Shown here: positions 1 through 64,000 of the stretch, in pieces | How positions within the stretch are numbered: position 1 is the first letter of the stretch | Layout of the letters: each line of letters opens with the position of its first letter | Source: Clostridia bacterium | Lineage (GTDB): Bacteria; Bacillota; Peptococcia; DRI-13; SM3-B62 | Length of the DNA stretch: 64,000 nucleotides | Assembly: GCA_018432615.1 (NCBI GenBank) | Contig: JAHDSQ010000017.1 | Location: forward strand, 62,001 to 126,000 | Direction: 5' to 3' | Made by a program: the position numbers and the translations under genes | Notes under the pieces: generated by a model | What the model saw: the letters and a program-made list of their open reading frames with translations, nothing else | Told to the model about the DNA's origin: nothing | Databases searched by the model: none

Positions 1-2
1 AT

Positions 3-1136
3 GCTTGGTTAACCGATGCTTATCCTGAGGGGACGATAACCGGGGGCGTTTTCCTGTGTTCTTTCACGACCAAGGTTGCCGTATATGCCTTAATCAGGAT
101 TTTCCCGGGAGCCCAGATTTTAGTGTGGGCCGGGGTTATCATGGCCATATATGGGGTAATCTTTGCGGTGTTAGAAAACGACGTTAGACGTTTGTTATCT
201 TACCACATCATCAGTCAGGTCGGATTTATGGTGGCCGGGGCCGGGATAGGCACGGAAATGGCTATCAACGGTGCCGCAGCCCATGCTTTTTGCCACATTA
301 TATACAAGTCACTTCTTTTTATGGGTGCGGGAGCCGTAATTTATGCCACCGGATTAAGAAAGCTTACTCAGTTGGGTGGACTTTTCCGGAAAATGCTGCT
401 GGTGGCCATCTTTTTTGAAATAGGGGCCTTCGCTATTGCCGGTGTGCCTTATACAGCCGGGTTTATCAGTAAGTCGTTGATTCTTAGTGGTGCTGCCGCC
501 AATGGTATGCCCACTGTGGAGATATTGCTTTATCTGGCCGGAGTGGGGACTTTCTTATCAATAGCTCTAAAACTTTTCTATTTGACATTCTGTGGTGAGG
601 AGAAAGATATTGAAGTAAAAAGAATTCCTAAAAACATGTATGTAGCCATGGTCGGTGGTTCGTTCCTGTGCATACTTTTTGGAGTGCTTCCGGATCTTCT
701 TTATTCAAGGCTTCCCTTTGTAGTTGCCTACCAACCATATACTCTGGATCATGTTGTTTCTATGATACAGCTTGTCTTGGGAACCTTTGTGATATTTTGG
801 GTTTTTCTCCCGAAGTTGCATCCCCACGATCTTATTTCAATAGACACGGATTGGTTTTATCGCAAGCCTTTTGCGGCGCTTGTCCGAGTTACGGTCAAAG
901 TGGTTTGTAATATCAGGGATTGGTTTGGAGAGAGATGCTGGGATATTCTCCATGGGACAACTCCGTTATTTGCCAACCCCCTCAAATGGTGTTACCAATA
1001 CGGTGTGGCTCCAAAAGCCCAAAAACCGGCGCCGGACGTGTACCATGAAGACAAGTATCGTTTTCCTCTGGGACTGACTGTATTGATGAGTGTCTTGGTA
1101 TTTTCCGTTACAGTGGCATATATCTGGCTGTATTGA
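3..1136 (+). CDS. Proton/Na+-translocating membrane subunit, NuoL/M/N-MrpD family (5' end outside window)
   Basis: The reading frame is already open at base 3, so the true start lies upstream; the GTG at 123 is internal. The product is a polytopic membrane protein with many hydrophobic helices. A conserved segment near its start (FTTKVAVYALIR, then ENDVRRLLSYHIISQVGFM) is typical of the antiporter-like subunits of complex I, Mrp antiporters and membrane-bound hydrogenases. The lysine in FTTK and the following helices form the ion channel in this family. The C-terminal part (about residues 200-375) is more polar with two late hydrophobic segments, as in MrpD-like stand-alone subunits. Which complex it belongs to cannot be told because the neighbouring subunits lie outside the window. 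Confidence 0.85.
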   Translation, partial: AWLTDAYPEGTITGGVFLCSFTTKVAVYALIRIFPGAQILVWAGVIMAIYGVIFAVLENDVRRLLSYHIISQVGFMVAGAGIGTEMAINGAAAHAFCHIIYKSLLFMGAGAVIYATGLRKLTQLGGLFRKMLLVAIFFEIGAFAIAGVPYTAGFISKSLILSGAAANGMPTVEILLYLAGVGTFLSIALKLFYLTFCGEEKDIEVKRIPKNMYVAMVGGSFLCILFGVLPDLLYSRLPFVVAYQPYTLDHVVSMIQLVLGTFVIFWVFLPKLHPHDLISIDTDWFYRKPFAALVRVTVKVVCNIRDWFGERCWDILHGTTPLFANPLKWCYQYGVAPKAQKPAPDVYHEDKYRFPLGLTVLMSVLVFSVTVAYIWLY

Positions 1137-1343
1137 CTTAAAAGAGCGACGGACTTAAGCCCTGCCGGCGGCTCATTCTCTCCGAATTCGTAGTAACGGT
1201 GAGATGAGTTTGATAAGCGGGGCTTTTCATTATTCATAAAGGAGTTATTGCGGAAGAGTTATTGATAAAGAGGGTTGCCTGTGCTTCACAGGAAGGTTAT
1301 TATTAGCATGGAGTGGAAAACCTGAGTTCGGGGGATGAGCCTG

Positions 1344-2369
1344 ATGAAAAGGATAGTAGTGTCGGTTGTGTTTATTGTGTTGCTGTCGTTGGTGTTTGCC
1401 GGCTGTACAAAGGAAGAGGAGAAGGATGAGACGGCTCTCCAGCCGCCGGCAGGCGGAGAAATGACAGGGGAGGAAATAACAGGCGAAAAAGAAGAAAAAG
1501 AATTGCTGCCGCCGGAGCTTCCCGGGGCCGTGATAGTCATGATCGATAATTTTTCCAAAGCCCGTCCGCAAATCGGTCTGGATAAAGCCGATATTGTCTA
1601 TGAAATGATGGCGGAAGGCGGGATTACGAGATATATGGCGATATTCTACAGCAAAGGGGCAGATAAGATCGGACCTGTTCGCAGTGCCCGTTATTACTTT
1701 GTGGAGCTGGCCAAGGGCTATGATGCGCCTTTGGCACATGCCGGCGGCAGTCAGGAAGCCCTGTCCTTGGTATATCAGTTAAAGTTAAAGGACTTAGATG
1801 AAATATATAATGCCGGCAGTTATTTTTGGCGTGATAAGTCACGGAAGATGCCGCATAATCTTTATACCAGCACGGATGAATTAATCAGAGGGGCCAAAGC
1901 CAAAGGATATGAATTGATACCGTTGGAAGCCTTGCCGCTGAGCGAAGATTTCAGAGGGGAAAAACTGGAGCAAGGAGATGAAATCACCCTGGATTATTCG
2001 ACTAACCAGTACAAAAATGTGGTCAGTTGGCAGTACAACGGACAAGAATATGAAAGATACGTAAACGGGAAGAAGTATGAGACGGCAGATAATATAACTA
2101 TCACTGCAGATAATCTATTAATTATTACTGCTAAGACCAAGACCAAGGTGGTGGATGGGGTACCGCTGTCGGAAATTGATATCATCGGGGCGGGTGAGGT
2201 TCGTTATTACAACGGTGAGGTGTTGTCAACGGGTACCTGGGAAAAGACTTCTGCCTCTTCAAACATTGTCTTCTATAATGAACAGGGAGAAAAAGCTTGC
2301 TTCAAGCCCGGGCAGACCTGGATACAGGTTGTTTCAGACTGGGGTAAGGTAGGTACGACGGGAGATTGA
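1344..2369 (+). CDS. DUF3048 (YerB-like) lipoprotein
   Basis: The protein begins with a positively charged signal peptide ending in a lipobox (LVFAGC), so it is predicted to be lipid-anchored outside the membrane. A Glu/Pro-rich linker follows (about residues 20-55), then the DUF3048 domain with its characteristic motifs (VMIDNFSKARPQ, DIVYEMMAEGGITRYMAIF, IGPVRSARYYF). Biochemical function is unknown; the B. subtilis relative is YerB. An ATG at 1335 is also possible, but the GGGGG ribosome site at 1330-1334 touches it and is well spaced (9 nt) from the ATG at 1344. The 200 bp upstream hold no gene that I recognise. Confidence 0.85.
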   Translation: MKRIVVSVVFIVLLSLVFAGCTKEEEKDETALQPPAGGEMTGEEITGEKEEKELLPPELPGAVIVMIDNFSKARPQIGLDKADIVYEMMAEGGITRYMAIFYSKGADKIGPVRSARYYFVELAKGYDAPLAHAGGSQEALSLVYQLKLKDLDEIYNAGSYFWRDKSRKMPHNLYTSTDELIRGAKAKGYELIPLEALPLSEDFRGEKLEQGDEITLDYSTNQYKNVVSWQYNGQEYERYVNGKKYETADNITITADNLLIITAKTKTKVVDGVPLSEIDIIGAGEVRYYNGEVLSTGTWEKTSASSNIVFYNEQGEKACFKPGQTWIQVVSDWGKVGTTGD

Positions 2370-2438
2370 AGCAGATAAAAGATTATACGAGAAAAAGGGA
2401 GATTTTCGATAGAAGACGCTGAAAGCGGGTGAGTCAAG

Positions 2439-2897
2439 ATGAGCGAAGCGGTACAAGTGCAAATATATACCGACGGTGCCTGTAAAGGGAACCCGGGACC
2501 CGGGGGTTGGGGGACAATTCTTTTGTTCAAGGGAAAAGAGAAGGAAATTTCCGGCGGTGAGAAGCTGACCACTAATAATAGGATGGAACTGCAAGCGGCC
2601 ATCGAGGGTTTAAAAGTCCTTAAGTATCCGTGCGGTGTGCAGCTTTTTAGCGATAGTGCTTATTTGGTCAACGCCTTTCAAAAGGGCTGGCTTAAAAAGT
2701 GGCAAATGAACGGTTGGAAAACCTCAAAAAAAGAGCCAGTGGAAAACCAGGATCTTTGGCAGAAACTCCTGGAATTATCGGGTATCCACCGGATTGAATG
2801 GATAAAGGTAAAGGGACATGCTGATAACGAATACAACAATCGTTGTGACAGACTGGCGGTAGAAGCGGCTGAAAAAGCGGCTGTCAGTGAAGAGTAG
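2439..2897 (+). CDS. rnhA: Ribonuclease HI
   Basis: Cleaves the RNA strand of RNA-DNA hybrids using two metal ions. At 152 residues it has the usual length for bacterial RNase HI. The four catalytic acids are visible: D12 in YTDGAC, E50 in NNRMEL, D72 in FSDSAYL and D137 in NNRCDRLA. The basic protrusion that grips hybrids is also present (KGWLKKWQMNGWK). It lies 69 bp after the DUF3048 gene and 32 bp before the next gene, so it probably belongs to the same short transcription unit. Confidence 0.95.
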   Translation: MSEAVQVQIYTDGACKGNPGPGGWGTILLFKGKEKEISGGEKLTTNNRMELQAAIEGLKVLKYPCGVQLFSDSAYLVNAFQKGWLKKWQMNGWKTSKKEPVENQDLWQKLLELSGIHRIEWIKVKGHADNEYNNRCDRLAVEAAEKAAVSEE

Positions 2898-2929
2898 GTC
2901 ATGGAACGAAGGGATGAGGTGGAGATAGA

Positions 2930-3487
2930 ATGCGTTATGTGAAGGGTGTGGCGATGGTTTTAGCCGTAATAGTGATTATTGTATCGTTGTATGGGTGGGC
3001 TGCGTTTTATCTTGATTCCTGGCATGAAGGGATTTCGCTGGATACACAGCATGATGCCGATCACTATGAAGAGATAATGCAAGTGACTGTTGCCGGACTT
3101 GCCGACGGCTCATTAGAGTCCTCTGCCGTAAACTTGTCCGATAAGGAATACGAAGAAATATTGAAGCACCTGGTAAAGAGCAATGCGGATTTTGTTGCTC
3201 TTATCAAGGGGTTAAGCGTTGATAATGAGGGCGACAAGGTAATCTTTAAAGTCAACGTTAGTGTGAAAAGCTGGAAAAAGGCGATATTACTGGGCTTGAA
3301 GCCCCATTATGACGCGACACAAAAAGAACTTCTCTTAGAGGTGGAATCATTTAAACTGGGAAGATTCTCTTTACCGACCTTTCCCGCTCTTTATATGGCG
3401 GAAAAGATTGGTAAGCAGCAGAATCTTTTTGGGGTTGATGAGAATAGGATGGTTTTCAAGCTCGAGGATATACCTGTTGAGTTTTGA
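2930..3487 (+). CDS. Membrane-anchored protein of unknown function
   Basis: A 185-residue protein with one N-terminal hydrophobic segment (about residues 5-27) followed by a soluble, probably extracytoplasmic domain. I do not recognise the family with certainty. The layout (anchor, then a mixed alpha/beta domain ending in a hydrophobic PVEF tail) is reminiscent of YpmS/DUF2140-like proteins, but this is a guess. The start is supported by AGGTGGAG six bases upstream of the ATG. Confidence 0.6.
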   Translation: MRYVKGVAMVLAVIVIIVSLYGWAAFYLDSWHEGISLDTQHDADHYEEIMQVTVAGLADGSLESSAVNLSDKEYEEILKHLVKSNADFVALIKGLSVDNEGDKVIFKVNVSVKSWKKAILLGLKPHYDATQKELLLEVESFKLGRFSLPTFPALYMAEKIGKQQNLFGVDENRMVFKLEDIPVEF

Positions 3488-3537
3488 ACCGGCTAACCAG
3501 GCATAGTATTTAAGACATGAAAGGGAGGGATGCATAT

Positions 3538-4593
3538 ATGGCATATTTATATTCGGAGATAAAGGTCAAGGATCGGGTGATTAAAAACAGAATAGTTCTA
3601 CCGCCGGTTGTCCGTTTTGGTTGGAGTGACGATAATGGCTTTGTAAGTGCAAGACACATCGAGCATTACGAAAAAATAGCAAAAAGCGGTACAGGGCTCA
3701 TTATTCTCGAGGCAACCGCTATCAGAAAAGAAGGCAGGCTTGCCCTTTCACAACTCGGCATCTGGTCAGATGAACAAATTGAGGGCTTAAGCAAAATTGT
3801 TGCGGCTTGCCGCAAGCATGGGGCAGAGATGCTTATTCAGATTCATGATGCCGGGATGAAGACAGCCCAGGGTGTTACCGAAGATATAGTCGGCCCTTCC
3901 GACACAACTCGGAAGGGAGTAACGGCAAGGGCTTTGACCAAGGAAGAAATATATGAGATTAAGAATCGGTTTGTTGAAGCAGCGAAGAGAGCCGAAAAGG
4001 CCGGATTCGGCGGGATTGAAATACATGGAGCACATAATTACCTGCTTGATCAGTTCATGTCGCCGATTACCAACAAGAGGGAAGATGAATACGGCGGGTC
4101 ATTAGAAAATAGGATGAGATTTGCCCTGGAAGTTATTGAAGGAATTAAAGAAGCAGTCTCGCCGGAATTCATTATCGGCTACCGGTTTGGAGGTAATGCC
4201 CCAACCCTTGGAGAAGGAAGAATAATAGCCAAGGCTTTGGAAAACAAGGGAGTCGACCTTTTGCATGTATCTTGGGGTATCTTCGATGAAATAACAACAG
4301 AAGTTCCCGCAGGATTTCAATATAACTGGATCGTTTATCTCGGAACTGAAATAAAAAAAGAGATCGGGATTCCTGTTATAGTGGTAAACGGGATCAGGAC
4401 ACCAAAAGAGGCGAGTTACCTGATAGAAAACGATCTGGCAGATTTTGTTGCCTTAGCAAGGGCACACTTGGCAGATCCTGAATGGGCCCACAAAGCCCTC
4501 AACGGAGGGGAGATAAAAACCTGTCTTCACTGTCGAAGATGCCAATGGTATGTAGACGGTGATAAATGCCCCAGAAATATAAACGGCGGGTAG
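3538..4593 (+). CDS. NADH:flavin oxidoreductase, old yellow enzyme family
   Basis: A 351-residue TIM-barrel flavoprotein predicted to bind FMN and reduce activated double bonds or related substrates with NAD(P)H. Family signatures are IHDAG near residue 100, the GFGGIEIHGAHNYLLDQFMSP loop that carries the active-site residues, NKREDEYGGSLENR, and the late FMN-phosphate region around VVNGIRTP and ADFVALARAHLADPEW. The tail has four cysteines (C-x2-C-x2-C-x8-C), recalling the FeS site of 2,4-dienoyl-CoA reductase relatives, although the long second domain of those enzymes is absent. The start at 3538 is preferred over the ATG at 3517 because AAGGGAGGG lies 8 nt before it. Confidence 0.88.
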   Translation: MAYLYSEIKVKDRVIKNRIVLPPVVRFGWSDDNGFVSARHIEHYEKIAKSGTGLIILEATAIRKEGRLALSQLGIWSDEQIEGLSKIVAACRKHGAEMLIQIHDAGMKTAQGVTEDIVGPSDTTRKGVTARALTKEEIYEIKNRFVEAAKRAEKAGFGGIEIHGAHNYLLDQFMSPITNKREDEYGGSLENRMRFALEVIEGIKEAVSPEFIIGYRFGGNAPTLGEGRIIAKALENKGVDLLHVSWGIFDEITTEVPAGFQYNWIVYLGTEIKKEIGIPVIVVNGIRTPKEASYLIENDLADFVALARAHLADPEWAHKALNGGEIKTCLHCRRCQWYVDGDKCPRNINGG

Positions 4594-4625
4594 CTAGCGA
4601 ATTAATTGTTGAGAAATTGATTTTA

Positions 4626-4656
4626 GGAGACCTTAAAGGTCTTCTTTTTTTTTTGT
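4626..4656 (+). terminator. Rho-independent terminator
   Basis: Stem AGACCT (4628-4633) pairs with AGGTCT (4637-4642) around a TAA loop and is followed by a run of Ts broken by one C. It lies 35 bp after the flavoprotein stop and insulates the cotJ operon downstream. Confidence 0.8.
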
Positions 4657-4731
4657 GTTTTTTAAGAATTGTGACGGCATGTCTGTTGGCTGCATATATT
4701 AGAGTGAACCTTGTTTTTAGGAGGAAAGCCA

Positions 4732-5154
4732 ATGCGAAATTATACGTTTAAGGTAAGACCCAGGCCTGAAAAACCGGAGAATAAAGAAGTAAAAGAAGAA
4801 GCCGGACCGCAGGGGCCAATGCAATTTCCTTTTGGTGGGCCTTGCCCGCCAAAGCCCGTCATGCCGAAACCGGAACCTCCGCAGATTCCGTGCCCAGAAC
4901 CCCCACAGATTCCGTGCCCGGAAATGCCGTATTATCAGCCGAGCCCTATGCCCTACCAACCATACATGGAATATCCGTATATGCCGGAATACCAGATGTG
5001 TCCGGAGAGACTGGCACATGCTTATGTACCCTGGCAATACTACAACGTAATTTATTCTCCAGGCGAGGGCTTGGAAAAAGGAACAATATTCCCTGAACTA
5101 TTTATGCCCAAAGGAGTTTACGGATACGGAGGTGCCCCCTATGCATACAGATAG
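4732..5154 (+). CDS. cotJA: Spore coat-associated protein CotJA with extended proline-rich N-terminus
   Basis: The C-terminal 50 residues (PERLAHAYVPWQ, YSPGEGLEKGTIFPEL, PKGVYG) match the CotJA core, a small protein needed to assemble CotJC into the inner spore coat in Bacillus. The N-terminal 80 residues are an extension rich in Pro, Glu and Cys, with a tandem PPQIPCPE unit that is also visible as a DNA repeat near 4873-4925. B. subtilis CotJA is only about 80 residues long, so this 140-residue form is expanded. The start is fixed by AGGAGG at 4719-4724. The gene overlaps cotJB by 14 bp. Confidence 0.88.
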   Translation: MRNYTFKVRPRPEKPENKEVKEEAGPQGPMQFPFGGPCPPKPVMPKPEPPQIPCPEPPQIPCPEMPYYQPSPMPYQPYMEYPYMPEYQMCPERLAHAYVPWQYYNVIYSPGEGLEKGTIFPELFMPKGVYGYGGAPYAYR

Positions 5155-5401
5155 AAGACGGATGGAGATGTTAAAGGAAATACAAGAATATGCGTTTACC
5201 GCTTTGGAGTTAAATCTCTACCTCGACACCCATCCGGGAGACAACAGGGCATTGGAGCAATTCAACCAAGTGAGTGGTGAACTCACAAGGAAAGTAGAAA
5301 AATATGAAGAATGTTACGGGCCGCTACTGAATTATGGTTATTCAGGCGGTTCAGGCTCTCACTGGCGTTGGGTCGAAGAACCCTGGCCCTGGGAAATGTA
5401 G
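5141..5401 (+). CDS. cotJB: Spore coat protein CotJB
   Basis: An 86-residue protein with the CotJB pattern: a helical first half (EIQEYAFTALELNLYLDTHPGD) ending in FNQVSGELTRKVEKYEECYGPLL, then a Trp-rich tail with WRWVEEPWPWE. It is a member of the inner coat set encoded by cotJABC, which in Bacillus is transcribed in the mother cell. The ATG at 5141 has GGAGG 8 nt upstream and lies inside the end of cotJA, so the two are translationally coupled. An in-frame GTG at 5132 overlaps that ribosome site and is less likely. Confidence 0.9.
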   Translation: MHTDRRRMEMLKEIQEYAFTALELNLYLDTHPGDNRALEQFNQVSGELTRKVEKYEECYGPLLNYGYSGGSGSHWRWVEEPWPWEM

Positions 5402-5416
5402 GAAGGGGGAAAAACG

Positions 5417-5662
5417 ATGTGGATTTATGAGAAAAGGCTCCAGTATCCTGTACGAGTGGACGGCTGCAATGTTAAGTTAGCAAAATACCTAATCACCCAG
5501 TATGGAGGGCCGGATGGGGAACTTGCTGCGGCACTGCGTTATCTTAACCAGCGTTATACCATGCCAACGGGTAAAACAAAGGCCTTGCTGACAGATATCG
5601 GCACCGAGGAACAAGTACCACGATGTTATCAATCATCAATATGCTTAGGAAGTTTGGGGTAA
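5417..5662 (+). CDS. cotJC: CotJC manganese-catalase-like coat protein, 5' fragment split by prophage
   Basis: Codons 1-64 and the GAA of codon 65 (5417-5611) are genuine cotJC, up to the motif DIGTEE. The frame then runs into the prophage and adds 16 foreign residues before a stop at 5662. The fragment keeps only ligand E35 (in GPDGELAAALRY) and, through the shared GAA, E65 of the dinuclear manganese site. The rest of the ferritin-like bundle is encoded 38 kb away at 43690-44070. As it stands this piece cannot form a catalase-like protein; joining the two fragments at GAAC gives an in-frame 190-residue CotJC, the normal family length. The ribosome site is GGAAGGGGG upstream of the ATG. Confidence 0.93.
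   Translation: MWIYEKRLQYPVRVDGCNVKLAKYLITQYGGPDGELAAALRYLNQRYTMPTGKTKALLTDIGTEEQVPRCYQSSICLGSLG
5596..5635. other. attL, left prophage attachment site
   Basis: Host arm: ATCGGCACCGAG from cotJC. Shared core: GAAC at 5609-5612, repeated at 43690-43693. Phage arm: an 18-bp sequence at 5618-5635 that is the exact inverted copy of 43665-43682. The very short core with arms of dyad symmetry is what serine integrases leave, unlike the longer identical cores of tyrosine integrases. The integrase stop codon (5629-5631) lies inside the phage arm. Confidence 0.88.
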
Positions 5663-7176
5663 AGCTTGAGCTCGAAATCGTCCATGGAATTCTTGTTATA
5701 TCTTCCATCAACAGTTTTCATATAAACAACTTTATCTAATACTTCTTTTAACATCTTATTTTTACTCTCTGGTGTTTTTAAATCCCAATACGATCGAACA
5801 ATCTTCTTCATGGCCGGCACGATTTTTTTCTTCTGTGCTTCTGTTGTCGCTATATTTTCAATTCTTTTTTCTACCGCAGCCTTATCGAGATTTGCTTGAT
5901 TAAGTTTATCCTTCAAAAGTGTAGATCGCTCCAGGAATATATCAACGGAATAAATACCCTGTTCCAATAGATCATGGAGGTTATTCATCTGTTCGGTTAA
6001 AATGTTAATTTCCTTAATAAGTCTTTTCTGAGATTTCTCTAACAGTTCTTTGTCACTAGTTTTTTCTTCTGGTGTTACATCAACAATATATTCATCCAAC
6101 CACATTGACAAGGCTTGCAACAGTTTATCTTCCACGATATGCAAATGAGAACTTACATTAGTACAAGACGTAAGAGGACACATTAAAGTATCAGGGTACT
6201 TACCGCCGTATGGCCGTCTAACCATTTTCCGGCCGCAACAACCACAGATAATCAATCCAGAAAGCGGGTTTTTGACACCCAACTTTTTAGGGGCAGGAAC
6301 GGACGGATTTTCGGCCATGATTGTTTGAGCAATGCTAAAAACTTCTTCACTAACTAATGGTTTGTGCAGCCCTTTAACTAGTGTGTACTCTTCCGCTCTT
6401 GGGCGTTCCTTTACTACTTCACCATCTATCATTTTTTTTATGGCCGCCCGATAACCCCGCCTGATCATGCCTATATAAACAGGGTTAGTTAAAATCCCCC
6501 GGATTGTTGCCGGTACCCAAACTCCACCTTTTGCGGTTGGAACTTTCATGTCATTTAGTCGTCTGCAAATTATAGATACTCCGCTGCCGTTTATGTAAAG
6601 ATCAAATATCATTACTACTACGGGAGACTGCTCCGGATGTGGATCCAAGGTATAACCTTTATCTCCAACAATCTTGATCCTGTTGTAGCCATAAGGTGGT
6701 ATATTCCCAACATACTTGCCTTGTTTTACAGAGGACATTATACCCTGCTGCAGTCTGCGGTTAATAGTTTTGTATTCTCGGCGGCTCATAAAAAGGCCAA
6801 ATTCGAAATACTCCTCATCAAATTCATTCAATGGATCATATGTTTTTACAGGAGTAATAATCTTGGTCCCGGAATATTTGAATGTCTGAGCAACCAATCC
6901 CTGATCCATTGTATCACCGCGGGCTAATCTTTCAACTTCTACCACAAATATACCCTGCCAAAGACCCTGCTCGACCTCAGATAAGATTTGTTGCATGACA
7001 GGACGAGAAGCAATTGTCTCTCCGGACACAACCTCCCGATAAATGGTTTTAATTGAGATGCTTAGCCGCTTAGCTGTATCCCACAATATCTTTTCATGCC
7101 GGGCAAGGGTTTCACCTTCGCCTCTGGCTTCAGCTTCAACATCTGCTCTGGACTTTCTGAGATACATGCAGTACAT
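5629..7176 (-). CDS. int: Large serine recombinase (phage integrase)
   Basis: Catalyses site-specific integration, and excision when a directionality factor is present. The N-terminal resolvase domain (about 1-150) has the nucleophile S9 in YLRKSR and the helix motif VVEVERLARGD. The recombinase domain (about 165-280) includes NIPPYGY and ILTNPVYIG. A zinc ribbon follows (CGCCGRKM, then CPLTSC), then a coiled-coil segment (about 380-450). Its length of 515 residues is normal. The start lies one base after the repressor stop, with GGGTGAT as ribosome site, so it is co-expressed with the repressor. The 3' end runs into attL. No tyrosine integrase was found. Confidence 0.95.
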   Translation of the reverse strand: MYCMYLRKSRADVEAEARGEGETLARHEKILWDTAKRLSISIKTIYREVVSGETIASRPVMQQILSEVEQGLWQGIFVVEVERLARGDTMDQGLVAQTFKYSGTKIITPVKTYDPLNEFDEEYFEFGLFMSRREYKTINRRLQQGIMSSVKQGKYVGNIPPYGYNRIKIVGDKGYTLDPHPEQSPVVVMIFDLYINGSGVSIICRRLNDMKVPTAKGGVWVPATIRGILTNPVYIGMIRRGYRAAIKKMIDGEVVKERPRAEEYTLVKGLHKPLVSEEVFSIAQTIMAENPSVPAPKKLGVKNPLSGLIICGCCGRKMVRRPYGGKYPDTLMCPLTSCTNVSSHLHIVEDKLLQALSMWLDEYIVDVTPEEKTSDKELLEKSQKRLIKEINILTEQMNNLHDLLEQGIYSVDIFLERSTLLKDKLNQANLDKAAVEKRIENIATTEAQKKKIVPAMKKIVRSYWDLKTPESKNKMLKEVLDKVVYMKTVDGRYNKNSMDDFELKLYPKLPKHIDD

Positions 7177-7177
7177 T

Positions 7178-7786
7178 TTATATCACCCGACTTTGAAAGA
7201 AAATTGCTTTTCCAAGAATACGGATTTGTTTGAAATCCTTTTCCGAATAGTAGCGTGGTTGATACTTGCAGTTTTCTGGGCGAAGAATCACGCCGCCATT
7301 ATTGTGGTAAAACCTTTTAAGTGTCACCTCATCGTCAATCATTACGGCAGCAATTTCTCCGTTTTCAACAGTAGGTTGTTGTCGTATAAAGACAGTATCG
7401 TCATTATTTATACGGGCTTCAATCATACTATCACCATTAACTTTAATGCAAAAATCCACGTCTAAATCATAATCTACTGTAATATATGCTGTGCATTCTT
7501 CAGCGCAATAAATTGGTTCTCCTGCGGCTATCGTGCCAAGCAGGGGGACTTTTTTTGTTCTTAGCGGCATAATGCCTTCAACTTCTTTTTTGCTTTTGGG
7601 AAAAAAGTGAGACACCGGAACATCAAATATATCAGCCAGAATACTTATTTTGTCCATTAACGGTCTATTCTCACCCCGTTCCCATGATGATACGGTAGTC
7701 GGAGCGATGTCTAGCATTTTTGCTAATTCAGCTTGAGTTAAACCTTTTACAACTCGCATTTCTTTTATAATTTTGCCTACATTCAA
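7178..7786 (-). CDS. CI/LexA-like phage repressor (XRE HTH plus S24 peptidase)
   Basis: The N-terminal HTH (about 4-58, with KGLTQAELAKMLDIAPTTVS) binds operators and keeps the prophage silent. The C-terminal S24 domain has S120 in NGDSM, K157 in EVTLKRFY and an A88-G89 cleavage site in TIAAGEP, so RecA-stimulated self-cleavage after DNA damage is expected. I place the start at the TTG at 7786, behind AAGGTGG, giving 202 residues; the longer open frame upstream runs through the promoter region. A TATAAT on this strand (7817-7822) fits as its -10 element. Confidence 0.9.
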   Translation of the reverse strand: MNVGKIIKEMRVVKGLTQAELAKMLDIAPTTVSSWERGENRPLMDKISILADIFDVPVSHFFPKSKKEVEGIMPLRTKKVPLLGTIAAGEPIYCAEECTAYITVDYDLDVDFCIKVNGDSMIEARINNDDTVFIRQQPTVENGEIAAVMIDDEVTLKRFYHNNGGVILRPENCKYQPRYYSEKDFKQIRILGKAIFFQSRVI

Positions 7787-7849
7787 CTTTAACACCACCT
7801 TGCAATTTGTATTAGTATTATAACCTAAATCTGTTAAAAAGTACAGTAT

Positions 7850-7937
7850 AAATGTAGTTATGATACACATATAAAAAGAAAATACGGAAATTCTGAAAAT
7901 AACTCTTGAAACTACGGAAAAAATGTAGTACCATAAT
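7850..7937. promoter_or_regulatory. Lysogeny switch region: early promoter and repressor operator
   Basis: On the + strand TTGAAA (7906-7911) and TACCAT (7929-7934) are spaced 17 bp and could drive the rightward early genes. Between them lies the 18-mer ACTACGGAAAAAATGTAG (7911-7928), whose ends CTAC and GTAG are inverted. The same 18-mer recurs exactly at 8164-8181. Partial copies (AAATGTAGT near 7851, AATACGGAAAT near 7881) suggest further operator half-sites. Confidence 0.55.
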
Positions 7938-7960
7938 CTCATAAGAGAGGGGGGAGGAAA

Positions 7961-8185
7961 ATGGAAAATAGAAAATTCACTATAGAACAAGCAAGGATAC
8001 TAGGAGGATATAACCAAATTGAAATGGCTGAAGCACTTGGAATGACAGAAAAAACTTATATCAATTATGAAAAGTATCGTCAAGTATTCCGGATGCATGT
8101 CGGCTATTTATTTGCTGATTTAGTAGGTATGACTGTAGATGACATTATTTTTTTTGACCCTGAACTACGGAAAAAATGTAGCTAA
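7961..8185 (+). CDS. Cro-like HTH regulator
   Basis: A 74-residue XRE-type protein (ARILGGYNQIEMAEALGMTEKTYINYEK is the helix-turn-helix), transcribed divergently from the repressor, which is the place of a Cro-like regulator. The ribosome site is a strong GAGGGGGGAGG. The last codons overlap the second copy of the putative operator (8164-8181), so its 3' end doubles as a binding site. Confidence 0.8.
   Translation: MENRKFTIEQARILGGYNQIEMAEALGMTEKTYINYEKYRQVFRMHVGYLFADLVGMTVDDIIFFDPELRKKCS
8164..8181. promoter_or_regulatory. Second copy of the putative repressor operator
   Basis: An exact 18-bp copy of 7911-7928 at the end of the Cro-like gene. Two identical copies 253 bp apart, with inverted CTAC/GTAG ends, point to binding by the repressor or the Cro-like protein, possibly with looping between sites. 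Confidence 0.5.
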
Positions 8186-8230
8186 GCAGAACGAACTTCG
8201 CTGCATACATTATCCCAGGGGAGTGAGGAA

Positions 8231-8371
8231 ATGAAAACACAGGTATATACCTTGGGCAAAACAAGGGTGCAAATTTATGACGCTGCTTACAAAAACAAAA
8301 CAAAAGAAGATATAAATCAAATCCTCATAAGGTTAGCCCAAATCGTAAAAAACGAAACAGAGGAGGGATAA
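8231..8371 (+). CDS. Small phage protein of unknown function
   Basis: A 46-residue ORF that starts MKTQVYTLGKTRVQIYD and ends NETEEG, preceded by GGGGAGTGAGG. I do not recognise it. It lies in the early leftmost block of closely packed small genes, where regulators, anti-host factors and recombination directionality factors are often encoded. Confidence 0.55.
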   Translation: MKTQVYTLGKTRVQIYDAAYKNKTKEDINQILIRLAQIVKNETEEG

Positions 8372-8374
8372 CTC

Positions 8375-8542
8375 ATGCGTATCGGTAAGAAACCAACCCG
8401 CCGGCAGAAAATCATAATCTCGTCAAAGCGGCTCAACCCAAAAAATTGGCTAGTGCTACAGGACAAGCCTGATGAGCTGGTGGTGCTGCATCGGCACAGT
8501 ATCCATCCCAGGAAAATACCGAAGAAAGCGGAGGTGCGGTAA
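8375..8542 (+). CDS. DUF6906-like small phage protein
   Basis: A 55-residue basic protein starting MRIGKKPTRRQK and containing LNPKNWLVLQDKPDELVVLH. This pattern (basic start, LNP..WL, then a short strand and HRH..KIPK) fits the small DUF6906 family common in Firmicutes phages; function is unknown. It begins 4 bp after the previous stop and shares a base with the next start (TAATG), so the three are coupled. Confidence 0.65.
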   Translation: MRIGKKPTRRQKIIISSKRLNPKNWLVLQDKPDELVVLHRHSIHPRKIPKKAEVR

Positions 8543-8751
8543 TGCAAAAATACTGTGATACCAAAGGTCGGCTGATATTTGTTGGTAAAGGATTAGGGGG
8601 AGATAGCTACATGACTATGTACAAAACCGATTGGGCTGCAGCTGGCTCTCATCGACTCAAGGCAAAAGCTTTGCCGCCCCGTGAGACTGAAGCAGAAGCT
8701 CAAGCGGATCTGGATGCTTATGCAAAAGCTAAAGGTCTGGAATCGGTTTAA
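8542..8751 (+). CDS. Small phage protein of unknown function
   Basis: A 69-residue protein (MQKYCDTKGRLIFVGKG, then an Ala-rich helical C-terminus ending AKAKGLESV). No family recognised. It overlaps the previous gene by one base and stops 1 bp before the next start, so it is a member of the same polycistron. Confidence 0.6.
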   Translation: MQKYCDTKGRLIFVGKGLGGDSYMTMYKTDWAAAGSHRLKAKALPPRETEAEAQADLDAYAKAKGLESV

Positions 8752-8752
8752 C

Positions 8753-9229
8753 ATGCAAAAATATTTTGCTATCCTGCTCATACTTACAAGTTTAATAGCC
8801 CCTGGAAGCCCCATATCAAGCACACAGATGCCGAAGGAAGCAGCGCAAACACCACAGCCGGTGCAAACGCAACCGGTAATACAACAAAGCTCTATGCAAA
8901 CATACACAGTGACTGCCTATACTCTACGCCAAGAAGAGTGCGGCAAGGCTCCCGATCATCCACTATACGGAGTGACTACCAGCGGAGTCAGGGCCAAAGT
9001 AGGAGTCACGATAGCAGCCGGGCCAGACGTGCCGATGGGCGCTAAGATATATCTTCCGGAGTTGGCATGGTTAAACGGAACGGGGTTGTTTGAGGTCCAA
9101 GACCGAGGCGGGGCTATAAAGGAAGGTTGCATCGATGTGTACTTTGGGGATCCGGAAGTGGATCCGGAATGCGTTGGACAAGCCTTGGATTTTGGGAGGC
9201 AAGAATTAGAAGGGGAGGTATTGGAATGA
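8753..9229 (+). CDS. Secreted 3D-domain protein (putative cell wall-active)
   Basis: A 158-residue protein with a hydrophobic signal segment (MQKYFAILLILTSLIAPGS), a Gln/Pro/Thr-rich linker, then a 3D domain: TVTAYTLRQEECGK, GVTTSG, IAAGPDVPMGAKIYLP, FEVQDRGGAI and IDVYFGD. The three conserved Asp residues that name the domain are present. 3D domains occur in MltA-type lytic transglycosylases and Rpf/YocH-type wall proteins. It is odd to find an exported wall enzyme in the early region rather than beside the lysis genes. Its ribosome site is weak. Confidence 0.82.
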   Translation: MQKYFAILLILTSLIAPGSPISSTQMPKEAAQTPQPVQTQPVIQQSSMQTYTVTAYTLRQEECGKAPDHPLYGVTTSGVRAKVGVTIAAGPDVPMGAKIYLPELAWLNGTGLFEVQDRGGAIKEGCIDVYFGDPEVDPECVGQALDFGRQELEGEVLE

Positions 9230-9645
9230 ACTACTATATTGCAAGTAGCTTAGAAAATGCGCCAACAGTACAAAAACTAGCCGCAAAGCTAAACGCCCAG
9301 GGTTGGACGCAGACATACGACTGGACAACCCATGGCGGCGTCCAAGGCTTAAACACAGAACAAATGGCTGAGATTGCCAAAAATGAAATCCAGGGTGTCC
9401 GTGATGCCGATATTGTGATCGTATTGCTCCCCGGAGGTCGTGGTACTCACGTTGAGCTAGGAGCAGCCATTGCCATGAATAAATTGGTTTTCCTCTATGG
9501 GAAATATGAACGCGATTTTTACCGCGGCGGGGAGCTTTGTCCGTTCTATAAATACCCGGGGGTTATTGAGGCCAAAAGGGCTATTGACGAACTGCTGAAA
9601 GAAGATTGCTCAACAGAGCGGAAGGGGGTGAACATATGCGTATAG
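9226..9645 (+). CDS. Nucleoside 2-deoxyribosyltransferase-like protein
   Basis: A 139-residue Rossmann-like protein. The start MNYYIASSLENAP, the central DADIVIVLLPGGRGTHVELGAAIA and the late KLVFLYGK are the pattern of the nucleoside 2-deoxyribosyltransferase superfamily, with E in THVELG as the probable nucleophile. Such enzymes exchange bases on deoxynucleosides or hydrolyse nucleotides; phage copies may salvage or modify nucleotides. AGGGGAGG lies 7 nt before the ATG, and the gene overlaps the preceding stop. Confidence 0.75.
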   Translation: MNYYIASSLENAPTVQKLAAKLNAQGWTQTYDWTTHGGVQGLNTEQMAEIAKNEIQGVRDADIVIVLLPGGRGTHVELGAAIAMNKLVFLYGKYERDFYRGGELCPFYKYPGVIEAKRAIDELLKEDCSTERKGVNICV

Positions 9646-9761
9646 CCAACATGCTGACGTTACAGCAAGCTGAAGAATTGTATGAGCAAGGCGTAGCCGT
9701 CATTGTGAACGATGGCAAGGAAGTATTGTTTGAAAGAGAAAAAGAAAAAGCCCTTGCCTGA
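9636..9761 (+). CDS. Small phage protein of unknown function
   Basis: A 41-residue ORF (starts MRIANMLTLQQAEELYEQG, ends EKEKALA) behind GAAGGGGGTG, overlapping the end of the preceding gene by 10 bp. The amphipathic first half resembles short regulatory or antitoxin-like helices, but I assign no function. Confidence 0.5.
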   Translation: MRIANMLTLQQAEELYEQGVAVIVNDGKEVLFEREKEKALA

Positions 9762-9824
9762 GAGCAAGGACACAAGTAAAACCACTTAATCTAATTATAA
9801 CTTGTTCGGAGGTGAAAAGTAAAC

Positions 9825-10319
9825 ATGTCACTTAGCAGCACAATAAACAACACAGTAAGACAAGCCGTAAAAAAGGCTGCGATGGATATCACAAAGGATT
9901 TGGATTTGCCGCGGATTAAATCTCGCTTGGAGGATCTGCCGGGCGAGATACGCAACCAGAAAAATATTGTTCAGAATTGTAGGCAGGTCCTAAACGACTT
10001 AGCTGTTCAAAAAGAACAGGAAGAAGCTTTACTTTACTCCATGATTTCCAGCGAGATCGGCGAGAATGGTAAGACCAAATACAGCAACAAGGAAGCCAGG
10101 GACGCGGAATTGATTCAAAGGAAGCAAACTTCTCCTACCTATCAAAAAATCGAACAAAGCTGCAAAGAAGCTGAGTCAAGATTAAATAAGGAACAGTTTG
10201 TTTTGGAATCGCTTCAAGACGAATTTAGATCTCTTAGGATAGTCGCCAAGATCACGTGTAAAGAATTATCCCTACTGGGGCTAGAAAATGATGAGGAGGA
10301 TGATGTAGATGTCTACTAA
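9825..10319 (+). CDS. Coiled-coil phage protein of unknown function
   Basis: A 164-residue, highly charged protein with long heptad-like segments (about 35-75 and 100-140) and an acidic tail. It overlaps the next gene and heads the recombination block, so it may be an accessory to the SSB-like or SMC-like proteins, but this rests on position only. Confidence 0.65.
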   Translation: MSLSSTINNTVRQAVKKAAMDITKDLDLPRIKSRLEDLPGEIRNQKNIVQNCRQVLNDLAVQKEQEEALLYSMISSEIGENGKTKYSNKEARDAELIQRKQTSPTYQKIEQSCKEAESRLNKEQFVLESLQDEFRSLRIVAKITCKELSLLGLENDEEDDVDVY

Positions 10320-11040
10320 TAACGAAAAATCGTTAACCACTGTCACCGAGGAAATGTTGCCAACCCTATTAGATCAAGAACTCAATAATATGATGCAGAT
10401 GGATGGGTTTGACTATCGGCCAGGGAAAATTGGTATTATGCACCGCGAGAAAAAGTTTGTCGGTACTGATGGCCAGACCTCTAGTTCCATAAAAGGGGTA
10501 GTTGTGTATTTCCACAAGGCGCGTGGATACTGGCAGGAGGAGGGGCAGCAAATTCCCACCTGCAGCTCAATGGATGGAAAGACTGGCAGTTTGCGGCTTG
10601 ATAACGATACCACAGAGCAACGTACCTGTGTAAAATGCCCGTACAATGTTTTTGGATCCGACCCAAAAGGGGGAGCGGGGAAAGCTTGTAAAGAAATGCG
10701 CCGTCTGTTTTTGGTCGAGGAAGATTCAATTCTACCGGTAATCCTCAATATCCCGCCAACAAGCTTACGTGCCTTTGACCAATATATGAGCGGCTTGCTG
10801 AGCAAAAAGAAAGCTCCTATAGCTTATTATACGGTTTTCCGTTTGGAAGGAGCAAAAGGAGCCGGCTTTGATTACTCCAAGGTTGCTTTCGAGCTGGGCG
10901 AACAGTTGCCGCACGCCAAGATACTTGAATTGCTGCAGATGCGTGATCAGGTAGTGGCTGCCGCCGCGAAGATTGGCATTGAAGCTGATGATTATATGAA
11001 CGAAGGGGAAACCCTGAGTGACGATAAGGAAATTTACTAG
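10309..11040 (+). CDS. Putative phage ssDNA-binding protein with Cys motif
   Basis: A 243-residue protein. The middle carries a cysteine set (IPTCSSMDG, TCVKCPYN, KACKEMRRLFLV) that could bind zinc, followed by a beta-rich region with aromatic residues and an acidic C-terminus (SDDKEIY). Acidic tails are usual for single-strand binding proteins, and the gene sits directly before Rad50/Mre11-like and helicase genes. An SSB or gp2.5-like role is an inference; the family is not certain. Confidence 0.55.
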   Translation: MSTNNEKSLTTVTEEMLPTLLDQELNNMMQMDGFDYRPGKIGIMHREKKFVGTDGQTSSSIKGVVVYFHKARGYWQEEGQQIPTCSSMDGKTGSLRLDNDTTEQRTCVKCPYNVFGSDPKGGAGKACKEMRRLFLVEEDSILPVILNIPPTSLRAFDQYMSGLLSKKKAPIAYYTVFRLEGAKGAGFDYSKVAFELGEQLPHAKILELLQMRDQVVAAAAKIGIEADDYMNEGETLSDDKEIY

Positions 11041-11051
11041 GCAAATAACAG

Positions 11052-11076
11052 GCCCGGGGGAGCAATCCCCCCGGGC
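11052..11076. other. Very GC-rich intergenic hairpin
   Basis: GCCCGGGGG (11052-11060) pairs perfectly with CCCCCGGGC (11068-11076) around a 7-base loop. No T-run follows, so it is not a standard terminator. Its place between two co-directional genes suggests an RNA-stability or partial attenuation element. Confidence 0.6.
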
Positions 11077-11105
11077 AAGCCTCACAGAGAGGAGGAACAT
11101 AAATT

Positions 11106-12533
11106 TTGAACTACATTGAATCGTTAACCCTAGAAAACTTCCAGTCTCATAAAAAAACAACCATTATACCGGCCCCTTCCGGACAACTTACTGTTATTGT
11201 GGGCCCATCTGACTCAGGCAAAACGGCCATTATCCGCGGTTTAAAGCTCTTAGCGTATAACTCGCCTTCCGGAATTGACTATATCCAAGTGGGATCTCAG
11301 TCGGCAGCCGTATCTGCCATTATGGAGGACGGCACGAAGGTGTCTCGAGAACGTTCCCGGGGCGGGGTGAATCGGTACTTGCTGGGCAAACAGAAATATG
11401 AAGGTTTTGGCGTTGGGAATCCACCGTTAGAAATCCGGCAAGCTTTGGGAATCTCCCCTATTGATATCGGCGACCAAAGCTTCAACTTAAACCTTTCGGA
11501 ACAACTTGATGGCCCCTTCCTTGGCAATTCCGTGCCGGTCACAGCCAAAGCAAAGGTACTGGGCAAACTCTCCGGAGTGGAAGAGATTGATTACGCTGGA
11601 AAAACCCTAGGCACAGACATATACCGCAAGAAGCGCGACAAGGAAGGGTATGAGAACCAAGTTAGGCACCTTACAGAAGAGATAGAAGGTTATACCTACT
11701 TGGATGAGCTGGAGCCATTAATAGATCTAATTGAAAAACAGGTTGTCCGGCTAAAAGAGAAGCAGTCAAAAAAGGAAAAGCTATCTGAATTGAAATTATG
11801 CTTGGTCAGCACCCGGGCCGCTATTACCCAAGAAGAACAAAAAATAGCCAGCCTCTGCAACATCAATGACGCTTATACCACTCTCAATGGCACTGAGAGC
11901 AAGCAACAAAGATTACAGAGACTGACACGTTCAAGAAATGAACTCAACTCTATTATACCTCAAATCAGGAACTCTGAGGATATAGTAGAGGCAACAAAAG
12001 ATATTGATAGTATTGCTTTGGTTGTTTCCGCTGCTTCAGAAAAGTATAACAAGTTGACCTCGCTCAGAGCGTTGCTCGGCAATAGAAACACTTACAAGGC
12101 AGAGTTGAGCTCAATACAGGTAGTTTTGGAAGCTACTCAAGGCATATCTGAAACATTAGAAACCGTTGAAAAGCTTTACGACAAATCCGAGAAATTATAC
12201 GCACTGAAGTTAAAAAAGAAGTCGCTAGAATGGATACAGAAAGACATGTTGTACAATAACAAAGTCTTAGAGAACACACAAAACATTGATGACTTGCTTG
12301 CAAAAACAGAAGAATTAACTGCCAAAGTGTACAGAACTAGCGGATTAAAAGTCAGAAGAGATCTGTGCAAGCAAAAGAAAGACGAAATAGAGGAAGCAAC
12401 ACGTCAAATCGGTACTTTTGAAAAAACTGTCGAGAGCTTAACCAAAGACTTGACGGATCTCTTTATGGAGGCCGGGACCTGCCCGATGTGCGGTAGTGAA
12501 ATGAACCTTGAAAAATTGAAGGAGGTAATTTGA
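11106..12533 (+). CDS. Rad50/SbcC-like ATPase, N-terminal half with zinc hook
   Basis: Residues 1-160 form an SMC/Rad50 N-lobe: it starts LTLENFQSHKKTTI, carries Walker A GPSDSGKT, and has a Q-loop-type region with NLSEQLDGPFL. About 300 residues of coiled coil follow, ending in CPMCGSEM, a zinc-hook half-site. The protein stops there, and the returning coil and the second ATPase lobe are encoded by the next two genes. It is therefore a split version of T4 gp46/SbcC, working in recombination or end processing with the nuclease at 13422. The start is a TTG behind GGAGG. Confidence 0.85.
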   Translation: MNYIESLTLENFQSHKKTTIIPAPSGQLTVIVGPSDSGKTAIIRGLKLLAYNSPSGIDYIQVGSQSAAVSAIMEDGTKVSRERSRGGVNRYLLGKQKYEGFGVGNPPLEIRQALGISPIDIGDQSFNLNLSEQLDGPFLGNSVPVTAKAKVLGKLSGVEEIDYAGKTLGTDIYRKKRDKEGYENQVRHLTEEIEGYTYLDELEPLIDLIEKQVVRLKEKQSKKEKLSELKLCLVSTRAAITQEEQKIASLCNINDAYTTLNGTESKQQRLQRLTRSRNELNSIIPQIRNSEDIVEATKDIDSIALVVSAASEKYNKLTSLRALLGNRNTYKAELSSIQVVLEATQGISETLETVEKLYDKSEKLYALKLKKKSLEWIQKDMLYNNKVLENTQNIDDLLAKTEELTAKVYRTSGLKVRRDLCKQKKDEIEEATRQIGTFEKTVESLTKDLTDLFMEAGTCPMCGSEMNLEKLKEVI

Positions 12534-12785
12534 GTGAGCGAATATGCTGGTAAAATAAATAGCTTAAAAGCAGCCTTGGAAAAGGCGAAAATGGATAAAG
12601 TCAAGGCAGAGCAAAACAAGGAAAACTTGGATAAACGACTCGAGGAAATCGAGACTGAAATTAAAGCCTTGGGCGTGGATCCGGCACAGTTGGAAGAAAC
12701 GATTACCAATCTGGATACGGAGATACAGGCTGATTTATTAAGCGTTGAGCAGCTTATCCCGGCTCAATACAAGCAGGTGATATGA
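12534..12785 (+). CDS. Small coiled-coil protein of the split Rad50 operon
   Basis: An 83-residue, almost wholly helical protein (KAALEKAKMDKVKAEQNKEN, LDKRLEEIETEIKALG). GTG start directly after the previous TGA, ribosome site GAAGGAGG. By position it corresponds to part of the returning coiled coil of a normal Rad50/SbcC chain, now a separate polypeptide. Its end overlaps the start of the next gene. Confidence 0.7.
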   Translation: MSEYAGKINSLKAALEKAKMDKVKAEQNKENLDKRLEEIETEIKALGVDPAQLEETITNLDTEIQADLLSVEQLIPAQYKQVI

Positions 12786-13429
12786 TGCTGCACAACATCG
12801 AAGCGTCCCTTTCAAGGATGCAAGAAACTTATTCAGAAGGTGTCGGGGCTCGTAATAGAGCCCTGACACAAAAAGCTGAGAATGAAAGATTGTTGTCCGA
12901 AGCAATCAATCTTATCTCCACTTGGGAGCAAGTACAACTACTCCTGACCAAGACAAGCGAGTATGCCCGGCAGCAGCTCAAAGCCCGAATCGAAGAGACA
13001 GTCACAGCAGCCCTACAAGCAGTGTTTGGGGAAGAACTGCAGTTCAGAATCATCATAAAAGAGTTCCGTGATCAATCTGCGGCCGAGTGGAAGGTGGTCT
13101 CTAAATATGGAGATATGGAGATTGAAGCAGACCCTCAGGATGCCAGAGGCGGAGGGATAGTTGATATTGTATCTTTGGCACTCCGACTTGCAATGATGGA
13201 GCTGGCCCGGCCAAAGGTGACGGGCCCTGTGGTACTGGATGAACCCGGGAAAATGGTTAGCAAGGAGTATTCAGCTAACATGGGATATTTCCTCAAGCAG
13301 TATGCAGAGAAAACAGGTCGTCAAGTAATCCTGGTCAGTCACAACGAGGACCTTATAGCGGCTGCCGATGTGGTATATCGGGTAAGTAAGAATAGTTTGG
13401 GTGAAAGTGTGGTGGTATTGGATGGCTAG
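12782..13429 (+). CDS. Rad50/SbcC-like ATPase, C-terminal half
   Basis: 215 residues. A coiled-coil start is followed by the ABC-type C-lobe: signature-like DARGGGIVDIVSLALRLAMM, Walker B PVVLDEPGKMVS with the catalytic E, and the H-loop ILVSHNEDL. It has no Walker A, which is supplied by the protein at 11106. Both halves together rebuild one ATP site per dimer. It overlaps the Mre11-like gene by 8 bp. Confidence 0.85.
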   Translation: MMLHNIEASLSRMQETYSEGVGARNRALTQKAENERLLSEAINLISTWEQVQLLLTKTSEYARQQLKARIEETVTAALQAVFGEELQFRIIIKEFRDQSAAEWKVVSKYGDMEIEADPQDARGGGIVDIVSLALRLAMMELARPKVTGPVVLDEPGKMVSKEYSANMGYFLKQYAEKTGRQVILVSHNEDLIAAADVVYRVSKNSLGESVVVLDG

Positions 13430-14414
13430 ATTTGTAATCGTTGGTGACCCACAGTTCCGTGGCGTGAATCCTATCGCCAGGAAAGATGATTTCCCTTCGG
13501 CCATCCTTGCTAAGATCGATGAAGTACATCAAATTGCCAAGCGTGTTAGTGCCGATGCTATTCTACAGCCGGGAGATCTCTTTGACAGTCCGATGGTGAG
13601 CTATAGTGTATTACTGAGACTTATGGTTATGTTGCAGATGGCTCCTTGTCCGTGGATAACAATACCTGGGAACCATGATCTTTTTGGATCCAATGCAGAT
13701 ACTTATCCCCGGACACCGATGGCGGTGCTGGAACAGGCCAAAGTAATCAATGTATTAAAAAACAATTCACTATATTTCCCTATCGATATGGAAACAGGGC
13801 ATTTCACTAAAGATGCTATCACTATTACTGGCCGTGGATTCGACTGGGAAATGGACGCTAACCATAGCACATATACTGCACCAGTAAATTCCGATATTCA
13901 TATGGTCCATGGAATGTTAGTACAAGAACCCCTGCCGATTGCTGCGAAGCATACCCTTATCAAGGATGTGCAAACTCCAGCCCGTGTCACCATTTGCGGC
14001 CATGATCACCTGGGCTTCGGAATCATTCGCCGCCCGGACGGCAAGATATTCATCAACCCCGGAGCACTCTGTCGCGAAACGGCCCACACTGCAGAAATGG
14101 AACGGCAAGTCCAGGTAGCTATACTGGATATAACCAAGGATAAAGATGAATCCTGGTTGGAACCAATCACTTGCGCAAGACCGGCAGAAGAAGTCCTCTC
14201 TCGGGAGCATATTGAAGCCCAGTCATTACGCAAGGAGCGAATGGACTATTTCCTGACCCTTTTGGGGCAAGAAAGCGAAAGCAAGTTCCTTGAGGTACGG
14301 GAAATCATTGATGGCATAGCAAGCAAAGAAGCCTTGCCGGCAACGATCAAAGATGAAGCCATGAAACGGATTGCCGCGGCACGTGAAGAATTGGCAAGGA
14401 GGGGTGTCGCATGA
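13422..14414 (+). CDS. Mre11/SbcD-like metallophosphoesterase
   Basis: A 330-residue nuclease of the calcineurin-like fold. Metal-binding motifs are in order: GDPQF, QPGDLFDS, IPGNHD, MVHGM and CGHDHLG. It is the expected partner of the Rad50-like halves upstream, corresponding to phage T4 gp47. A GTG at 13401 is possible, but the ATG at 13422 restores the family start (ARFVIVGDPQF). It overlaps the helicase gene by 4 bp. Confidence 0.88.
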   Translation: MARFVIVGDPQFRGVNPIARKDDFPSAILAKIDEVHQIAKRVSADAILQPGDLFDSPMVSYSVLLRLMVMLQMAPCPWITIPGNHDLFGSNADTYPRTPMAVLEQAKVINVLKNNSLYFPIDMETGHFTKDAITITGRGFDWEMDANHSTYTAPVNSDIHMVHGMLVQEPLPIAAKHTLIKDVQTPARVTICGHDHLGFGIIRRPDGKIFINPGALCRETAHTAEMERQVQVAILDITKDKDESWLEPITCARPAEEVLSREHIEAQSLRKERMDYFLTLLGQESESKFLEVREIIDGIASKEALPATIKDEAMKRIAAAREELARRGVA

Positions 14415-16621
14415 GTGTTCCGGCGAGAGCCATGAACGAAACGACAACCGAAACATTGAGAGGCGTTCTCATTCGACCCAGGTTCTATAATGCTGACAAT
14501 GGCTTTGCAATCCTTTCGGTGGATCATAATGATGTAACAATAACCTGTAAGGGGTACCTGCCCAGCGTGCGGCCGGATGAAGAATATGAGTTCACCGGTG
14601 AATGGGTAAACGACCCGAAGTGGGGAAGGCAATTCCAATTCACTAAGGCTGAGGTGCTTTTACCGAGCACAACAAATGGGGCAGTGCGGTACCTATCATC
14701 TATAGCCAAAGGGGTAGGCCCTGCAACCGCCAAGAAGATTATCGATGCTCTTGGCGGCGAAACTGCCTTGCAAAGTATCATAAGCAATCCAACTAAGCTA
14801 TACTCCCTCCAATTCCTCAAACAGTCCCAGGCTGATGATATTGTGGAATCTCTCATGCAAAACACCGTCCTGGCAGAGTTGTCATCTTTAATCTGCCGGG
14901 ACGGTATCGGCCCGGGGACGGCCGCAAGGATTTATGCTAAGTACGGTCCGGAAGCTGTCAAGAAGGTCAAGGAAAATCCTTATATCATTACTGATGATGT
15001 TTTCGGGATAGGCTTCAAAAAAGCCGATGCGATTGCTCGGCAATTGGGTGTTGAACCAGACAGCCCATACCGCATAGAGGCGGCATATACATACATGCTA
15101 CAAGAAGCAACTAACGAGGGACATGTCTTTCTGCGGCCCAATGACACTATCCGGAAGTTAAAAACCTTACTTGGGCCTGATTTTGGCAGTGATGAAAAAA
15201 TTAGATTAATAGCTGAAGCTTGTCGGACACTACAATCCCGCGGCAAGGTGAAAAGGGAAAATTACTTAGACGAATTAACCGACAAAGAGCGCAGTGCTAT
15301 ATATGATACAGAATTGTACGAAGCTGAAACAGAATTAGCCCGGAGAATAAAATATCTTTTGGCTGAAGATGAGCAGCCCTGGACAGGGATAGAGGACCGC
15401 ATCACCGCCCAGGAAACTGATATGAAAATAGAGTATGCTGCGCAACAGAAAACGGCCATAGCCGTAGCTTTAAGAAATGCATTGTCGGTGATTACCGGCG
15501 GCCCCGGTACCGGTAAATCGACAGTAACAAAAGCTATATGTAATATCTACACAGAAACATATCCTCACCGGCCGATCTATTTAGCCAGCCCGACCGGCAA
15601 GGCCTCGAAACGGCTCGAAGAAGCCACCGGCAGAGAGGCTAAAACAATCCACCGGTTGCTCAGATACATTCCGGAGTGCGGATTCGAGTACAACGAGGAC
15701 AACCCTCTCCCAGGGCCCGGGCTTTTGATTGTGGATGAGGTGTCAATGATGGATGTGCAGTTAGCTTGCAGCCTTTTTCGCGCCATCGATGTCGGTATGA
15801 CGATCGTATTGGTTGGAGATGAGGACCAGTTGCCGAGTGTTGGTCCGGGGAAGGTTTTAGCCGATATCATCGCCTCCGGAGTAGTGCCGGTCGTGCGGTT
15901 GCAATTCAACTATCGGCAAGCCGGTGGAAGCAAGATCGCCGAATATGCTCATTGGATAGTGACCGGACGGGTCCCTCCGTTAGTGCAAAAAGACGGTGAT
16001 TATGAATGCTGTGTATGTGATGATCCGGAAGAGATCCGGAATAAGATTGCTGATATAGTCAACGATGCTTTGGCACAGGGTATGAGTATAATGGATTTCC
16101 AAGTGCTTGCCCCGATGAGACGTAACAGTATTGGTGTGCAAGCTCTGAATGAGATGGTGCGGGAAATTGCCAATCCCCCGGAGGAAGGTAAGCCGGAATA
16201 CAAATACAACAAATTCACTACTTACCGGCTTGGGGATAAAGTCATGGTAATCAAAAACGACTATCAGCTGGGCGTGTTCAATGGCGACATGGGCGTTGTT
16301 CGAGAAGTGCTTGATAATGGCATTGTTCTCGATATAGACGGGTGGGAGTATACATTCAACCACCGCGACATGGACAAGCTGATACATGCCTATGCGATCA
16401 CGATCCACAAGAGCCAGGGTAGCGAATGGCCGTTAGCGATAGTGATTTGCCACACGCAAAGCTACATTATGCTGCAGCGTAACTTGATTTACACCGGAAT
16501 AACGAGGGCCAAAAACCGGCTGGTGCTGTTGACCAACAATCGCGGTATAAAGCGAGCCGTGGAGAACGACAAACAAGCCGAAAGGCTGAGTTTGCTGAAA
16601 ATGAGATTAAGGAGGAATTAA
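14411..16621 (+). CDS. RecD-like superfamily 1 DNA helicase
   Basis: 736 residues, like RecD2. An N-terminal OB-type domain (about 15-85) and helix-hairpin-helix repeats (ISSIAKGVGPATAKK, DGIGPGTAARIY, VFGIGFKKADAIA) precede the motor. Motor motifs are Walker A GGPGTGKST near residue 362, DEVSMMD near 442, GDEDQLPSVGPG and the late HKSQGSEW plus YTGITRAKNRL. A 5'-3' unwinding role in phage recombination or replication is expected. ATGA overlap with the nuclease gene shows coupling. Confidence 0.9.
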   Translation: MSVPARAMNETTTETLRGVLIRPRFYNADNGFAILSVDHNDVTITCKGYLPSVRPDEEYEFTGEWVNDPKWGRQFQFTKAEVLLPSTTNGAVRYLSSIAKGVGPATAKKIIDALGGETALQSIISNPTKLYSLQFLKQSQADDIVESLMQNTVLAELSSLICRDGIGPGTAARIYAKYGPEAVKKVKENPYIITDDVFGIGFKKADAIARQLGVEPDSPYRIEAAYTYMLQEATNEGHVFLRPNDTIRKLKTLLGPDFGSDEKIRLIAEACRTLQSRGKVKRENYLDELTDKERSAIYDTELYEAETELARRIKYLLAEDEQPWTGIEDRITAQETDMKIEYAAQQKTAIAVALRNALSVITGGPGTGKSTVTKAICNIYTETYPHRPIYLASPTGKASKRLEEATGREAKTIHRLLRYIPECGFEYNEDNPLPGPGLLIVDEVSMMDVQLACSLFRAIDVGMTIVLVGDEDQLPSVGPGKVLADIIASGVVPVVRLQFNYRQAGGSKIAEYAHWIVTGRVPPLVQKDGDYECCVCDDPEEIRNKIADIVNDALAQGMSIMDFQVLAPMRRNSIGVQALNEMVREIANPPEEGKPEYKYNKFTTYRLGDKVMVIKNDYQLGVFNGDMGVVREVLDNGIVLDIDGWEYTFNHRDMDKLIHAYAITIHKSQGSEWPLAIVICHTQSYIMLQRNLIYTGITRAKNRLVLLTNNRGIKRAVENDKQAERLSLLKMRLRRN

Positions 16622-16624
16622 CTA

Positions 16625-17164
16625 ATGGATACAAATTTTGAGGAGTCCAAACGTTTGTTTATACAAGCGGAAAGGATAGTAGCTGAATATAATGATAATT
16701 TTAGCCACTTAATAGATCTGTTTGAAAAGAATTTAATAGGATTTTATTTCCGCAAAGATAATCCGAAATGGGCCGGAAAATGCAAAAAAACCACAGAATT
16801 TGAACGAGAAATCACAGGGAAACTTATTTTTATCTTTGTTAATCAGAAATGGTGGAATGTAACGAATACAAAACAACATAAAGCTTTACTTGACCATGAG
16901 ATGTCTCATATTGGCCGTAAAAATGATGAACCAGAGTACTGCAAGGAAATAGGAATTTTTAAACGCTGGAATCCAGCTGATAATCCATCATCCTGGTGTA
17001 TCATCGAACACGACATAGAAGAGTTTGCCGGTGTTGTGGAACGTCATGGGCTTTGGGAATTAGGAATAGAACGGATTGCTGATGCTTGCGCAATTCATGA
17101 AAGGCAAATGACCATCAATGAACTTATTGATACTAAAGGAGCCAAAGTAGTTGCTATTTCCTAA
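16625..17164 (+). CDS. Putative phage metallopeptidase (HExxH)
   Basis: A 179-residue protein with the zincin motif HEMSH (in LLDHEMSHIG) and a downstream EHDIEEFAGVVERHG segment that could give the third ligand. It matches the putative phage metallopeptidase family found among Firmicutes phage replication genes. Target unknown; it may process a phage or host protein early in infection. AAGGAGG overlaps the end of the helicase gene. Confidence 0.72.
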   Translation: MDTNFEESKRLFIQAERIVAEYNDNFSHLIDLFEKNLIGFYFRKDNPKWAGKCKKTTEFEREITGKLIFIFVNQKWWNVTNTKQHKALLDHEMSHIGRKNDEPEYCKEIGIFKRWNPADNPSSWCIIEHDIEEFAGVVERHGLWELGIERIADACAIHERQMTINELIDTKGAKVVAIS

Positions 17165-17194
17165 TCATGAAGCCCGGCAAAAGGTGGTGACAGC

Positions 17195-20086
17195 TTGAAT
17201 ACTCAAGACTTAGAACAAATCCTATCTCAGCTTGATAATATAAAATTCTTTGAGGCTAATGGTTTACGGCCCAAAAAGAAAACCGGCAAATCATGGCCAT
17301 GCGAATGCCCTTTTTGCGGTGACAAGAAACACTTGAATTTTGACCCTAAAACAGGGCTTTGGCAGTGTTTTAAATGCAATGAATCAGGGAATGCCGTAAG
17401 TTTCTACGCGAAAAGGCACAACTGTACTAATGGAGATGCTGTCAAGGCCATAAAAGAGTTTATGGGCATTGTGGATGAGCCGCAGCCGTCAAGAAAAAAT
17501 AACAAAGCTAAAAGCAAGACTAACTCCAAACAAAAAAAAGAGGATCCAAAGAACGTTGGTCCAGCCAAGCCTCAAATATATGACAGGCTCATCCAGCTAG
17601 CCCAGTTAACACCGGAGCACCGCGAAGAGTTGCAGAAGAAACGCGGATTCAATGACAAGATCATTGACAGCCTCCGGTTCCGCTCCGGCGGAGACTACAT
17701 GATCGGCGTTGTGCAGCAGATACAAGATGAATATGAGGAATCTGATTTAGTTTCAGCGGGGATCCTGGTGGACGTGAATGGTTCTACTATTATTAACGAT
17801 CAACTGAAAGATGGACGGATCCTTATCCCTTATCTTGACGCTGCCGGAAATTGTTATCACTTACGGCCGCACAAATTAGGCTTCAAGGATATTCCTCCGG
17901 AAGCATATTGCCGCTTGTTGCTGCGTAATAAACCTGAGCATGTTGTTATTACAGAGGGTGAGTTTAAAGCGGCCGCACTTTTGCAATGGGGCATCCCTGC
18001 TTTGGCTATTCCGGGTGTTTCCACTTTTGGCAAGCTCTATTTCGAGCGGTTTTTGCAATTCCTCAAGGAACATAACATCAAAAAAACGACGATCATTTTT
18101 GATTCCGAAGAGAAGGGCAATCCCGAATACCCTAACTATAAAGAAAAGGCCGAAGATCGTTACGATACGGAATATTGGTCGTATTTTATGGGATATCAAC
18201 TCAGCAGACATGGAGTAAGCACAAAGATCGGATGGCTGCCGGCCGAATGGCGCGAAAACGGGAAGATTGATTTTGACGGTGCTCTGGCTCAAGGCCGAAG
18301 CAAAGAGGATATTATCCAGGTGATCAGCAAGGCCAAAACACCTAAAGAGTACAAAAACTCGCTGGATGAGGAAGCTCATAAAATAGTTGAACGCAAGCTG
18401 GCCCGCTATTTTGCCAAGGAGAAGATCAAGCGTGATTTTAACAGATATATTGCCCTCCGGTTCACGAAGGACAAGTCTTGGGAGGAAACGATTAGTAATT
18501 TTGTTATAAATATCAAGTCAAGTTTCTACACACCCTCCGGCGTGGTCAGGAACGTGGAACTTGTCAATCAGTACGGTGAAGCTTCAGAGACTTTTGTTTT
18601 GGAACCAGGATCCATGGCCGGCGTGAATGAGTTTAAAAAATTTTTACTCTCTAAAGGCAATTATCTCTTTTACGGCAAGGGCGATGATCTGACTAACATT
18701 TGGGAGTATGAGTTTCTGCGCGACACCGGAGAGCTGATCTGGATGCCGGAAAAAATCGGGAAGATCTCCGGAGATATATGGTTGTTTGGAAATATGGGGA
18801 TCAAGGACGGTAAGTGTTACCCGCCGGATAATGACGGAATAATTTGGATTGACAAACGCGGGTACAAGCCTCAGTCGCTGCGTGTTGGGCCCGGAGGTGA
18901 GCCGTTAGAGGATTCAATCCCGGCCCTGAGTATCCGGCATATAGACATCAAGGAAATTGCCTATAAGCTGAAACAAAGCATTGGCGGTTATGAGGCATAT
19001 ATGGGCATTGGTTGGGTTGTGGCTGCGATTTTTGCCGATGAGATTTTCCGGGTTTATAAATGTTCGCCTATCCTTTTCCCACATGGCAAACGGGAAAGCG
19101 GCAAATCAACCTTTATGCGTTGGTTGATGAATTTCTTCGGGATTGAAACGGAGGGAATCTCGGTCGGCCGGACAACAACACAAAACTTTGTGGCCCGGAT
19201 CCTTTCCTATCGATCATGTATCGGGGTTTGGTTTGATGAATACCGAAACGAACTCGGTGTCGTGGAAAAAGACGGGTTATTCCGCAGTGCATACAATCGG
19301 CAGGTATCAGGGAAAGGAACAGCTACGGCGTTTCAGGCAAAAGGATTTAGCGTCAACGCAGTGATGGCTATTAGTGGGGAAGAGCTGCCTAAGGATAACG
19401 GTCTATTTACACGCTGTATCCCGTTGCAGATATCTTCCTACAAGAGAGACCGTACTTGGTACGACTGGTTGAACAAAAACTCAGTGCAGTTCTCGTCCTT
19501 TGCATATCATTTGTTGCTACATTATGAGGAATACAAAAAGAAGGTCCTGCAAAGTATTGCTGAGCTGAAACGTGCACTGATTAAGCTAGACGTTACTGAT
19601 CGTACTGCTGAGAACTGGGCTATTTGTGCGGCTGCCTTTGAAGCTACGGTTATGGAAGACGATGGATTTATCCGATGGGTTGAAAAGAGCTGCCAGGAAA
19701 TCAAACGCACCGGCGAAGAGGAACATATGCTTAACCAATTCTGGGAAGATGTAAACTATTTGGTGAGTAACAATGATGTCGGTTTTAAGCATATCAGGGT
19801 AAGTGGGGACAAGCTGTATGTTTGGTTAGCGGGGTTATATGAAACATGGGCCTTGCACTATAAGAAAAAAACAGGTAGAGAACCATTTGATAGACAGTCA
19901 ATCATTAAATACTTACAAGACGAGCCTTACTATATTACAGCAGAACCACGAAAAATGGGATCTGTTTCAAGAAAAGTCCATATTCTCGGTATTGAATCTG
20001 CCACGGATATTATCAAGGAAATTTCTTGTGCACTGGATATCCAAACAGAAATTACCGAAAACTCATCAAAACTACCTGGCTATTAA
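17195..20086 (+). CDS. Primase-helicase replication protein
   Basis: 963 residues. The N-terminal zinc finger (CECPFCGDKK, then WQCFKCNESGN, about residues 35-66) is CHC2-like as in DnaG. A Toprim-like region follows (VVITEGEFKAAALLQWG, then TTIIFDSEE, about 245-310). The C-terminal half is an AAA motor with Walker A GKRESGKST near residue 630 and Walker B-like IGVWFDEYRNE. It probably primes and unwinds at the phage origin; the iteron region directly downstream supports this. TTG start behind AAAGGTGG. Confidence 0.87.
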   Translation: MNTQDLEQILSQLDNIKFFEANGLRPKKKTGKSWPCECPFCGDKKHLNFDPKTGLWQCFKCNESGNAVSFYAKRHNCTNGDAVKAIKEFMGIVDEPQPSRKNNKAKSKTNSKQKKEDPKNVGPAKPQIYDRLIQLAQLTPEHREELQKKRGFNDKIIDSLRFRSGGDYMIGVVQQIQDEYEESDLVSAGILVDVNGSTIINDQLKDGRILIPYLDAAGNCYHLRPHKLGFKDIPPEAYCRLLLRNKPEHVVITEGEFKAAALLQWGIPALAIPGVSTFGKLYFERFLQFLKEHNIKKTTIIFDSEEKGNPEYPNYKEKAEDRYDTEYWSYFMGYQLSRHGVSTKIGWLPAEWRENGKIDFDGALAQGRSKEDIIQVISKAKTPKEYKNSLDEEAHKIVERKLARYFAKEKIKRDFNRYIALRFTKDKSWEETISNFVINIKSSFYTPSGVVRNVELVNQYGEASETFVLEPGSMAGVNEFKKFLLSKGNYLFYGKGDDLTNIWEYEFLRDTGELIWMPEKIGKISGDIWLFGNMGIKDGKCYPPDNDGIIWIDKRGYKPQSLRVGPGGEPLEDSIPALSIRHIDIKEIAYKLKQSIGGYEAYMGIGWVVAAIFADEIFRVYKCSPILFPHGKRESGKSTFMRWLMNFFGIETEGISVGRTTTQNFVARILSYRSCIGVWFDEYRNELGVVEKDGLFRSAYNRQVSGKGTATAFQAKGFSVNAVMAISGEELPKDNGLFTRCIPLQISSYKRDRTWYDWLNKNSVQFSSFAYHLLLHYEEYKKKVLQSIAELKRALIKLDVTDRTAENWAICAAAFEATVMEDDGFIRWVEKSCQEIKRTGEEEHMLNQFWEDVNYLVSNNDVGFKHIRVSGDKLYVWLAGLYETWALHYKKKTGREPFDRQSIIKYLQDEPYYITAEPRKMGSVSRKVHILGIESATDIIKEISCALDIQTEITENSSKLPGY

Positions 20087-20390
20087 CCAAAAGTAGTCGG
20101 AAAGTAGTTGCCCAGGTAGTCGGTTTAAAACATTAAGCGACAAGGGATTTGAAGGTTGCGACTACCTGACTACCTCACTTTCCCGGAAAAAATATTTTTC
20201 AAAAATACTTTTCATTATTTCAATAAGTTTTTCTTTATCTTTTAGCAGTCAACTAAAAAAATATATGCGTTTTCTAAAAACCCAGGTAGTCGAGGTAGTC
20301 GGATTCTCGTAAGCCTTGCAATAAAAGAATTATAGCGACTACCTGAGGAACTACCTAGCGACTACCTCAAAAGTAGTTCAGGTAGTCGCC
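20070..20390. repeat. Iteron cluster around an AT-rich core (candidate phage origin)
   Basis: The 325-bp gap between the primase-helicase and the next gene holds no ORF but about a dozen copies of the 9-mer AGGTAGTCG or its complement CGACTACCT. Full or near-full copies start at 20092, 20114, 20159, 20168, 20284, 20293, 20336, 20359 and 20380; weaker ones at 20071, 20103, 20349 and 20372. They form two clusters either side of a very A+T-rich stretch (20187-20280). Repeats in both orientations beside an unwinding-prone core after the replication gene are the layout of an iteron origin. Confidence 0.65.
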
Positions 20391-20411
20391 AATAAAAAAG
20401 GGATGGTGAAA

Positions 20412-20846
20412 ATGGGAAGATACGATCAGCTATTAAGCAATAACACTCAGAAGGATCCCTTGCCAAAAAACAATACAGACCCTCGTCCCGATATAGTCCA
20501 AGATCATCGTTTATGGCTCAAAATACTGGTTAACGCAAAAGAGTTGTTCAATGAATCCAACCTTTTTGAAGTTTTACACGGGATTCGCTGCGGCGGTGGA
20601 ATGCTGGAAGAAACGAAAAGAGCATTCAAACTGCATCCAGGAAATGAAGAGTGGGCGGATCCGCATGAGTGGACCAGGGTGAAACAAAAATGGCTCGACC
20701 CTGTGAAGGATGATTTATTAAATCTTTTCCGATTATCGAAAATTGGACAAGTAACGGATCAGGAATTACCACCGGGTGTTTTCGAAGAAGAAGCCATAGA
20801 AACAAAAGAACGTAAGCAAGAGTGCTTATTTAAGGGAGGAGCTTAG
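20412..20846 (+). CDS. Phage protein of unknown function
   Basis: A 144-residue protein. A polar, Asn/Pro-rich start (TQKDPLPKNNTDPRPD) leads into a helical, Trp-containing domain (HRLWLKILVNAKELF, GIRCGGGMLEETKRAFKL, WTRVKQKWLDPVKDDLLNLF). It is not a family I can name. The ATG at 20412 is preferred over 20403 because the purine-rich AAGGGATGG is better spaced. It is the first gene after the iterons. Confidence 0.6.
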   Translation: MGRYDQLLSNNTQKDPLPKNNTDPRPDIVQDHRLWLKILVNAKELFNESNLFEVLHGIRCGGGMLEETKRAFKLHPGNEEWADPHEWTRVKQKWLDPVKDDLLNLFRLSKIGQVTDQELPPGVFEEEAIETKERKQECLFKGGA

Positions 20847-20847
20847 G

Positions 20848-21222
20848 ATGAGTATAAACAGTAGAGATAAGGGTGCCCGGGGAGAACGTGAATTTGCTGC
20901 ACTATGCCGGGCAGAAGGGTATGACGGCTGCCGGAGAGGTCAGCAGTATAACGGTATTGAAGGCGAAGATGTGGTTGGGTTGCCATACATGCATGTTGAA
21001 GTAAAAAGGGTTGAGAAACTCAATATTGATAAAGCTATGGCCCAATCTATGCAGGATTGTAGCGGGAAAATCCCGATTGTGGCACACCGAAAAGATAGGT
21101 GTTCTTGGCTCATTACGATGAAGGCTGAAGATTGGTTTATGTTGTTCCGTGAATTTTGCTCAGGCGAAGTGTTGAAGGAGGTTGCCGCCAATGAAAAAAC
21201 AAATAATCATCCCCAAGGGTAG
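20848..21222 (+). CDS. PD-(D/E)XK nuclease, Holliday junction resolvase-like
   Basis: A 124-residue protein with the archaeal-type resolvase layout: start RDKGARGEREFAALCR, then D in GEDVVGLP and ExK in HVEVKR, which form the metal site. Phage enzymes of this kind cut branched DNA before packaging. AAGGGAGGA precedes the ATG, which lies 1 bp after the previous stop. Confidence 0.78.
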   Translation: MSINSRDKGARGEREFAALCRAEGYDGCRRGQQYNGIEGEDVVGLPYMHVEVKRVEKLNIDKAMAQSMQDCSGKIPIVAHRKDRCSWLITMKAEDWFMLFREFCSGEVLKEVAANEKTNNHPQG

Positions 21223-21379
21223 CTCCCTTGAAGAGCTGGAAACCCAATTTAAAAATCCGCTTGTAGTGGTCAACATTAAGACCGGCGAAGTTGCGGTTAA
21301 CCGAATACGGGAAGTATGGCAGCGGGAAGGGTGCACGGAGATTAGGCAAGGTGAAGAAAAATTAAGACGGAGTATGTAA
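21191..21379 (+). CDS. Small phage protein of unknown function
   Basis: A 62-residue protein starting MKKQIIIPKGSSLEELE, with a short strand-rich centre (PLVVVNIKTGEVAVN). AAGGAGG lies 9 nt before the ATG, which overlaps the end of the resolvase-like gene. No family assigned. Confidence 0.6.
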   Translation: MKKQIIIPKGSSLEELETQFKNPLVVVNIKTGEVAVNRIREVWQREGCTEIRQGEEKLRRSM

Positions 21380-21406
21380 AAAATGCGTAACTAGGAGGTT
21401 TAAAAA

Positions 21407-22120
21407 TTGAAACCCATTTATGAGCCGAAAGGCAGGGCGAAAGAGTACGGCGATTATGCGCTGAACATATACACTGGATGCCCGCACCGTTGTTATTACT
21501 GCTTTGCGCCGAGCGTCTTGCATAAAGACCGCGAAGCCTTCCATAGCAACGTGGAGCCAAGAAAAGGCATAGTAGAGGCAGTTAAACGGCAGTTGATATC
21601 TGAGAACATCAAAGAAAAATTGATTCATCTGTGCTTTACTTGCGACCCGTATCCAATAGGACACGACAGCGGTGTGACAAGGGAGATTATCAAGCTGATT
21701 AAAAACAGCGGGAACCACGTGCAAATACTTACCAAAAACGGCATAGGAGCACAAAGAGATTTTGATTTGCTGGATAACAAGGATTGGTTCGGCGTTACTT
21801 ATGCGGGCTATAAAACAACCCCTGTCGTACCGCCTGAAGAAGAACAGAACGCAGGATGGCCAATTGATCGATTCCGGGCACTGGTGTTGGCAAAAAACAA
21901 GGGCGTAAACACATGGGTATCTTGCGAACCCGTCTTTGACGCAGAGGCCATTTATCGTCTGATTGAAAATGGCGCATATATTGACCTGTTTAAAATAGGG
22001 AAACTGAATTACCATCCATCGGTGATAAACTGGGGTGCGTTCGGGCGGGAGTGTGAAAGACTGTGTAAAAAACATAACCGCCAGTATTACATCAAAGAGG
22101 ATTTAAGGGCGATGATATGA
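21407..22120 (+). CDS. Radical SAM protein, spore photoproduct lyase-related
   Basis: A 237-residue protein with the radical SAM cluster motif C-x3-C-x2-C in YTGCPHRCYYCFAP. The start PIYEPKGRAKEYGDYALNIYTGC and later FTCDPYP, QILTKNG and WVSCEPVF are the pattern of the SplB-related subgroup often carried by phages. It probably does radical chemistry on DNA or a cofactor, but the substrate is unknown. It is shorter than true spore photoproduct lyase (about 340 residues). TTG start with AGGAGG upstream. Confidence 0.8.
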   Translation: MKPIYEPKGRAKEYGDYALNIYTGCPHRCYYCFAPSVLHKDREAFHSNVEPRKGIVEAVKRQLISENIKEKLIHLCFTCDPYPIGHDSGVTREIIKLIKNSGNHVQILTKNGIGAQRDFDLLDNKDWFGVTYAGYKTTPVVPPEEEQNAGWPIDRFRALVLAKNKGVNTWVSCEPVFDAEAIYRLIENGAYIDLFKIGKLNYHPSVINWGAFGRECERLCKKHNRQYYIKEDLRAMI

Positions 22121-22163
22121 CACAACACAAAATTATGTGAAGGAGTGAAAGGATGATGAATAA

Positions 22164-22427
22164 ATGAAAATTGAGATTGAAATTGATGAGAAATATATAG
22201 CCGAATTAGTATCACAAGAAATTGCAATGCGCATTGTGGCAGAGCGTGGATATGAGGGTAGAGAAGCTAAAATAGGAATCAGAAACGGTGTAGATAAAGC
22301 AATAAAGAGTTATATCTACTCGAAAAAAGATGAAGTAATCGAAAGGGTTGTCGGGAGAGCCTCAGCCGAGATGGTGAAAAAAGGATTGCCAAAGCTTTTA
22401 GACAGACTGGGGGAGATGAAGGAATGA
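22164..22427 (+). CDS. Small phage protein of unknown function
   Basis: An 87-residue charged protein (MKIEIEIDEKYIAELVSQEI, then helical with many Lys/Glu). It overlaps the next start (ATGA). Similar short acidic helical proteins are common in phage accessory blocks; no function assigned. Confidence 0.6.
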   Translation: MKIEIEIDEKYIAELVSQEIAMRIVAERGYEGREAKIGIRNGVDKAIKSYIYSKKDEVIERVVGRASAEMVKKGLPKLLDRLGEMKE

Positions 22428-22762
22428 ATAAATATCAGCAAGCAATTGCCTATTTTGAAGATGCCGTAAGGGAATCGGATGAGATTATAGATGATTGTAG
22501 TCCAACCTTACAAGCAGAATTGATAGAGCAAAAAAATCATTTTGTTGTGGCTCTTGATGTCATGCGGGCAAGTCTCTGGATATCAGCATCTGAAAGGTTG
22601 CCCGAATATGGCGATACCGTACTTGCTTTTATAAAACACAATTACAACAACGATGGATGGAGAGCCTACAGAGTATATGAATACACGGATCATTGGGTAA
22701 CGATGGGCAACTTATGTGAAGTTATTGCGTGGATGCCATTACCGGAAGCCCCAAAGGAGTGA
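22424..22762 (+). CDS. DUF551 domain protein
   Basis: A 112-residue protein. The C-terminal half has the DUF551 signature: WISASERLPEYGDTVLAF, a central HWVT, and the ending VIAWMPLPEAP. This small domain occurs widely in phages as an add-on; its role is unknown. The N-terminal 45 residues are helical. Ribosome site GGGAGATGAAGG. Confidence 0.8.
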   Translation: MNKYQQAIAYFEDAVRESDEIIDDCSPTLQAELIEQKNHFVVALDVMRASLWISASERLPEYGDTVLAFIKHNYNNDGWRAYRVYEYTDHWVTMGNLCEVIAWMPLPEAPKE

Positions 22763-22767
22763 AAATA

Positions 22768-22965
22768 ATGTGGAAAAAACTCAATGTGAAAGAAGTGGAA
22801 GTCTTTCTGCCTCATGACAACTATTGCAATAGCTGTCAGTTTAAGCAGTATATAAATCATCAAATAAAACACAAGTGTAACCTGTTTGGCGGACGAATTG
22901 AGCGAGACGGGGCCAATTTTATTCGATTAGAAATTTGTAAAAATGCGGAGGTACATGAAAGATGA
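22768..22965 (+). CDS. Small cysteine-containing phage protein
   Basis: A 65-residue protein with four Cys (YCNSCQF, HKCNLFGG, EICKN) that could bind a metal. The ATG at 22768 is preferred for the AAAGGAG upstream; the longer open frame starts inside the DUF551 gene. Overlaps the next gene by 4 bp. Confidence 0.6.
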   Translation: MWKKLNVKEVEVFLPHDNYCNSCQFKQYINHQIKHKCNLFGGRIERDGANFIRLEICKNAEVHER

Positions 22966-23396
22966 ATAGCATTAATTTTCGGGCCTGGTACCCAGAAAAA
23001 CAAAAAATGTATGAAGTGGCGAAAGTAGATATGTGGGGAGATCCAGACCAAGCTACTTGCGACTTAGCTGCCGTAGACGAAGAATTGTTTGATATCTATT
23101 TAAACGAAGTTGAAACGATGCAATATATCGGGGTTAAAGACAAACACGGTCGAGAAATATGTGAAGGGGATATTATCCAGACATATTTCAGCTTTGCACC
23201 AGGCGATGCTGGATATGGGGTATCACAGAAACCATTTGTTGTGAAATGGGAACAAGGCAGGTCAAGCTTTAGAGCATACAAACCCAATACAGATGGTCTA
23301 CATTTGCTTGATATTATAGATTTTTTTGAGATACAGAACGGGCTGTATGAGGTAATCGGGAACATCTATGAGAATCCTGAATTACTTAATCAGTAG
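22962..23396 (+). CDS. YopX family phage protein
   Basis: A 144-residue protein matching the YopX family: start INFRAWYPEKQKMYEV, central QYIGVKDKHGREICEGDII, late FVVKWEQGRSSF and final YEVIGNIYENPELL. YopX is widespread in Firmicutes prophages (named after SPbeta YopX); function unknown, not needed for virion formation. Confidence 0.88.
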   Translation: MNSINFRAWYPEKQKMYEVAKVDMWGDPDQATCDLAAVDEELFDIYLNEVETMQYIGVKDKHGREICEGDIIQTYFSFAPGDAGYGVSQKPFVVKWEQGRSSFRAYKPNTDGLHLLDIIDFFEIQNGLYEVIGNIYENPELLNQ

Positions 23397-23467
23397 TTCA
23401 TATTCCAAAATAAACGCGAAAAAATGAACATTATGTAAAAAATGCGAAGCACGAGAGAAGGTGAGAA

Positions 23468-24283
23468 ATGAACACGGTCCTAAAATATCCCGGTAGTAAA
23501 TGGAGTTTAGCGGAATGGATTATCTCAAACTTTCCGTCCGGATACGAGAATATGACTTACCTGGAACCCTTTTTTGGCAGCGGGGCCGTCTTTTTCAATA
23601 AGAATCGAAGCGTGATCGAGACAATAAACGACCTTGACGGAAATGTAATCAATCTTTTCAAGCAGATACGAGACAATCCGGAAGTATTGGCTAAGGTGGT
23701 TAAATATACGCCTTGGTCCCGCGAGGAATACGCTCTGAGTTATCACAAGACAGGGGAAGAACTAGAGGACGCCCGCCGTTTTTTGGTCCGTATGTGGCAA
23801 GCTATAGGCGCTAAAAGTAGCGATAGAACCGGTTGGAGAAGTAATATACAGGCGCTCAACGGTAATGTGCCACAATGGGCAACAAAATTGCCAGAAAACA
23901 TTATTGCTATAGCAGACCGGCTGAGGCACTCGAATAATCGGCTTGTGCAGATTGAGAACCGCCCGGCTGTAGATTGCATAAAAAGATATGCCAGAGAAAA
24001 TGTATTTATCTACGCGGATCCTCCGTATGTTCTGAGTACAAGAAGCAAAAGGATATATGCTTGCGAAATGAAAGACGCTGACCATGTAGAACTATTACAA
24101 TTGCTTATTAAGCATCCGGGGCCAGTGATGATTTCCGGGTACGCGAATGACATATACACATCCATCCTGTCCGGATGGAAAACACTTACCAAGTCGGCGC
24201 ATTGCGAGGGTGGATTGACAAGAGAAGAGATCTTATGGATGAACTACGAGCCACCAGCGGAACAATTAAGCATTACGTTTTAG
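23468..24283 (+). CDS. DNA adenine N6-methyltransferase (D12/Dam class)
   Basis: A 271-residue Dam-type methylase. The SAM-binding motif appears as KYPGSKW near the start and YLEPFFGSGAVFF, with the catalytic motif DPPY in IYADPPYVLS. Methylation by a phage enzyme protects its DNA from host restriction or marks it for packaging or regulation. No cognate endonuclease lies next to it. Confidence 0.9.
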   Translation: MNTVLKYPGSKWSLAEWIISNFPSGYENMTYLEPFFGSGAVFFNKNRSVIETINDLDGNVINLFKQIRDNPEVLAKVVKYTPWSREEYALSYHKTGEELEDARRFLVRMWQAIGAKSSDRTGWRSNIQALNGNVPQWATKLPENIIAIADRLRHSNNRLVQIENRPAVDCIKRYARENVFIYADPPYVLSTRSKRIYACEMKDADHVELLQLLIKHPGPVMISGYANDIYTSILSGWKTLTKSAHCEGGLTREEILWMNYEPPAEQLSITF

Positions 24284-24318
24284 TGAACAACACAACAAAA
24301 TTGCGAAGGAGTGAGAAT

Positions 24319-24540
24319 ATGGCTAAATGTAGAAAATGCCTACACGGCGCAAGGATAAGCATAACAGGTACTAATAAAAAGACCCTTAAAATGGACATGG
24401 GTGGTGCTGTACTATATCTTATGCCTAAAAGCAATGGGAAAATGGAAGTAGCGCTAAATAGTGAAAACCTAAGTGAGGGCGATTATGCCTCTGCAACATG
24501 GGACGGGGAGCAATGGTATTACGCTACCGGAAAGGAGTGA
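24319..24540 (+). CDS. Small phage protein of unknown function
   Basis: A 73-residue protein with CRKCLHG near its start and a strand-rich body ending WDGEQWYYATGKE. The ATG at 24319 follows GAAGGAGTG; the upstream open frame overlaps dam. No family assigned. Confidence 0.6.
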   Translation: MAKCRKCLHGARISITGTNKKTLKMDMGGAVLYLMPKSNGKMEVALNSENLSEGDYASATWDGEQWYYATGKE

Positions 24541-24548
24541 AACATCTT

Positions 24549-24935
24549 ATGACCAAAGAGCAGCTGCGCCAATATAGGTACCTAAAAAAAGAAATTATAT
24601 TGCTGCAGGAAGAAATCCAGCAGCTAAGGACAAGCCTTCAGGCGGTTCCTCAACTGGATGGTATGCCGCATAGCAACTTTGCTGCAGATCGGACGGCGGG
24701 AGTAGTAGCCAAGATTGTTGACCTCGAAGCGCAGCTGCACAAAACACTTCGTGACATGATTGATCTGCGCGGAGAAATTGAGGAATGTATTGAGGGGCTG
24801 CCAGCTGATCAGCGGTTGTTGATGAGGCTGAGGTATATCGAGGGGCTGAGGTGGGCAGCCGTTGCGGTGGAGATGAATTATAGCTATAAACAGGTATGTA
24901 GGATTCACGGGAAAGTATTGCAAGTAATTAAATAA
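24549..24935 (+). CDS. Sigma-like late transcription regulator (DUF1492/ArpU type)
   Basis: A 128-residue protein with a coiled-coil N-terminus (YLKKEIILLQEEIQQLR) and a C-terminal sigma region 4-like helix-turn-helix (DQRLLMRLRYIEGLRWAAV, then YSYKQVCRIHGKVLQVI). In Firmicutes phages such proteins sit just before the packaging genes and switch on the late operon. A repeat-containing promoter directly downstream (24938-24972) fits that role. Confidence 0.82.
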   Translation: MTKEQLRQYRYLKKEIILLQEEIQQLRTSLQAVPQLDGMPHSNFAADRTAGVVAKIVDLEAQLHKTLRDMIDLRGEIEECIEGLPADQRLLMRLRYIEGLRWAAVAVEMNYSYKQVCRIHGKVLQVIK

Positions 24936-24937
24936 AG

Positions 24938-24972
24938 ATGTCCCAAAATGTCCTAAACATCTGTGGTATTAT
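24938..24972 (+). promoter_or_regulatory. Candidate late promoter
   Basis: Two ATGTCC repeats (24938-24943 and 24948-24953) lie exactly one helical turn apart over the place of a -35 box, followed by TATTAT (24967-24972) as -10. No normal -35 hexamer is present, so an activator, most simply the sigma-like protein encoded just upstream, would be needed. Confidence 0.55.
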
Positions 24973-25082
24973 GGTAGTGTAGAATTAAGCACTTGCAGAT
25001 GCAGGTGCATTTTGTTTTGCAAGGCAGCCGCAAGGCGGGGAATGTACACTTTGATATAGCGGGGCGGGGGCTGAGAAGTGTA

Positions 25083-25445
25083 GTGGGGTTAAACATATAC
25101 AACCAAGAAGAAGTTGGGAAATGGATACAATCTCTTATTGACGAGGATAGGATTCATGACTTTTATGTATCTAGCTATTGGCTCAATCTGCGAGCTGAAA
25201 TTCTGGAAGAAGATAAGAACGAATGCCAGCACTGCAAGAAAAGAGGATTATACAAGAAGGCTGATACAGTACACCATGTTAAGCACCTAAGGGATTATCC
25301 TATATTGGCACTAAGTAAGACATATATATTCCAGGGCAAGGAACGCAGGCAATTAGTATCGTTATGCCGGCAGTGCCACGAGGCAGAGCATCCAGACAGG
25401 ATACAAAAAGAAAAGACCGAACCGTTGACGGAAGAAAGGTGGTAG
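25083..25445 (+). CDS. HNH endonuclease
   Basis: An HNH nuclease with the zinc and catalytic pattern CQHCKKRG, VHHVKHLRDYP and LCRQCHEAEHP. HNH proteins beside the terminase assist cleavage at cos in HK97-like phages. The start is uncertain: GTG at 25083 gives 120 residues, close to the usual length, while the open frame reaches back to a TTG at 24993 through what looks like the late-operon leader. Confidence 0.8.
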   Translation: MGLNIYNQEEVGKWIQSLIDEDRIHDFYVSSYWLNLRAEILEEDKNECQHCKKRGLYKKADTVHHVKHLRDYPILALSKTYIFQGKERRQLVSLCRQCHEAEHPDRIQKEKTEPLTEERW

Positions 25446-25446
25446 C

Positions 25447-25734
25447 ATGAGCTGCAGGTACAAGAATAAATGTCCCTCTTACACAGGCTGGTGTGAGGAT
25501 CCAAAGCAAGACTTCTCAAAGTGCGTACCATTTCTGATTACTGCTTACGAGAATAAGTGCATCGAGAAAGCAGAAGGTTGTACACCGCTGACTATATACA
25601 TACCTGATATCTTTATTGAGACAGGGAATATAGAGCAGCTGAAAGAGTTTCTTTATGGCGTGATAGCAGACGCCATTTATAATAGGCAGGTAGAGTTGGG
25701 AATAGACCCCCGGTCAGAAAAAATAGCGTTTTAA
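25447..25734 (+). CDS. Cysteine-rich phage protein of unknown function
   Basis: A 95-residue protein with six Cys in the first half (SCRYKNKCPSYTGWCEDP, KCVPFL, KCIEKAEGCTP), suggesting a metal or disulfide knot, and a helical second half. It lies between HNH and the small terminase. No family recognised. Confidence 0.6.
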   Translation: MSCRYKNKCPSYTGWCEDPKQDFSKCVPFLITAYENKCIEKAEGCTPLTIYIPDIFIETGNIEQLKEFLYGVIADAIYNRQVELGIDPRSEKIAF

Positions 25735-25810
25735 TCTAGGGGGGCTTGACCGAGGGGGATATAAGACAGAAGAAACGCACCAAAAATCTCGCGTGACAGG
25801 GGGTGGTAAT

Positions 25811-26128
25811 GTGGCAAGGAAGAACGAAATAAAAAAAGACCTACTCGATCAGCTCGACAGAAATGGGGTGTACGGTAAGCATTACCGAGACCTCATCAAT
25901 GACTATATGTCTCTTTGGGATATAAAAAACAAGCTCATCAAGGATATCAAGACCCGGGGAGTCTCTGTTCACTGGTGTAACGGAGGCGGCCAAGAGGGGT
26001 ACAAGAAAAACGACTCCATCGCCGAGCTGAACAAGACCAATGCTCAGATGCTCAAGATACTCAATGAACTTGGGCTAAAGGCTAAGAGTGAGGAACATGG
26101 CGGTGAAGGGGATGACGAAGAAATGTAA
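25811..26128 (+). CDS. terS: Terminase small subunit, P27 family
   Basis: A 105-residue protein matching P27-like small terminases: start ARKNEIKKDLLDQLDRNGVYGKHY, central DYMSLWDIKNKLIKDI, then LNKTNAQMLKILNELGL. It recognises phage DNA and regulates the large subunit. The GTG at 25811 follows GGGGGTGG; an upstream GTG at 25793 is possible. Overlaps the large subunit gene. Confidence 0.85.
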   Translation: MARKNEIKKDLLDQLDRNGVYGKHYRDLINDYMSLWDIKNKLIKDIKTRGVSVHWCNGGGQEGYKKNDSIAELNKTNAQMLKILNELGLKAKSEEHGGEGDDEEM

Positions 26129-27779
26129 GTATCATCCATATATTGATTCTTACATGGACGGTGTCCGGGACGGATCCATAATTGTTGGTGAAGATATTAA
26201 GCTGGCAATGAACTACGTTGAGTATAAACTCAGCAACCCGGATGTATATATCGACCATGAGAAGATAGATAAAGCTATTGAGTTAATGGAGAGATACTTT
26301 GAAATCAAGCTCTTTGATTGGGAGTTTTTTGTAATAGCTTGTATCCATTGCTATTACAAGTCAGACGATACTGTTGTGTTCAGCACTATATTTATCATGG
26401 AGGGCCGGGGAAACGGGAAAAACGGGTTTATTTCTCCCCTGGCCTGGTACTTATCAACTCAATACCATGGTATAAAAGGCTATAACATTGACATAGTGGC
26501 TAATGCGGAGGACCAAGCTAAGACATCATTCACTGATATTTATGATATGCTCGAACGGACCTGGGCTAAGTCAAAGAAATTCTTCTACAAGACCAAGGAA
26601 ATTATAGTCAATCTCAGGACTAACTCGTATATCAAGTTTAATACCTCGAACGCAAAAACGAAGGATAGCAAGAGAACCGGTTGCCTCATCTTCGATGAAG
26701 TTCACGGTTATGAAAATTATAAACAGATTAAAGTTTTTACCTCAAGCTTTGGCAAACGACCGCACGCCAGGGCTTTTTATATTACAACTAATGGGGAAGT
26801 ACGTGAGGGTGTACTCGATGATATGTTGGCCATTGCCGGTGATATTTTGAATGGTACGATAAAAGACCTCCGCTGGCTGCCATTGATATACCGGATTGAT
26901 GATGAGAAGGAAGCCCTGGATCCACAGATGTGGCATAAAGCCAATCCCTCTCTAAAATATCTGGATACACTCAAGCTAGAGATGGAGCAGCATTTCATTG
27001 AAATGAAATACCAACCGGCCATGGAAGAAGAATTTTACACCAAACGGCTGAACTGGCCGAAGCAAAACAAAGAAATCATCGTTACAGAGTGGAAAAATAT
27101 AGCGGCCACGAATAAGCCTATGCCAGAACTAAGAGGCAGGAGCGCAACAGTCGGCATTGACTATGCGAAGATAACAGACTTTGCCTCTGTGAATATCCAC
27201 TTCCGGGAGGGGGACCTGCGTTATGACATAAACCACTCATGGCTGTGCTTAAAATCTGCAGATATCCCCCGGTTGAAAGTACCCTGGCAACAATGGGCAG
27301 ACCAGGGGTATTTGACATTGGTGGATGATGTGGAAATTAATCCTGACTTACTGACTGACTACATAGCAGAACAGGCCCAGCATTACAACTTAGTCAAGCT
27401 GGCCTTAGATAACTTCCGGTATGCGTTAGTGTCTAAATCGCTTAAGCGTATCGGGTTTGACGCTAACGAGAGAAAAAATATTAAATTGGTGCGGCCTTCT
27501 GACATCATGAAGGTGGTACCGGTAATAGAGAGCTGCTTTGTCAATCAATATTTCATATGGGGGGACAACCCTCCGCTCCGGTGGGCGGTCAATAATACCA
27601 AGCTAATTAAATCAGGGTACAAGACCGGCAACGATACCGGGAACTATGTATATGGAAAAATCGAGGGTAAGAGCAGAAAGACAGATCCGTTTATAGGTTT
27701 GGTAGCAGCAATGACGATAGAGGATGAGTTAGAGACAGGCGGTAACACATATGACGATATCCCGGTGATCGTCAGCTAA
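26097..27779 (+). CDS. terL: Terminase large subunit
   Basis: The packaging ATPase-nuclease, about 560 residues. The ATPase part has the Walker A-like GRGNGKN (in FIMEGRGNGKNGF) and Walker B CLIFDEVHGY. The nuclease part has the acidic VGIDYAKITDFASV, later LALDNFRY and the end region KTDPFIGLVAAM. This is the Terminase_1 (YmfN) family that goes with P27 small subunits and cos packaging. The start is ambiguous among 26088, 26097 and 26112. Confidence 0.92.
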   Translation: MAVKGMTKKCKYHPYIDSYMDGVRDGSIIVGEDIKLAMNYVEYKLSNPDVYIDHEKIDKAIELMERYFEIKLFDWEFFVIACIHCYYKSDDTVVFSTIFIMEGRGNGKNGFISPLAWYLSTQYHGIKGYNIDIVANAEDQAKTSFTDIYDMLERTWAKSKKFFYKTKEIIVNLRTNSYIKFNTSNAKTKDSKRTGCLIFDEVHGYENYKQIKVFTSSFGKRPHARAFYITTNGEVREGVLDDMLAIAGDILNGTIKDLRWLPLIYRIDDEKEALDPQMWHKANPSLKYLDTLKLEMEQHFIEMKYQPAMEEEFYTKRLNWPKQNKEIIVTEWKNIAATNKPMPELRGRSATVGIDYAKITDFASVNIHFREGDLRYDINHSWLCLKSADIPRLKVPWQQWADQGYLTLVDDVEINPDLLTDYIAEQAQHYNLVKLALDNFRYALVSKSLKRIGFDANERKNIKLVRPSDIMKVVPVIESCFVNQYFIWGDNPPLRWAVNNTKLIKSGYKTGNDTGNYVYGKIEGKSRKTDPFIGLVAAMTIEDELETGGNTYDDIPVIVS

Positions 27780-27795
27780 GGAGGTGATCTACTAA

Positions 27796-28971
27796 GTGGG
27801 ATTAATAAGTTGGTTAATAGATAAATTTGGCGGCGAAACAGTTCCGCTATCTGGCACGGCCGAACTATTTGCAGATGATGAATACGCTGCTCTAATAGCA
27901 GACATTTACATCCGGGAAATGGCGTTCTGGTCTGCAACTAATCTTGTCGCTAACGCAGTAAGCAAATGCGAGTTTAAGACGTTTTTTAATGGCAAGGAAA
28001 CAAAGGGCCGGGAATATTATCTTTGGAACTTAGAGCCAAACAAAAACCAAAATTCAAGCGGATTTATCCATAAGTGGATATCGCAACTCTACCGATATAA
28101 CGAATGTCTCATCATAGACCAAAATAAGCAGCTGGTAGTTGCCGACAGCTTCAACCGCAAGCCGTATGCCTTATTAGAGGATAGATTCACCCAAGTAACC
28201 GTGGGTGATTTTACTTTTCAGCGATCATTTGATCAGTCAGAGGTATTGTACTTTAAACTGTCCGAATGCGATATGCGAAAAGTAACTGCTGGGCTATATG
28301 AGAGTTACTCTAAGCTAATATCCTACAGTATGAATGCCTATCAGCGGAGCAGAGGAACAAAGGGAATTTTCAAGTATGATACCTTACCGGTTACCGGGAC
28401 AGCTGAAAGGGCGGCCTTTGATTCGCTGATAAATGAAAAAATCAGTAAGTGGCTTACAGGAGACAACGCCGCCTTACCATTAGGCCGGGGGCAAGAGTGG
28501 AAGGAGCTACAACATAAAACTTACTCATCCGAGAGCACCAGGGATATCCGAGCACAGATTGACGATGTAAGTGATTTTACAGCCAAGGCGTTCGGCATTC
28601 CACCGGCATTACTGCGCGGGGATGTGCAGGACACATCGAAGGCCATTGACCAGCTGCTTACATTTTGTGTTGACCCGCTTATCGACATGCTGCAGGAGGA
28701 AATTAACCGTAAACGTAATGGTTATGCTGGCTACTCCACAGGAACTTATATCCAGATTGATACCAAGCAAATCAAGCACGTTGACCTCTTGAGTGTATCA
28801 ACAGCCATAGACAAACTAATAGGCTCAGGCGCGTTCTGCGTTAACGACATCCGTTTATTGGTAGGCGAACAGCCGATTGATGAGCCTTGGGCATGGTCCC
28901 ATTTCATAACCAAAAATTATATGCCGTTTGAAGAAGCTTTGCGGGCCTTGGAGGGAGGTGAGAAGGATTGA
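27796..28971 (+). CDS. Portal protein, HK97 type
   Basis: 391 residues. Family signs are the start GLISWLIDKFGG, the ATNLVANAVSKCEF segment, YLWNLEPNKNQNSSGF and the late FGIPPALLRGD and DLLSVSTAIDKLIGSG with GEQPI. Twelve copies form the DNA channel at one capsid vertex. GTG start after GGAGGTGAT. Overlaps the protease gene by 4 bp. Confidence 0.92.
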   Translation: MGLISWLIDKFGGETVPLSGTAELFADDEYAALIADIYIREMAFWSATNLVANAVSKCEFKTFFNGKETKGREYYLWNLEPNKNQNSSGFIHKWISQLYRYNECLIIDQNKQLVVADSFNRKPYALLEDRFTQVTVGDFTFQRSFDQSEVLYFKLSECDMRKVTAGLYESYSKLISYSMNAYQRSRGTKGIFKYDTLPVTGTAERAAFDSLINEKISKWLTGDNAALPLGRGQEWKELQHKTYSSESTRDIRAQIDDVSDFTAKAFGIPPALLRGDVQDTSKAIDQLLTFCVDPLIDMLQEEINRKRNGYAGYSTGTYIQIDTKQIKHVDLLSVSTAIDKLIGSGAFCVNDIRLLVGEQPIDEPWAWSHFITKNYMPFEEALRALEGGEKD

Positions 28972-29813
28972 GAAAATATTATTCTTTAATGGTGAATAGC
29001 AACAAAGAAGCTGATGTGTATATTTTTGGTGATATCGTTGAACCAACAACGCAGGAGTTATTTGGAATGCCGGCTGATGTATCTGGTTTTTCTTTGGTGC
29101 AAGAAATAAAAGACCTTGAGGTTAATGTTATAAACGTACACATTAACAGCTATGGTGGCCATGTTTCTGAGGGGTTTGCAATTTATAACGAGTTAAAAAG
29201 TCATAAAGCTTCTATCAGGACTATATGCGAAGGCTTCGCATGTTCGGCAGCGAGCGTAGTTTTTATGGCTGGCGATGAGAGAATCATGAAAGACCCTTCT
29301 GCGCTTTTTATTCATGAAGTACAAAGCGGTATTTATGGGAGCGCAGATGCGAAAAGAAAAGCCGCAGACGAAGATGAGAAACTAACTAAAATATCGATGC
29401 AGGCATATTTATCGCAAGTTAAAATTCCACAGGAAAAACTTGCGGAAATGATGAAGGTGGAAACATGGATTTCACCTCAAGAAGCGATAGAAATGGGGTT
29501 TGCGACGTCCATCGCAACAGACGCCGTTAGTAGCAGAGCTGCCGCAAGCGCTAAAAAAGCGCTTTTTACAATGCTTAAAAAAGGCATGAGTTCTATACAA
29601 TCCGCAGAAGTGGCTGACGAAATTGTTGAAAAACTCTATGAGCGGTTAATTGCTGAACTTAAAACACAGGAAGGTCTCATAGTTAATGGAGCAGGAAACC
29701 AAGAACCGACTACGGAACCAACCCACGAGTCAGAACCAATTTCCGAGTCAGAACCGGATCCCGAACCACAACAGAATAAACCGCAAAACCTGATAGCGGC
29801 ATTGTTCCGCTAA
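28968..29813 (+). CDS. ClpP-like head maturation protease with acidic tail
   Basis: 281 residues. The ClpP/S49-like fold has INSYGGHVSEGFAIY, the nucleophile Ser in GFACSAAS and the His in LFIHEVQSG. It trims the capsid N-terminal delta domain during assembly. The C-terminal 40 residues are an unusual low-complexity tract of Glu, Pro, Ser and Thr (PTTEPTHESEP, SESEPDPEPQ), which may act in scaffolding. TTG start with GAGGGAGGTG upstream. Confidence 0.9.
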   Translation: MRKYYSLMVNSNKEADVYIFGDIVEPTTQELFGMPADVSGFSLVQEIKDLEVNVINVHINSYGGHVSEGFAIYNELKSHKASIRTICEGFACSAASVVFMAGDERIMKDPSALFIHEVQSGIYGSADAKRKAADEDEKLTKISMQAYLSQVKIPQEKLAEMMKVETWISPQEAIEMGFATSIATDAVSSRAAASAKKALFTMLKKGMSSIQSAEVADEIVEKLYERLIAELKTQEGLIVNGAGNQEPTTEPTHESEPISESEPDPEPQQNKPQNLIAALFR

Positions 29814-29837
29814 TTTTAATTTAAGGAGTGAAAAACA

Positions 29838-31394
29838 TTGAAAAAGAATGAGTTTAAAATGGATCTTCAACTTTTTGCCATGAAAAATCTTGACACGATT
29901 CAACAGCAAAAAGCTGAAATTATCCAGCGTATCAACCAGGCCGTAAAGGACGGCAACGAGGAAGCCTTCGCAACGGCTTTTACTGAGTTCACTGACATGT
30001 TGCAAGAGGCAGTTTTAGCCGAAGCAAAGGGCCTTGTGCAAGCTGCGGATAATACCGTGTTGGCAGGCCGTGGTGTACGTGCCTTGACTTCTCAGGAAAC
30101 GAAATACTATGAATCGGTCATTGAGGCTATGAGGTCAAAGAATCCTCAACAAGCACTGACAATGATTGACGAGGCACTACCAACCACCGTTATAGATGCC
30201 GTGCTTGAGGATATCACCGAGGCGCATCCGCTTTTATCGGAGATAAACTTCCAGAACACCGGCATCCTGACAGAGATAATTGTTTCTAGTCTCGATGGCA
30301 GATTCACAGCTGTATGGGGCAAGCTCTGTGATGAGATAGTAACCGAACTGACATCCGGGCTACAGGTCATCGACCTTGAGCAGAACAAGCTGTCTGCGTT
30401 CATCCCAGTCTGTAAGGCTATGCTGGAAATCGGTCCTGCTTGGATAGACCGTTATGTCCGCGGCATACTCGTGGAAGCTATCGCCAACGGCTTAGAAGCG
30501 GCTGTCATTGATGGTACCGGCGTTGATGAGCCTGTCGGCATGACTAAAGACCCGAATGGAATGTTTGACCCTGTGAATGGGTTCGCCGACCTCGTGCCTG
30601 TCGCTCTGGACGCAATTACCCCGGAAACTTATGGAGCGTTAATCGCAGACTTGGCAGTTGGTCCTAACCTCCTGTATCGTAACGTCACCGAAGTGCTGTT
30701 CATCTGCAATCCTGTTGACTACTACACCAAAGTAATGCCTGCTGTGATGTATCAAAACGCTGAGAAGGTGTGGGTAAGCAGATTTCCGTTCCCAACAAAA
30801 GTTATCCAGTCTGTTCATGTATCGCAGAACGAGGCTATTCTTGGCATAGGGAAGCGTTACTTCTTCGGGCTTGGCACCGGCAAGGGTGGCAAAATCGAAT
30901 ACTCTGATCACTACCATTTCCTCGAGGACGAAAGAGTCTATCTAACTAAACTCTATGGCGATGGCAAACCGCTTGACAGCACATCGTTTAAGGTGCTGGA
31001 TATCACTAACCTCGTTCCCGTTGTGCCTGATGTCAACGTAATCAACAATCCGCTGAATGTTGATGGCACGGTTGAAGTGACCAACGACCCGTTGAATGTA
31101 TGGGGTATTGCAGACGCTAGGCTTGCAAGCCTGACAATCGGCAGTTTGACCCTATCTCCTGCATTTAATAAGTCGGTGTTCGTCTACGAAGCGGCTACCA
31201 CTGACGCAACAAACAAAATCACAGCAGTTGCCATGAATGGCGAAGCTGAAATTGATATTGACCTGAACGATGGTACTGCTGTTGCCAATGGTGCTTCGGC
31301 AACATGGGGCGAAGGTGAAAACACAGTTGAAATCACCGTAACAATCGGAGAAGCAACTGAGACTTACACAGTTATCGTGACTAAGTCTACTTAG
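29838..31394 (+). CDS. Major capsid protein (HK97 fold) with C-terminal cadherin-like domain
   Basis: 518 residues. The first 100 are a helical delta-like region (IQQQKAEIIQRINQAVKDG), followed by the HK97 core (EALPTTVIDAVLEDITEAHPL, PAWIDRYVRGILVEAIANGLE, DGTGVDEPVGM). Residues about 425-518 form an extra beta-sandwich (LASLTIGSLTLSPAFNKSVF, WGEGENTVEITVTIGEATET) of the cadherin-like type, probably displayed outside the capsid. TTG start after AAGGAGTG. Confidence 0.9.
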   Translation: MKKNEFKMDLQLFAMKNLDTIQQQKAEIIQRINQAVKDGNEEAFATAFTEFTDMLQEAVLAEAKGLVQAADNTVLAGRGVRALTSQETKYYESVIEAMRSKNPQQALTMIDEALPTTVIDAVLEDITEAHPLLSEINFQNTGILTEIIVSSLDGRFTAVWGKLCDEIVTELTSGLQVIDLEQNKLSAFIPVCKAMLEIGPAWIDRYVRGILVEAIANGLEAAVIDGTGVDEPVGMTKDPNGMFDPVNGFADLVPVALDAITPETYGALIADLAVGPNLLYRNVTEVLFICNPVDYYTKVMPAVMYQNAEKVWVSRFPFPTKVIQSVHVSQNEAILGIGKRYFFGLGTGKGGKIEYSDHYHFLEDERVYLTKLYGDGKPLDSTSFKVLDITNLVPVVPDVNVINNPLNVDGTVEVTNDPLNVWGIADARLASLTIGSLTLSPAFNKSVFVYEAATTDATNKITAVAMNGEAEIDIDLNDGTAVANGASATWGEGENTVEITVTIGEATETYTVIVTKST

Positions 31395-31406
31395 GAGGCG
31401 TGAAGG

Positions 31407-31721
31407 ATGGCTGAACCTACAGCGGATGAACTGCTTCTGGCAGCCGTCCGTAATTACTTAGACATTACTTGGGAAGATGATGCCGGGGATACAAAGCTCT
31501 CCGGCATCATCAACCGAGGCAAAAAGTATATCAATCAAGTTGCAGGAGCGGAGTTGGACTACTCAGCAGAGGACAAGCCAAGGGAATTGCTATTCGACTA
31601 TTGCCGATATGCCCGCTCTAACGCCCTGGACGAGTTCCAAGGCAACTACCTCCATGAATTGTTAAGCCTCCAAATTGCCAAGGAGGTGGAAGCCTATGCC
31701 GCAGAAGACACAGACGTTTAA
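31407..31721 (+). CDS. Head-tail connector, gp6-like
   Basis: A 104-residue, mainly helical protein (ADELLLAAVRNYLDI, LSGIINRGKKYINQVAG, LFDYCRYARSNALDEFQGNY), the pattern of HK97 gp6-like adaptors that dock on the portal. Overlaps the next start by 26 bp. Confidence 0.8.
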   Translation: MAEPTADELLLAAVRNYLDITWEDDAGDTKLSGIINRGKKYINQVAGAELDYSAEDKPRELLFDYCRYARSNALDEFQGNYLHELLSLQIAKEVEAYAAEDTDV

Positions 31722-32109
31722 TGACGGTATAGTGAATATCTACTCAGTTGGCAATATCGCAGAACCGGGGAATATGCCACAAGAAGGGCTGACATTAAAA
31801 CGGACGCTCCGCTATCATGAGCGGACAGTCGGACTGACACGCTTTTATACAGCTTTGCAGGCAAATGTTGAAGTAAAATACGTCCTGCGTTGCCCCCGAT
31901 TACGGGATGTATCGGCGCAGGACGTGGCAATCCCCAATGACGGAAAACAATACAAAATATCGCTGATACAGTATCCGGAGGACACTGACCCGCCTGTAAT
32001 GGATATCACACTCGAAGAACTAATAGCCGTTTATGACATCTATCAACCGGAAGTCGTAGAGGAACCGGTTGAACCAGAGCCGGAAGAAGGTGATCCGGAT
32101 GAGCCTTAA
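31696..32109 (+). CDS. Head closure (stopper) protein
   Basis: A 137-residue, strand-rich protein in the place of HK97 gp7/SPP1 gp16-type stoppers. The centre (LKRTLRYHERTVGLTRFY, VLRCPRLRDVSAQDVAI, KQYKISLIQY) fits that family. A Pro/Glu-rich tail follows (VVEEPVEPEPEEG). AGGAGG lies 9 nt before the ATG. Confidence 0.7.
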   Translation: MPQKTQTFNDGIVNIYSVGNIAEPGNMPQEGLTLKRTLRYHERTVGLTRFYTALQANVEVKYVLRCPRLRDVSAQDVAIPNDGKQYKISLIQYPEDTDPPVMDITLEELIAVYDIYQPEVVEEPVEPEPEEGDPDEP

Positions 32110-32410
32110 TGAACTCAAAAATGCGCTTTTAACCGTGGGGGTACCGGTATCACACTACTACGCTGTACAACAACCGAACAAATATATAGTCTGGGCCGAG
32201 TATGGCGCGAACGATATCAATGCAGACAATGCCCTGATTGAGCGTGCTTGGCGGGTACAAGTTGATTATTTTACCAAGACAGAATTTGACTCCAACGCCG
32301 ATAAAATCACCGAACTTCTGAATTGCAATGAAATAGCTTTTGAGTACCAAGTTGACTACGAGGAAGATACCGGCTATATACACCATATATGGGATTGCGA
32401 GGTGGCGTGA
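32099..32410 (+). CDS. Neck protein, probable tail terminator
   Basis: A 103-residue alpha/beta protein (LNELKNALLTVGVPVSHYYA, WRVQVDYFTKTEFDSNADKI) in the neck block. DUF3168-like tail terminators look like this, but the match is by pattern and place only. It lies before rather than after the gp10-like gene. Confidence 0.6.
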   Translation: MSLNELKNALLTVGVPVSHYYAVQQPNKYIVWAEYGANDINADNALIERAWRVQVDYFTKTEFDSNADKITELLNCNEIAFEYQVDYEEDTGYIHHIWDCEVA

Positions 32411-32827
32411 ATGGCCCGTTTTGACACGTCTGGAATAAATAAACTCATTGATGATGTGATTAAATTAGGAGACGTTGGGCAAGAAATTGGTGATGATATG
32501 CTTATGGCTGCCGCGGAGGAAGTAAAACAAGCATGGCAGAAAAGCGCATGGCGTAATAAGCACATAGCAACCAGCGACATGGTTAATAGTATTGGATTTC
32601 CTAATAAACCAAAAACCGTCAGTGGCATAAGGACAGTGGATATTTATCCACAAGGTAAGGATAAAAAAGGGGTAAGAAATGCTGAAAAAGCGTTCATTTT
32701 ACATTACGGATCATCAAGAATTAAAGGAACTCATTGGGTTGATGAGGCAGACGAAAATGCAGGACCAAAAGTACAGGAAGCCATGGAGAATGTTTTTGAT
32801 GATTATCTACTCTCATTAGAGGTATAA
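32411..32827 (+). CDS. HK97 gp10-like head-tail joining protein
   Basis: 138 residues with the gp10 pattern: MLMAAAEEVKQAWQKSAWR, a middle with GIRTVDIYPQGKDKKGVRN, and the typical AFILHYGSSRIKGTHWVDEA. Adjacent to the previous gene without a gap. Confidence 0.82.
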   Translation: MARFDTSGINKLIDDVIKLGDVGQEIGDDMLMAAAEEVKQAWQKSAWRNKHIATSDMVNSIGFPNKPKTVSGIRTVDIYPQGKDKKGVRNAEKAFILHYGSSRIKGTHWVDEADENAGPKVQEAMENVFDDYLLSLEV

Positions 32828-32852
32828 ACACATAGAAAGGAATGATTGATAA

Positions 32853-33641
32853 ATGGCATATATCGGGTTAAAACACCCTGTTTTTGCGCCGATTACAGCT
32901 GAACCGGCGAGCAGTCTGCCGACATACGGCGCTGGGCTTGTAGTCGGTCACGCAATAGCAGCCAACGTGACGATAGAGTTGTCGGAAAGCAAGTTGCCTG
33001 CCGATGATATGATTGTCGAGATTGACAACAGCTTTGTTTCCGGAACGATTAGCACCGGGATTGATGACCTGTCGGACGAAGTGCTGCAGGCGTGGCTTGG
33101 CAATAAAAAAGTCACAGTAGGAGGCGTGGACGTTATACGCTCGGCCGCTAATTATGAGGCCCCAGAAGGAGGTTTTGGCTACTACAGGGTACGCAAAAAG
33201 AACGGCGTACGCTCTTTCCGGGCGTATTGGTACTACAAAACCAAGTGGGGTATGCCATCAGAAGAAGCGGCAACTAAGCCTGACGGCTCCATTGAGTGGC
33301 AAACTCCCAGCATCGAAGGAGCAATAATGACGGCTCAAGACGCAGATAACTCATGGCGAGACATGGCAACTTTCGCCACAGAGGCGGAAGCTGTTGCATG
33401 GTTAGAGGAACTTGCCAATATCGGAGAACCGGCAGATCTAACCGACCTTAATACGGCGATAACAGCGGCTCAAGTTCTGGATCCAGAAGCTTATACATCG
33501 GTATCTTGGGTAGATGTGGCTGTTGCTCTTGACGAAGCTGTTGCCGTAACTGCAATGGAAAGCCCTTCCCAAACGAGGGTTGACCAGGCCGAGAGTGTGC
33601 TTACAACCGCTATGGCGAGTTTAGTCGAACGTGTAGTTTAA
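32853..33641 (+). CDS. Major tail tube protein with C-terminal FIVAR-like helical domain
   Basis: 262 residues. The first 195 form the tail-tube fold of phi13-like phages (KHPVFAPITAEP, LPADDMIVEIDNSFVSGTI, YYRVRKKNGVRSFRAYWYYK). The last 60 (LDPEAYTSVSWVDVAVALDE, TRVDQAESVLTTAMASL) have the helical FIVAR pattern found in Gram-positive surface proteins, an added domain that would decorate the tail exterior. Confidence 0.85.
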   Translation: MAYIGLKHPVFAPITAEPASSLPTYGAGLVVGHAIAANVTIELSESKLPADDMIVEIDNSFVSGTISTGIDDLSDEVLQAWLGNKKVTVGGVDVIRSAANYEAPEGGFGYYRVRKKNGVRSFRAYWYYKTKWGMPSEEAATKPDGSIEWQTPSIEGAIMTAQDADNSWRDMATFATEAEAVAWLEELANIGEPADLTDLNTAITAAQVLDPEAYTSVSWVDVAVALDEAVAVTAMESPSQTRVDQAESVLTTAMASLVERVV

Positions 33642-33653
33642 TGAGGTGGCATT

Positions 33654-34061
33654 ATGTTTGAAGGTAGCAAGATTACGATTGGGAAAAAAGAATATCCTGC
33701 AGTTTTTAACGTGGTTGCATTGCAAGAAGTAATTAATCAATACGGAAGCCTTGAAGACTTGGGCACTGAACTTGATAAAGACTACTCAAAGGCAATCGAC
33801 ATATGCCTTTGGCTCTTGGAATTGCTGATCAAACAAGGGATAGACCTCGATAATTTTGAGAATGGGACGGACGCAAAAGCTCCTACAGCTGATCAGCTCA
33901 AGCTTGTAATGAAGCCGCATGAAATAAGTAAAAACCGCGAAGTGATTTTCCGCATCATCAACGATGGGATAAGCTCAGGTGAAGATAAGGAAGAAGAAGT
34001 TGATGAAGTATTAGAAGAGGTACTTTCCTCAAAAAACGTGACGGGCGCAGAGGACAAATAG
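33654..34061 (+). CDS. Tail assembly chaperone (short product)
   Basis: A 135-residue helical protein upstream of the tape measure, the place of lambda gpG. Near its end the codons TCA AAA AAC contain the slippery heptamer A AAA AAC (34031-34037). Normal reading stops at 34061; a -1 slip continues to 34222, giving a longer chaperone of about 189 residues. Confidence 0.8.
   Translation: MFEGSKITIGKKEYPAVFNVVALQEVINQYGSLEDLGTELDKDYSKAIDICLWLLELLIKQGIDLDNFENGTDAKAPTADQLKLVMKPHEISKNREVIFRIINDGISSGEDKEEEVDEVLEEVLSSKNVTGAEDK
34031..34037 (+). promoter_or_regulatory. Programmed -1 ribosomal frameshift site
   Basis: A AAA AAC is a classic X-XXY-YYZ heptamer in the correct phase: zero-frame codons are AAA (34032-34034) and AAC (34035-34037). 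After slipping, reading resumes at 34037 and stays open to the TAG at 34220. Confidence 0.75.
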
Positions 34062-34222
34062 AGCCTTTGCGCCTTGTATTTTTAGGGATGCGCTGTGGTA
34101 TGAGTGAGAAGCAATCATGGCTCACCACTCCGGGGCGCATAATTAAGTTTTGGAAATGGACGAAGGAATACGATTATCTTTTGCACGGGATACAAGAGAG
34201 AGAAGCAGGAGGTGAGGAATAG
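34037..34222 (+). CDS. Tail assembly chaperone, -1 frame extension
   Basis: The -1 frame is open without stops from the slip site to 34222 and encodes 61 residues including GMRCGMSEKQSWLTTPGRI and FWKWTKEYDYLLHGIQ, a helical T-domain-like segment. It has an internal ATG at 34088 but no good ribosome site, so it is probably made only as a fusion to the upstream chaperone, as in lambda gpGT. It ends one base into the tape measure start (TAGTG). Confidence 0.7.
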   Translation, partial: RDGRRGQIEPLRLVFLGMRCGMSEKQSWLTTPGRIIKFWKWTKEYDYLLHGIQEREAGGEE

Positions 34223-36273
34223 TGGCTAAACGTGAAATAAAGACAACTTTGGCCTTGGACGGCGAGCAGAAATTTAAACAAGAACTGCAAGCTGCTTCCC
34301 GTGAACTTCGCGTATTGGGGAGTGAAACCAAGGCCAATACCTCCGCTTTTGGCACTAACGCCAAATCCATGGACGCTTTGAGAGCGAAAAATGAGGGGTT
34401 AAGCAAGCAAGCAGCCCAACAAAAAGAAATAGTTGCAGCCCTCACCAAAGCCGTAGAAGATAGTGCGAATAAATACGGGGAAGCAGATAAGCGGACAGAC
34501 GGATATCGGATAAAGCTCAATAACGCTACCGCTTCTCTTAATAAAATGGAAAATGAAATTGCTCAGAATAACAAGGCAATAGATAACTATAGTAAAGAGG
34601 CTATCAAGGCGGCCAAGAATAGCGAAGAAATGAAAAAGGCCCAAGACAGCCTAAATAAGGCATTTAACACTGTAAAGGTGGCTGCTCTGGCTGTCGCCGG
34701 TGCAGTTGCTGGCATTAGTGCGGCTCTCATTGGAGCGGCTAAATGGGCTGATGATATAAACACATTGGCAACTCAAACAGGTATATCAACAGAACAATTG
34801 CAGAAGTTCCAATATGCCGCAGAACGGATTGATGTTCCGGTTGAAACATTAACCGGCAGTATGGCAAAACTTACTAAAAATATGCAGACTGCAAAAGAGG
34901 CATCTGACCTAGGCCGCCAGCTAACCGGTTCTGCTTTGGCCTTTGAGGAACTAGGTGTAAGTGTACTGGGAGCGGACGGGCAATTGCGAAGCAACCAGGA
35001 TGTTTTTGACGAGACTATTAAAAAACTAGGAGAGATGGAAAACGAGACCCAGCGTGATGCATACGCTATGCAAATCTTTGGCAAGTCAGCACAGGACTTA
35101 AACCCGCTGATAAAAGGTGGAGCTGAAGCTCTTAAACAACTTGGGGACGAAGCAGCAGCGGCAGGATTGATACTCGACCAAGAAGCGTTGGACAACCTTA
35201 ACGCCGTCAATGATGTAGTAGATGAATTTAAGGCTAAAGTCAAAGCTGGCGGTATGGCACTTATGGCCGACCTTGCGGAGCCGCTGCAGGGCTTTTTAGA
35301 AGGTCTGGATACTCAAAAGACAATTGATGGTATACAAGGCTTTATCGATACGATTATGGAGAACAAAGACCAGATACTTGCGGCCATAGGGGCGATTGCA
35401 ACCGGACTAATTGCGTGGAATGTTGTAAATATAGTGCAAGGTATGGTTGGGGCAGTAAAAGCGTGGAGAACAGCTACCCAGGGAATGACCTTGGCACAAC
35501 AGGCCTTAAATCTCGTTATGGCCGCTAACCCTATTGGTCTTGTTATAACAGCGGTTGCTGCTTTGGTGGCCGGAATTATAATACTGTGGAAAACCAACGA
35601 AGACTTTCGGGAAGCAGTCAAGGAAATATGGGAGTCAATTTTAGGAGCGATACGGTTTGCAGTTGAAACGGTTGTAAACTTTTTCACCGTAACAATCCCT
35701 AATGCTTTAAGTGATGCACTGACGGCCATGAAAAATTGGATAAACAACATGATAACGACTGCAAAGGTTGAGATACCCAAGGTAATAAAGACAATTTTAA
35801 CTTTCTTTGCCGAGTTGCCAAAGAAAATGGTTGATATAGGCTTTGAGGTTGTACGGGGGTTATGGGACGGTATCAAGGGAGCTGCTTCCTGGTTAAAGGA
35901 TAAAATAAGTGGTTTTGCTTCTGGAATCATCAGTGGATTTAAAAGTGCATTCGGTATATCTTCACCGTCAAAAATTATGCGTGATGAAATAGGATCCATG
36001 ATTGGATCTGGAATGGCTGCCGGTATAGAAGATAGTATTGCCGAAGTGCGGAGAGCCATGGCCAGGCTAAACAGGAATATTGTTGCTGATGCTGATATAA
36101 CTACCAATGCGAAAGTTAGTACAGCAGGCGGCGGGAAAAGTGCATCCGGATCCGGGCGGGTAGTAAACCAAACAATTATTTTTAATAGCCCGAAAGCCTT
36201 AGATGAGACGGAAATTGAAGAACATACACGCCGCGAAGGACAACGGCTGCAAATCTTACTGGCGGGGGTGTAA
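34222..36273 (+). CDS. Tape measure protein
   Basis: 683 residues. The N-terminal 150 residues are coiled coil (LQAASRELRVLGSETKANT, KMENEIAQNNKAIDNYSKE). Hydrophobic segments follow (AALAVAGAVAGISAALIGAA; IGLVITAVAALVAGIIIL), then amphipathic repeats and the SPSKIMRDEIGSMIGSGMAAG motif typical of siphovirus tape measures. It sets tail length: 683 residues predicts roughly 100 nm at about 0.15 nm per residue. GTG start. Confidence 0.93.
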   Translation: MAKREIKTTLALDGEQKFKQELQAASRELRVLGSETKANTSAFGTNAKSMDALRAKNEGLSKQAAQQKEIVAALTKAVEDSANKYGEADKRTDGYRIKLNNATASLNKMENEIAQNNKAIDNYSKEAIKAAKNSEEMKKAQDSLNKAFNTVKVAALAVAGAVAGISAALIGAAKWADDINTLATQTGISTEQLQKFQYAAERIDVPVETLTGSMAKLTKNMQTAKEASDLGRQLTGSALAFEELGVSVLGADGQLRSNQDVFDETIKKLGEMENETQRDAYAMQIFGKSAQDLNPLIKGGAEALKQLGDEAAAAGLILDQEALDNLNAVNDVVDEFKAKVKAGGMALMADLAEPLQGFLEGLDTQKTIDGIQGFIDTIMENKDQILAAIGAIATGLIAWNVVNIVQGMVGAVKAWRTATQGMTLAQQALNLVMAANPIGLVITAVAALVAGIIILWKTNEDFREAVKEIWESILGAIRFAVETVVNFFTVTIPNALSDALTAMKNWINNMITTAKVEIPKVIKTILTFFAELPKKMVDIGFEVVRGLWDGIKGAASWLKDKISGFASGIISGFKSAFGISSPSKIMRDEIGSMIGSGMAAGIEDSIAEVRRAMARLNRNIVADADITTNAKVSTAGGGKSASGSGRVVNQTIIFNSPKALDETEIEEHTRREGQRLQILLAGV

Positions 36274-36276
36274 CAT

Positions 36277-37143
36277 ATGCAAAAATTAACATTCTACAAC
36301 TCTGCCGGCGAGTATATCACTATCGACTATCAAGGCCCGTATATCCTACAAAACCTGATCGGTATATCAGACGCGCCGGTCGAAGTGCTTAGTTCGCGAG
36401 GCTATCAGCAGGACGGACAAACCGCTGCGGGTGATTTTATGCTAGCAAGGGCTATCAGCTTTGGTGTAGTAGTCAAGGCTGATAGTATGCAAGAGGCATA
36501 TAGACTAAGGCGGGAACTGATAGCTTTTATCAAACCAAAAACCGACTATGTTGTTATATATGAAAATGACTACATTACAGTTAAATTCACCTGCCGGGTG
36601 AGTATACCGCCATCCTTCGGCAGTGCTCAAGAGAGCATATCTAAATATAAAAGCAGTGCAATATCACTTGTCTGTGACAATCCGTACTTGGTGGACGTAA
36701 CCGAAACAACCGTACCGATGGCCGTGGAAACGCCGGAGTTTGTTTTTCCGATAGTATTTAATCCGGAAATAATCCTGTCAACTCTTTCCAACCGTCGGGT
36801 AATAATTAAGAATGCCGGAGATGTCCCGGCCCCGGTTAGAGTGGTATTTCTCGGTGGTTCGACAAACCCGATCATAACCAATGAGACAACAGGTGAGTTT
36901 ATCAAAGTTAACCGGGAAATTCTGCCGACAGACACCTTGGAAATTACTACAGAGTATGGGAATAAACGAGTTTGGATTATAGACGAAGAAGGCGAGAGAA
37001 CAAACGCCTCAAACTATATCGACCAGGATAGCACGTTCTTTTCGTTGGCAGTCGGTGAAAACGAACTGGTATACGATGCCGACAGTGGAGTTGATAGCGC
37101 TCAGGTGTTTGTCTACTACTCAAACCGCTACTTGGGGGTGTAG
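36277..37143 (+). CDS. Distal tail protein (Dit-like)
   Basis: 288 residues. It follows the tape measure and has the Dit pattern: GISDAPVEVLSSRGYQQDGQ, then EAYRLRRELIAFIKPKTDY near the end of the first domain, and CDNPYL before a C-terminal galectin-like part. Dit forms the hub between tail tube and tip. Confidence 0.85.
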   Translation: MQKLTFYNSAGEYITIDYQGPYILQNLIGISDAPVEVLSSRGYQQDGQTAAGDFMLARAISFGVVVKADSMQEAYRLRRELIAFIKPKTDYVVIYENDYITVKFTCRVSIPPSFGSAQESISKYKSSAISLVCDNPYLVDVTETTVPMAVETPEFVFPIVFNPEIILSTLSNRRVIIKNAGDVPAPVRVVFLGGSTNPIITNETTGEFIKVNREILPTDTLEITTEYGNKRVWIIDEEGERTNASNYIDQDSTFFSLAVGENELVYDADSGVDSAQVFVYYSNRYLGV

Positions 37144-37145
37144 CA

Positions 37146-38234
37146 GTGAGATTGCAAGTATATAATGCTGACTTTGTATATCAAGGCGAGATTGATGATT
37201 TTGAGAGTTGTAATATCCACAGAAAATACAGAGGCACAGAAACATTAAGCATGACAATATCATACGAGTCCGGCAATACTCAGCTCCTGCAAAAGCATTA
37301 CTGGCTATACGCCGGACCAAAGAGGATATTTGAGATACTGCATAGGGAAATCGAGACCGACAAGCCCGATACCCTCAAGATAATTGCTTATGGTGGAGGT
37401 CTGGCATGGGCGAAACGTATCACAATACCGCCGGACGGCTATGCCTATCACACGGCATCGGGTAGCCGTGATGCTATCGTCAAAGCGTACATCACAGCTA
37501 ACGCAATCAATCCTCCCGTACATGCGGTTTTACGTGCAGTGCCATATTTGGCCTGTGCAACAGTGCAGTCCGGAGATAGCATAACAGACCAGACCCGGCT
37601 AAAACCTCTTGCTGATGAGGTTTCCAGGGTACTTGCTTCGGCTGACATGGGCTACTGTTTTGATTTTGCTCCTGATACTCCGGCGCTTGTGTTTGACACT
37701 TACACAGGAGCAAACAGGACGGCGAGCAACATAGATGGTCTGCCTCCGGCTATTTTCGATTTACAATTTGACAATATAATCTCCCGCCGGCACATCGACA
37801 GTTTAACTAATGCTAAAAATGCTTTGTTTGTTGGGGGCCAGGGTGAGGGAGAAACGAGGACTATCATCCTTGTAGGAGAGGCAACAGGAGCCGAAAGATA
37901 TGAGGATTTTGTTGATGCTAGAGACACGGACAATACAAATGAGCTGATTAACAGAGGTTTGGCAGCTCGAAAAGAAGGTGCCCTGTCTTACGAAGCCAAA
38001 ATCAATCCATATGCTAATTTAACATATGAACATGACTATTTTTTGGGTGATATAGTGACTGTGCAGGATAGAGGTTTGGGACTCACGCTTGATACAAGGA
38101 TAATGGAAATCAAAGAAATATACCAGCAGGCGCAACCAGACAGGATAGAGTGTACCTTCGGAAATACCGTTCCGACATTTTTAAATACAATCAAAGAGCA
38201 ACAGAAACAGATAAATCAACTATCAGGAAGATAG
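37146..38234 (+). CDS. Tail tip protein, ReqiPepy6 Gp37-like
   Basis: 362 residues. Starts RLQVYNADFVYQGEIDDFES, with a central LPPAIFDLQFDNIISRRHID, NALFVGGQGEGETR and a late GDIVTVQDRGLGLTLDTRI. It matches the Gp37-like siphovirus tail family, related to the first domains of the Tal hub. The GTG start lies 2 bp after the Dit stop. Confidence 0.83.
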   Translation: MRLQVYNADFVYQGEIDDFESCNIHRKYRGTETLSMTISYESGNTQLLQKHYWLYAGPKRIFEILHREIETDKPDTLKIIAYGGGLAWAKRITIPPDGYAYHTASGSRDAIVKAYITANAINPPVHAVLRAVPYLACATVQSGDSITDQTRLKPLADEVSRVLASADMGYCFDFAPDTPALVFDTYTGANRTASNIDGLPPAIFDLQFDNIISRRHIDSLTNAKNALFVGGQGEGETRTIILVGEATGAERYEDFVDARDTDNTNELINRGLAARKEGALSYEAKINPYANLTYEHDYFLGDIVTVQDRGLGLTLDTRIMEIKEIYQQAQPDRIECTFGNTVPTFLNTIKEQQKQINQLSGR

Positions 38235-38244
38235 GAGGGATAAG

Positions 38245-39009
38245 ATGCCATACAGAAGCGATTTTTTTACCGCCAAAGAAATAGGCGGCATATATGACCG
38301 CAAATATGGGGCGGATGCCTTCGCCCGCCGCTTTGCGAGTTATATCAGCAGCGGAATAGAGATTGTCGGCGGGGGCGTGCTCTCTGATGAGTTAGAAGTC
38401 TCTATAAGACCAGCATCGATGCAAAGTCAAATAAATCTGGGCGCAGTCTCTATCAATGGGTATCGTGGGGAAGTATACGACGATGCGGTGGTACTCACCC
38501 ACTCTGGGGCTGACCCGTTGTATCCACGAATCGACAGAGTAGTAATGGAGCTTAATTTGACTGATGATGTACGTGCGGTTGTGCCTAAGGTTGTGACAGG
38601 CACCCCGGCAACATCTCCGGAGCCTGAACCGCTTGCGCGCACATCGTCAATCTATCAGCTTGGTCTCGCCACTATATTAGTGCCTGCAGATGTGGCAAGC
38701 ATACCCACGGAAAACGTGACGGACACAAGGTCAGATAATGAAGTATGCGGGGTTGCTAATGTCGTGCTTGGCATTACACCGCCAGACGGGAACGCAGCAT
38801 CCGGTATTTCTGTGGACAACACAGAGTTAGAGGTTATATCAGGAGCAAGCCAACAAGATGTGGACGAAAGTATAGACCAAGTAATTAGTACGCATTTGTT
38901 AGAAACTATGCCACACCAAACAACCGACCCCACAACAAGCAAAACGTACACATACGGTATCGCCATGCAAAACGGTGTGGTAGGAATACTGATGGAAGAG
39001 GTGGTATAA
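38245..39009 (+). CDS. Baseplate or fibre-adaptor protein
   Basis: 254 residues, beta-rich. The centre (GYRGEVYDDAVVLTHSGADP, YPRIDRVVMELNLTDDVRAV, TSSIYQLGLATILVPADVAS) is typical of proteins that connect the tail hub to fibres in Firmicutes siphophages. Exact family unsure. Confidence 0.7.
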   Translation: MPYRSDFFTAKEIGGIYDRKYGADAFARRFASYISSGIEIVGGGVLSDELEVSIRPASMQSQINLGAVSINGYRGEVYDDAVVLTHSGADPLYPRIDRVVMELNLTDDVRAVVPKVVTGTPATSPEPEPLARTSSIYQLGLATILVPADVASIPTENVTDTRSDNEVCGVANVVLGITPPDGNAASGISVDNTELEVISGASQQDVDESIDQVISTHLLETMPHQTTDPTTSKTYTYGIAMQNGVVGILMEEVV

Positions 39010-40218
39010 ATGGCTGAATTTTTCCCTTTAGCAAGTCCTAGTGATGTGAGGGCAGAAAGATATAACCCAGGGTTTGGTGGGGCTACGTTAAGCGGGTGTG
39101 AGATTGATAATAATGGTAATGTTACACTTGATTTAGTTAACAGTGTGTTAATGCTAATTGATTTAACACAAACCGGGTACGTTCCATTTAGTACCAATAA
39201 TGTGAGACATGCACAATCTATATCTTTTACAGAAAATGTAGAGGTTACAAAAGTTATCTTATCATTGATTAAGCTAGCCGGAAGTCCTACTGGTACATTG
39301 ACGGTAGAAATACAAACAGACAATATAAATAAACCATCAGGTTCTGTAGTTGGTGTTGCGTCAACCCTGAATATTTCGACCATACTAGGCAGTAGAACTA
39401 ATTACAATTTTGCTGTAGCTGCTTCTTTATCTGCTAATACAAAATATTGGCTTGTAGTGCGTTGTGGCGGTGGGACTGTAGATAGTTCAAATCACATAGG
39501 CGTATATAGAGATACATCAAATCCCTATCTAAATGGATTGCATTCACAATCAAATGATAATGGCTCAACATGGACAGATTATCCAACGGAAGACTTACAG
39601 TTAAATATTGAGTATAATTATAGTTCTGTGTCTGGTACAGTCACCGAAGATATAACCGTATCATCCCTTGCAGAATGGTACAAATACTACCGCAAAACTA
39701 CAGAGCCGACTAATACAAGTGTGAGTTGTGCAATCAAAGATACGGAAGATAATGTACTTATTGCTAGTGTTGATGATGGAGACTCCCTTTCCGCTATTGA
39801 CGCAACAATCTACAAAACAATTCGTGTAGTCCACACGCTAACACGTAATAGCATAAGTGATGATACGCCAAAGTTGCATTATAGGGAAGTTAGTTGGATA
39901 GGGCCGGAAAGAGTTGTATCGACATTCCCTATAGTACATCAGACAAGTTCTACGTCACTTGTAACAGCTTTTGAAAAAGTAAATGGAAACGGAGAATTAA
40001 GTGTTGTAACCGTATACGCAGATTATGGGAATTATCTAAGAATGACTATTGACGGTGTTGTAATAATTGACACGCCTGTAGGATTCGACTTCTTTATGCC
40101 TGCGGGTGGTATAAATTTAATACTGAATGCCCCGTATAAAAGTGGTTTTAAGATTGAGCATTGCGCTGGTGCGGACAATAAACACTCCAATGTTATTATA
40201 GCTTATAAGGAGGAATAA
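39010..40218 (+). CDS. Putative receptor-binding tail fibre
   Basis: 402 residues with a jelly-roll-like middle (about 60-215) rich in Ser, Thr and Asn (LTVEIQTDNINKPSGSVV, ANTKYWLVVRCGGG), the pattern of choice-of-anchor or CBM-like sandwiches. Its base composition is visibly more AT-rich than the preceding genes, as often seen for host-range genes exchanged between phages. Confidence 0.65.
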   Translation: MAEFFPLASPSDVRAERYNPGFGGATLSGCEIDNNGNVTLDLVNSVLMLIDLTQTGYVPFSTNNVRHAQSISFTENVEVTKVILSLIKLAGSPTGTLTVEIQTDNINKPSGSVVGVASTLNISTILGSRTNYNFAVAASLSANTKYWLVVRCGGGTVDSSNHIGVYRDTSNPYLNGLHSQSNDNGSTWTDYPTEDLQLNIEYNYSSVSGTVTEDITVSSLAEWYKYYRKTTEPTNTSVSCAIKDTEDNVLIASVDDGDSLSAIDATIYKTIRVVHTLTRNSISDDTPKLHYREVSWIGPERVVSTFPIVHQTSSTSLVTAFEKVNGNGELSVVTVYADYGNYLRMTIDGVVIIDTPVGFDFFMPAGGINLILNAPYKSGFKIEHCAGADNKHSNVIIAYKEE

Positions 40219-40220
40219 AT

Positions 40221-40553
40221 ATGTATAGAATTTCTTCTGATGGACTTAAAGTCGAAAAAGAAATAATAACCAATGGCTGGCAACATTATACATTTTTCAA
40301 GCATATCATCTTAACTCCTGTCACTAATCTCGTTACAATTTCCCTGCAAGACTACCTCGGCAACCCCCTCTCTTACGAACCTATCTCAATCCGCATAACA
40401 GGTGAAACCACACTAGGAGAAGCACTTGAGCCGTATGAAGGTTCGTGTGAGGATGGAACGATTGAATTGGATGGGTATGAGACAGGCGATAAGCTGACAA
40501 TCGAAACGCTCAACCAGAACGTGGAGAACGCATCGTTGGAGGTGGTTGTATGA
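40221..40553 (+). CDS. Tail-associated protein of unknown function
   Basis: A 110-residue, strand-rich protein (LTPVTNLVTISLQDYLGNPL, ISIRITGETTLGEALEP) between the fibre and the late terminator. It may be a small fibre accessory. Overlaps the next gene by 4 bp. Confidence 0.6.
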   Translation: MYRISSDGLKVEKEIITNGWQHYTFFKHIILTPVTNLVTISLQDYLGNPLSYEPISIRITGETTLGEALEPYEGSCEDGTIELDGYETGDKLTIETLNQNVENASLEVVV

Positions 40554-40699
40554 AGCCGACAAGAAAACTCAAGCCACTTGATGAAAAGGTGGCGAAAGTG
40601 AAAGAACTAGAAGGAAAGAGGAAAGGAAAGGAAACAACGGCAGAAGTTCTTGAGCGTATTGAAGCAAAGTTGGATTTGTTGTTGAGTAAGACGCAATAG
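40550..40699 (+). CDS. Small coiled-coil protein, XkdX-position
   Basis: A 49-residue, very basic helical protein (MKPTRKLKPLDEKVAKVKEL, ending IEAKLDLLLSKTQ) behind GGAGGTGG. It occupies the place where siphophages often carry XkdX-like miniproteins, but no XkdX motif is visible. Confidence 0.55.
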   Translation: MKPTRKLKPLDEKVAKVKELEGKRKGKETTAEVLERIEAKLDLLLSKTQ

Positions 40700-40719
40700 G
40701 ATAAAAAATGTGTAGTAAA

Positions 40720-40746
40720 ACCGCCACATCATAGGGCGGTATTTTT
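40720..40746 (+). terminator. Rho-independent terminator after tail genes
   Basis: ACCGCC (40720-40725) pairs with GGCGGT (40735-40740), followed by ATTTTT. It may reduce readthrough from the tail genes into the lysis block. Confidence 0.75.
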
Positions 40747-40767
40747 ATGCCAGAAAGGAGGGATATG

Positions 40768-41172
40768 ATGCAAGAGAAAATAAAGGTGTATGCCCAAACG
40801 CAGGAAGAAGAAGCGCGTTTCCGGGGTAAGCACTTGCAGAAGGCAATAGAGTATTTCCCAAAATTGTCAGAGTGGTGTCCGCCTATCTATATCAATGCAA
40901 CACCGCCTGGTGGACGATTAGCAACCCATCACTATGTGCCACCGTCCGGTAACTATATCTATCTAGCGGCAGTCGATGTAATAGAGGGTTGGGACGACTT
41001 TTATGCTCAAACAGAGTATTTTCATCACGAGGCGGCCCATATTGTCGAGATGAAATTCATGGGGAGGACAGTACATACTTGCGATGAGAGGTTCGCAAGG
41101 GCAGTACATCAAGCCGTAAACGCTAACAACAAGTTGTTGTATGTGGTACTGTCTCAGATCATGGGGATATAG
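40768..41172 (+). CDS. HExxH zincin-like phage protein
   Basis: A 134-residue protein with the zincin motif HEAAH in YFHHEAAHIVEMKFMG, preceded by a strand-rich part (PPIYINATPPGGRLATHHYV). It is unlike the early metallopeptidase at 16625. Being between tail and lysis genes, it could act on virion or cell-wall proteins, but no substrate is known. AAGGAGG is 6 nt before the second of two tandem ATGs. Confidence 0.65.
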   Translation: MQEKIKVYAQTQEEEARFRGKHLQKAIEYFPKLSEWCPPIYINATPPGGRLATHHYVPPSGNYIYLAAVDVIEGWDDFYAQTEYFHHEAAHIVEMKFMGRTVHTCDERFARAVHQAVNANNKLLYVVLSQIMGI

Positions 41173-41209
41173 GGCAAACAAAGGGTTCTAGGAAGGGGCT
41201 GGTTATCGG

Positions 41210-41425
41210 ATGAGTCCAGAGGTATTAGTGGCGGTTATGTCGCTTACAGGCACAGGCATAGGCTCAATAGCGGGGATTATAGCAGCAAGTAAGCTGACTA
41301 ATTATCGTTTGCAACAACTTGAAATCAAAGTGGACAAGCACAACTGTCTTGTAGAGCGGATGGTGGCGGTAGAGCAATCTGCAAAATCAGCCCACCACAG
41401 GATAGACGAAATAAAGGAGGTATAA
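41210..41425 (+). CDS. XhlA-like membrane protein of the lysis cassette
   Basis: A 71-residue protein with one membrane segment (LVAVMSLTGTGIGSIAGIIA) followed by a coiled coil (NYRLQQLEIKVDKHNCLVER). This layout resembles the small membrane proteins that precede holins in Firmicutes phages. Confidence 0.75.
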   Translation: MSPEVLVAVMSLTGTGIGSIAGIIAASKLTNYRLQQLEIKVDKHNCLVERMVAVEQSAKSAHHRIDEIKEV

Positions 41426-41429
41426 AAAA

Positions 41430-41732
41430 ATGGATAATTTGTTTACCTGGGATGTATTAGGTACACTGGCCGGAGCCGCGGCTTTGACCTATCTAATCGT
41501 TGCCTATACAAAGAGGCTCATTGATACGTTCTGGCCACAGGTATTGGGTACAGATGTCTATGCGGTATTAATCGGCTTTATAGTGCTCTTAGCTGCCACT
41601 GCGGCACAAGGACAGTCTCTTACATGGGCTTCTGTTGTGTTGGCATTATTCAACGGCTTTTTAGTTGCGGCCGCAAGTGGCAAAATGTCCGACAAGGCCA
41701 TAGATGAAAAAGAGCGACAAAAGGGAGTGTAA
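41430..41732 (+). CDS. Holin
   Basis: A 100-residue protein with three hydrophobic segments (about 10-25, 42-58, 65-82) and a charged C-terminus (DKAIDEKERQKGV). Such proteins open the membrane to release or activate the endolysin. Position directly before the endolysin supports this. Confidence 0.82.
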   Translation: MDNLFTWDVLGTLAGAAALTYLIVAYTKRLIDTFWPQVLGTDVYAVLIGFIVLLAATAAQGQSLTWASVVLALFNGFLVAAASGKMSDKAIDEKERQKGV

Positions 41733-41735
41733 GCC

Positions 41736-42299
41736 ATGTTGCCATACAAGGATATATCAAAGGTCCGGATTACCCAACCTTACGGCGTAAAAAACCCCCG
41801 GCAGAACTATGCCGCCGGGGTACATTCAGGACTTGATATGGTATCGGACGGGGATAAAACTATTATTGCTATTGGAGCCGGGAAAGTTATTCGCAGTCAA
41901 AATACAGGTAGTTGGGGCAGTCATGTTGTTATCAAACAAGACGATGGATTGTATGGTGTTTATGCTCATCTAGCACAACGAGTTGTAAATATCGGGAATA
42001 CGGTCCGCGCCGGGACAATGATAGGAATAGAGGGTATGTCCGGCAATTCTACTGCAAGTCATTTACATATTGAGCTCCAAAAAAGTTATTATGACCCATT
42101 TAGTCATACCGATATTTCGGCTTATCTCGGCATTAAAAATGAAGTTGGCTCAGTACAATTGATTGATGATATGTTCGCAGATGATAAAGCTTGGGTAATG
42201 ACAAAGGGGATAAGTGATGGTAGCGACCAGGACCGGCCGGTGCTGCGGAAAGAAATTTGGGCGATGTTGCGGAGATATGATGAGCAGAAAGAGGGGTGA
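41736..42299 (+). CDS. Endolysin, M23 peptidase
   Basis: 187 residues. The LytM-type zinc site is visible: HSGLDM (His and Asp ligands) and HLHIE with the catalytic and metal His. The substrate is likely the peptide cross-bridge of peptidoglycan. A C-terminal stretch of about 50 residues (IDDMFADDKAWVMTKGISDG, then RKEIWAMLRRYDE) resembles the S-layer-homology-like or wall-binding segments seen in clostridial phage lysins. No signal peptide, so it needs the holin. Confidence 0.9.
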   Translation: MLPYKDISKVRITQPYGVKNPRQNYAAGVHSGLDMVSDGDKTIIAIGAGKVIRSQNTGSWGSHVVIKQDDGLYGVYAHLAQRVVNIGNTVRAGTMIGIEGMSGNSTASHLHIELQKSYYDPFSHTDISAYLGIKNEVGSVQLIDDMFADDKAWVMTKGISDGSDQDRPVLRKEIWAMLRRYDEQKEG

Positions 42300-42318
42300 A
42301 AGCCCCTCTTTTTTTTTG
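42290..42318 (+). terminator. Rho-independent terminator of the late operon
   Basis: AGAGGGG (42290-42296) pairs with CCCCTCT (42303-42309); the endolysin TGA lies in the loop and nine Ts follow. The leftward genes beyond it form a separate unit. Confidence 0.88.
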
Positions 42319-42341
42319 TTGGGCGAAAAGAAAAGAGGCCG

Positions 42342-42491
42342 TTAAGCCTCTCTGGTCCTTTTATCTTCTAGGTAGTCCATGACGGCCTTCTCTAAGACCG
42401 CCTGGACTGATGTGTCGTTTTCAAGTACTTTCATTTGCAGTGCTTTTTTTATTTCTGGGCTGATCCGGATGGTTACTGGTGTTTTCGTCAT
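42342..42491 (-). CDS. Ribbon-helix-helix DNA-binding protein
   Basis: 49 residues, too short for many gene finders. The start TKTPVTIRISPEIKKALQ is the RHH strand and first helix, and NDTSVQAVLEKAVMDYLED the second helix. GGAGGAC precedes the ATG. It is the second gene of a leftward two-gene operon whose promoter is covered by three palindromic boxes 8 bp apart, the usual operator form for RHH dimers, so it is probably autoregulatory. Confidence 0.8.
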   Translation of the reverse strand: MTKTPVTIRISPEIKKALQMKVLENDTSVQAVLEKAVMDYLEDKRTREA

Positions 42492-42509
42492 GCGTTAGTC
42501 CTCCATTTC

Positions 42510-42836
42510 CTATCTATTTTCTGGGCTGATGATAAAATCGCCCTTATGGAAATGCAGTGCAAAGTCTTCTTGTTCTTCTTTTCCCCAGCCTTCTACTTCA
42601 TCAATAGTGACTTCCCGGTTTTTGTGCTGTTCTGCGGCTTCAAGTATAGCTGCATCGCTCCAATGCTTGCGAAGCTCAGCAAGGCTGTACTGCTCTTCAA
42701 GTCGCTCTAACTCTTTGCAAAGCTCCTCAACATCTTCCAGTGTTAGGTTATGTTCTTCCCGCAACTGGTCCTTATCCTCTGATCTCCAACCACCGTCATA
42801 GAGAGCGGCGGCACTACTCTTAATATCTTTTAACAT
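42510..42836 (-). CDS. Acidic prophage protein of unknown function
   Basis: A 108-residue, strongly acidic helical protein (LTLEDVEELCKELERLEEQY, EVTIDEVEGWGKEEQEDFAL). AAAGGAGG precedes its ATG. It is co-transcribed with the RHH gene and expressed from its own promoter in the lysogen. It could be a toxin partner, superinfection factor or anti-defence protein, but I see no diagnostic motif. Confidence 0.65.
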   Translation of the reverse strand: MLKDIKSSAAALYDGGWRSEDKDQLREEHNLTLEDVEELCKELERLEEQYSLAELRKHWSDAAILEAAEQHKNREVTIDEVEGWGKEEQEDFALHFHKGDFIISPENR

Positions 42837-42863
42837 ATCTCATACCTCCTTTTCTTCTTATCT

Positions 42864-42894
42864 ACATGTTAACATGTCTACATGTTTATGTCAA
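42864..42894 (-). promoter_or_regulatory. Leftward promoter overlapped by three ACATGT boxes
   Basis: On the - strand TTGACA (42889-42894) and TAACAT (42866-42871) are spaced 17 bp, a near-consensus promoter. Three copies of the palindrome ACATGT begin at 42864, 42872 and 42880, exactly 8 bp apart, covering spacer and -10. Such 8-bp tandem boxes are typical for RHH repressors such as MetJ. Confidence 0.75.
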
Positions 42895-42932
42895 GCGCTT
42901 TTTGCAACTTTTTCAAAAAAAGCAAAAAATTT

Positions 42933-43052
42933 TTTGCCGCCCAAAATCCACAGGTACAAACACCTTAGCCCCTTTATTCTGAAGGCTTACAAGGGATTCT
43001 CGCGAGCCGTTTTTGCGGGGAATTATCACAAAAATATTAAATATGTTATAAT
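42933..43052 (+). promoter_or_regulatory. AT-rich palindrome and promoter of the attR-proximal gene
   Basis: GCAAAAAATTTTTTGC is a 16-bp perfect palindrome near 42933-42948. Further on, TGTTATAAT (-10 TATAAT at 43047-43052, with TG extension) lies 25 bp before the next ATG; its -35 box is poor. Confidence 0.5.
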
Positions 43053-43076
43053 GGGCAGAAAAGGGAGGGATTGGTC

Positions 43077-43640
43077 ATGATGTTTTTAGGGATACTTGGA
43101 CTTTTGGGTTTCCTTGTCTTTATCTTGGCGGCCATAGTATACGCCATCAAAAAAAATCCCCGCTGGAAGAAATGTTTGGGGATTGCCGGTATATGCGTGA
43201 TCATGTTTTTGGTTGGTGCGCTGAATGATACCACAGAAACGGATCCGGAACAAGTGGAAGCCGCAGAAACGCAAGCCGAGGAACAAGCCCCGGAGGAGCC
43301 CACGCCGGAAGAAATAGCTGCTGCCGAGGAATTGGCGAAGGAACAAGAAGAAGCCTTAGCCCAAAAAATAGATGAACTCATCGAAGTGTCTGAGGGTGTA
43401 GTTGTGAGTATAACGCCGAAGAATGACGATTGGAGCATCATGTATGTTACTGTATCAGACGCTTGGTATCAGTCGGAGGAATATGAGCAGGAGCGATTTG
43501 CCGGTATTGTCGTTGATACGTTACAGAAGATAACTAGGGGGTATGGTAAAGAGGATGGGGCAACGGTTGTTTCTTTTTATGATACATATGACAAAGAAGT
43601 GGCGACAACTAAAATAATGGGCGGAATAAAGTTGAAGTAG
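43077..43640 (+). CDS. Prophage membrane protein next to attR (moron-like)
   Basis: A 187-residue protein with two N-terminal hydrophobic segments (about 3-23 and 33-50), a long acidic Glu/Ala-rich coil (about 55-105) and a C-terminal alpha/beta domain (SITPKNDDWSIMYVTVSDAW, FAGIVVDTLQKITRGYG). It has its own promoter and a hairpin after it, so it is likely expressed in the lysogen. Function unknown. The ATG at 43077 has AAGGGAGGG 7 nt upstream. Confidence 0.7.
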   Translation: MMFLGILGLLGFLVFILAAIVYAIKKNPRWKKCLGIAGICVIMFLVGALNDTTETDPEQVEAAETQAEEQAPEEPTPEEIAAAEELAKEQEEALAQKIDELIEVSEGVVVSITPKNDDWSIMYVTVSDAWYQSEEYEQERFAGIVVDTLQKITRGYGKEDGATVVSFYDTYDKEVATTKIMGGIKLK

Positions 43641-43664
43641 GGGGGCGTAATTGCCCCTCTACTT
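43638..43664 (+). terminator. Probable terminator at the prophage right end
   Basis: AGGGGGGC and GCCCCTCT pair around GTAATT just after the stop of the membrane protein gene; only a short T-run follows. It would limit prophage transcription into the cotJC 3' fragment. Confidence 0.5.
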
Positions 43665-43705
43665 TGATTGATAACATCGTGGAACACAAGAACTTGCTCA
43701 TTTAG
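43665..43705. other. attR, right prophage attachment site
   Basis: Phage arm at 43665-43682 (exact inverted copy of 5618-5635), seven spacer bases, the shared GAAC (43690-43693), then cotJC sequence CTTGCTCATTTAG. With attL this gives a 52-bp attP of 18-bp arms and a 16-bp centre whose middle dinucleotide is GA. Confidence 0.88.
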
Positions 43706-44070
43706 AGATTATAGCCACGATGGTTTACAAACTGCTCAAGGGCGCTACCGTGGAACAGCTGAAGAAAGAAGGGCTGGGAGGACACTATGCCGACCATGAC
43801 AAAGCCCTCTTTTACGTTGATGCCGTAGGCAACCCCTGGACAGCAGCTTACATTCAAGCCAAAGGAGAACCCATAGCCGATCTTACGGAAGATATGGCGG
43901 CGGAGCAAAAAGCACGGGTGACGTATGACTGGCTGATCAATCTTAGTGATGATCCGGGTGTCATTGATGCCCTGAGGTTCCTGAGAGAGCGTGAAGTGGT
44001 TCACTTCCAACGCTTCGGCGAGGCGTTGGACGACGTACAGTGTTTCCTTAATGAAAAGAAGTTTTATTAG
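43690..44070 (+). CDS. cotJC: CotJC manganese-catalase-like coat protein, 3' fragment
   Basis: 126 codons beginning GAA CTT GCT CAT, which continue the motif broken at 5611. They read ELAHLEIIATMVYKLLKG and go on to the C-terminus. In the joined numbering E65, H68, E136 (in AAEQKARVTYDWL) and H169 (in REREVVHFQRF) are Mn ligands, with E35 in the 5' piece. The first ATG inside (43720) has no ribosome site, so this part is not expected to be translated until the prophage leaves. Confidence 0.93.
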   Translation, partial: ELAHLEIIATMVYKLLKGATVEQLKKEGLGGHYADHDKALFYVDAVGNPWTAAYIQAKGEPIADLTEDMAAEQKARVTYDWLINLSDDPGVIDALRFLREREVVHFQRFGEALDDVQCFLNEKKFY

Positions 44071-44153
44071 GGAAACAGGCCAACAGAAGGGAGCGCAAGG
44101 CACGGTTTAATAGGCAAACTTGTTGAACCATACCCCAAGCCGATACGGAAAAA

Positions 44154-44197
44154 CAAAAGAGAGGCGTTGCCCTGCAAGGGATAGCGTCTCTCTTTTG
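44154..44197. terminator. Bidirectional terminator after cotJC
   Basis: CAAAAGAGAGGCG (44154-44166) pairs with CGTCTCTCTTTTG (44185-44197) over 13 bp with one G-U. A and T runs at the ends serve both strands, which suits convergent genes. Confidence 0.8.
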
Positions 44198-44207
44198 TGA
44201 TTTACAA

Positions 44208-44534
44208 TTATTTGTTTAAGATGCTCTTGTCATCATCTTGCCGACAATCCTGTATATCATCCACAAACACCTGATTGCCAATAATCTGATAAACGATCCG
44301 ATACCTTTTGTTTGATAGTATATAACGGTATTTGCCAACTGGAAGATATGGACGGTTATATATAGGATAGCGGAGTGGGTCGATTCGGAGATTTCGAATA
44401 TCTTTAAGCAATCCATCCAAAAGTCTGTTTGCTGCATTAACGCTGACACGCGCTAAAAAATCAAAATGGTCATACATTCTGTCATTTGCGTCGGATGCAA
44501 TAATTACCTGATACACCTTTTCATTACACTCCAT
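44208..44534 (-). CDS. RelE/ParE family toxin
   Basis: A 108-residue protein with the ParE/RelE pattern: VIIASDANDRMYDHFDFLAR, an interacting helix LLDGLLKDIRNLRIDP, and the strand pair KYRYILSNKRYRIVYQIIGN with FVDDIQDCRQDD. It would act on gyrase or on mRNA at the ribosome. Its ATG overlaps the end of the ATPase gene by 11 bp, so the pair is coupled, and the C-terminal 46 residues of that protein look like the antitoxin. Confidence 0.82.
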   Translation of the reverse strand: MECNEKVYQVIIASDANDRMYDHFDFLARVSVNAANRLLDGLLKDIRNLRIDPLRYPIYNRPYLPVGKYRYILSNKRYRIVYQIIGNQVFVDDIQDCRQDDDKSILNK

Positions 44535-45951
44535 GCTCCGCTCCTTTGGCGATTGCTTCTCTCATGTTTTTTTCGAACTCATCAACCGTATATCCTTGAG
44601 TTCCAAGCAAACGGGAACGTTCCACCGCAAGCAAACGCTCGGCTGTCGCCAAATCATCCTTGCGCAGTGTTTCAATCGCATACAGCGGAAGGTTAAACAG
44701 CCGGTCCTCTTGCTTGTAATCAGCCATAGAAGTGCGGATCGCAAGTATAGGCGCAAACTTCTCCTGATAAATTTTCAAGCTTTTGGCCTTTAAATTCGTT
44801 TCGGCCTTTACTTCAATGGGGATGATCGTGTTACCGTCATCCACAAGAAAGTCAATCTCCGCGCTGCCTCGATCGTTCGTCCAATAATATGTTTCCAGTC
44901 CCTTGAGGGTTTTTAACTGTTGCAATACATATTGTTCGGTCAATGCGCCTTTAAATTCCTTGAAAAGCTTGTTACCATCCAAAAGCGTCCTCTGGTTCAG
45001 GCGTACCATACAGGAAAGCAAACCGACGTCAACAAGAAATATTTTAAAGGCTTTCAAGTCTTCGTAAGCCTTAAGCGGCAAACTCGGAGCTTTCGCCCGA
45101 TGCACTTTATAAACCAGGCCGCAATCAGTCAGCCAAAGCATGGCCTGTTCATATTCCTTAGCCCGTGTGCCTTCCTTGATAAGGCCGTAGATGAATTTTT
45201 TGTTCTCTTTGGTGAGTTGGGCGGGAATGCTGTTCCAAAGCATTCTGATTCGCGGCACCACATCATGAGGTGCGTGCTTGGAGAAATCCTGCTCATAGGC
45301 GTCAAGGATACGTTGTTGTATTTCCCGTGCTTCTCCGAAATCCTTATTTTCAGAAAAACTGTGTACGACCTCCGGCATACCACCCACATAGTAATAGTAT
45401 TTGAGCATATCGATATAGGTTTGCTTGAAAGTGGTTATCATGTCGAAGTCGCCTTTTTGCAGTAGTTCAACATATTGACCGTTGCCCATCGCACTTAAGA
45501 ACTCCGTAAAGTTTAGGGGGTAAAGGTCTAAAAACTCCACCTTGCCTACAGGAAAAGACGTGCCCTGATGAAGCGCAACGCCTAAGAGAGAACCGGCGCA
45601 CACGATTTGATATTGTGGTGCGCCCTCATTGAAATATTTGAGTGAAGTCAAGGCCTTGGGTATTTCCTGTACTTCATCAAAGATTAGCAGGGTATTCGCG
45701 GGGTCGATCTTTTGGCCGGAATAGAGTTCCAGTCCCGTTATAATCCGTTTTACATCCAAATCTGATGAAAATAGCTCCTTTATGCGCTGATTGTTGTCGA
45801 AGCTAATATAAACTGTCTTTTCAAAGGCGATTCTGCCAAACTCTTTCATCAGCCAGGTCTTGCCAACCTGCCTTGCGCCACGAATAATGAGTGGTTTTTT
45901 ATTTTGCTTCGCTTTCCACTTATGCAGTTTTTCTATCGTTGTTCTATACAT
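44524..45951 (-). CDS. DUF4143 AAA ATPase with antitoxin-like C-terminal tail
   Basis: 475 residues. AAA part: Walker A RGARQVGKTW (about 19-28) and Walker B LLIFDEVQEIPKA. The DUF4143 region has DCGLVYKVHRAKAPSLPLKA and FKIFLVDVGLLSCMV, then a PD-(D/E)XK-like GSAEIDFLVDDGNTIIPIEV. Family members usually end near LPLYAIE; here 46 more residues follow (DLATAERLLAVERSRLLGTQ, YTVDEFEKNMREAIAKGAEH), resembling antitoxin tails. The toxin gene follows directly, so this may be an ATPase-antitoxin fusion. Confidence 0.82.
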   Translation of the reverse strand: MYRTTIEKLHKWKAKQNKKPLIIRGARQVGKTWLMKEFGRIAFEKTVYISFDNNQRIKELFSSDLDVKRIITGLELYSGQKIDPANTLLIFDEVQEIPKALTSLKYFNEGAPQYQIVCAGSLLGVALHQGTSFPVGKVEFLDLYPLNFTEFLSAMGNGQYVELLQKGDFDMITTFKQTYIDMLKYYYYVGGMPEVVHSFSENKDFGEAREIQQRILDAYEQDFSKHAPHDVVPRIRMLWNSIPAQLTKENKKFIYGLIKEGTRAKEYEQAMLWLTDCGLVYKVHRAKAPSLPLKAYEDLKAFKIFLVDVGLLSCMVRLNQRTLLDGNKLFKEFKGALTEQYVLQQLKTLKGLETYYWTNDRGSAEIDFLVDDGNTIIPIEVKAETNLKAKSLKIYQEKFAPILAIRTSMADYKQEDRLFNLPLYAIETLRKDDLATAERLLAVERSRLLGTQGYTVDEFEKNMREAIAKGAEHGV

Positions 45952-45972
45952 GGAAAATCACCTCACACGGTA

Positions 45973-46030
45973 AGCATACCCCTTTTTAACAAAAATTACA
46001 ACGAAAAAGTGTTTTAGTATTACACTTTTT
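45973..46030 (-). promoter_or_regulatory. Promoter and dyad upstream of the ATPase-toxin operon
   Basis: On the - strand TTGTAA (45996-46001) and TATGCT (45973-45978) are spaced 17 bp. Just upstream AAAAAGTGT (46004-46012) and ACACTTTTT (46022-46030) form a 9-bp inverted repeat, flanked by repeats of TACAACGA. It is a plausible operator for toxin-antitoxin autoregulation. Confidence 0.55.
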
Positions 46031-46234
46031 ACAACGATAATGCGAGGGGGGTGTGATGTTATTTGTAAATGTTAGACGTATAATAAGCGCATCATAATAA
46101 CACGGAAGAGTTCAGGAACTGATAGACACATAAGAATTGCTTAACAGTGCCGTGATAACAGGATTGTGATAAAATGAATTTTGTGAAGAGTTAACAAAGG
46201 ACATCATGTTGTAGTGAAAAGGGTGTGAGGAATA

Positions 46235-48649
46235 ATTATTATTTTACATTTAAGCTATTATTGCGGGAGTTGGTTTATTTGGGGGGAAATACCTCCCGAT
46301 GAAGGAAAGCCGACCAGGCGGGGGCGCAAACGAAAAAAGAAGGAGGGGGAGACTGAACCCTTTCCCTTTGGCGTATCCGCTAAGTTGTTAAAAAATGCCC
46401 TGGCGGTGGATGGTATTGAAGAAGAAATTGCCGAGACAAAGACCCGCAAAATGGAAATATGGCTTCCCACTATTTCCGGAAGGCCGCTTGCCTCAAGAAG
46501 GCTAGTATCGGAGCAATTAGAATCTCAGGAAGAAATAAAATTACAGCCCTGGAAGGTAACAACCTTAAATCTTAATGCAACACAAGCCGTTTCTTTATTG
46601 ACGGTTTGTATGGGGCGCCGGGTTGTGGCGCCCGGAGTAGTGGTAAGCAGGGATGTGGCTTTTTGGACTCAGGTATTGCGCCTAGCCGGAAGTTTGGTGG
46701 CGCGGGAAAGATTTCTACCGGGAATATCCATGAAAGTCAAAAAGTATTATGCTTGCTGGGAACCGGTCCTTACCGGCTATGATTTGGACAGGCTTCGGGT
46801 GTTAAGTGAAATAATGCCTGCGGTATGCCGGGCTGTAGCGGAAAAGGGGATAGAACCGGCAATCGGTCCTCTGGCGGTTGTGACGGAGGCTATCGGTAGT
46901 TTCGTGAACGCAGTTGTGCGGGCAGACTTGAACAGGGGCGAAACGTATGCTGAACCGGCAAGCCATCAAAGCTTGCATGACAGGTGGCTTGTAGCCCTCC
47001 AGGATGCTACAGGGCTGCTGCATGACAAAGAGGACAAGCTGACCGAGTTTGTTGCGCAGGTTAAGGATTGGCAGCGCAAGGTCTATTACCTGTCGAATGC
47101 CCCTTTCAGGTTTTGTTTTCGTCTGGAAGAACCAACTACAACTGACGATTGGTCCTTATGCTATTTGCTGCAAGCTGTTGATGATCCCAGCCTACAGATT
47201 CCTGTAGAGGAAGCCTGGCGGGCACGTGGCAAAAAAGCTAAAATCTTTAAGGATAGGAATGTTTCAGTGCGGGAACTTGTGCTAACGGCCTTAGGACAGG
47301 TTGCCGGGCTGTGTTCCCATATACAAGAAAGTCTTCGTGCCCCGGTTCCTCAAGGATACTTGTTGGATAATGCCGGAGCCTACGAATTCTTGACAGAAAA
47401 AGCACCACTCTTGGAACAGAGCGGATTTATTATACAGGTACCGGGGTGGTGGACGAAGAAAAATGCTCAAAAGGGACTGGGTGCCAGGGTGCGTTTAAAT
47501 CCGTCCAAAATGCAAATATCGGCAGGACTTACAGCCGATCGGGTCATTAGCTTTAACTGGGAGATGGCTTTGGGGGATGAGATGCTGACTGAGCAGGAAC
47601 TGGAACTGTTGACCAAAATGAAGTCAGGGCTGGTCAAATTACGTGGTCGTTGGGTGGCATTCGATGCAACGAGCGTCAAGGAATTCTTAGGTGAAAGGCA
47701 AAAAGGCCAAAAGTTCCTTACTATCGGTGAGTCTATGCGCCTGGCGTTGGGAGCGGTTCGTGCGCCTGGCGGGCTGACTTTTGCAGGGTTGGAGGCCGAA
47801 GGCTGGGTAAAAGATCTTCTTGAGAGGATGGAGGGCCATAGCCCTTGGCAGGAGATAGCGCAACCCGGAGGGTTTAAGGGACAGATGCGGGACTACCAGG
47901 TACGAGGCTATTCTTGGTTACATTTCTTATGCCAATGGGGTTTTGGTGCCTGTCTGGCGGATGATATGGGTTTGGGTAAGACGATTCAGACTTTAGCCTT
48001 GCTGCAGTACAACCGGGAAAGGGGCGAAAAACGCCCGGTGCTTTTAGTGTGCCCCACTTCGCTGGTAGGAAATTGGCAGAAAGAAACGGCTCGGTTCACG
48101 CCGGAGCTTTCCCTATGGGTGCATCACGGAGCCGAACGGATTAAAAACATAGAGGAATTTCAAAAGAAAACAGAAGAAAATGCGGTGGTTTTGATCAGTT
48201 ATGGATTATTGTACCGTGATCAAGAGCTATTCCGAGGGATCCACTGGTCAGGAATCATCCTGGATGAGGCCCAGAATATTAAAAATGCCGGGACCAAACA
48301 GGCTCAGGCTGCCTGTAATATTCAGGCCGGGTATAGGCTGGCGTTGACAGGAACCCCGGTGGAGAATAATGTTGGGGACTTGTGGTCTCTGATGCAGTTC
48401 ATGAATCCCGGCTTACTGGGGGGTCAAACAGACTTTAGAAGAGAGTTTTTGATTCCGATTCAGGTTAGCGGAAATATTGACGCGGCTCAAAGATTAAAAA
48501 GGATTACCGGGGCATTTGTCTTAAGAAGGATGAAAACGGATAAGTCAATTATCGACGATCTTTCTGATAAGATGGAAATGAAGGTGTTTTGTACTCTGAC
48601 TAGAGAACAGGCCTCTCTTTATGCTGCTGTTGTCAAAGAAGTAGAGTAA
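46235..48649 (+). CDS. SNF2-family helicase, first lobe (interrupted by in-frame stop)
   Basis: The first two thirds of a bacterial SNF2/RapA-type motor. Motifs: LADDMGLGKTIQTLALLQ (Walker A), VLLVCPTSLVGNW, IILDEAQNIKN (DEAQ) and LALTGTPVENNVGDLW. The first standard start in frame is a TTG at 46385, but the frame is open upstream and encodes LHLSYYCGSWFIWGEIPP, which resembles the family N-terminus; a GTGAGG site precedes ATT codons at 46235-46243, so a rare ATT start is likely. A TAA at 48647-48649 ends it between the two motor lobes, and the frame continues unbroken after it. Confidence 0.85.
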   Translation: MIILHLSYYCGSWFIWGEIPPDEGKPTRRGRKRKKKEGETEPFPFGVSAKLLKNALAVDGIEEEIAETKTRKMEIWLPTISGRPLASRRLVSEQLESQEEIKLQPWKVTTLNLNATQAVSLLTVCMGRRVVAPGVVVSRDVAFWTQVLRLAGSLVARERFLPGISMKVKKYYACWEPVLTGYDLDRLRVLSEIMPAVCRAVAEKGIEPAIGPLAVVTEAIGSFVNAVVRADLNRGETYAEPASHQSLHDRWLVALQDATGLLHDKEDKLTEFVAQVKDWQRKVYYLSNAPFRFCFRLEEPTTTDDWSLCYLLQAVDDPSLQIPVEEAWRARGKKAKIFKDRNVSVRELVLTALGQVAGLCSHIQESLRAPVPQGYLLDNAGAYEFLTEKAPLLEQSGFIIQVPGWWTKKNAQKGLGARVRLNPSKMQISAGLTADRVISFNWEMALGDEMLTEQELELLTKMKSGLVKLRGRWVAFDATSVKEFLGERQKGQKFLTIGESMRLALGAVRAPGGLTFAGLEAEGWVKDLLERMEGHSPWQEIAQPGGFKGQMRDYQVRGYSWLHFLCQWGFGACLADDMGLGKTIQTLALLQYNRERGEKRPVLLVCPTSLVGNWQKETARFTPELSLWVHHGAERIKNIEEFQKKTEENAVVLISYGLLYRDQELFRGIHWSGIILDEAQNIKNAGTKQAQAACNIQAGYRLALTGTPVENNVGDLWSLMQFMNPGLLGGQTDFRREFLIPIQVSGNIDAAQRLKRITGAFVLRRMKTDKSIIDDLSDKMEMKVFCTLTREQASLYAAVVKEVE

Positions 48650-48718
48650 GGACTGGAGGGAGCGGAGGGTATTGAGCGCAAAGGGCTGATTCTTTCAGCA
48701 TTATCCAGGTTAAAACAG

Positions 48719-49312
48719 GTGTGTAATCACCCGGCTCAGTTCCTGAAGGATAAATCCACGACGGCGGGACGATCCGGGAAAATGCAGCGTCTGACGGAAA
48801 TGTGCGAGGAAATACTGGAGATGGGTGAGCGGGCCCTGATATTTACTCAGTTCACGGAAATGGGCGATATCCTACGTTGTCATCTCGCAGAAACATTTGG
48901 CTGTCAGGTTCTTTTTCTGCACGGAGGCGTTTCTTCTAAAGAGAGAAACCGGATGGTTGAACTATTTCAGGATGAGTCCGGGCCCCCTTTTTTCATTCTT
49001 TCACTGAAAGCCGGCGGGACAGGCCTTAACCTGACCCAGGCTAATCATGTCTTCCATTTTGATCGTTGGTGGAACCCGGCTGTGGAAGACCAGGCCACGG
49101 ATCGGGCCTTCCGAATCGGGCAGGCAAAGAATGTACAGGTTCATAAATTCGTCGTAGCCGGTACGGTGGAAGAACGAATTGATGAGATGATCGAGAGAAA
49201 GAAAGACGTGGCAGGCAAAATAGTGGGCAGCGGGGACAGTTGGTTGACCGAGCTTTCGACTACCGAGCTTCGGGAAATTTGGGCCTTGCGCCAGGAAACG
49301 GTAGGTGACTGA
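48719..49312 (+). CDS. SNF2-family helicase, second lobe (fragment after in-frame stop)
   Basis: The same frame as the upstream gene after TAA. Coding similarity begins at 48650 ([20 protein letters not shown]), so 23 codons before the GTG at 48719 also belong to it. This part holds the Helicase_C lobe: [35 protein letters not shown] and the arginine-finger motif [11 protein letters not shown] single base change (for example GAA to TAA) would explain the split. It may be a recent pseudogene, a sequencing error or a two-chain enzyme. Confidence 0.8.
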
Positions 49313-49314
49313 GA

Positions 49315-50229
49315 ATGGGACGATGGGATGATTTTGATTACTACAGGAAATATACCCCGTCCAAGCCCCGTGAGGCGAAAAACGGGATTAAAGCCAAAGG
49401 CAACGGAAGAACTTTCGGCAAAAACTGGTGGGCAAAACGGTGGAACCAAACGCTGGAAGGGTTTAACCTAGGGGCCAGGCTCACCAGAGGGCGCTCTTAT
49501 GCCAGAAGCGGACAGGTTCTATCCGTGGATATAAAGGGTGGAAGTGTAAAGGCTAAGGTCCAAGGTTCCCGGATTAAACCTTACAAAGTTGACATCAAGG
49601 TCAGGATGTTGTCTGCCGCTGAATGGGACAAGGTAATGGCAAAGCTGTCTCAGGAGGCTATTTTTGCTGCGCGGTTATTAGCAGGGGAGATGCCGCTTGA
49701 CATTGAAGAGGTTTTTGCCGGGGCGGGGGTCTCGCTTTTTCCCAACCGAATTGACGATATAGAAACAGATTGCTCCTGTCCGGACTGGTCTAATCCTTGC
49801 AAGCATATTGCCGCCGTGTACTATATCTTGGGTGAAGAGTTTGACCGCGACCCGTTTCTGATTTTTAAGCTGCGTGGGATGGAACGTGCGGAAATGATAA
49901 AGAAATTATCCGGTGGAGAGGAAGCGGTTCCCGCTAAGAATAAGGTGGATTCAGATTCAGAAACACAAACATTTGACAGAGGATATGAAGATATTCAAGT
50001 ATGTGGGTTTTTGAGCGATCCAAAAGGTTTTTGGGAAGGAGGAACGTTGCCTGTAGATTTTCTGATAGGGACAAATCCATCCTCTTTACGGGCAACGGTA
50101 TTAAAACAATTAGGGGATTTTCCCTTCTGGTGTGGGGAAGAGAATATATTAAAAACTCTCGAACCGGTTTACGAAAAAGCTTCGGAGTTCGGAGCCCGTT
50201 TGGTAGTCGGTTTAACTAAGGAGGAATAA
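49315..50229 (+). CDS. SWIM zinc finger protein
   Basis: 304 residues with the SWIM motif CSCPDWSNPCKHIAAVYY (CxC...CxH) near residue 155. The N-terminal WDDFDYYRKYTPSKP and GRTFGKNWWAKRWNQTLEG are typical of the SWIM proteins paired with SNF2 helicases in Firmicutes and Actinobacteria. It begins 2 bp after the helicase stop, so the two form an operon, probably acting in DNA or nucleoprotein handling. Confidence 0.88.
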   Translation: MGRWDDFDYYRKYTPSKPREAKNGIKAKGNGRTFGKNWWAKRWNQTLEGFNLGARLTRGRSYARSGQVLSVDIKGGSVKAKVQGSRIKPYKVDIKVRMLSAAEWDKVMAKLSQEAIFAARLLAGEMPLDIEEVFAGAGVSLFPNRIDDIETDCSCPDWSNPCKHIAAVYYILGEEFDRDPFLIFKLRGMERAEMIKKLSGGEEAVPAKNKVDSDSETQTFDRGYEDIQVCGFLSDPKGFWEGGTLPVDFLIGTNPSSLRATVLKQLGDFPFWCGEENILKTLEPVYEKASEFGARLVVGLTKEE

Positions 50230-50242
50230 CTGCAGAAGAAAA

Positions 50243-50271
50243 TGGACAAGAGGAGCAGGTAACAGTATAAT
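50243..50271 (+). promoter_or_regulatory. Promoter of the tat operon
   Basis: TGGACA (50243-50248), 17 bp, TATAAT (50266-50271): five and six matches to a housekeeping promoter. It lies 25 bp before the tatA ATG. Confidence 0.72.
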
Positions 50272-50295
50272 TTAGATCAAAGGGGGTAAGCTATC

Positions 50296-50463
50296 ATGTT
50301 TGGTTCTACTGAGCTTTTAGTGATTCTTTTGATCGTTGTTCTGCTTTTTGGCGCTTCCGCTATTCCCAAGCTGGCCCGTTCCTTAGGCGAGGCAAAAAAG
50401 GAGTTTAATCAAGCGTCCGAAGAGGCACAAGATACTGAAAAAGAGGGAACAACAAAGGAATGA
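50296..50463 (+). CDS. tatA: Twin-arginine translocase TatA
   Basis: 55 residues: one N-terminal membrane helix (STELLVILLIVVLLFG), the conserved FG hinge, and the amphipathic helix PKLARSLGEAKKEFNQ. It forms the protein-conducting assembly for folded substrates. Overlaps tatC by 4 bp (ATGA). Confidence 0.9.
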   Translation: MFGSTELLVILLIVVLLFGASAIPKLARSLGEAKKEFNQASEEAQDTEKEGTTKE

Positions 50464-51203
50464 GTAAGAAGGATTTTGCGGATACCAATATGCCGCTTCT
50501 GGAACATATCCGTGAGTTGAGGCGCAGACTGCTTATTTCACTGGCTTTTTTTGCGGTCTGTTCTTTCGCGGCTTTTTTTGCCTTTGAGGGTATTGTGGAG
50601 GTATTTTTAAAGCAGTATGCAGGAATTCCTAGCGCCGGGGGAGCTAATCTCTATATGACTACTATCTTTGAGGGTTTTTCCGTCAGAGTAAAGCTGTCCT
50701 TTTTGGCAGGGTTGATTTTTTCACTGCCGGTGCATTTTTACAATGCCATCCGTTTTATTTTCCCGGGACTGCTTCCCCGGGAAAAAAGAATATTTGCCCT
50801 TTCTTTGTTTGCCAGCTTTATTCTGATTGCGGTCAGTGCATATTTTTCATATTTTAAGCTAATACCCTTTTCAATATCTTTTCTCACCAACAGGTCTTTT
50901 ATCCCCGGGGATGTCGGCTTGTTGTTGAATTACGGCCGGAACATCTTTTATGTCTTCTCGTTTATTCTCTGGGCGGTAGTAGCCTTCCAAAGCCCTATTG
51001 TTTTAATGGTTTTAATGGCCCTGGGTTTGGTTAAGCGCAAAACTGTTTTTCGGTTGAGCAGGTACGTTATTGTGGGAATATTTGTAGTGGCTGCCGCCAT
51101 CACACCGCCGGATTTTATCAGTCAATTGGCTGTGGCACTTCCTTTAGTGCTTTTATATTTTTTGGCTATATTTCTGGCGAGAATATTGAGGATTGGTGAA
51201 TAA
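50460..51203 (+). CDS. tatC: Twin-arginine translocase TatC
   Basis: 247 residues, six predicted membrane helices. Conserved parts: N-terminal MPLLEHIRELRRRLLISL with the Glu and Arg that bind the twin-arginine signal, FIFPGLLPREKR, and LWAVVAFQSPIVLMVLMALG. It is the receptor for Tat signal peptides. Its neighbours supply TatA/B, giving a complete minimal system; no Tat substrate is encoded next to it. Confidence 0.95.
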   Translation: MSKKDFADTNMPLLEHIRELRRRLLISLAFFAVCSFAAFFAFEGIVEVFLKQYAGIPSAGGANLYMTTIFEGFSVRVKLSFLAGLIFSLPVHFYNAIRFIFPGLLPREKRIFALSLFASFILIAVSAYFSYFKLIPFSISFLTNRSFIPGDVGLLLNYGRNIFYVFSFILWAVVAFQSPIVLMVLMALGLVKRKTVFRLSRYVIVGIFVVAAAITPPDFISQLAVALPLVLLYFLAIFLARILRIGE

Positions 51204-51205
51204 GT

Positions 51206-51475
51206 ATGTTCGGGATAGGAATATCGGAGATAATAATAATAGTAGTGGTAATCCTTATTTTTGTGAAACCGGAAGACATTCCTGTATTTTTTCGCAAAGC
51301 GGGGAGGCTTTTTGGCGAACTAAAACGGACCTACGATAGGCTGAATAAGGCAAAGGACGATTTTGTCAATATGGCCGAGGAGTACGCAAAAAAGACGCAG
51401 GATGAAGCGATACGCGGTGATAAGGACGGAAGAGACGGAAAGCATAGTGAACCGGAAGATATCGATAAAGTTTGA
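51206..51475 (+). CDS. TatA/TatB-family protein
   Basis: 89 residues: MFGIGISEIIIIVVVILIFV helix, then PEDIPVFFRKAGRLFGELKR amphipathic helix and a long charged tail. The E in the helix start and the longer tail favour a TatB-like role next to TatA and TatC. It starts 2 bp after tatC. Confidence 0.85.
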   Translation: MFGIGISEIIIIVVVILIFVKPEDIPVFFRKAGRLFGELKRTYDRLNKAKDDFVNMAEEYAKKTQDEAIRGDKDGRDGKHSEPEDIDKV

Positions 51476-51496
51476 TAGTTGGACTGGGAGGCAGTT

Positions 51497-52735
51497 ATGA
51501 AAACAAAGAGACGCGTTGTAGTGGTAGGCGGAGGAGCAGCCGGGATGATTGCCGCTATTTCTGCACGCAGATTGGGTGCTGACGTGACGATACTTGAGAA
51601 AAATCCGCGAGTTGGCAAAAAGATATTGGCGACGGGAAACGGACGGTGTAACTTTACGAATATCAATACGGATATTACTTACTATCATGGCAGCGATCCG
51701 GAATTTGCCCACAGTGTGCTGGGAGATTTTACGGTTGATGATACTATCAGATTTTTTGAGAAATTAGGGATTACCCATAAGGTGGAGGAACTGGGCAAGG
51801 TCTTCCCGATGTCTGATCAGGCTTCAAGTATTCTGGATGTTCTTTTATATGAATTAAATGACCTGGGAGTAAATATCGTTTGTGATGCCTGTGTAAAGGA
51901 TATTATCAGGGAAAAAGATGAATTTATCTTTGTATTGGAAAATGGGAACTCATACCGGGGGGACAGGGCTATTCTGACGACAGGCGGTAAAGCTATGCCT
52001 GCCAGCGGTTCTGACGGAAACGGCTATGGTTTGGCCGAAAAACTGGGACATAGTGCTGTAGACGTTTTCCCTGCCCTGGTGCAATTGATGCTGGAGGGCT
52101 CTTTTTTTAAACGTATCTCCGGAGTAAAATTTGTAGGTACTGCCGAAGTTATACACAAAAATAAGGCTATTGTTCAAGACAGGGGAGATATTCTTTTTGC
52201 TGATTACGGAATATCGGGCCCGCCTATCCTGCAGATAAGCAGGAAAGCCGGAGAGTTGATCAAAGCAGGGGAAGAAGTTTATCTGAAAATCATGATAATG
52301 GATATGTTATCTAAAGACGAGTTAAAAAGGCTTCTCCATAAACGCTTTCAAACAGCGCCCGGAAAGCCAATCGACTTTAGCTTAGTCGGCCTTATCAATA
52401 AAAGGTTGATTCCTGTGGTGTTACAAGAAGCGGGAATCAGTGATGTGAAACGCCCCGTCGCCGATTTAACTGTCCAAGAGAAGGACGGGATTAGCGACAT
52501 CCTGACTGATTGGCAGTTTAAAATAAAAAGGACCAAGGGATGGTCCAGTGCACAAATTACCGCCGGCGGTGTTGATACTAAAGAAATCAATCAACATACA
52601 ATGGAATCTGAAAAGGTCAAAGGCTTGTTTTTTGCCGGGGAGATATTAGATATCGACGGTCAGTGCGGAGGCTTTAATCTTCAGTGGGCATGGTCATCCG
52701 GATTTATTGCGGGGCGGAGCGCAGCCCTAAACTGA
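51497..52735 (+). CDS. FAD-dependent oxidoreductase, HI0933/YhiN (BaiN-like) family
   Basis: 412 residues. The N-terminal Rossmann motif VVVVGGGAAGMIAAISARRL binds FAD; next ILEKNPRVGKKILATGNGRCNFTN is the family hallmark, and the C-terminal FFAGEILDIDGQCGGFNLQW closes the FAD site. Members are flavoproteins of poorly defined role; some reduce bile-acid enoyl compounds. Confidence 0.9.
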   Translation: MKTKRRVVVVGGGAAGMIAAISARRLGADVTILEKNPRVGKKILATGNGRCNFTNINTDITYYHGSDPEFAHSVLGDFTVDDTIRFFEKLGITHKVEELGKVFPMSDQASSILDVLLYELNDLGVNIVCDACVKDIIREKDEFIFVLENGNSYRGDRAILTTGGKAMPASGSDGNGYGLAEKLGHSAVDVFPALVQLMLEGSFFKRISGVKFVGTAEVIHKNKAIVQDRGDILFADYGISGPPILQISRKAGELIKAGEEVYLKIMIMDMLSKDELKRLLHKRFQTAPGKPIDFSLVGLINKRLIPVVLQEAGISDVKRPVADLTVQEKDGISDILTDWQFKIKRTKGWSSAQITAGGVDTKEINQHTMESEKVKGLFFAGEILDIDGQCGGFNLQWAWSSGFIAGRSAALN

Positions 52736-52788
52736 TATTGAGTTCCGCCAAGCTATATCCGCATGTTGAAAGACGGCAGGGGGTTGTC

Positions 52789-54414
52789 ATGATTAGGCTT
52801 ACAGATATTAAAATAAGGGTAAAAGAAGCCGCAAATACTGAGATGGAAAGGCAAGCCTTAAAAAAAGCGATCCTTACCAGGCTTAGGATTAATGAGCAGG
52901 AACTGCTGGGATTTGAAATATTTAAAAAGTCAATTGACGCCAGAAAAAAGCAAAATATTTTCTTTGTCTATACGGTGGATGTTAGTGTTAGAAATGAAAA
53001 AATAATTCTTGATAACGACCGTTCAAAAAACGGCATAATGCAAAGCCCGGTTATGTCTGAGCACCGTATTCAACCGGGAAATGAAGAAATGCTTGAAAGA
53101 CCTGTGGTGATAGGTACGGGACCGGCAGGTCTTTTTGCCGGGTTGATGCTGGCCAAAAGTGGCTACAGACCTATTCTCCTGGAAAGAGGAGAAGCGGTGG
53201 AGGATAGAACAGTTAGAATAAACAAGTTTTGGGAAACCGGTCTCCTTGACACCGACAGCAATGTGCAATTTGGCGAGGGCGGTGCAGGTACGTTTTCCGA
53301 TGGAAAACTTACCACCGGGATAAACGACAGCAGGTGTCGCGTGATATTGAAGGAGTTTATCAAGGCCGGGGCACCTCCGGAAATATTATATAAGAGCAAA
53401 GCCCATATTGGTACAGATTTGCTCAGGTCTTCGGTTAAGAATATCAGGGAAGAAATCATCGCTTGCGGAGGCGAGGTTAGGTTTCAAGCCAAAGCAACCG
53501 ATTTTATCATCAAGGATGGCAGGATCGATGCGGTAGTAATCAATGATAAAGAGAAGCTTCCTTGCAGGGTCGTATTGTTGGCAATCGGTCACAGCGCCCG
53601 GGATACTTATGAGGTGTTGCACAACAGAGGCGTTGCCATGAGCCAGAAAGCCTTCTCTATCGGAGTCAGAATCGAGCACTTACAGGAAACTATTGATAAG
53701 GCGCAATATGGAAGTGCTGCCGGGGAACCCGGGTTGGGAGCGGCTGATTACAAGCTTGCCTATCATGCGAAAAACGGCAGATCAGCTTATACCTTTTGTA
53801 TGTGTCCCGGCGGTTATGTCGTTGGTGCTGCCTCGGAAGAAAGATGTGTTGTCACAAATGGCATGAGTGAATATAGAAGGGATGGTAGGAATGCCAATGC
53901 GGCCTTGTTAGTGGGAGTTGCACCTTCTGATTTTTCCCATCAACATCCTTTGGCAGGCATCGAATTCCAGAGAAAGTGGGAGCGGTTGGCTTATCAGATA
54001 GGGGGAGAAGATTATCATGCCCCGGTTCAATTGGTTGAGGATTTTCTCAGAGATAGACCTAGTACCCAATGGGGTAGTGTTATACCTACCTATAAGCCCG
54101 GGGTTACCTTTGCTCCGCTGAAGGAATGTCTGCCTGATTATGCTGTCGCGACAATTAAAGAGGCCTTAAGGTACTTTGATGCAAAAATAAAGGGCTTTGC
54201 CGCTCCGGATGCTGTCCTGACAGGTGTTGAGACCAGGAGCTCTTCCCCGGTGAGGATAAACAGGGACGAACAGGGCTTATCCAACATACAGGGGATATAT
54301 CCTGTGGGAGAAGGAGCAGGCTATGCCGGCGGCATTATGTCTTCTGCGGTCGACGGACTTAAAGCGGCGGAAAAGGTCATGGGAAAGTATGCACAGTTAT
54401 TTAGAAATACTTAA
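52789..54414 (+). CDS. FAD-dependent dehydrogenase, COG2509 type
   Basis: 541 residues. An N-terminal alpha/beta domain of about 95 residues precedes the FAD motif VVIGTGPAGLFAGLMLAKSG; then QFGEGGAGTFSDGKLTTG, CMCPGGYVVGAASEE and the end GEGAGYAGGIMSSAVDGLKA. This uncharacterised dehydrogenase family is common in anaerobic Firmicutes. The ATG at 52789 is preferred; the frame is open upstream through the end of the previous gene. Confidence 0.88.
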   Translation: MIRLTDIKIRVKEAANTEMERQALKKAILTRLRINEQELLGFEIFKKSIDARKKQNIFFVYTVDVSVRNEKIILDNDRSKNGIMQSPVMSEHRIQPGNEEMLERPVVIGTGPAGLFAGLMLAKSGYRPILLERGEAVEDRTVRINKFWETGLLDTDSNVQFGEGGAGTFSDGKLTTGINDSRCRVILKEFIKAGAPPEILYKSKAHIGTDLLRSSVKNIREEIIACGGEVRFQAKATDFIIKDGRIDAVVINDKEKLPCRVVLLAIGHSARDTYEVLHNRGVAMSQKAFSIGVRIEHLQETIDKAQYGSAAGEPGLGAADYKLAYHAKNGRSAYTFCMCPGGYVVGAASEERCVVTNGMSEYRRDGRNANAALLVGVAPSDFSHQHPLAGIEFQRKWERLAYQIGGEDYHAPVQLVEDFLRDRPSTQWGSVIPTYKPGVTFAPLKECLPDYAVATIKEALRYFDAKIKGFAAPDAVLTGVETRSSSPVRINRDEQGLSNIQGIYPVGEGAGYAGGIMSSAVDGLKAAEKVMGKYAQLFRNT

Positions 54415-54432
54415 TAACTGTCGACGAAGTAA

Positions 54433-54465
54433 ACCCCTCAAAAGAGGGAATTAGACTCTATCTGA
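54433..54465. other. Hairpin after the oxidoreductase gene
   Basis: CCCCTCA and TGAGGGG pair around a loop that itself holds AGAGGG. No T-run follows on the + strand. It lies between convergent genes and may act as a weak terminator. Confidence 0.4.
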
Positions 54466-54505
54466 GGGGCTGACTTCCGTAACAATAGGTTGTTTACTGC
54501 TCGAA

Positions 54506-54790
54506 TCAGTTAATTGTAATATGGATTTCCTTGCCAAGGCTACGGACGATTTTGGTGACAAAATCCAGTGAAGTGTTATAAGCTCCGCTTTCAAAACGGG
54601 ATATGTTGGATTTTTGTGTCCCGACACGCAAAGCGAGTTCTTCCTGAGTTATGTTCAGTTGATTGCGAGCATCAATGATTTGTGCGATTAATTCGTAACG
54701 CGGTTTTAGTTTTTCGAATTCTGCTTTAAACTCCTCATCCTTCATTAGTCTTGTTTCTATGTCTTTGAATTTCACTCCGGCTTTACTCAT
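54506..54790 (-). CDS. HTH protein, HigA-type antitoxin-like
   Basis: 94 residues: a helical N-terminus (DIETRLMKDEEFKAEFEKLK) and an XRE helix-turn-helix (NQLNITQEELALRVGTQKSN, then ISRFESGAYNTSLDFV). Antitoxins of HigBA systems have this layout, but no toxin gene lies on either side. AGAAGGTG precedes the ATG. A promoter within a 34-bp palindrome upstream suggests autoregulation. Confidence 0.8.
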   Translation of the reverse strand: MSKAGVKFKDIETRLMKDEEFKAEFEKLKPRYELIAQIIDARNQLNITQEELALRVGTQKSNISRFESGAYNTSLDFVTKIVRSLGKEIHITIN

Positions 54791-54841
54791 CTTGACACCT
54801 TCTCTCATAATCCAATTTATAGTCCAATGCTTTTTCAAGTG

Positions 54842-54876
54842 TGACAAATGTTATCATATACGATAATATTTGTCAA
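54842..54876 (-). promoter_or_regulatory. Palindromic operator-promoter of the HTH gene
   Basis: TGACAAATGTTATC (54842-54855) and GATAATATTTGTCA (54862-54875) are inverted copies with 13 of 14 bases matching around 6 bp. On the - strand TTGACA (54871-54876) and TAACAT (54848-54853) lie 17 bp apart inside it, so bound repressor would block the promoter. Confidence 0.75.
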
Positions 54877-54877
54877 T

Positions 54878-54910
54878 TAATACTCATAATTCAATAATAC
54901 TCATAATTCA
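54878..54910. repeat. Short direct repeat
   Basis: TAATACTCATAATTCA occurs at 54878-54893 and 54895-54910 with one base between. Meaning unclear; it adjoins the palindromic operator. Confidence 0.6.
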
Positions 54911-54916
54911 GTTTAA

Positions 54917-55018
54917 ACCGGGGAATTTCCCCGGCTTTTTTGTACTTTCAGAAAGTATAAGTGCAACTAAGGCTTCCGCCTGAGCCTTAAGGCTTGGCGC
55001 AAGCCAAGTTTTCTTTAT
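54917..55018 (+). terminator. Two hairpins with T-runs upstream of the GH13 gene
   Basis: CCGGGGAA pairs with TTCCCCGG near 54918-54934 and six Ts follow. Near 54990, CTTGGC pairs with GCCAAG around GCAA, then TTTTCTTT. Both are terminator-like, yet no rightward gene ends just before them, so they could be attenuators or relics of a lost gene. Confidence 0.6.
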
Positions 55019-55117
55019 GTGGTGATGAAAGCATTTGCTTGGTACGAATAAAAAAGCCAATGCAGCAAAAAATAGGGTCAATAACTAATATTTTGCGCAC
55101 ATACGGGGGTAGATCAA

Positions 55118-57370
55118 ATGACGCACAGTATCAGAGTTCATTACGATAACGGCAACGGTTTTCTGGAGCCTGTCATGTGGGTTTGGGTCAGTGACGGAGC
55201 TACTTTGGAAAGGGAGGTCTCTGTCAGCGGGCAGGATGATTTCGGCGTGTTTTATGACATGAAGTACAACCGTAGCAGTTTCAATCTGTTATTCAAGGAT
55301 GGGAAAGGGCAAGATGTTCGCTGGGAGCCTGCTGATGTCAACAGGGTCTTTCACCGAGAGATGGGAGACGAGATATGGGTAAGGGCCGACAGGCATAATA
55401 TTTATAATGTGCTTCCGGCCGAGCCGGTGGGAGATTTAAAGGAATACTATGAAAAAATCCGGCACCTGCTTTCTACTGAGAACCACTATATTCCCGATAC
55501 GGATGTTTCCGGATTAGGCATACCTTCTTTGCTGGGGGCCAATATTCTCACCGACGGTTCTATCCTTTTCGGTTTTTTCCATCCACGGGCTGCCCGGGTC
55601 TTTTTAACAGGAAACATTAATGATTGGCAGTGCCCGGGACATGACAAGCCTAGGAAAAAGAGCTTTATCGAAATGGATTTATATCGAGGCTATTATTATC
55701 TGCCTAATATCTGGTTGGCACGGATTGAGCCCCTCGACAAGGACATGGTGATAGAATACAAATTCTATCTGCAGGGCGGCTCGACCGAGATGGATAAATA
55801 TGTGGTTGACCCTTATACGAGGGTTTTTAGCGATGATTACAAATATAGGAATGCGGTAGTGGTAAACCCGAGGGAATTTTCTTGGACCGATCAAGATTGG
55901 AAAACGCCCGACATTAAGGATTTAATACTCTATGAGTTGAACATCTACGGGTTTACCGATAATGATGCGGACATTCCCGATGAAATCCAGGGAACGTTTA
56001 AAGGCGTTACCAGGAGGATCAAAGAAGGGTATTTCGAAAAGCTGGGTGTAAATGTACTGGCTTTGATGCCTACGGCAGAAGTACCCGTGAAGCGCGGACT
56101 GGGGTATGAACCTTGTACTTTTATGGCGGTGGAAAAGGATTTTGGAACACCTGATGACTTTCGGGAGATGGTTAACGAAGCACATAAACACCGGCTCGCG
56201 GTAATCATTGATCAGGTTTTTAATCACACCTCAAACGAATTTAATCCCCTTTGGAATTTGATTGATGACGGGTCAGGGACCGGAGGGTTCTATTTTGCCG
56301 GGGAGACCATGTGGGGCAATAAGGTAGCCACAGGCAAGGACGAAGTTGACAACATGCTTATCGATTCCTGCAAGCTGTTTATCAAGGAATACCATATCGA
56401 TGGTTTTAGATTCGATGCAACCCACAGTTATTTTTTGAATCATAAATTGCTGCTGAGGATTGCCCACGAAATCAAGGATAAAGGTTTTAAAGCGGATACG
56501 ATCTTAATAGCTGAGAATCTGCCCAACGAAAGGGATATCAATCTCGACGGCTACAACGGCTACGCCCAGTGGTGCAATGTGTTTCATGATAAGGTCAAGG
56601 CCCTGCTGCGGGAGGGAGAGTTTGAGAACATGCCCAATGATACCAGCCAGTTAGGCTCCATGTTCTACTTTGGGAAAGACAGCTTTGCCGCCCATACTAA
56701 TAACGTAATTAACTATTGCGAAAGCCACGACGAGAACAGCGTCCAGTTTGAGGTAGCTACCGGCGGTGCCCATTTGCAGACACCGGAAATAAAGGAGAGA
56801 AAAGCCCGTTTGGGATTATTCTCCACAATGGTGGCCTTGGGACAACCCATGATTTATATGGGACAGGAGTTTGGCATTGAAAGGGAGAGGAATAGGATCA
56901 AGGTTCCCTGGAATATGGCTGGAGAGGGAACAGACCGGTTTTATCAATGGACCTGTGGTTTGATCAATCTGAGAAAGAAATATGAAGAGTTGAGGATAAG
57001 CGGCTACAATCCAAGTGATGACGGACTGTTTTCCTGGGTGGTGGCACCATGGCTAAAAGAGGATAAAGGCGGGGAAAAAAGAGTAGTTGGCTGGCGGGTC
57101 AAGAAAAGCGGGGATGCTCAGGAGGGAATAATGGTGCTCTTGAATTTTGAAGGACACGATGTCCCGCTAAATACTGATTTTATCGGTCAAGAAAGGTTAA
57201 TCAAACTGGCTGATATTGAAAACATTTATGACCTGTCTGCTAGCTCTGTAAATGACGAAGATCAGAATCGTGAACCGGAAATTCAAGAGGAGCGGCCGGA
57301 GGAATTCGTTCTCCCGCCTTACGGTGCATTCATTTATCGGTTTGAACCACAAACGGTGGGGAGTGAATAA
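55118..57370 (+). CDS. GH13 alpha-amylase/branching-type enzyme with N-terminal starch-binding domains
   Basis: 750 residues. A CBM25-like start (RVHYDNGNGFLEPVMWVWVS) and a CBM48-like domain (GSILFGFFHPRAARVFLTGN, about 145-255) precede the GH13 barrel. Catalytic residues: Asp in DGFRFDATHS, Glu in ILIAENLPNE and Asp in NYCESHDENS. The final beta domain ends PPYGAFIYRF. Substrate is an alpha-glucan such as glycogen; branching, pullulan- or amylase activity cannot be told apart here. No signal peptide, so it is cytoplasmic. Confidence 0.85.
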   Translation: MTHSIRVHYDNGNGFLEPVMWVWVSDGATLEREVSVSGQDDFGVFYDMKYNRSSFNLLFKDGKGQDVRWEPADVNRVFHREMGDEIWVRADRHNIYNVLPAEPVGDLKEYYEKIRHLLSTENHYIPDTDVSGLGIPSLLGANILTDGSILFGFFHPRAARVFLTGNINDWQCPGHDKPRKKSFIEMDLYRGYYYLPNIWLARIEPLDKDMVIEYKFYLQGGSTEMDKYVVDPYTRVFSDDYKYRNAVVVNPREFSWTDQDWKTPDIKDLILYELNIYGFTDNDADIPDEIQGTFKGVTRRIKEGYFEKLGVNVLALMPTAEVPVKRGLGYEPCTFMAVEKDFGTPDDFREMVNEAHKHRLAVIIDQVFNHTSNEFNPLWNLIDDGSGTGGFYFAGETMWGNKVATGKDEVDNMLIDSCKLFIKEYHIDGFRFDATHSYFLNHKLLLRIAHEIKDKGFKADTILIAENLPNERDINLDGYNGYAQWCNVFHDKVKALLREGEFENMPNDTSQLGSMFYFGKDSFAAHTNNVINYCESHDENSVQFEVATGGAHLQTPEIKERKARLGLFSTMVALGQPMIYMGQEFGIERERNRIKVPWNMAGEGTDRFYQWTCGLINLRKKYEELRISGYNPSDDGLFSWVVAPWLKEDKGGEKRVVGWRVKKSGDAQEGIMVLLNFEGHDVPLNTDFIGQERLIKLADIENIYDLSASSVNDEDQNREPEIQEERPEEFVLPPYGAFIYRFEPQTVGSE

Positions 57371-57392
57371 ATATGGGAAGGGGTACCTTAGA

Positions 57393-59294
57393 TTGAAGGA
57401 TGTTTATGTGATTTTAGCGTTTCATGCCCACGAAATGCTGTGGGATTTACCGGAGAGGCTTCTTTCATACCTGGATGAAAAGAATCCGATGAGGGAAGGT
57501 TTGCTGACGGAGAATTACCTTAAAAAGAGAAAAGAAGAAGGCCGGGACATTTATTCCCTTTGCAGTGCATTCGGTGATAAGCTTGATGCTGTGCTGAGCG
57601 TGGAGTACAGCAACGAGCTGTTGGTTCAGATAAAGGACGTACTGCCGGAGGTCTTTGAGCGCATGAAGAAGGATTACGCCCGGGGAAGGTTGTATCCTCT
57701 TTATGGACACGCGCACCATACCCATGTCTCGCTTCTTCAGCCTCGGGAGATTTCCCAGGAAATAGCCTGGAACAGGGGGTACTTGCACAACGTGCTGCAA
57801 GCCCCATACCCCAAATATAACGGGTTGTTTCCCACCGAAGATTCACTTTGCAGCGACAAACTATCTGCCATTGAGGATGCTAATATTGATTATGTAATTT
57901 TCCCTCATTTGGGGAAAGGGAAGGTCGCCTATGAGATTAAAGGGGAAGGTGACTGTGAGTATGGAGCGTTCTGGCTGGAGACCCCTGATAAGAGGATTCT
58001 GGCCTTGCCCCGAAACTTTCCGATCTCCCAGGAAATATGGCGTCCCATCACTAAGATGCGCAGGGAGGAGGTCAAAGCCCAGGGTTATATGCTGGGGGAT
58101 TTTGCGGTTTTTGACAATGAGTATTTGAGCAGCGAAAAGGAAACGTATCCCATTAGTATGGAAGAGGGGGTTGCAATCTACCGGGATGTTCTGCGGGAGG
58201 AACTGAAAAAAGCACCAGAGGGTGGCCTTTTGCTGTATGTGCAAGATTTAGAGTTGATGGATTTTGGTGATATTGCCCTAGAGATTATGGAAAAAGCCTG
58301 GCAGGATATCTTAGAAAAGGAGAAAGGTGAGTACCGGGTTCATTTCCTATCTCCCGATGAGTATGTCGATATTTTGTGTGAAAAAGGCTTGGGGAGTCTG
58401 CCTGCCGTGGAATTTGACAAAATAACATGGGCACCCGAGATACGGTTGATTCTCAGAGCCGACGGACATTATCCCCCCTTGGGGGTTACCGGCGTAGGGC
58501 CGTATGACACGGAGAAAACGGGGATCTATAAGCATCCTCATATTTTTTGGGAAAACGGCAAATACCTATGCGGGATATTTGATACCTTGCTTGATAATTT
58601 CGCTGTTTCCACGAATGTTCCCGTAGACATAGGAGGACTGGGAGAAAGGGAATATGACATTCGTGGGGAAAGTTTGGATACCCAGGCCGTATTGTATTTG
58701 AGATTGATGAAAAGGGCCTGCAATTGGGGTTGGCGTCCCACTGAGGGTAGGCAAAAAAGACCCTGCCTGTTAGGGTTTTTGCTTTGTGAGGTGTTGTCCA
58801 AGCTTTTGGCAGAAAAACCGCGGGAAATAGCTTTGAAAAAGAAGATCAAACGGATTGACGGGAAAGATCTTGTGGGCATTTGCGAGACCTTGCGTGTTTT
58901 CATTGAGGGAAGAATAAATTATTTAAGGTATGGAATTGATGAGTATATACGGGAAAAAGGCGGTGACTTTACCGGGGCGTACAAAATCTTTGAATCCGTT
59001 CAGCAGTGGCAAAAGAAGGCCTTAAAAGCGGCCGGTACCATGTATGAGAGTAATTCTTCGACGGGCGAAATGGATTTAGCCGGCTTCATTAAACACACAC
59101 AGGAATACCTAGCGGCAGTTTATCTGGCCACAGACCAACTGCAAAGGGTTTGGGCCGAGGGGCCTGATAGCGAATATCTAGTGGCCAAGATGTATCATTA
59201 CCTATATGAAATTTATCCTCCGCTGTTTCCGGGCATGGTAGAAAAGATAGATAGTATGGGTGCCAATGAGATCAGAGAGTATTTTTCCGACTAA
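57393..59294 (+). CDS. GH57 family glycoside hydrolase
   Basis: 633 residues. Starts DVYVILAFHAHEMLWDLPER, with the GH57 His motif. YPLYGHAHHTHVSLLQPREI and FPTEDSLCSDKLSAIEDANI (probable nucleophile Glu) follow, with LLYVQDLELMDFGD likely carrying the acid/base Asp. GH57 enzymes act on alpha-glucans (amylase, 4-alpha-glucanotransferase, branching). The TTG start has AAGGGG 10 nt upstream; the longer open frame overlaps the GH13 gene. It overlaps treZ tail to tail by 4 bp. Confidence 0.85.
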   Translation: MKDVYVILAFHAHEMLWDLPERLLSYLDEKNPMREGLLTENYLKKRKEEGRDIYSLCSAFGDKLDAVLSVEYSNELLVQIKDVLPEVFERMKKDYARGRLYPLYGHAHHTHVSLLQPREISQEIAWNRGYLHNVLQAPYPKYNGLFPTEDSLCSDKLSAIEDANIDYVIFPHLGKGKVAYEIKGEGDCEYGAFWLETPDKRILALPRNFPISQEIWRPITKMRREEVKAQGYMLGDFAVFDNEYLSSEKETYPISMEEGVAIYRDVLREELKKAPEGGLLLYVQDLELMDFGDIALEIMEKAWQDILEKEKGEYRVHFLSPDEYVDILCEKGLGSLPAVEFDKITWAPEIRLILRADGHYPPLGVTGVGPYDTEKTGIYKHPHIFWENGKYLCGIFDTLLDNFAVSTNVPVDIGGLGEREYDIRGESLDTQAVLYLRLMKRACNWGWRPTEGRQKRPCLLGFLLCEVLSKLLAEKPREIALKKKIKRIDGKDLVGICETLRVFIEGRINYLRYGIDEYIREKGGDFTGAYKIFESVQQWQKKALKAAGTMYESNSSTGEMDLAGFIKHTQEYLAAVYLATDQLQRVWAEGPDSEYLVAKMYHYLYEIYPPLFPGMVEKIDSMGANEIREYFSD

Positions 59295-61102
59295 GGTTCA
59301 TCCGATTGGGGTTCGTATACAATTATTTGGCCTGGCAGGAGAAACGTTGAAGGGTTGGGCTGTCTTCCCTTGTAGCGCTCCCATTCCGAGTTAATCAATT
59401 GTCTTGAGGGGGGGGGTTCCAGCTTGATTTCTTCTTGTGTCAGGTTGAAAAGCCCGATGAGGGATGTTTGTTTGTTCCACCTTTGGATGGTAACAAGTCT
59501 TGTGGTAGGAGCAATGGATACATTCAGAGCGAATTTATTTAAACTAGCCAGTACCGGATGTGACCGTCGTAGATTGATAAAATCACGGTAAAAATTAAAG
59601 AGGGCTTCGTTTTGTTCGCTCCATGAGGAGAGAGGGGAAAGACGCGATGAGTAGAAGCTGGAAGGGGACTGGGGGTCGGGAGGTTCTGTCCAAGAGAAGT
59701 GTTTAAATTCGTCTTTCCGGCCGGCAAAAACAGCTTTCCTGAGAGCAGGGTCCTGATAATCGGTGAAAAACAAGAAGGGGTTCTTTTCTCCATATTCTTC
59801 TCCCATAAAGAGTAGAGGAACATAAGGGGAAAAGAACATCATTCCCGCAGCAAGCTTTAAAAAGGGGAACTCGACCAAGGAGGAGAGTCGCTCACCATGA
59901 GCACGGTTGCCGACTTGGTCATGATTTTGGATGGAAACAACAAATTGCTTTCCGGGATATAGGGAAGCATCGGTTCCCCTGTTTTTTTGCAGATAGGTAG
60001 AAAACTCCCCGGTATATAAAAAGTTCTGGTAGACCTTTTTAAGATCCTCCAATCTGCCGTAGTCTTGATAATATCCTTCCCTTTCACCTGTCAGCAGAGT
60101 GTGTACGGTGTGGTGAAAATCATCCATCCATTGGGCATCTATGCCCTTGCCTCCCTCGCGGACAGAGGATATCAACATTCTGTCGTTTTGATCACTTTCC
60201 GCTATGACAAAGAGTTTGCGGTTGGTTTGTGCGGCAAGACTTGTTACTACAGTGCTGATATCCTGCAGGATATGGGGATGGGAGGTGTCCTTGAGGGCAT
60301 GGACGGCATCAAGGCGTAGGCCGTCGAAACGGTAGGTATCGAGCCAAAAAAACACATTATCCAAAACCATTTTTCGTGTGTACTCACAGTAGTTATCATC
60401 GAAGTTTACCGCCGGTCCCCAGGGAGTGTGGTGTTTGTCGGTAAAATACGGGCCAAAGGACGATAAATAAGTACCTTCCGGGCCAAAATGGTTGTATACA
60501 ACGTCCAGAATGACGGTCATTTGTCTTTGATGGCAAGAATCAATAAGGTATTTTAGATCGTCGGGGGTGCCGTAGTTGCAGTTGACACTGAATAAACAAG
60601 TGCCGTCATAGCCCCAGTTCCAGCGGCCAGGGGTTGGGGTGACGGGCATCAGTTCAAGGGCGTTTACCCCTAAATGGCAAAGGTAATCTAGTTTTTTCGC
60701 TGCGGCTTTAAAGGTGCCTTCTTCTGTGAAAGTAGCGATATGGATTTCCATGACAATCAGTTCTTCCGGGTTTTTACCCTGCCAGTCTGAGGTCTGCCAG
60801 TTGTAAGACGAATGGTCAATTACCTGTGAACGGCCGTGTACGCTAAAGGGCTGAAAGTGTGAATATGGGTCGGGGTACTCCCGCTGATTTTCTAACTCGT
60901 AGCTGTACAGCAAGTTTGGCGCAGGGTTTTCTATAACTGCTTGATAAACATGCGGTTTCGTTTCTTCCATAGGATACCTTTCCGTTTGGTCGCTGCTTTC
61001 GAGTACAAGGTTGACACCCTTTTTGTCATAGGCAAAGACAGTAAACTCAATCATGTTTGGTAGTCCTTCTATTATTCGCGGTCCCATATCTAAGATTCGC
61101 AT
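59291..61102 (-). CDS. treZ: Malto-oligosyltrehalose trehalohydrolase (TreZ-like)
   Basis: 603 residues. An N-terminal CBM48-like domain is followed by a GH13 barrel with ELMPVTPTPGRWNWGYDGTC, VILDVVYNHFGPEG, FDGLRLDAVHAL (nucleophile Asp), FVIAESDQND (acid/base Glu) and IQNHDQVGNRAHGERL, all typical of TreZ. TreZ releases trehalose from maltooligosyl-trehalose; its partner TreY is not in the window. GH13 glycogen-branching enzymes are the alternative. Divergent from the next gene. Confidence 0.82.
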   Translation of the reverse strand: MRILDMGPRIIEGLPNMIEFTVFAYDKKGVNLVLESSDQTERYPMEETKPHVYQAVIENPAPNLLYSYELENQREYPDPYSHFQPFSVHGRSQVIDHSSYNWQTSDWQGKNPEELIVMEIHIATFTEEGTFKAAAKKLDYLCHLGVNALELMPVTPTPGRWNWGYDGTCLFSVNCNYGTPDDLKYLIDSCHQRQMTVILDVVYNHFGPEGTYLSSFGPYFTDKHHTPWGPAVNFDDNYCEYTRKMVLDNVFFWLDTYRFDGLRLDAVHALKDTSHPHILQDISTVVTSLAAQTNRKLFVIAESDQNDRMLISSVREGGKGIDAQWMDDFHHTVHTLLTGEREGYYQDYGRLEDLKKVYQNFLYTGEFSTYLQKNRGTDASLYPGKQFVVSIQNHDQVGNRAHGERLSSLVEFPFLKLAAGMMFFSPYVPLLFMGEEYGEKNPFLFFTDYQDPALRKAVFAGRKDEFKHFSWTEPPDPQSPSSFYSSRLSPLSSWSEQNEALFNFYRDFINLRRSHPVLASLNKFALNVSIAPTTRLVTIQRWNKQTSLIGLFNLTQEEIKLEPPPSRQLINSEWERYKGRQPNPSTFLLPGQIIVYEPQSDEP

Positions 61103-61191
61103 AAACCTTCCTCCCTTCTCAAGAATAGAATATGGTTTTTTGAGTAATCTTAGTCAAGAAGACAATTATAATGGATATTAGGAGATGTCAA

Positions 61192-62430
61192 ATGAGAAAA
61201 GTAAAAACAGGTGTTAAAAATTACCGGCAGTATTCCGAGTTCCTCAACCATGACACAGAGATTGAGATGGATTATTACATAAAAAAAAATAACGGCAAAA
61301 AAATTGCCATGATAAATGCCACCTCTTTTGGCGGAGGAGTGGCTGAAATCCTCCATTCACTTGTACCCCTGGCCAAAAGCGCCGGGCTTGTTATCGACTG
61401 GTGGAACATGGAAGGAACCGATGAATTTTATAAGGTCACAAAGATGATGCATAATTGCTTGCAGGGAATGGAACACGAGCTGACGGCAAAGGAAAAGGAA
61501 ATATATTTAAAGTATAACAAAAAAAATGCCGAGGCCTTTGCGGACGAAGAATACGATTACATCATTGTACACGACCCGCAGCCGGCGGCGATGATTGATT
61601 ATATACCAAAGAGCCGCAAAGCAAAATGGCTTTGGCGTTGTCATATTGATACGTCGGCACCGAATGAAGAATACTGGAGATTCCTAGCGGGCTTTATTAA
61701 AAAGTATGAGGCCTGTATTTTTACGATGGAGGAGTTTATTTATGAAAAAGCTGTGTTAAGCAATGTTGCGATAATAACTCCGTCCATTGATCCGTTTTCC
61801 AAGAAAAATATCCCCTTGGCAGAAGAAGAGGCCAAAGAAATTACCGGCCGGTTTGGGATCGATGTGAATAGGCCGTTAATATCGCAGGTTTCAAGATTTG
61901 ATCCCTGGAAGGATCCCCTAGGTGTCATTGAAGCTTATAAAATTGTAAAAAAGGAATATCCCAGTGTTCAGCTGGCTTTGATCGGTTCCATGGCCAGTGA
62001 CGATCCCGAAGGCTGGGAATATCTTTATCGGACGCTAAGAAGAGCCGGCGAAGACTATGACATAGAAATCATTACAAACTTTAACGGTGTATCCGACCTG
62101 GAGGTCAACGCTTTTCAAACAGCATCTGACGTTATTTTGCAAAAATCGATAAAAGAAGGTTTCGGGCTTACAGTGGCCGAAGGGATGTGGAAAGGAGTTC
62201 CCGTCATTGGCGGGCGGGTAGGAGGAATTAAGCTGCAGATTGACGACGGTATTAATGGTTACCTGGCAGATACTGTAGAGGAATGTGCCGAACGAATCCT
62301 CACTCTGTTAAGAAACATGGCTTTGGCGGTTGAAATAGGAGAGGCCGGAAAAGAAAAGGTGCGAGCCAAATTTCTCATTACCAGCCATCTCTTGAACTAC
62401 CTGAAGCTATTTGAACAACTGGAAGATTAA
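61192..62430 (+). CDS. treT: Trehalose synthase, glycosyltransferase type (TreT-like)
   Basis: 412 residues, GT4 family. The conserved set KIAMINATSFGGGVAEILHS, IDWWNMEGTDEFYKVTKMMH, VHDPQPAAMID and WRCHIDTSAPN is diagnostic for TreT, which joins NDP-glucose and glucose to trehalose. The C-terminal Rossmann fold has QVSRFDPWKDPLGVIEAY and KEGFGLTVAEGMWKGVPVIG. The ATG at 61192 has AGGAG 7 nt upstream. Confidence 0.88.
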   Translation: MRKVKTGVKNYRQYSEFLNHDTEIEMDYYIKKNNGKKIAMINATSFGGGVAEILHSLVPLAKSAGLVIDWWNMEGTDEFYKVTKMMHNCLQGMEHELTAKEKEIYLKYNKKNAEAFADEEYDYIIVHDPQPAAMIDYIPKSRKAKWLWRCHIDTSAPNEEYWRFLAGFIKKYEACIFTMEEFIYEKAVLSNVAIITPSIDPFSKKNIPLAEEEAKEITGRFGIDVNRPLISQVSRFDPWKDPLGVIEAYKIVKKEYPSVQLALIGSMASDDPEGWEYLYRTLRRAGEDYDIEIITNFNGVSDLEVNAFQTASDVILQKSIKEGFGLTVAEGMWKGVPVIGGRVGGIKLQIDDGINGYLADTVEECAERILTLLRNMALAVEIGEAGKEKVRAKFLITSHLLNYLKLFEQLED

Positions 62431-62532
62431 TTATCGAATAGAATTATATTATCGAAAAATACCGTTAAATCAAAAGGATTATGATAGATTACAGAGAAAT
62501 ACTTACTAGAAGGTGCGAGAAAATGGCTTGAT

Positions 62533-63258
62533 ATGCAAATCAGACTTGGGAGACGGGTTATGAAGAGCTTTGGGGATATCATGATCAATCACGACTATGA
62601 ATTGCCTGTTGCACGCATTGAAGTCAATGCCGATGGGGAAATAATCGGCATAAATAAAAGGGCGGAAAGGATAATTTTCAAAAGAAAGGAACAGGTTGTC
62701 GGTAAAAAGATTTGGTATGCTTTGGCACAAACCATTAATTCCTTTTTACAAAGAGAACTTAAACTGCTACATCATGAGCAAAGGGAATGTCTGACAGAGT
62801 CTTTTTTCCCGGCTTTCAACAGATGGTATCAAGTAATCATTCAGCCTCTGGAGCAGAGTATCTACCTCTACTACTTTGACATAACTGCGAAGAAAGCGGA
62901 AGAAAAAGAAAAGAATTTGCGGCAGACAGCTTTTGGACATCATCCTCTGTCGGCAGCAATTCTTGTTTTTCCATTTTGTGAGATAGCGGATGTTAACGAT
63001 GCCTGGTTGGAAATGACTGCTTATAAAAAAGAGGAGCTTGTGGGACATTGTCTTGACGACATTGGAATCCTGGAGTCGTACCAGGAAGGCCGTACTATAT
63101 CCTTGAAGGGGCTTGCTTTCGAAAACGCTGCTATCAGAGAACAGGCAATTTTATGGTGTGACAATACCGGGAAAAGGAATCCCGGTATTCTTGATGTTGA
63201 ACCTTTTGTTTGTGATAATAGGAGGTATTTTCTGGTTGTATTACGCAGCAAACCCTAA
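62533..63258 (+). CDS. PAS domain protein
   Basis: About 240 residues with two PAS-like domains: ARIEVNADGEIIGINKRAER to YYFDITAKKAEEKEKNLRQT, and FPFCEIADVNDAWLEMTAYK with EELVGHCLDDIGI. No kinase, GGDEF or DNA-binding output domain is attached, so it may act as a stand-alone sensor or regulate a partner in trans. The start may be at 62533 or an ATG at 62560. Confidence 0.72.
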   Translation: MQIRLGRRVMKSFGDIMINHDYELPVARIEVNADGEIIGINKRAERIIFKRKEQVVGKKIWYALAQTINSFLQRELKLLHHEQRECLTESFFPAFNRWYQVIIQPLEQSIYLYYFDITAKKAEEKEKNLRQTAFGHHPLSAAILVFPFCEIADVNDAWLEMTAYKKEELVGHCLDDIGILESYQEGRTISLKGLAFENAAIREQAILWCDNTGKRNPGILDVEPFVCDNRRYFLVVLRSKP

Positions 63259-63282
63259 GAGAAATCAAATCAAAAGCAGAAA

Positions 63283-64000
63283 TTAAGAGGGTTCTTCACA
63301 GGCAAGTCGCTGTAGGATATCCCTTGTTCGTTCCTCGATGTCCTCGTTTGTCAAAACTATTAAGAAATCTCCGACCTGAAGTTGTGTATTGCCTTTGGGT
63401 ATGATTTCTTTTTCTCCCCGCATAATACCGACCAGTAAACAGTCCTTAGGCCACGTAATTTCTTTGATTTTCTTCTGATCGATTTGTGAGCCCATACATA
63501 CGGCAGCTTCAATAATGACCTTTTTCTTATTATCCGTTGATACTTTAACGATTTTGTCGGACTGCAGCAATTTGTCCATGAGAGTATCGTAAACTGGTTT
63601 CGAATCAAACAGGTCGGTGACGACGTAAGCCACCATAGAAACGGTAGCCATAGATAATAGGTGACTGAAGGAGCCTGTCATCTCTGTAATCAAGATGCTT
63701 CCGGTTATGGGTGCTTTGACAATAGCGGTGAAATAGGCGGCCATTGCCAGGACAATAAAGTTTGGAAGATACGAGGGATCTAAGCCGAAGACATTAACAG
63801 TTAGGGTTCCGAAGATATTTCCGATCAAAGCTCCGATTACCAACAGGGGTAGAAAGATGCCGCCGGGGACTCCGGAGCCGTAGCTAATCATGGTGAAAAC
63901 AAACTTGACAACCACCAATATTAAGAGAGTTGTGAGTGCCCTATTCTGTGAGACCAAAGTGCCGATGAGATGATGACCTCCCCCCAGGGTCTCGGGAAGC
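63283..64000 (-). CDS. ClC-type chloride channel/antiporter with TrkA-C domain (5' end outside window)
   Basis: The last 238 or so residues of a ClC protein. Membrane part: SYGSGVPGGIFLPLLVIGAL carries the ClC motif GxxGGxFxP, and AAYFTAIVKAPITGSILITE the following helices. The C-terminal 80 residues form a TrkA-C/RCK_C domain (CLLVGIMRGEKEIIPKGNTQ, GDFLIVLTNEDI) that may bind a ligand to gate transport. The frame stays open to the end of the window. Confidence 0.88.
   Translation of the reverse strand, partial: LPETLGGGHHLIGTLVSQNRALTTLLILVVVKFVFTMISYGSGVPGGIFLPLLVIGALIGNIFGTLTVNVFGLDPSYLPNFIVLAMAAYFTAIVKAPITGSILITEMTGSFSHLLSMATVSMVAYVVTDLFDSKPVYDTLMDKLLQSDKIVKVSTDNKKKVIIEAAVCMGSQIDQKKIKEITWPKDCLLVGIMRGEKEIIPKGNTQLQVGDFLIVLTNEDIEERTRDILQRLACEEPS

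Follow-up and report, generated by a model that had tools for sequence, protein, structure and literature searches.

The prophage carried in the 64,000-nucleotide stretch analysed here (the window) raises the question of where its replication begins and which protein recognises the starting site. The element is a siphovirus, with genes for a serine recombinase, a CI-like repressor, SbcCD-like and RecD2-like proteins, a primase-helicase and a RusA/PDDEXK-type nuclease, as well as terminase, portal, capsid and tail genes. A gap without plausible genes (20087-20411), already singled out as gene-free by a sequence-only reading of this DNA, separates the primase-helicase from a small downstream protein, whose start is suggested by homologues to be the ATG at 20412. 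Our analysis indicates that this temperate siphovirus very probably starts its vegetative replication at positions 20069-20388, an origin of the SaPI/PICI-like type whose iterons would be recognised by the winged helix at the C-terminus of the primase-helicase.

A two-arm repeat cluster around an AT-rich core

A repeat search of the window found 13 copies of AGGTAGTCG or close variants between 20069 and 20388, arranged in two arms (Table 1). Seven copies are exact, two carry one mismatch and four are weaker. The iteron-like cluster described by the sequence-only reading is real, with 13 copies rather than the estimated 12 or so, and its direct and inverted copies, including the close inverted pairs 20159/20114 and 20359/20380, are present as described. 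The repeats had been placed right after the primase-helicase gene; the cluster does lie 3' of the gene, but its first copy sits within the last primase codons. The AT-rich core between the two clusters was also confirmed, although it measures 108 bp rather than about 95 bp, and the lowest-GC 100 bp of the whole window (20181-20280) fall inside it.

Table 1. Positions in the window of the proposed origin, its repeats and the neighbouring genes
Feature	Position	Strand	Basis
Primase-helicase, proposed initiator, 963 aa	17195..20086	+	Pfam, PHROGs DNA primase, AlphaFold, Foldseek
Coding part for C-terminal winged helix, residues 864-963, proposed iteron reader	19784..20083	+	Separate model, weak wHTH matches
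Degenerate iteron AGGTAGTTT in primase stop-proximal codons (weaker copy)	20069..20077	-	
Left-arm outer iteron AAGTAGTCG (one mismatch)	20091..20099	+	
Left-arm outer iteron AAGTAGTTG (weaker copy)	20102..20110	+	
Left-arm outer iteron AGGTAGTCG, exact	20114..20122	+	
Left-arm spacer, 36 bp, between facing iterons; weakly conserved ACAAGGGATTT	20123..20158	.	Spacer comparison
Left-arm inner doublet iteron AGGTAGTCG, exact	20159..20167	-	
Left-arm inner doublet iteron AGGTAGTCA (one mismatch)	20167..20175	-	
AT-rich core, 108 bp, GC 0.241; proposed melting region	20176..20283	.	GC scan
Right-arm inner doublet iteron, exact	20284..20292	+	
Right-arm inner doublet iteron, exact	20293..20301	+	
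Right-arm spacer, 34 bp; GCAAGG on - strand	20302..20335	.	Spacer comparison
Right-arm outer iteron, exact	20336..20344	-	
Right-arm outer iteron AGGTAGTTC (weaker copy)	20348..20356	-	
Right-arm outer iteron, exact	20359..20367	-	
Right-arm outermost degenerate iteron AAGTAGTTC (weaker copy)	20371..20379	+	
Right-arm outermost iteron, exact	20380..20388	+	
Small downstream protein, no necessary partner of repeats	20412..20846	+	No Pfam/PHROG match; missing from several repeat-bearing loci

The probability that the cluster is a chance or low-complexity artefact is practically nil, as this explanation is contradicted by shuffles, by genome counts and by the conservation of the cluster in every homologue. 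When the 321-bp stretch was dinucleotide-shuffled 1000 times, seven copies of a 9-mer were never reached, and the best 10-mer count was at most three, compared to five observed. Exact AGGTAGTCG occurs 18 times in the whole 3.16-Mb genome; seven of these occurrences lie within 275 bp here, the remaining 11 are scattered singly, and a genome-wide scan found the paired pattern at the window cluster only.

The position of the cluster between two genes of the same orientation, and its multiple inverted copies that could be operators, would also suit a region that controls transcription of the downstream operon, as an operator array or attenuator, with no role in initiation, yet neither a sigma-70-like promoter on the + strand nor a terminator was found in 19600-21000, and no Rfam family was found at the repeat stretch. 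Against an origin here, GC skew showed no switch at the repeat site, although this is a prophage in which nearly all genes point one way.

The primase-helicase and its predicted C-terminal winged helix

The gene immediately upstream of the repeats encodes a fusion of a DnaG-type primase with a helicase. Pfam identified a CHC2 zinc ribbon (residues 27-92) and a Toprim-like/DUF3854 region (residues 249-279), which are joined by a SaPI Rep/Cch-like helicase core and then by a predicted C-terminal winged helix (about residues 867-958). An AlphaFold model built from 27 sequences (mean pLDDT 85) had as its top Foldseek matches SCCmec Cch (5dgk, E 1e-13) and SaPIBov1 Rep (8tch, E 3.5e-13), followed by DnaG primases and then by poxvirus E5/D5 and PriRep1. 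SaPI Rep was not found among PDB sequences by the A1 profile, and the likeness is one of fold and layout, not sequence. Among GenBank phages and plasmids no homologue exceeded about 30% identity, and the sample examined from the host's genus and order held no relatives.

Modelled alone, residues 864-963 (mean pLDDT 87.5) showed strands and helices in the order E-E-H-H-E-E-H. The PDB matches of this model were weak (E 0.28 or worse) but were winged-helix DNA binders such as RFX, the replication terminator protein RTP and TcpK, and the best viral matches included a Toprim protein of Flavobacterium phage 23T, matched at its C-terminus. A search of Pfam and PDB sequences with the C-terminal domain alone returned no credible family. 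Matches of the domain to alphaRep and Krueppel proteins were short and were judged to be due to chance.

Conservation of the repeat layout in homologous prophages

Homologues at 47-62% identity were fetched from viral contigs and genomes for comparison. In each of the 24 non-redundant homologous prophages, among them the window and the displaced case L063, the primase-helicase gene is closely followed on its 3' side by the densest 7-mer cluster of the fetched locus. This cluster contained 5-14 copies, compared to 3-5 elsewhere in the locus, and exceeded background by just 1-2 copies in L026, L028 and L011 on the 7-mer measure. The motif itself varies by phage, with AGGTAGTCG in the window, AGGTTACGC in L003, GGTGGCTCAC in L004, CTGTCCCAT in L005, CATCTAACC in L009, AGGTAACGC in L010, AGGTTGCAA in both L012 and L018, and others elsewhere.

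While the sequence diverges, the layout is kept: inner doublets with copies 8-9 bp apart flank the AT-rich core on both sides, and outer copies face them. Same-strand pairs 7-9 bp apart occurred in 15 of 15 loci (mean under random placement 8.9), pairs 11-12 bp apart, formed by the outer copies, in 13 of 15 (mean 5.8), and facing pairs 45-47 bp apart in 12 of 15 (mean 4.1), the last count leaning somewhat towards the pattern because strand labels at several loci were set by geometry. These counts were not once equalled in 2000 random trials; the site finder threshold was permissive, such that individual weak sites are uncertain.

The spacers between facing iterons measured 34-39 bp in most arms compared across loci. 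They share a weak CAAGG.TTT element, also present in the two window spacers, which forms a perfect 14-bp hairpin in the left arm of L009 and in that locus only. CAAGG was found in 12 of 39 spacers, against a shuffled maximum of 9. A conserved element between the facing iterons was suggestive, but we dropped it because the spacers are related by descent.

Two loci have lost the simple adjacency of gene and repeats. In L011 a reverse-strand gene lies between the primase-helicase gene and the repeats, and in L063 (reverse complement) a methyltransferase-like gene (2734-3411) is inserted before the cluster; in both cases the repeats are intact. With the cluster surviving these upstream insertions and its two-arm geometry around an AT core kept across phages, a role confined to transcription control of the downstream operon is very unlikely indeed. 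As a separate observation, primase and helicase are separate ORFs in one branch (L011 3965-7120, L012 3938-7000 and L018 3815-7064), and there the repeats still follow the helicase half.

In most loci the repeats are followed by a gene for a homologue of the 20412 protein, which would fit a model in which a phage protein other than the primase-helicase, for instance this one, binds the repeats as a separate initiator or regulator and the primase-helicase is recruited later. We consider this very unlikely. The 20412 protein has no recognisable domain in Pfam or PHROGs, and its homologue is absent from L016, L020/L023, L028 and the PrimPol loci described below, all of which have repeats, whereas no repeat-bearing case lacks the C-terminal winged helix. 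Because of these missing homologues, the 20412 protein, which had been put forward earlier as a candidate binder, loses ground to the primase-helicase, which is itself the likely iteron binder on the sequence and model evidence. The INDEPENDENCE from transcript and neighbour, that is, the gene insertions in L011 and L063 together with the missing 20412 homologue, argues that the repeats form a site in the DNA that belongs with the primase-helicase, and not with the transcript end or the next gene.

Repeat clusters also serve as parS, pac and inc sites. That this cluster serves partition, packaging or incompatibility as a cis site with iteron-like repeats is scarcely credible, since the gene to which the repeats are linked encodes a replication helicase with primase in every case, never ParA/ParB or terminase, and the terminase gene, at 26088, is about 6 kb off.

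Distant helicase relatives at 22-32% identity (L029-L031, L033 and L034) had no such cluster downstream, including L033, which has a similar C-terminus. This limits the rule to the present family and to proteins with this C-terminal domain, rather than extending it to all phage primase-helicases. The 40% identical L032 was considered as an exception, with a coding repeat at +1743 as its top cluster, but was rejected as such because GTAAC/GTTAC shows a tenfold enrichment past its stop codon (9 versus 0.9 per 450 bp). The coding repeat in L032 (8251-8430, an AATAGCA cluster) is Cys-rich, lies about 1.7 kb past the primase-helicase gene and is unrelated to the iterons.

The C-terminal domain in unrelated PrimPol-helicases

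A profile of the C-terminal domain found otherwise unrelated PrimPol-type primase-helicases with an NrS-1-type HBD. PrimPol-helicases that share only this domain also have repeats directly 3' of their gene, with the motif AGGTAAC in G119, G229 and G086, and AAGTTAC in G160 and in an element on contig C64 of the window's own genome. Thus, the coupling of gene to repeats appears, from sequence comparison, to be carried by the C-terminal domain.

The C64 element (L079; G000:C64:58000-70000, reverse complement) is a second prophage-like element, with a PrimPol-helicase ORF at 3657-6239. Its own A[AG]GTTAC repeats surround an AT-rich core in the 270 bp after this ORF; their number is low (5 exact copies), and the case rests on pattern as well as number. 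This element contains no AGGTAGTC copy, and the window origin contains no AAGTTAC or AGGTTAC copy.

The correlation between motif and C-terminal residues was weak (r about 0.24) and best at residues 901-950 or 911-950, with a partial permutation p of 0.006-0.011 that is uncorrected for about 84 overlapping windows and depends on a register set by hand. With confidence a little short of even, we suggest that the C-terminal winged helix could be a mobile origin-reading module, missing from Pfam and joined to unrelated primase-helicases, whose target repeat changes fast between close relatives. Phages of the same host, including the two elements described here, would then carry orthogonal origins like incompatibility groups, and a few wing and helix residues would set specificity. 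The differences in repeat specificity may have been diversified by selection or may simply be drifting.

Comparison with known replication modules

In PICIs, the origin always contains an AT-rich region between two sets of iterons, and the rep-ori drives plasmid replication (PMC6092414). The window element resembles SaPIBov1 Rep and the SaPI/PICI rep-ori in having an initiator helicase with a C-terminal DNA-binding domain (here predicted), an origin with iterons immediately 3' of the helicase gene, two iteron sets around the AT-rich region (PMC6092414, PMC7581432), and a Rep/Cch fold, with 5dgk and 8tch as the top matches. This likeness is one of layout and fold. Unlike SaPIs and PICIs, the host element is a complete temperate phage rather than a satellite, and the window element is therefore not a PICI. 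The primase also differs from that of SaPIs, being of the DnaG/Toprim type and fused, and the protein has no detectable sequence similarity to Rep. On fold and layout, the window element is nonetheless predicted to belong with the SaPI/PICI rep-ori modules.

Similarities to other systems are more partial. In SCCmec Cch2/CCPol-MP, the helicase Cch2 uses its C-terminal domain to bind short direct repeats that lie downstream of the operon (PMC7581432), as is predicted here; that system has only three 5-nt iterons and a separate polymerase-type primase, whereas the window has 13 nine-bp iterons in two arms. The NrS-1-type PrimPol-helicases of Bacillota elements (L067 and L079) share the homologous C-terminal winged helix and have their own downstream iterons, but differ in their unrelated AEP-type primase, their other helicase core and their motifs, AGGTAAC or A[AG]GTTAC. 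No dedicated initiator without helicase activity, as in iteron plasmids or of the lambda-O type, was recognised among the ORFs scanned, which were a part of all ORFs.

The origin of phage P4 requires two separate iteron sites, ori and crr. An origin of the P4 alpha type was rejected because only one cluster is present in the 64-kb window and in the genome, with no second, crr-like cluster. The window element resembles the P4 alpha system in combining primase and helicase in a single protein with a cognate ori (PMC6092414, PMC7145576).

A proposed mechanism of initiation

We propose that the AGGTAGTCG iterons are bound by the winged helix of the neighbouring primase-helicase. With six or seven copies in each arm, one helicase oligomer would sit on either side of the core, and this number could fit one hexamer per arm. 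The two assemblies, facing the AT-rich core, would melt the core DNA and load as self-loading helicases, and the fused DnaG-type primase would prime both strands to give a bidirectional start, as in SaPI/PICI rep-ori modules.

The observations that bear on this proposal are the repeat cluster, its two-arm geometry, the AT core, the coupling to the gene and the C-terminal domain across phages, and the similarity to the Rep/Cch fold. The origin layout with initiator sites recognised by the sequence-only reading was supported in every in-silico test made, namely the 24 of 24 loci, the geometry, the insertions, the PrimPol-helicases and the fold, and the comparison strongly supports its interpretation as an origin.

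This is a known kind of origin, and the family of differing origin specificities is its added interest. The results offer a simple rule by which sequence alone may reveal the replication origin in a group of Bacillota prophages to which the phage collection searched contained no close relatives. They also provide a natural set of initiator-origin pairs with the same layout and different repeat sequences, with which one could directly test how the DNA specificity of a winged-helix initiator changes, and whether prophages residing in one host diversify their origins so as not to interfere with one another.

Other features of the prophage

Three further features of the window were noted. An SbcC-like protein (11106-13429), adjoining an SbcD-like gene, is apparently split over three ORFs (11106-12533, 12534-12785 and 12782-13429). 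Within the replication block, 21407-22120 encodes a radical-SAM-like protein (borderline Pfam score, phrog_13321). Lastly, the major capsid protein (29838-31394) has a C-terminal match to a cadherin-like beta-sandwich (PF12733, below the curated cut-off), which is possibly a surface decoration domain.
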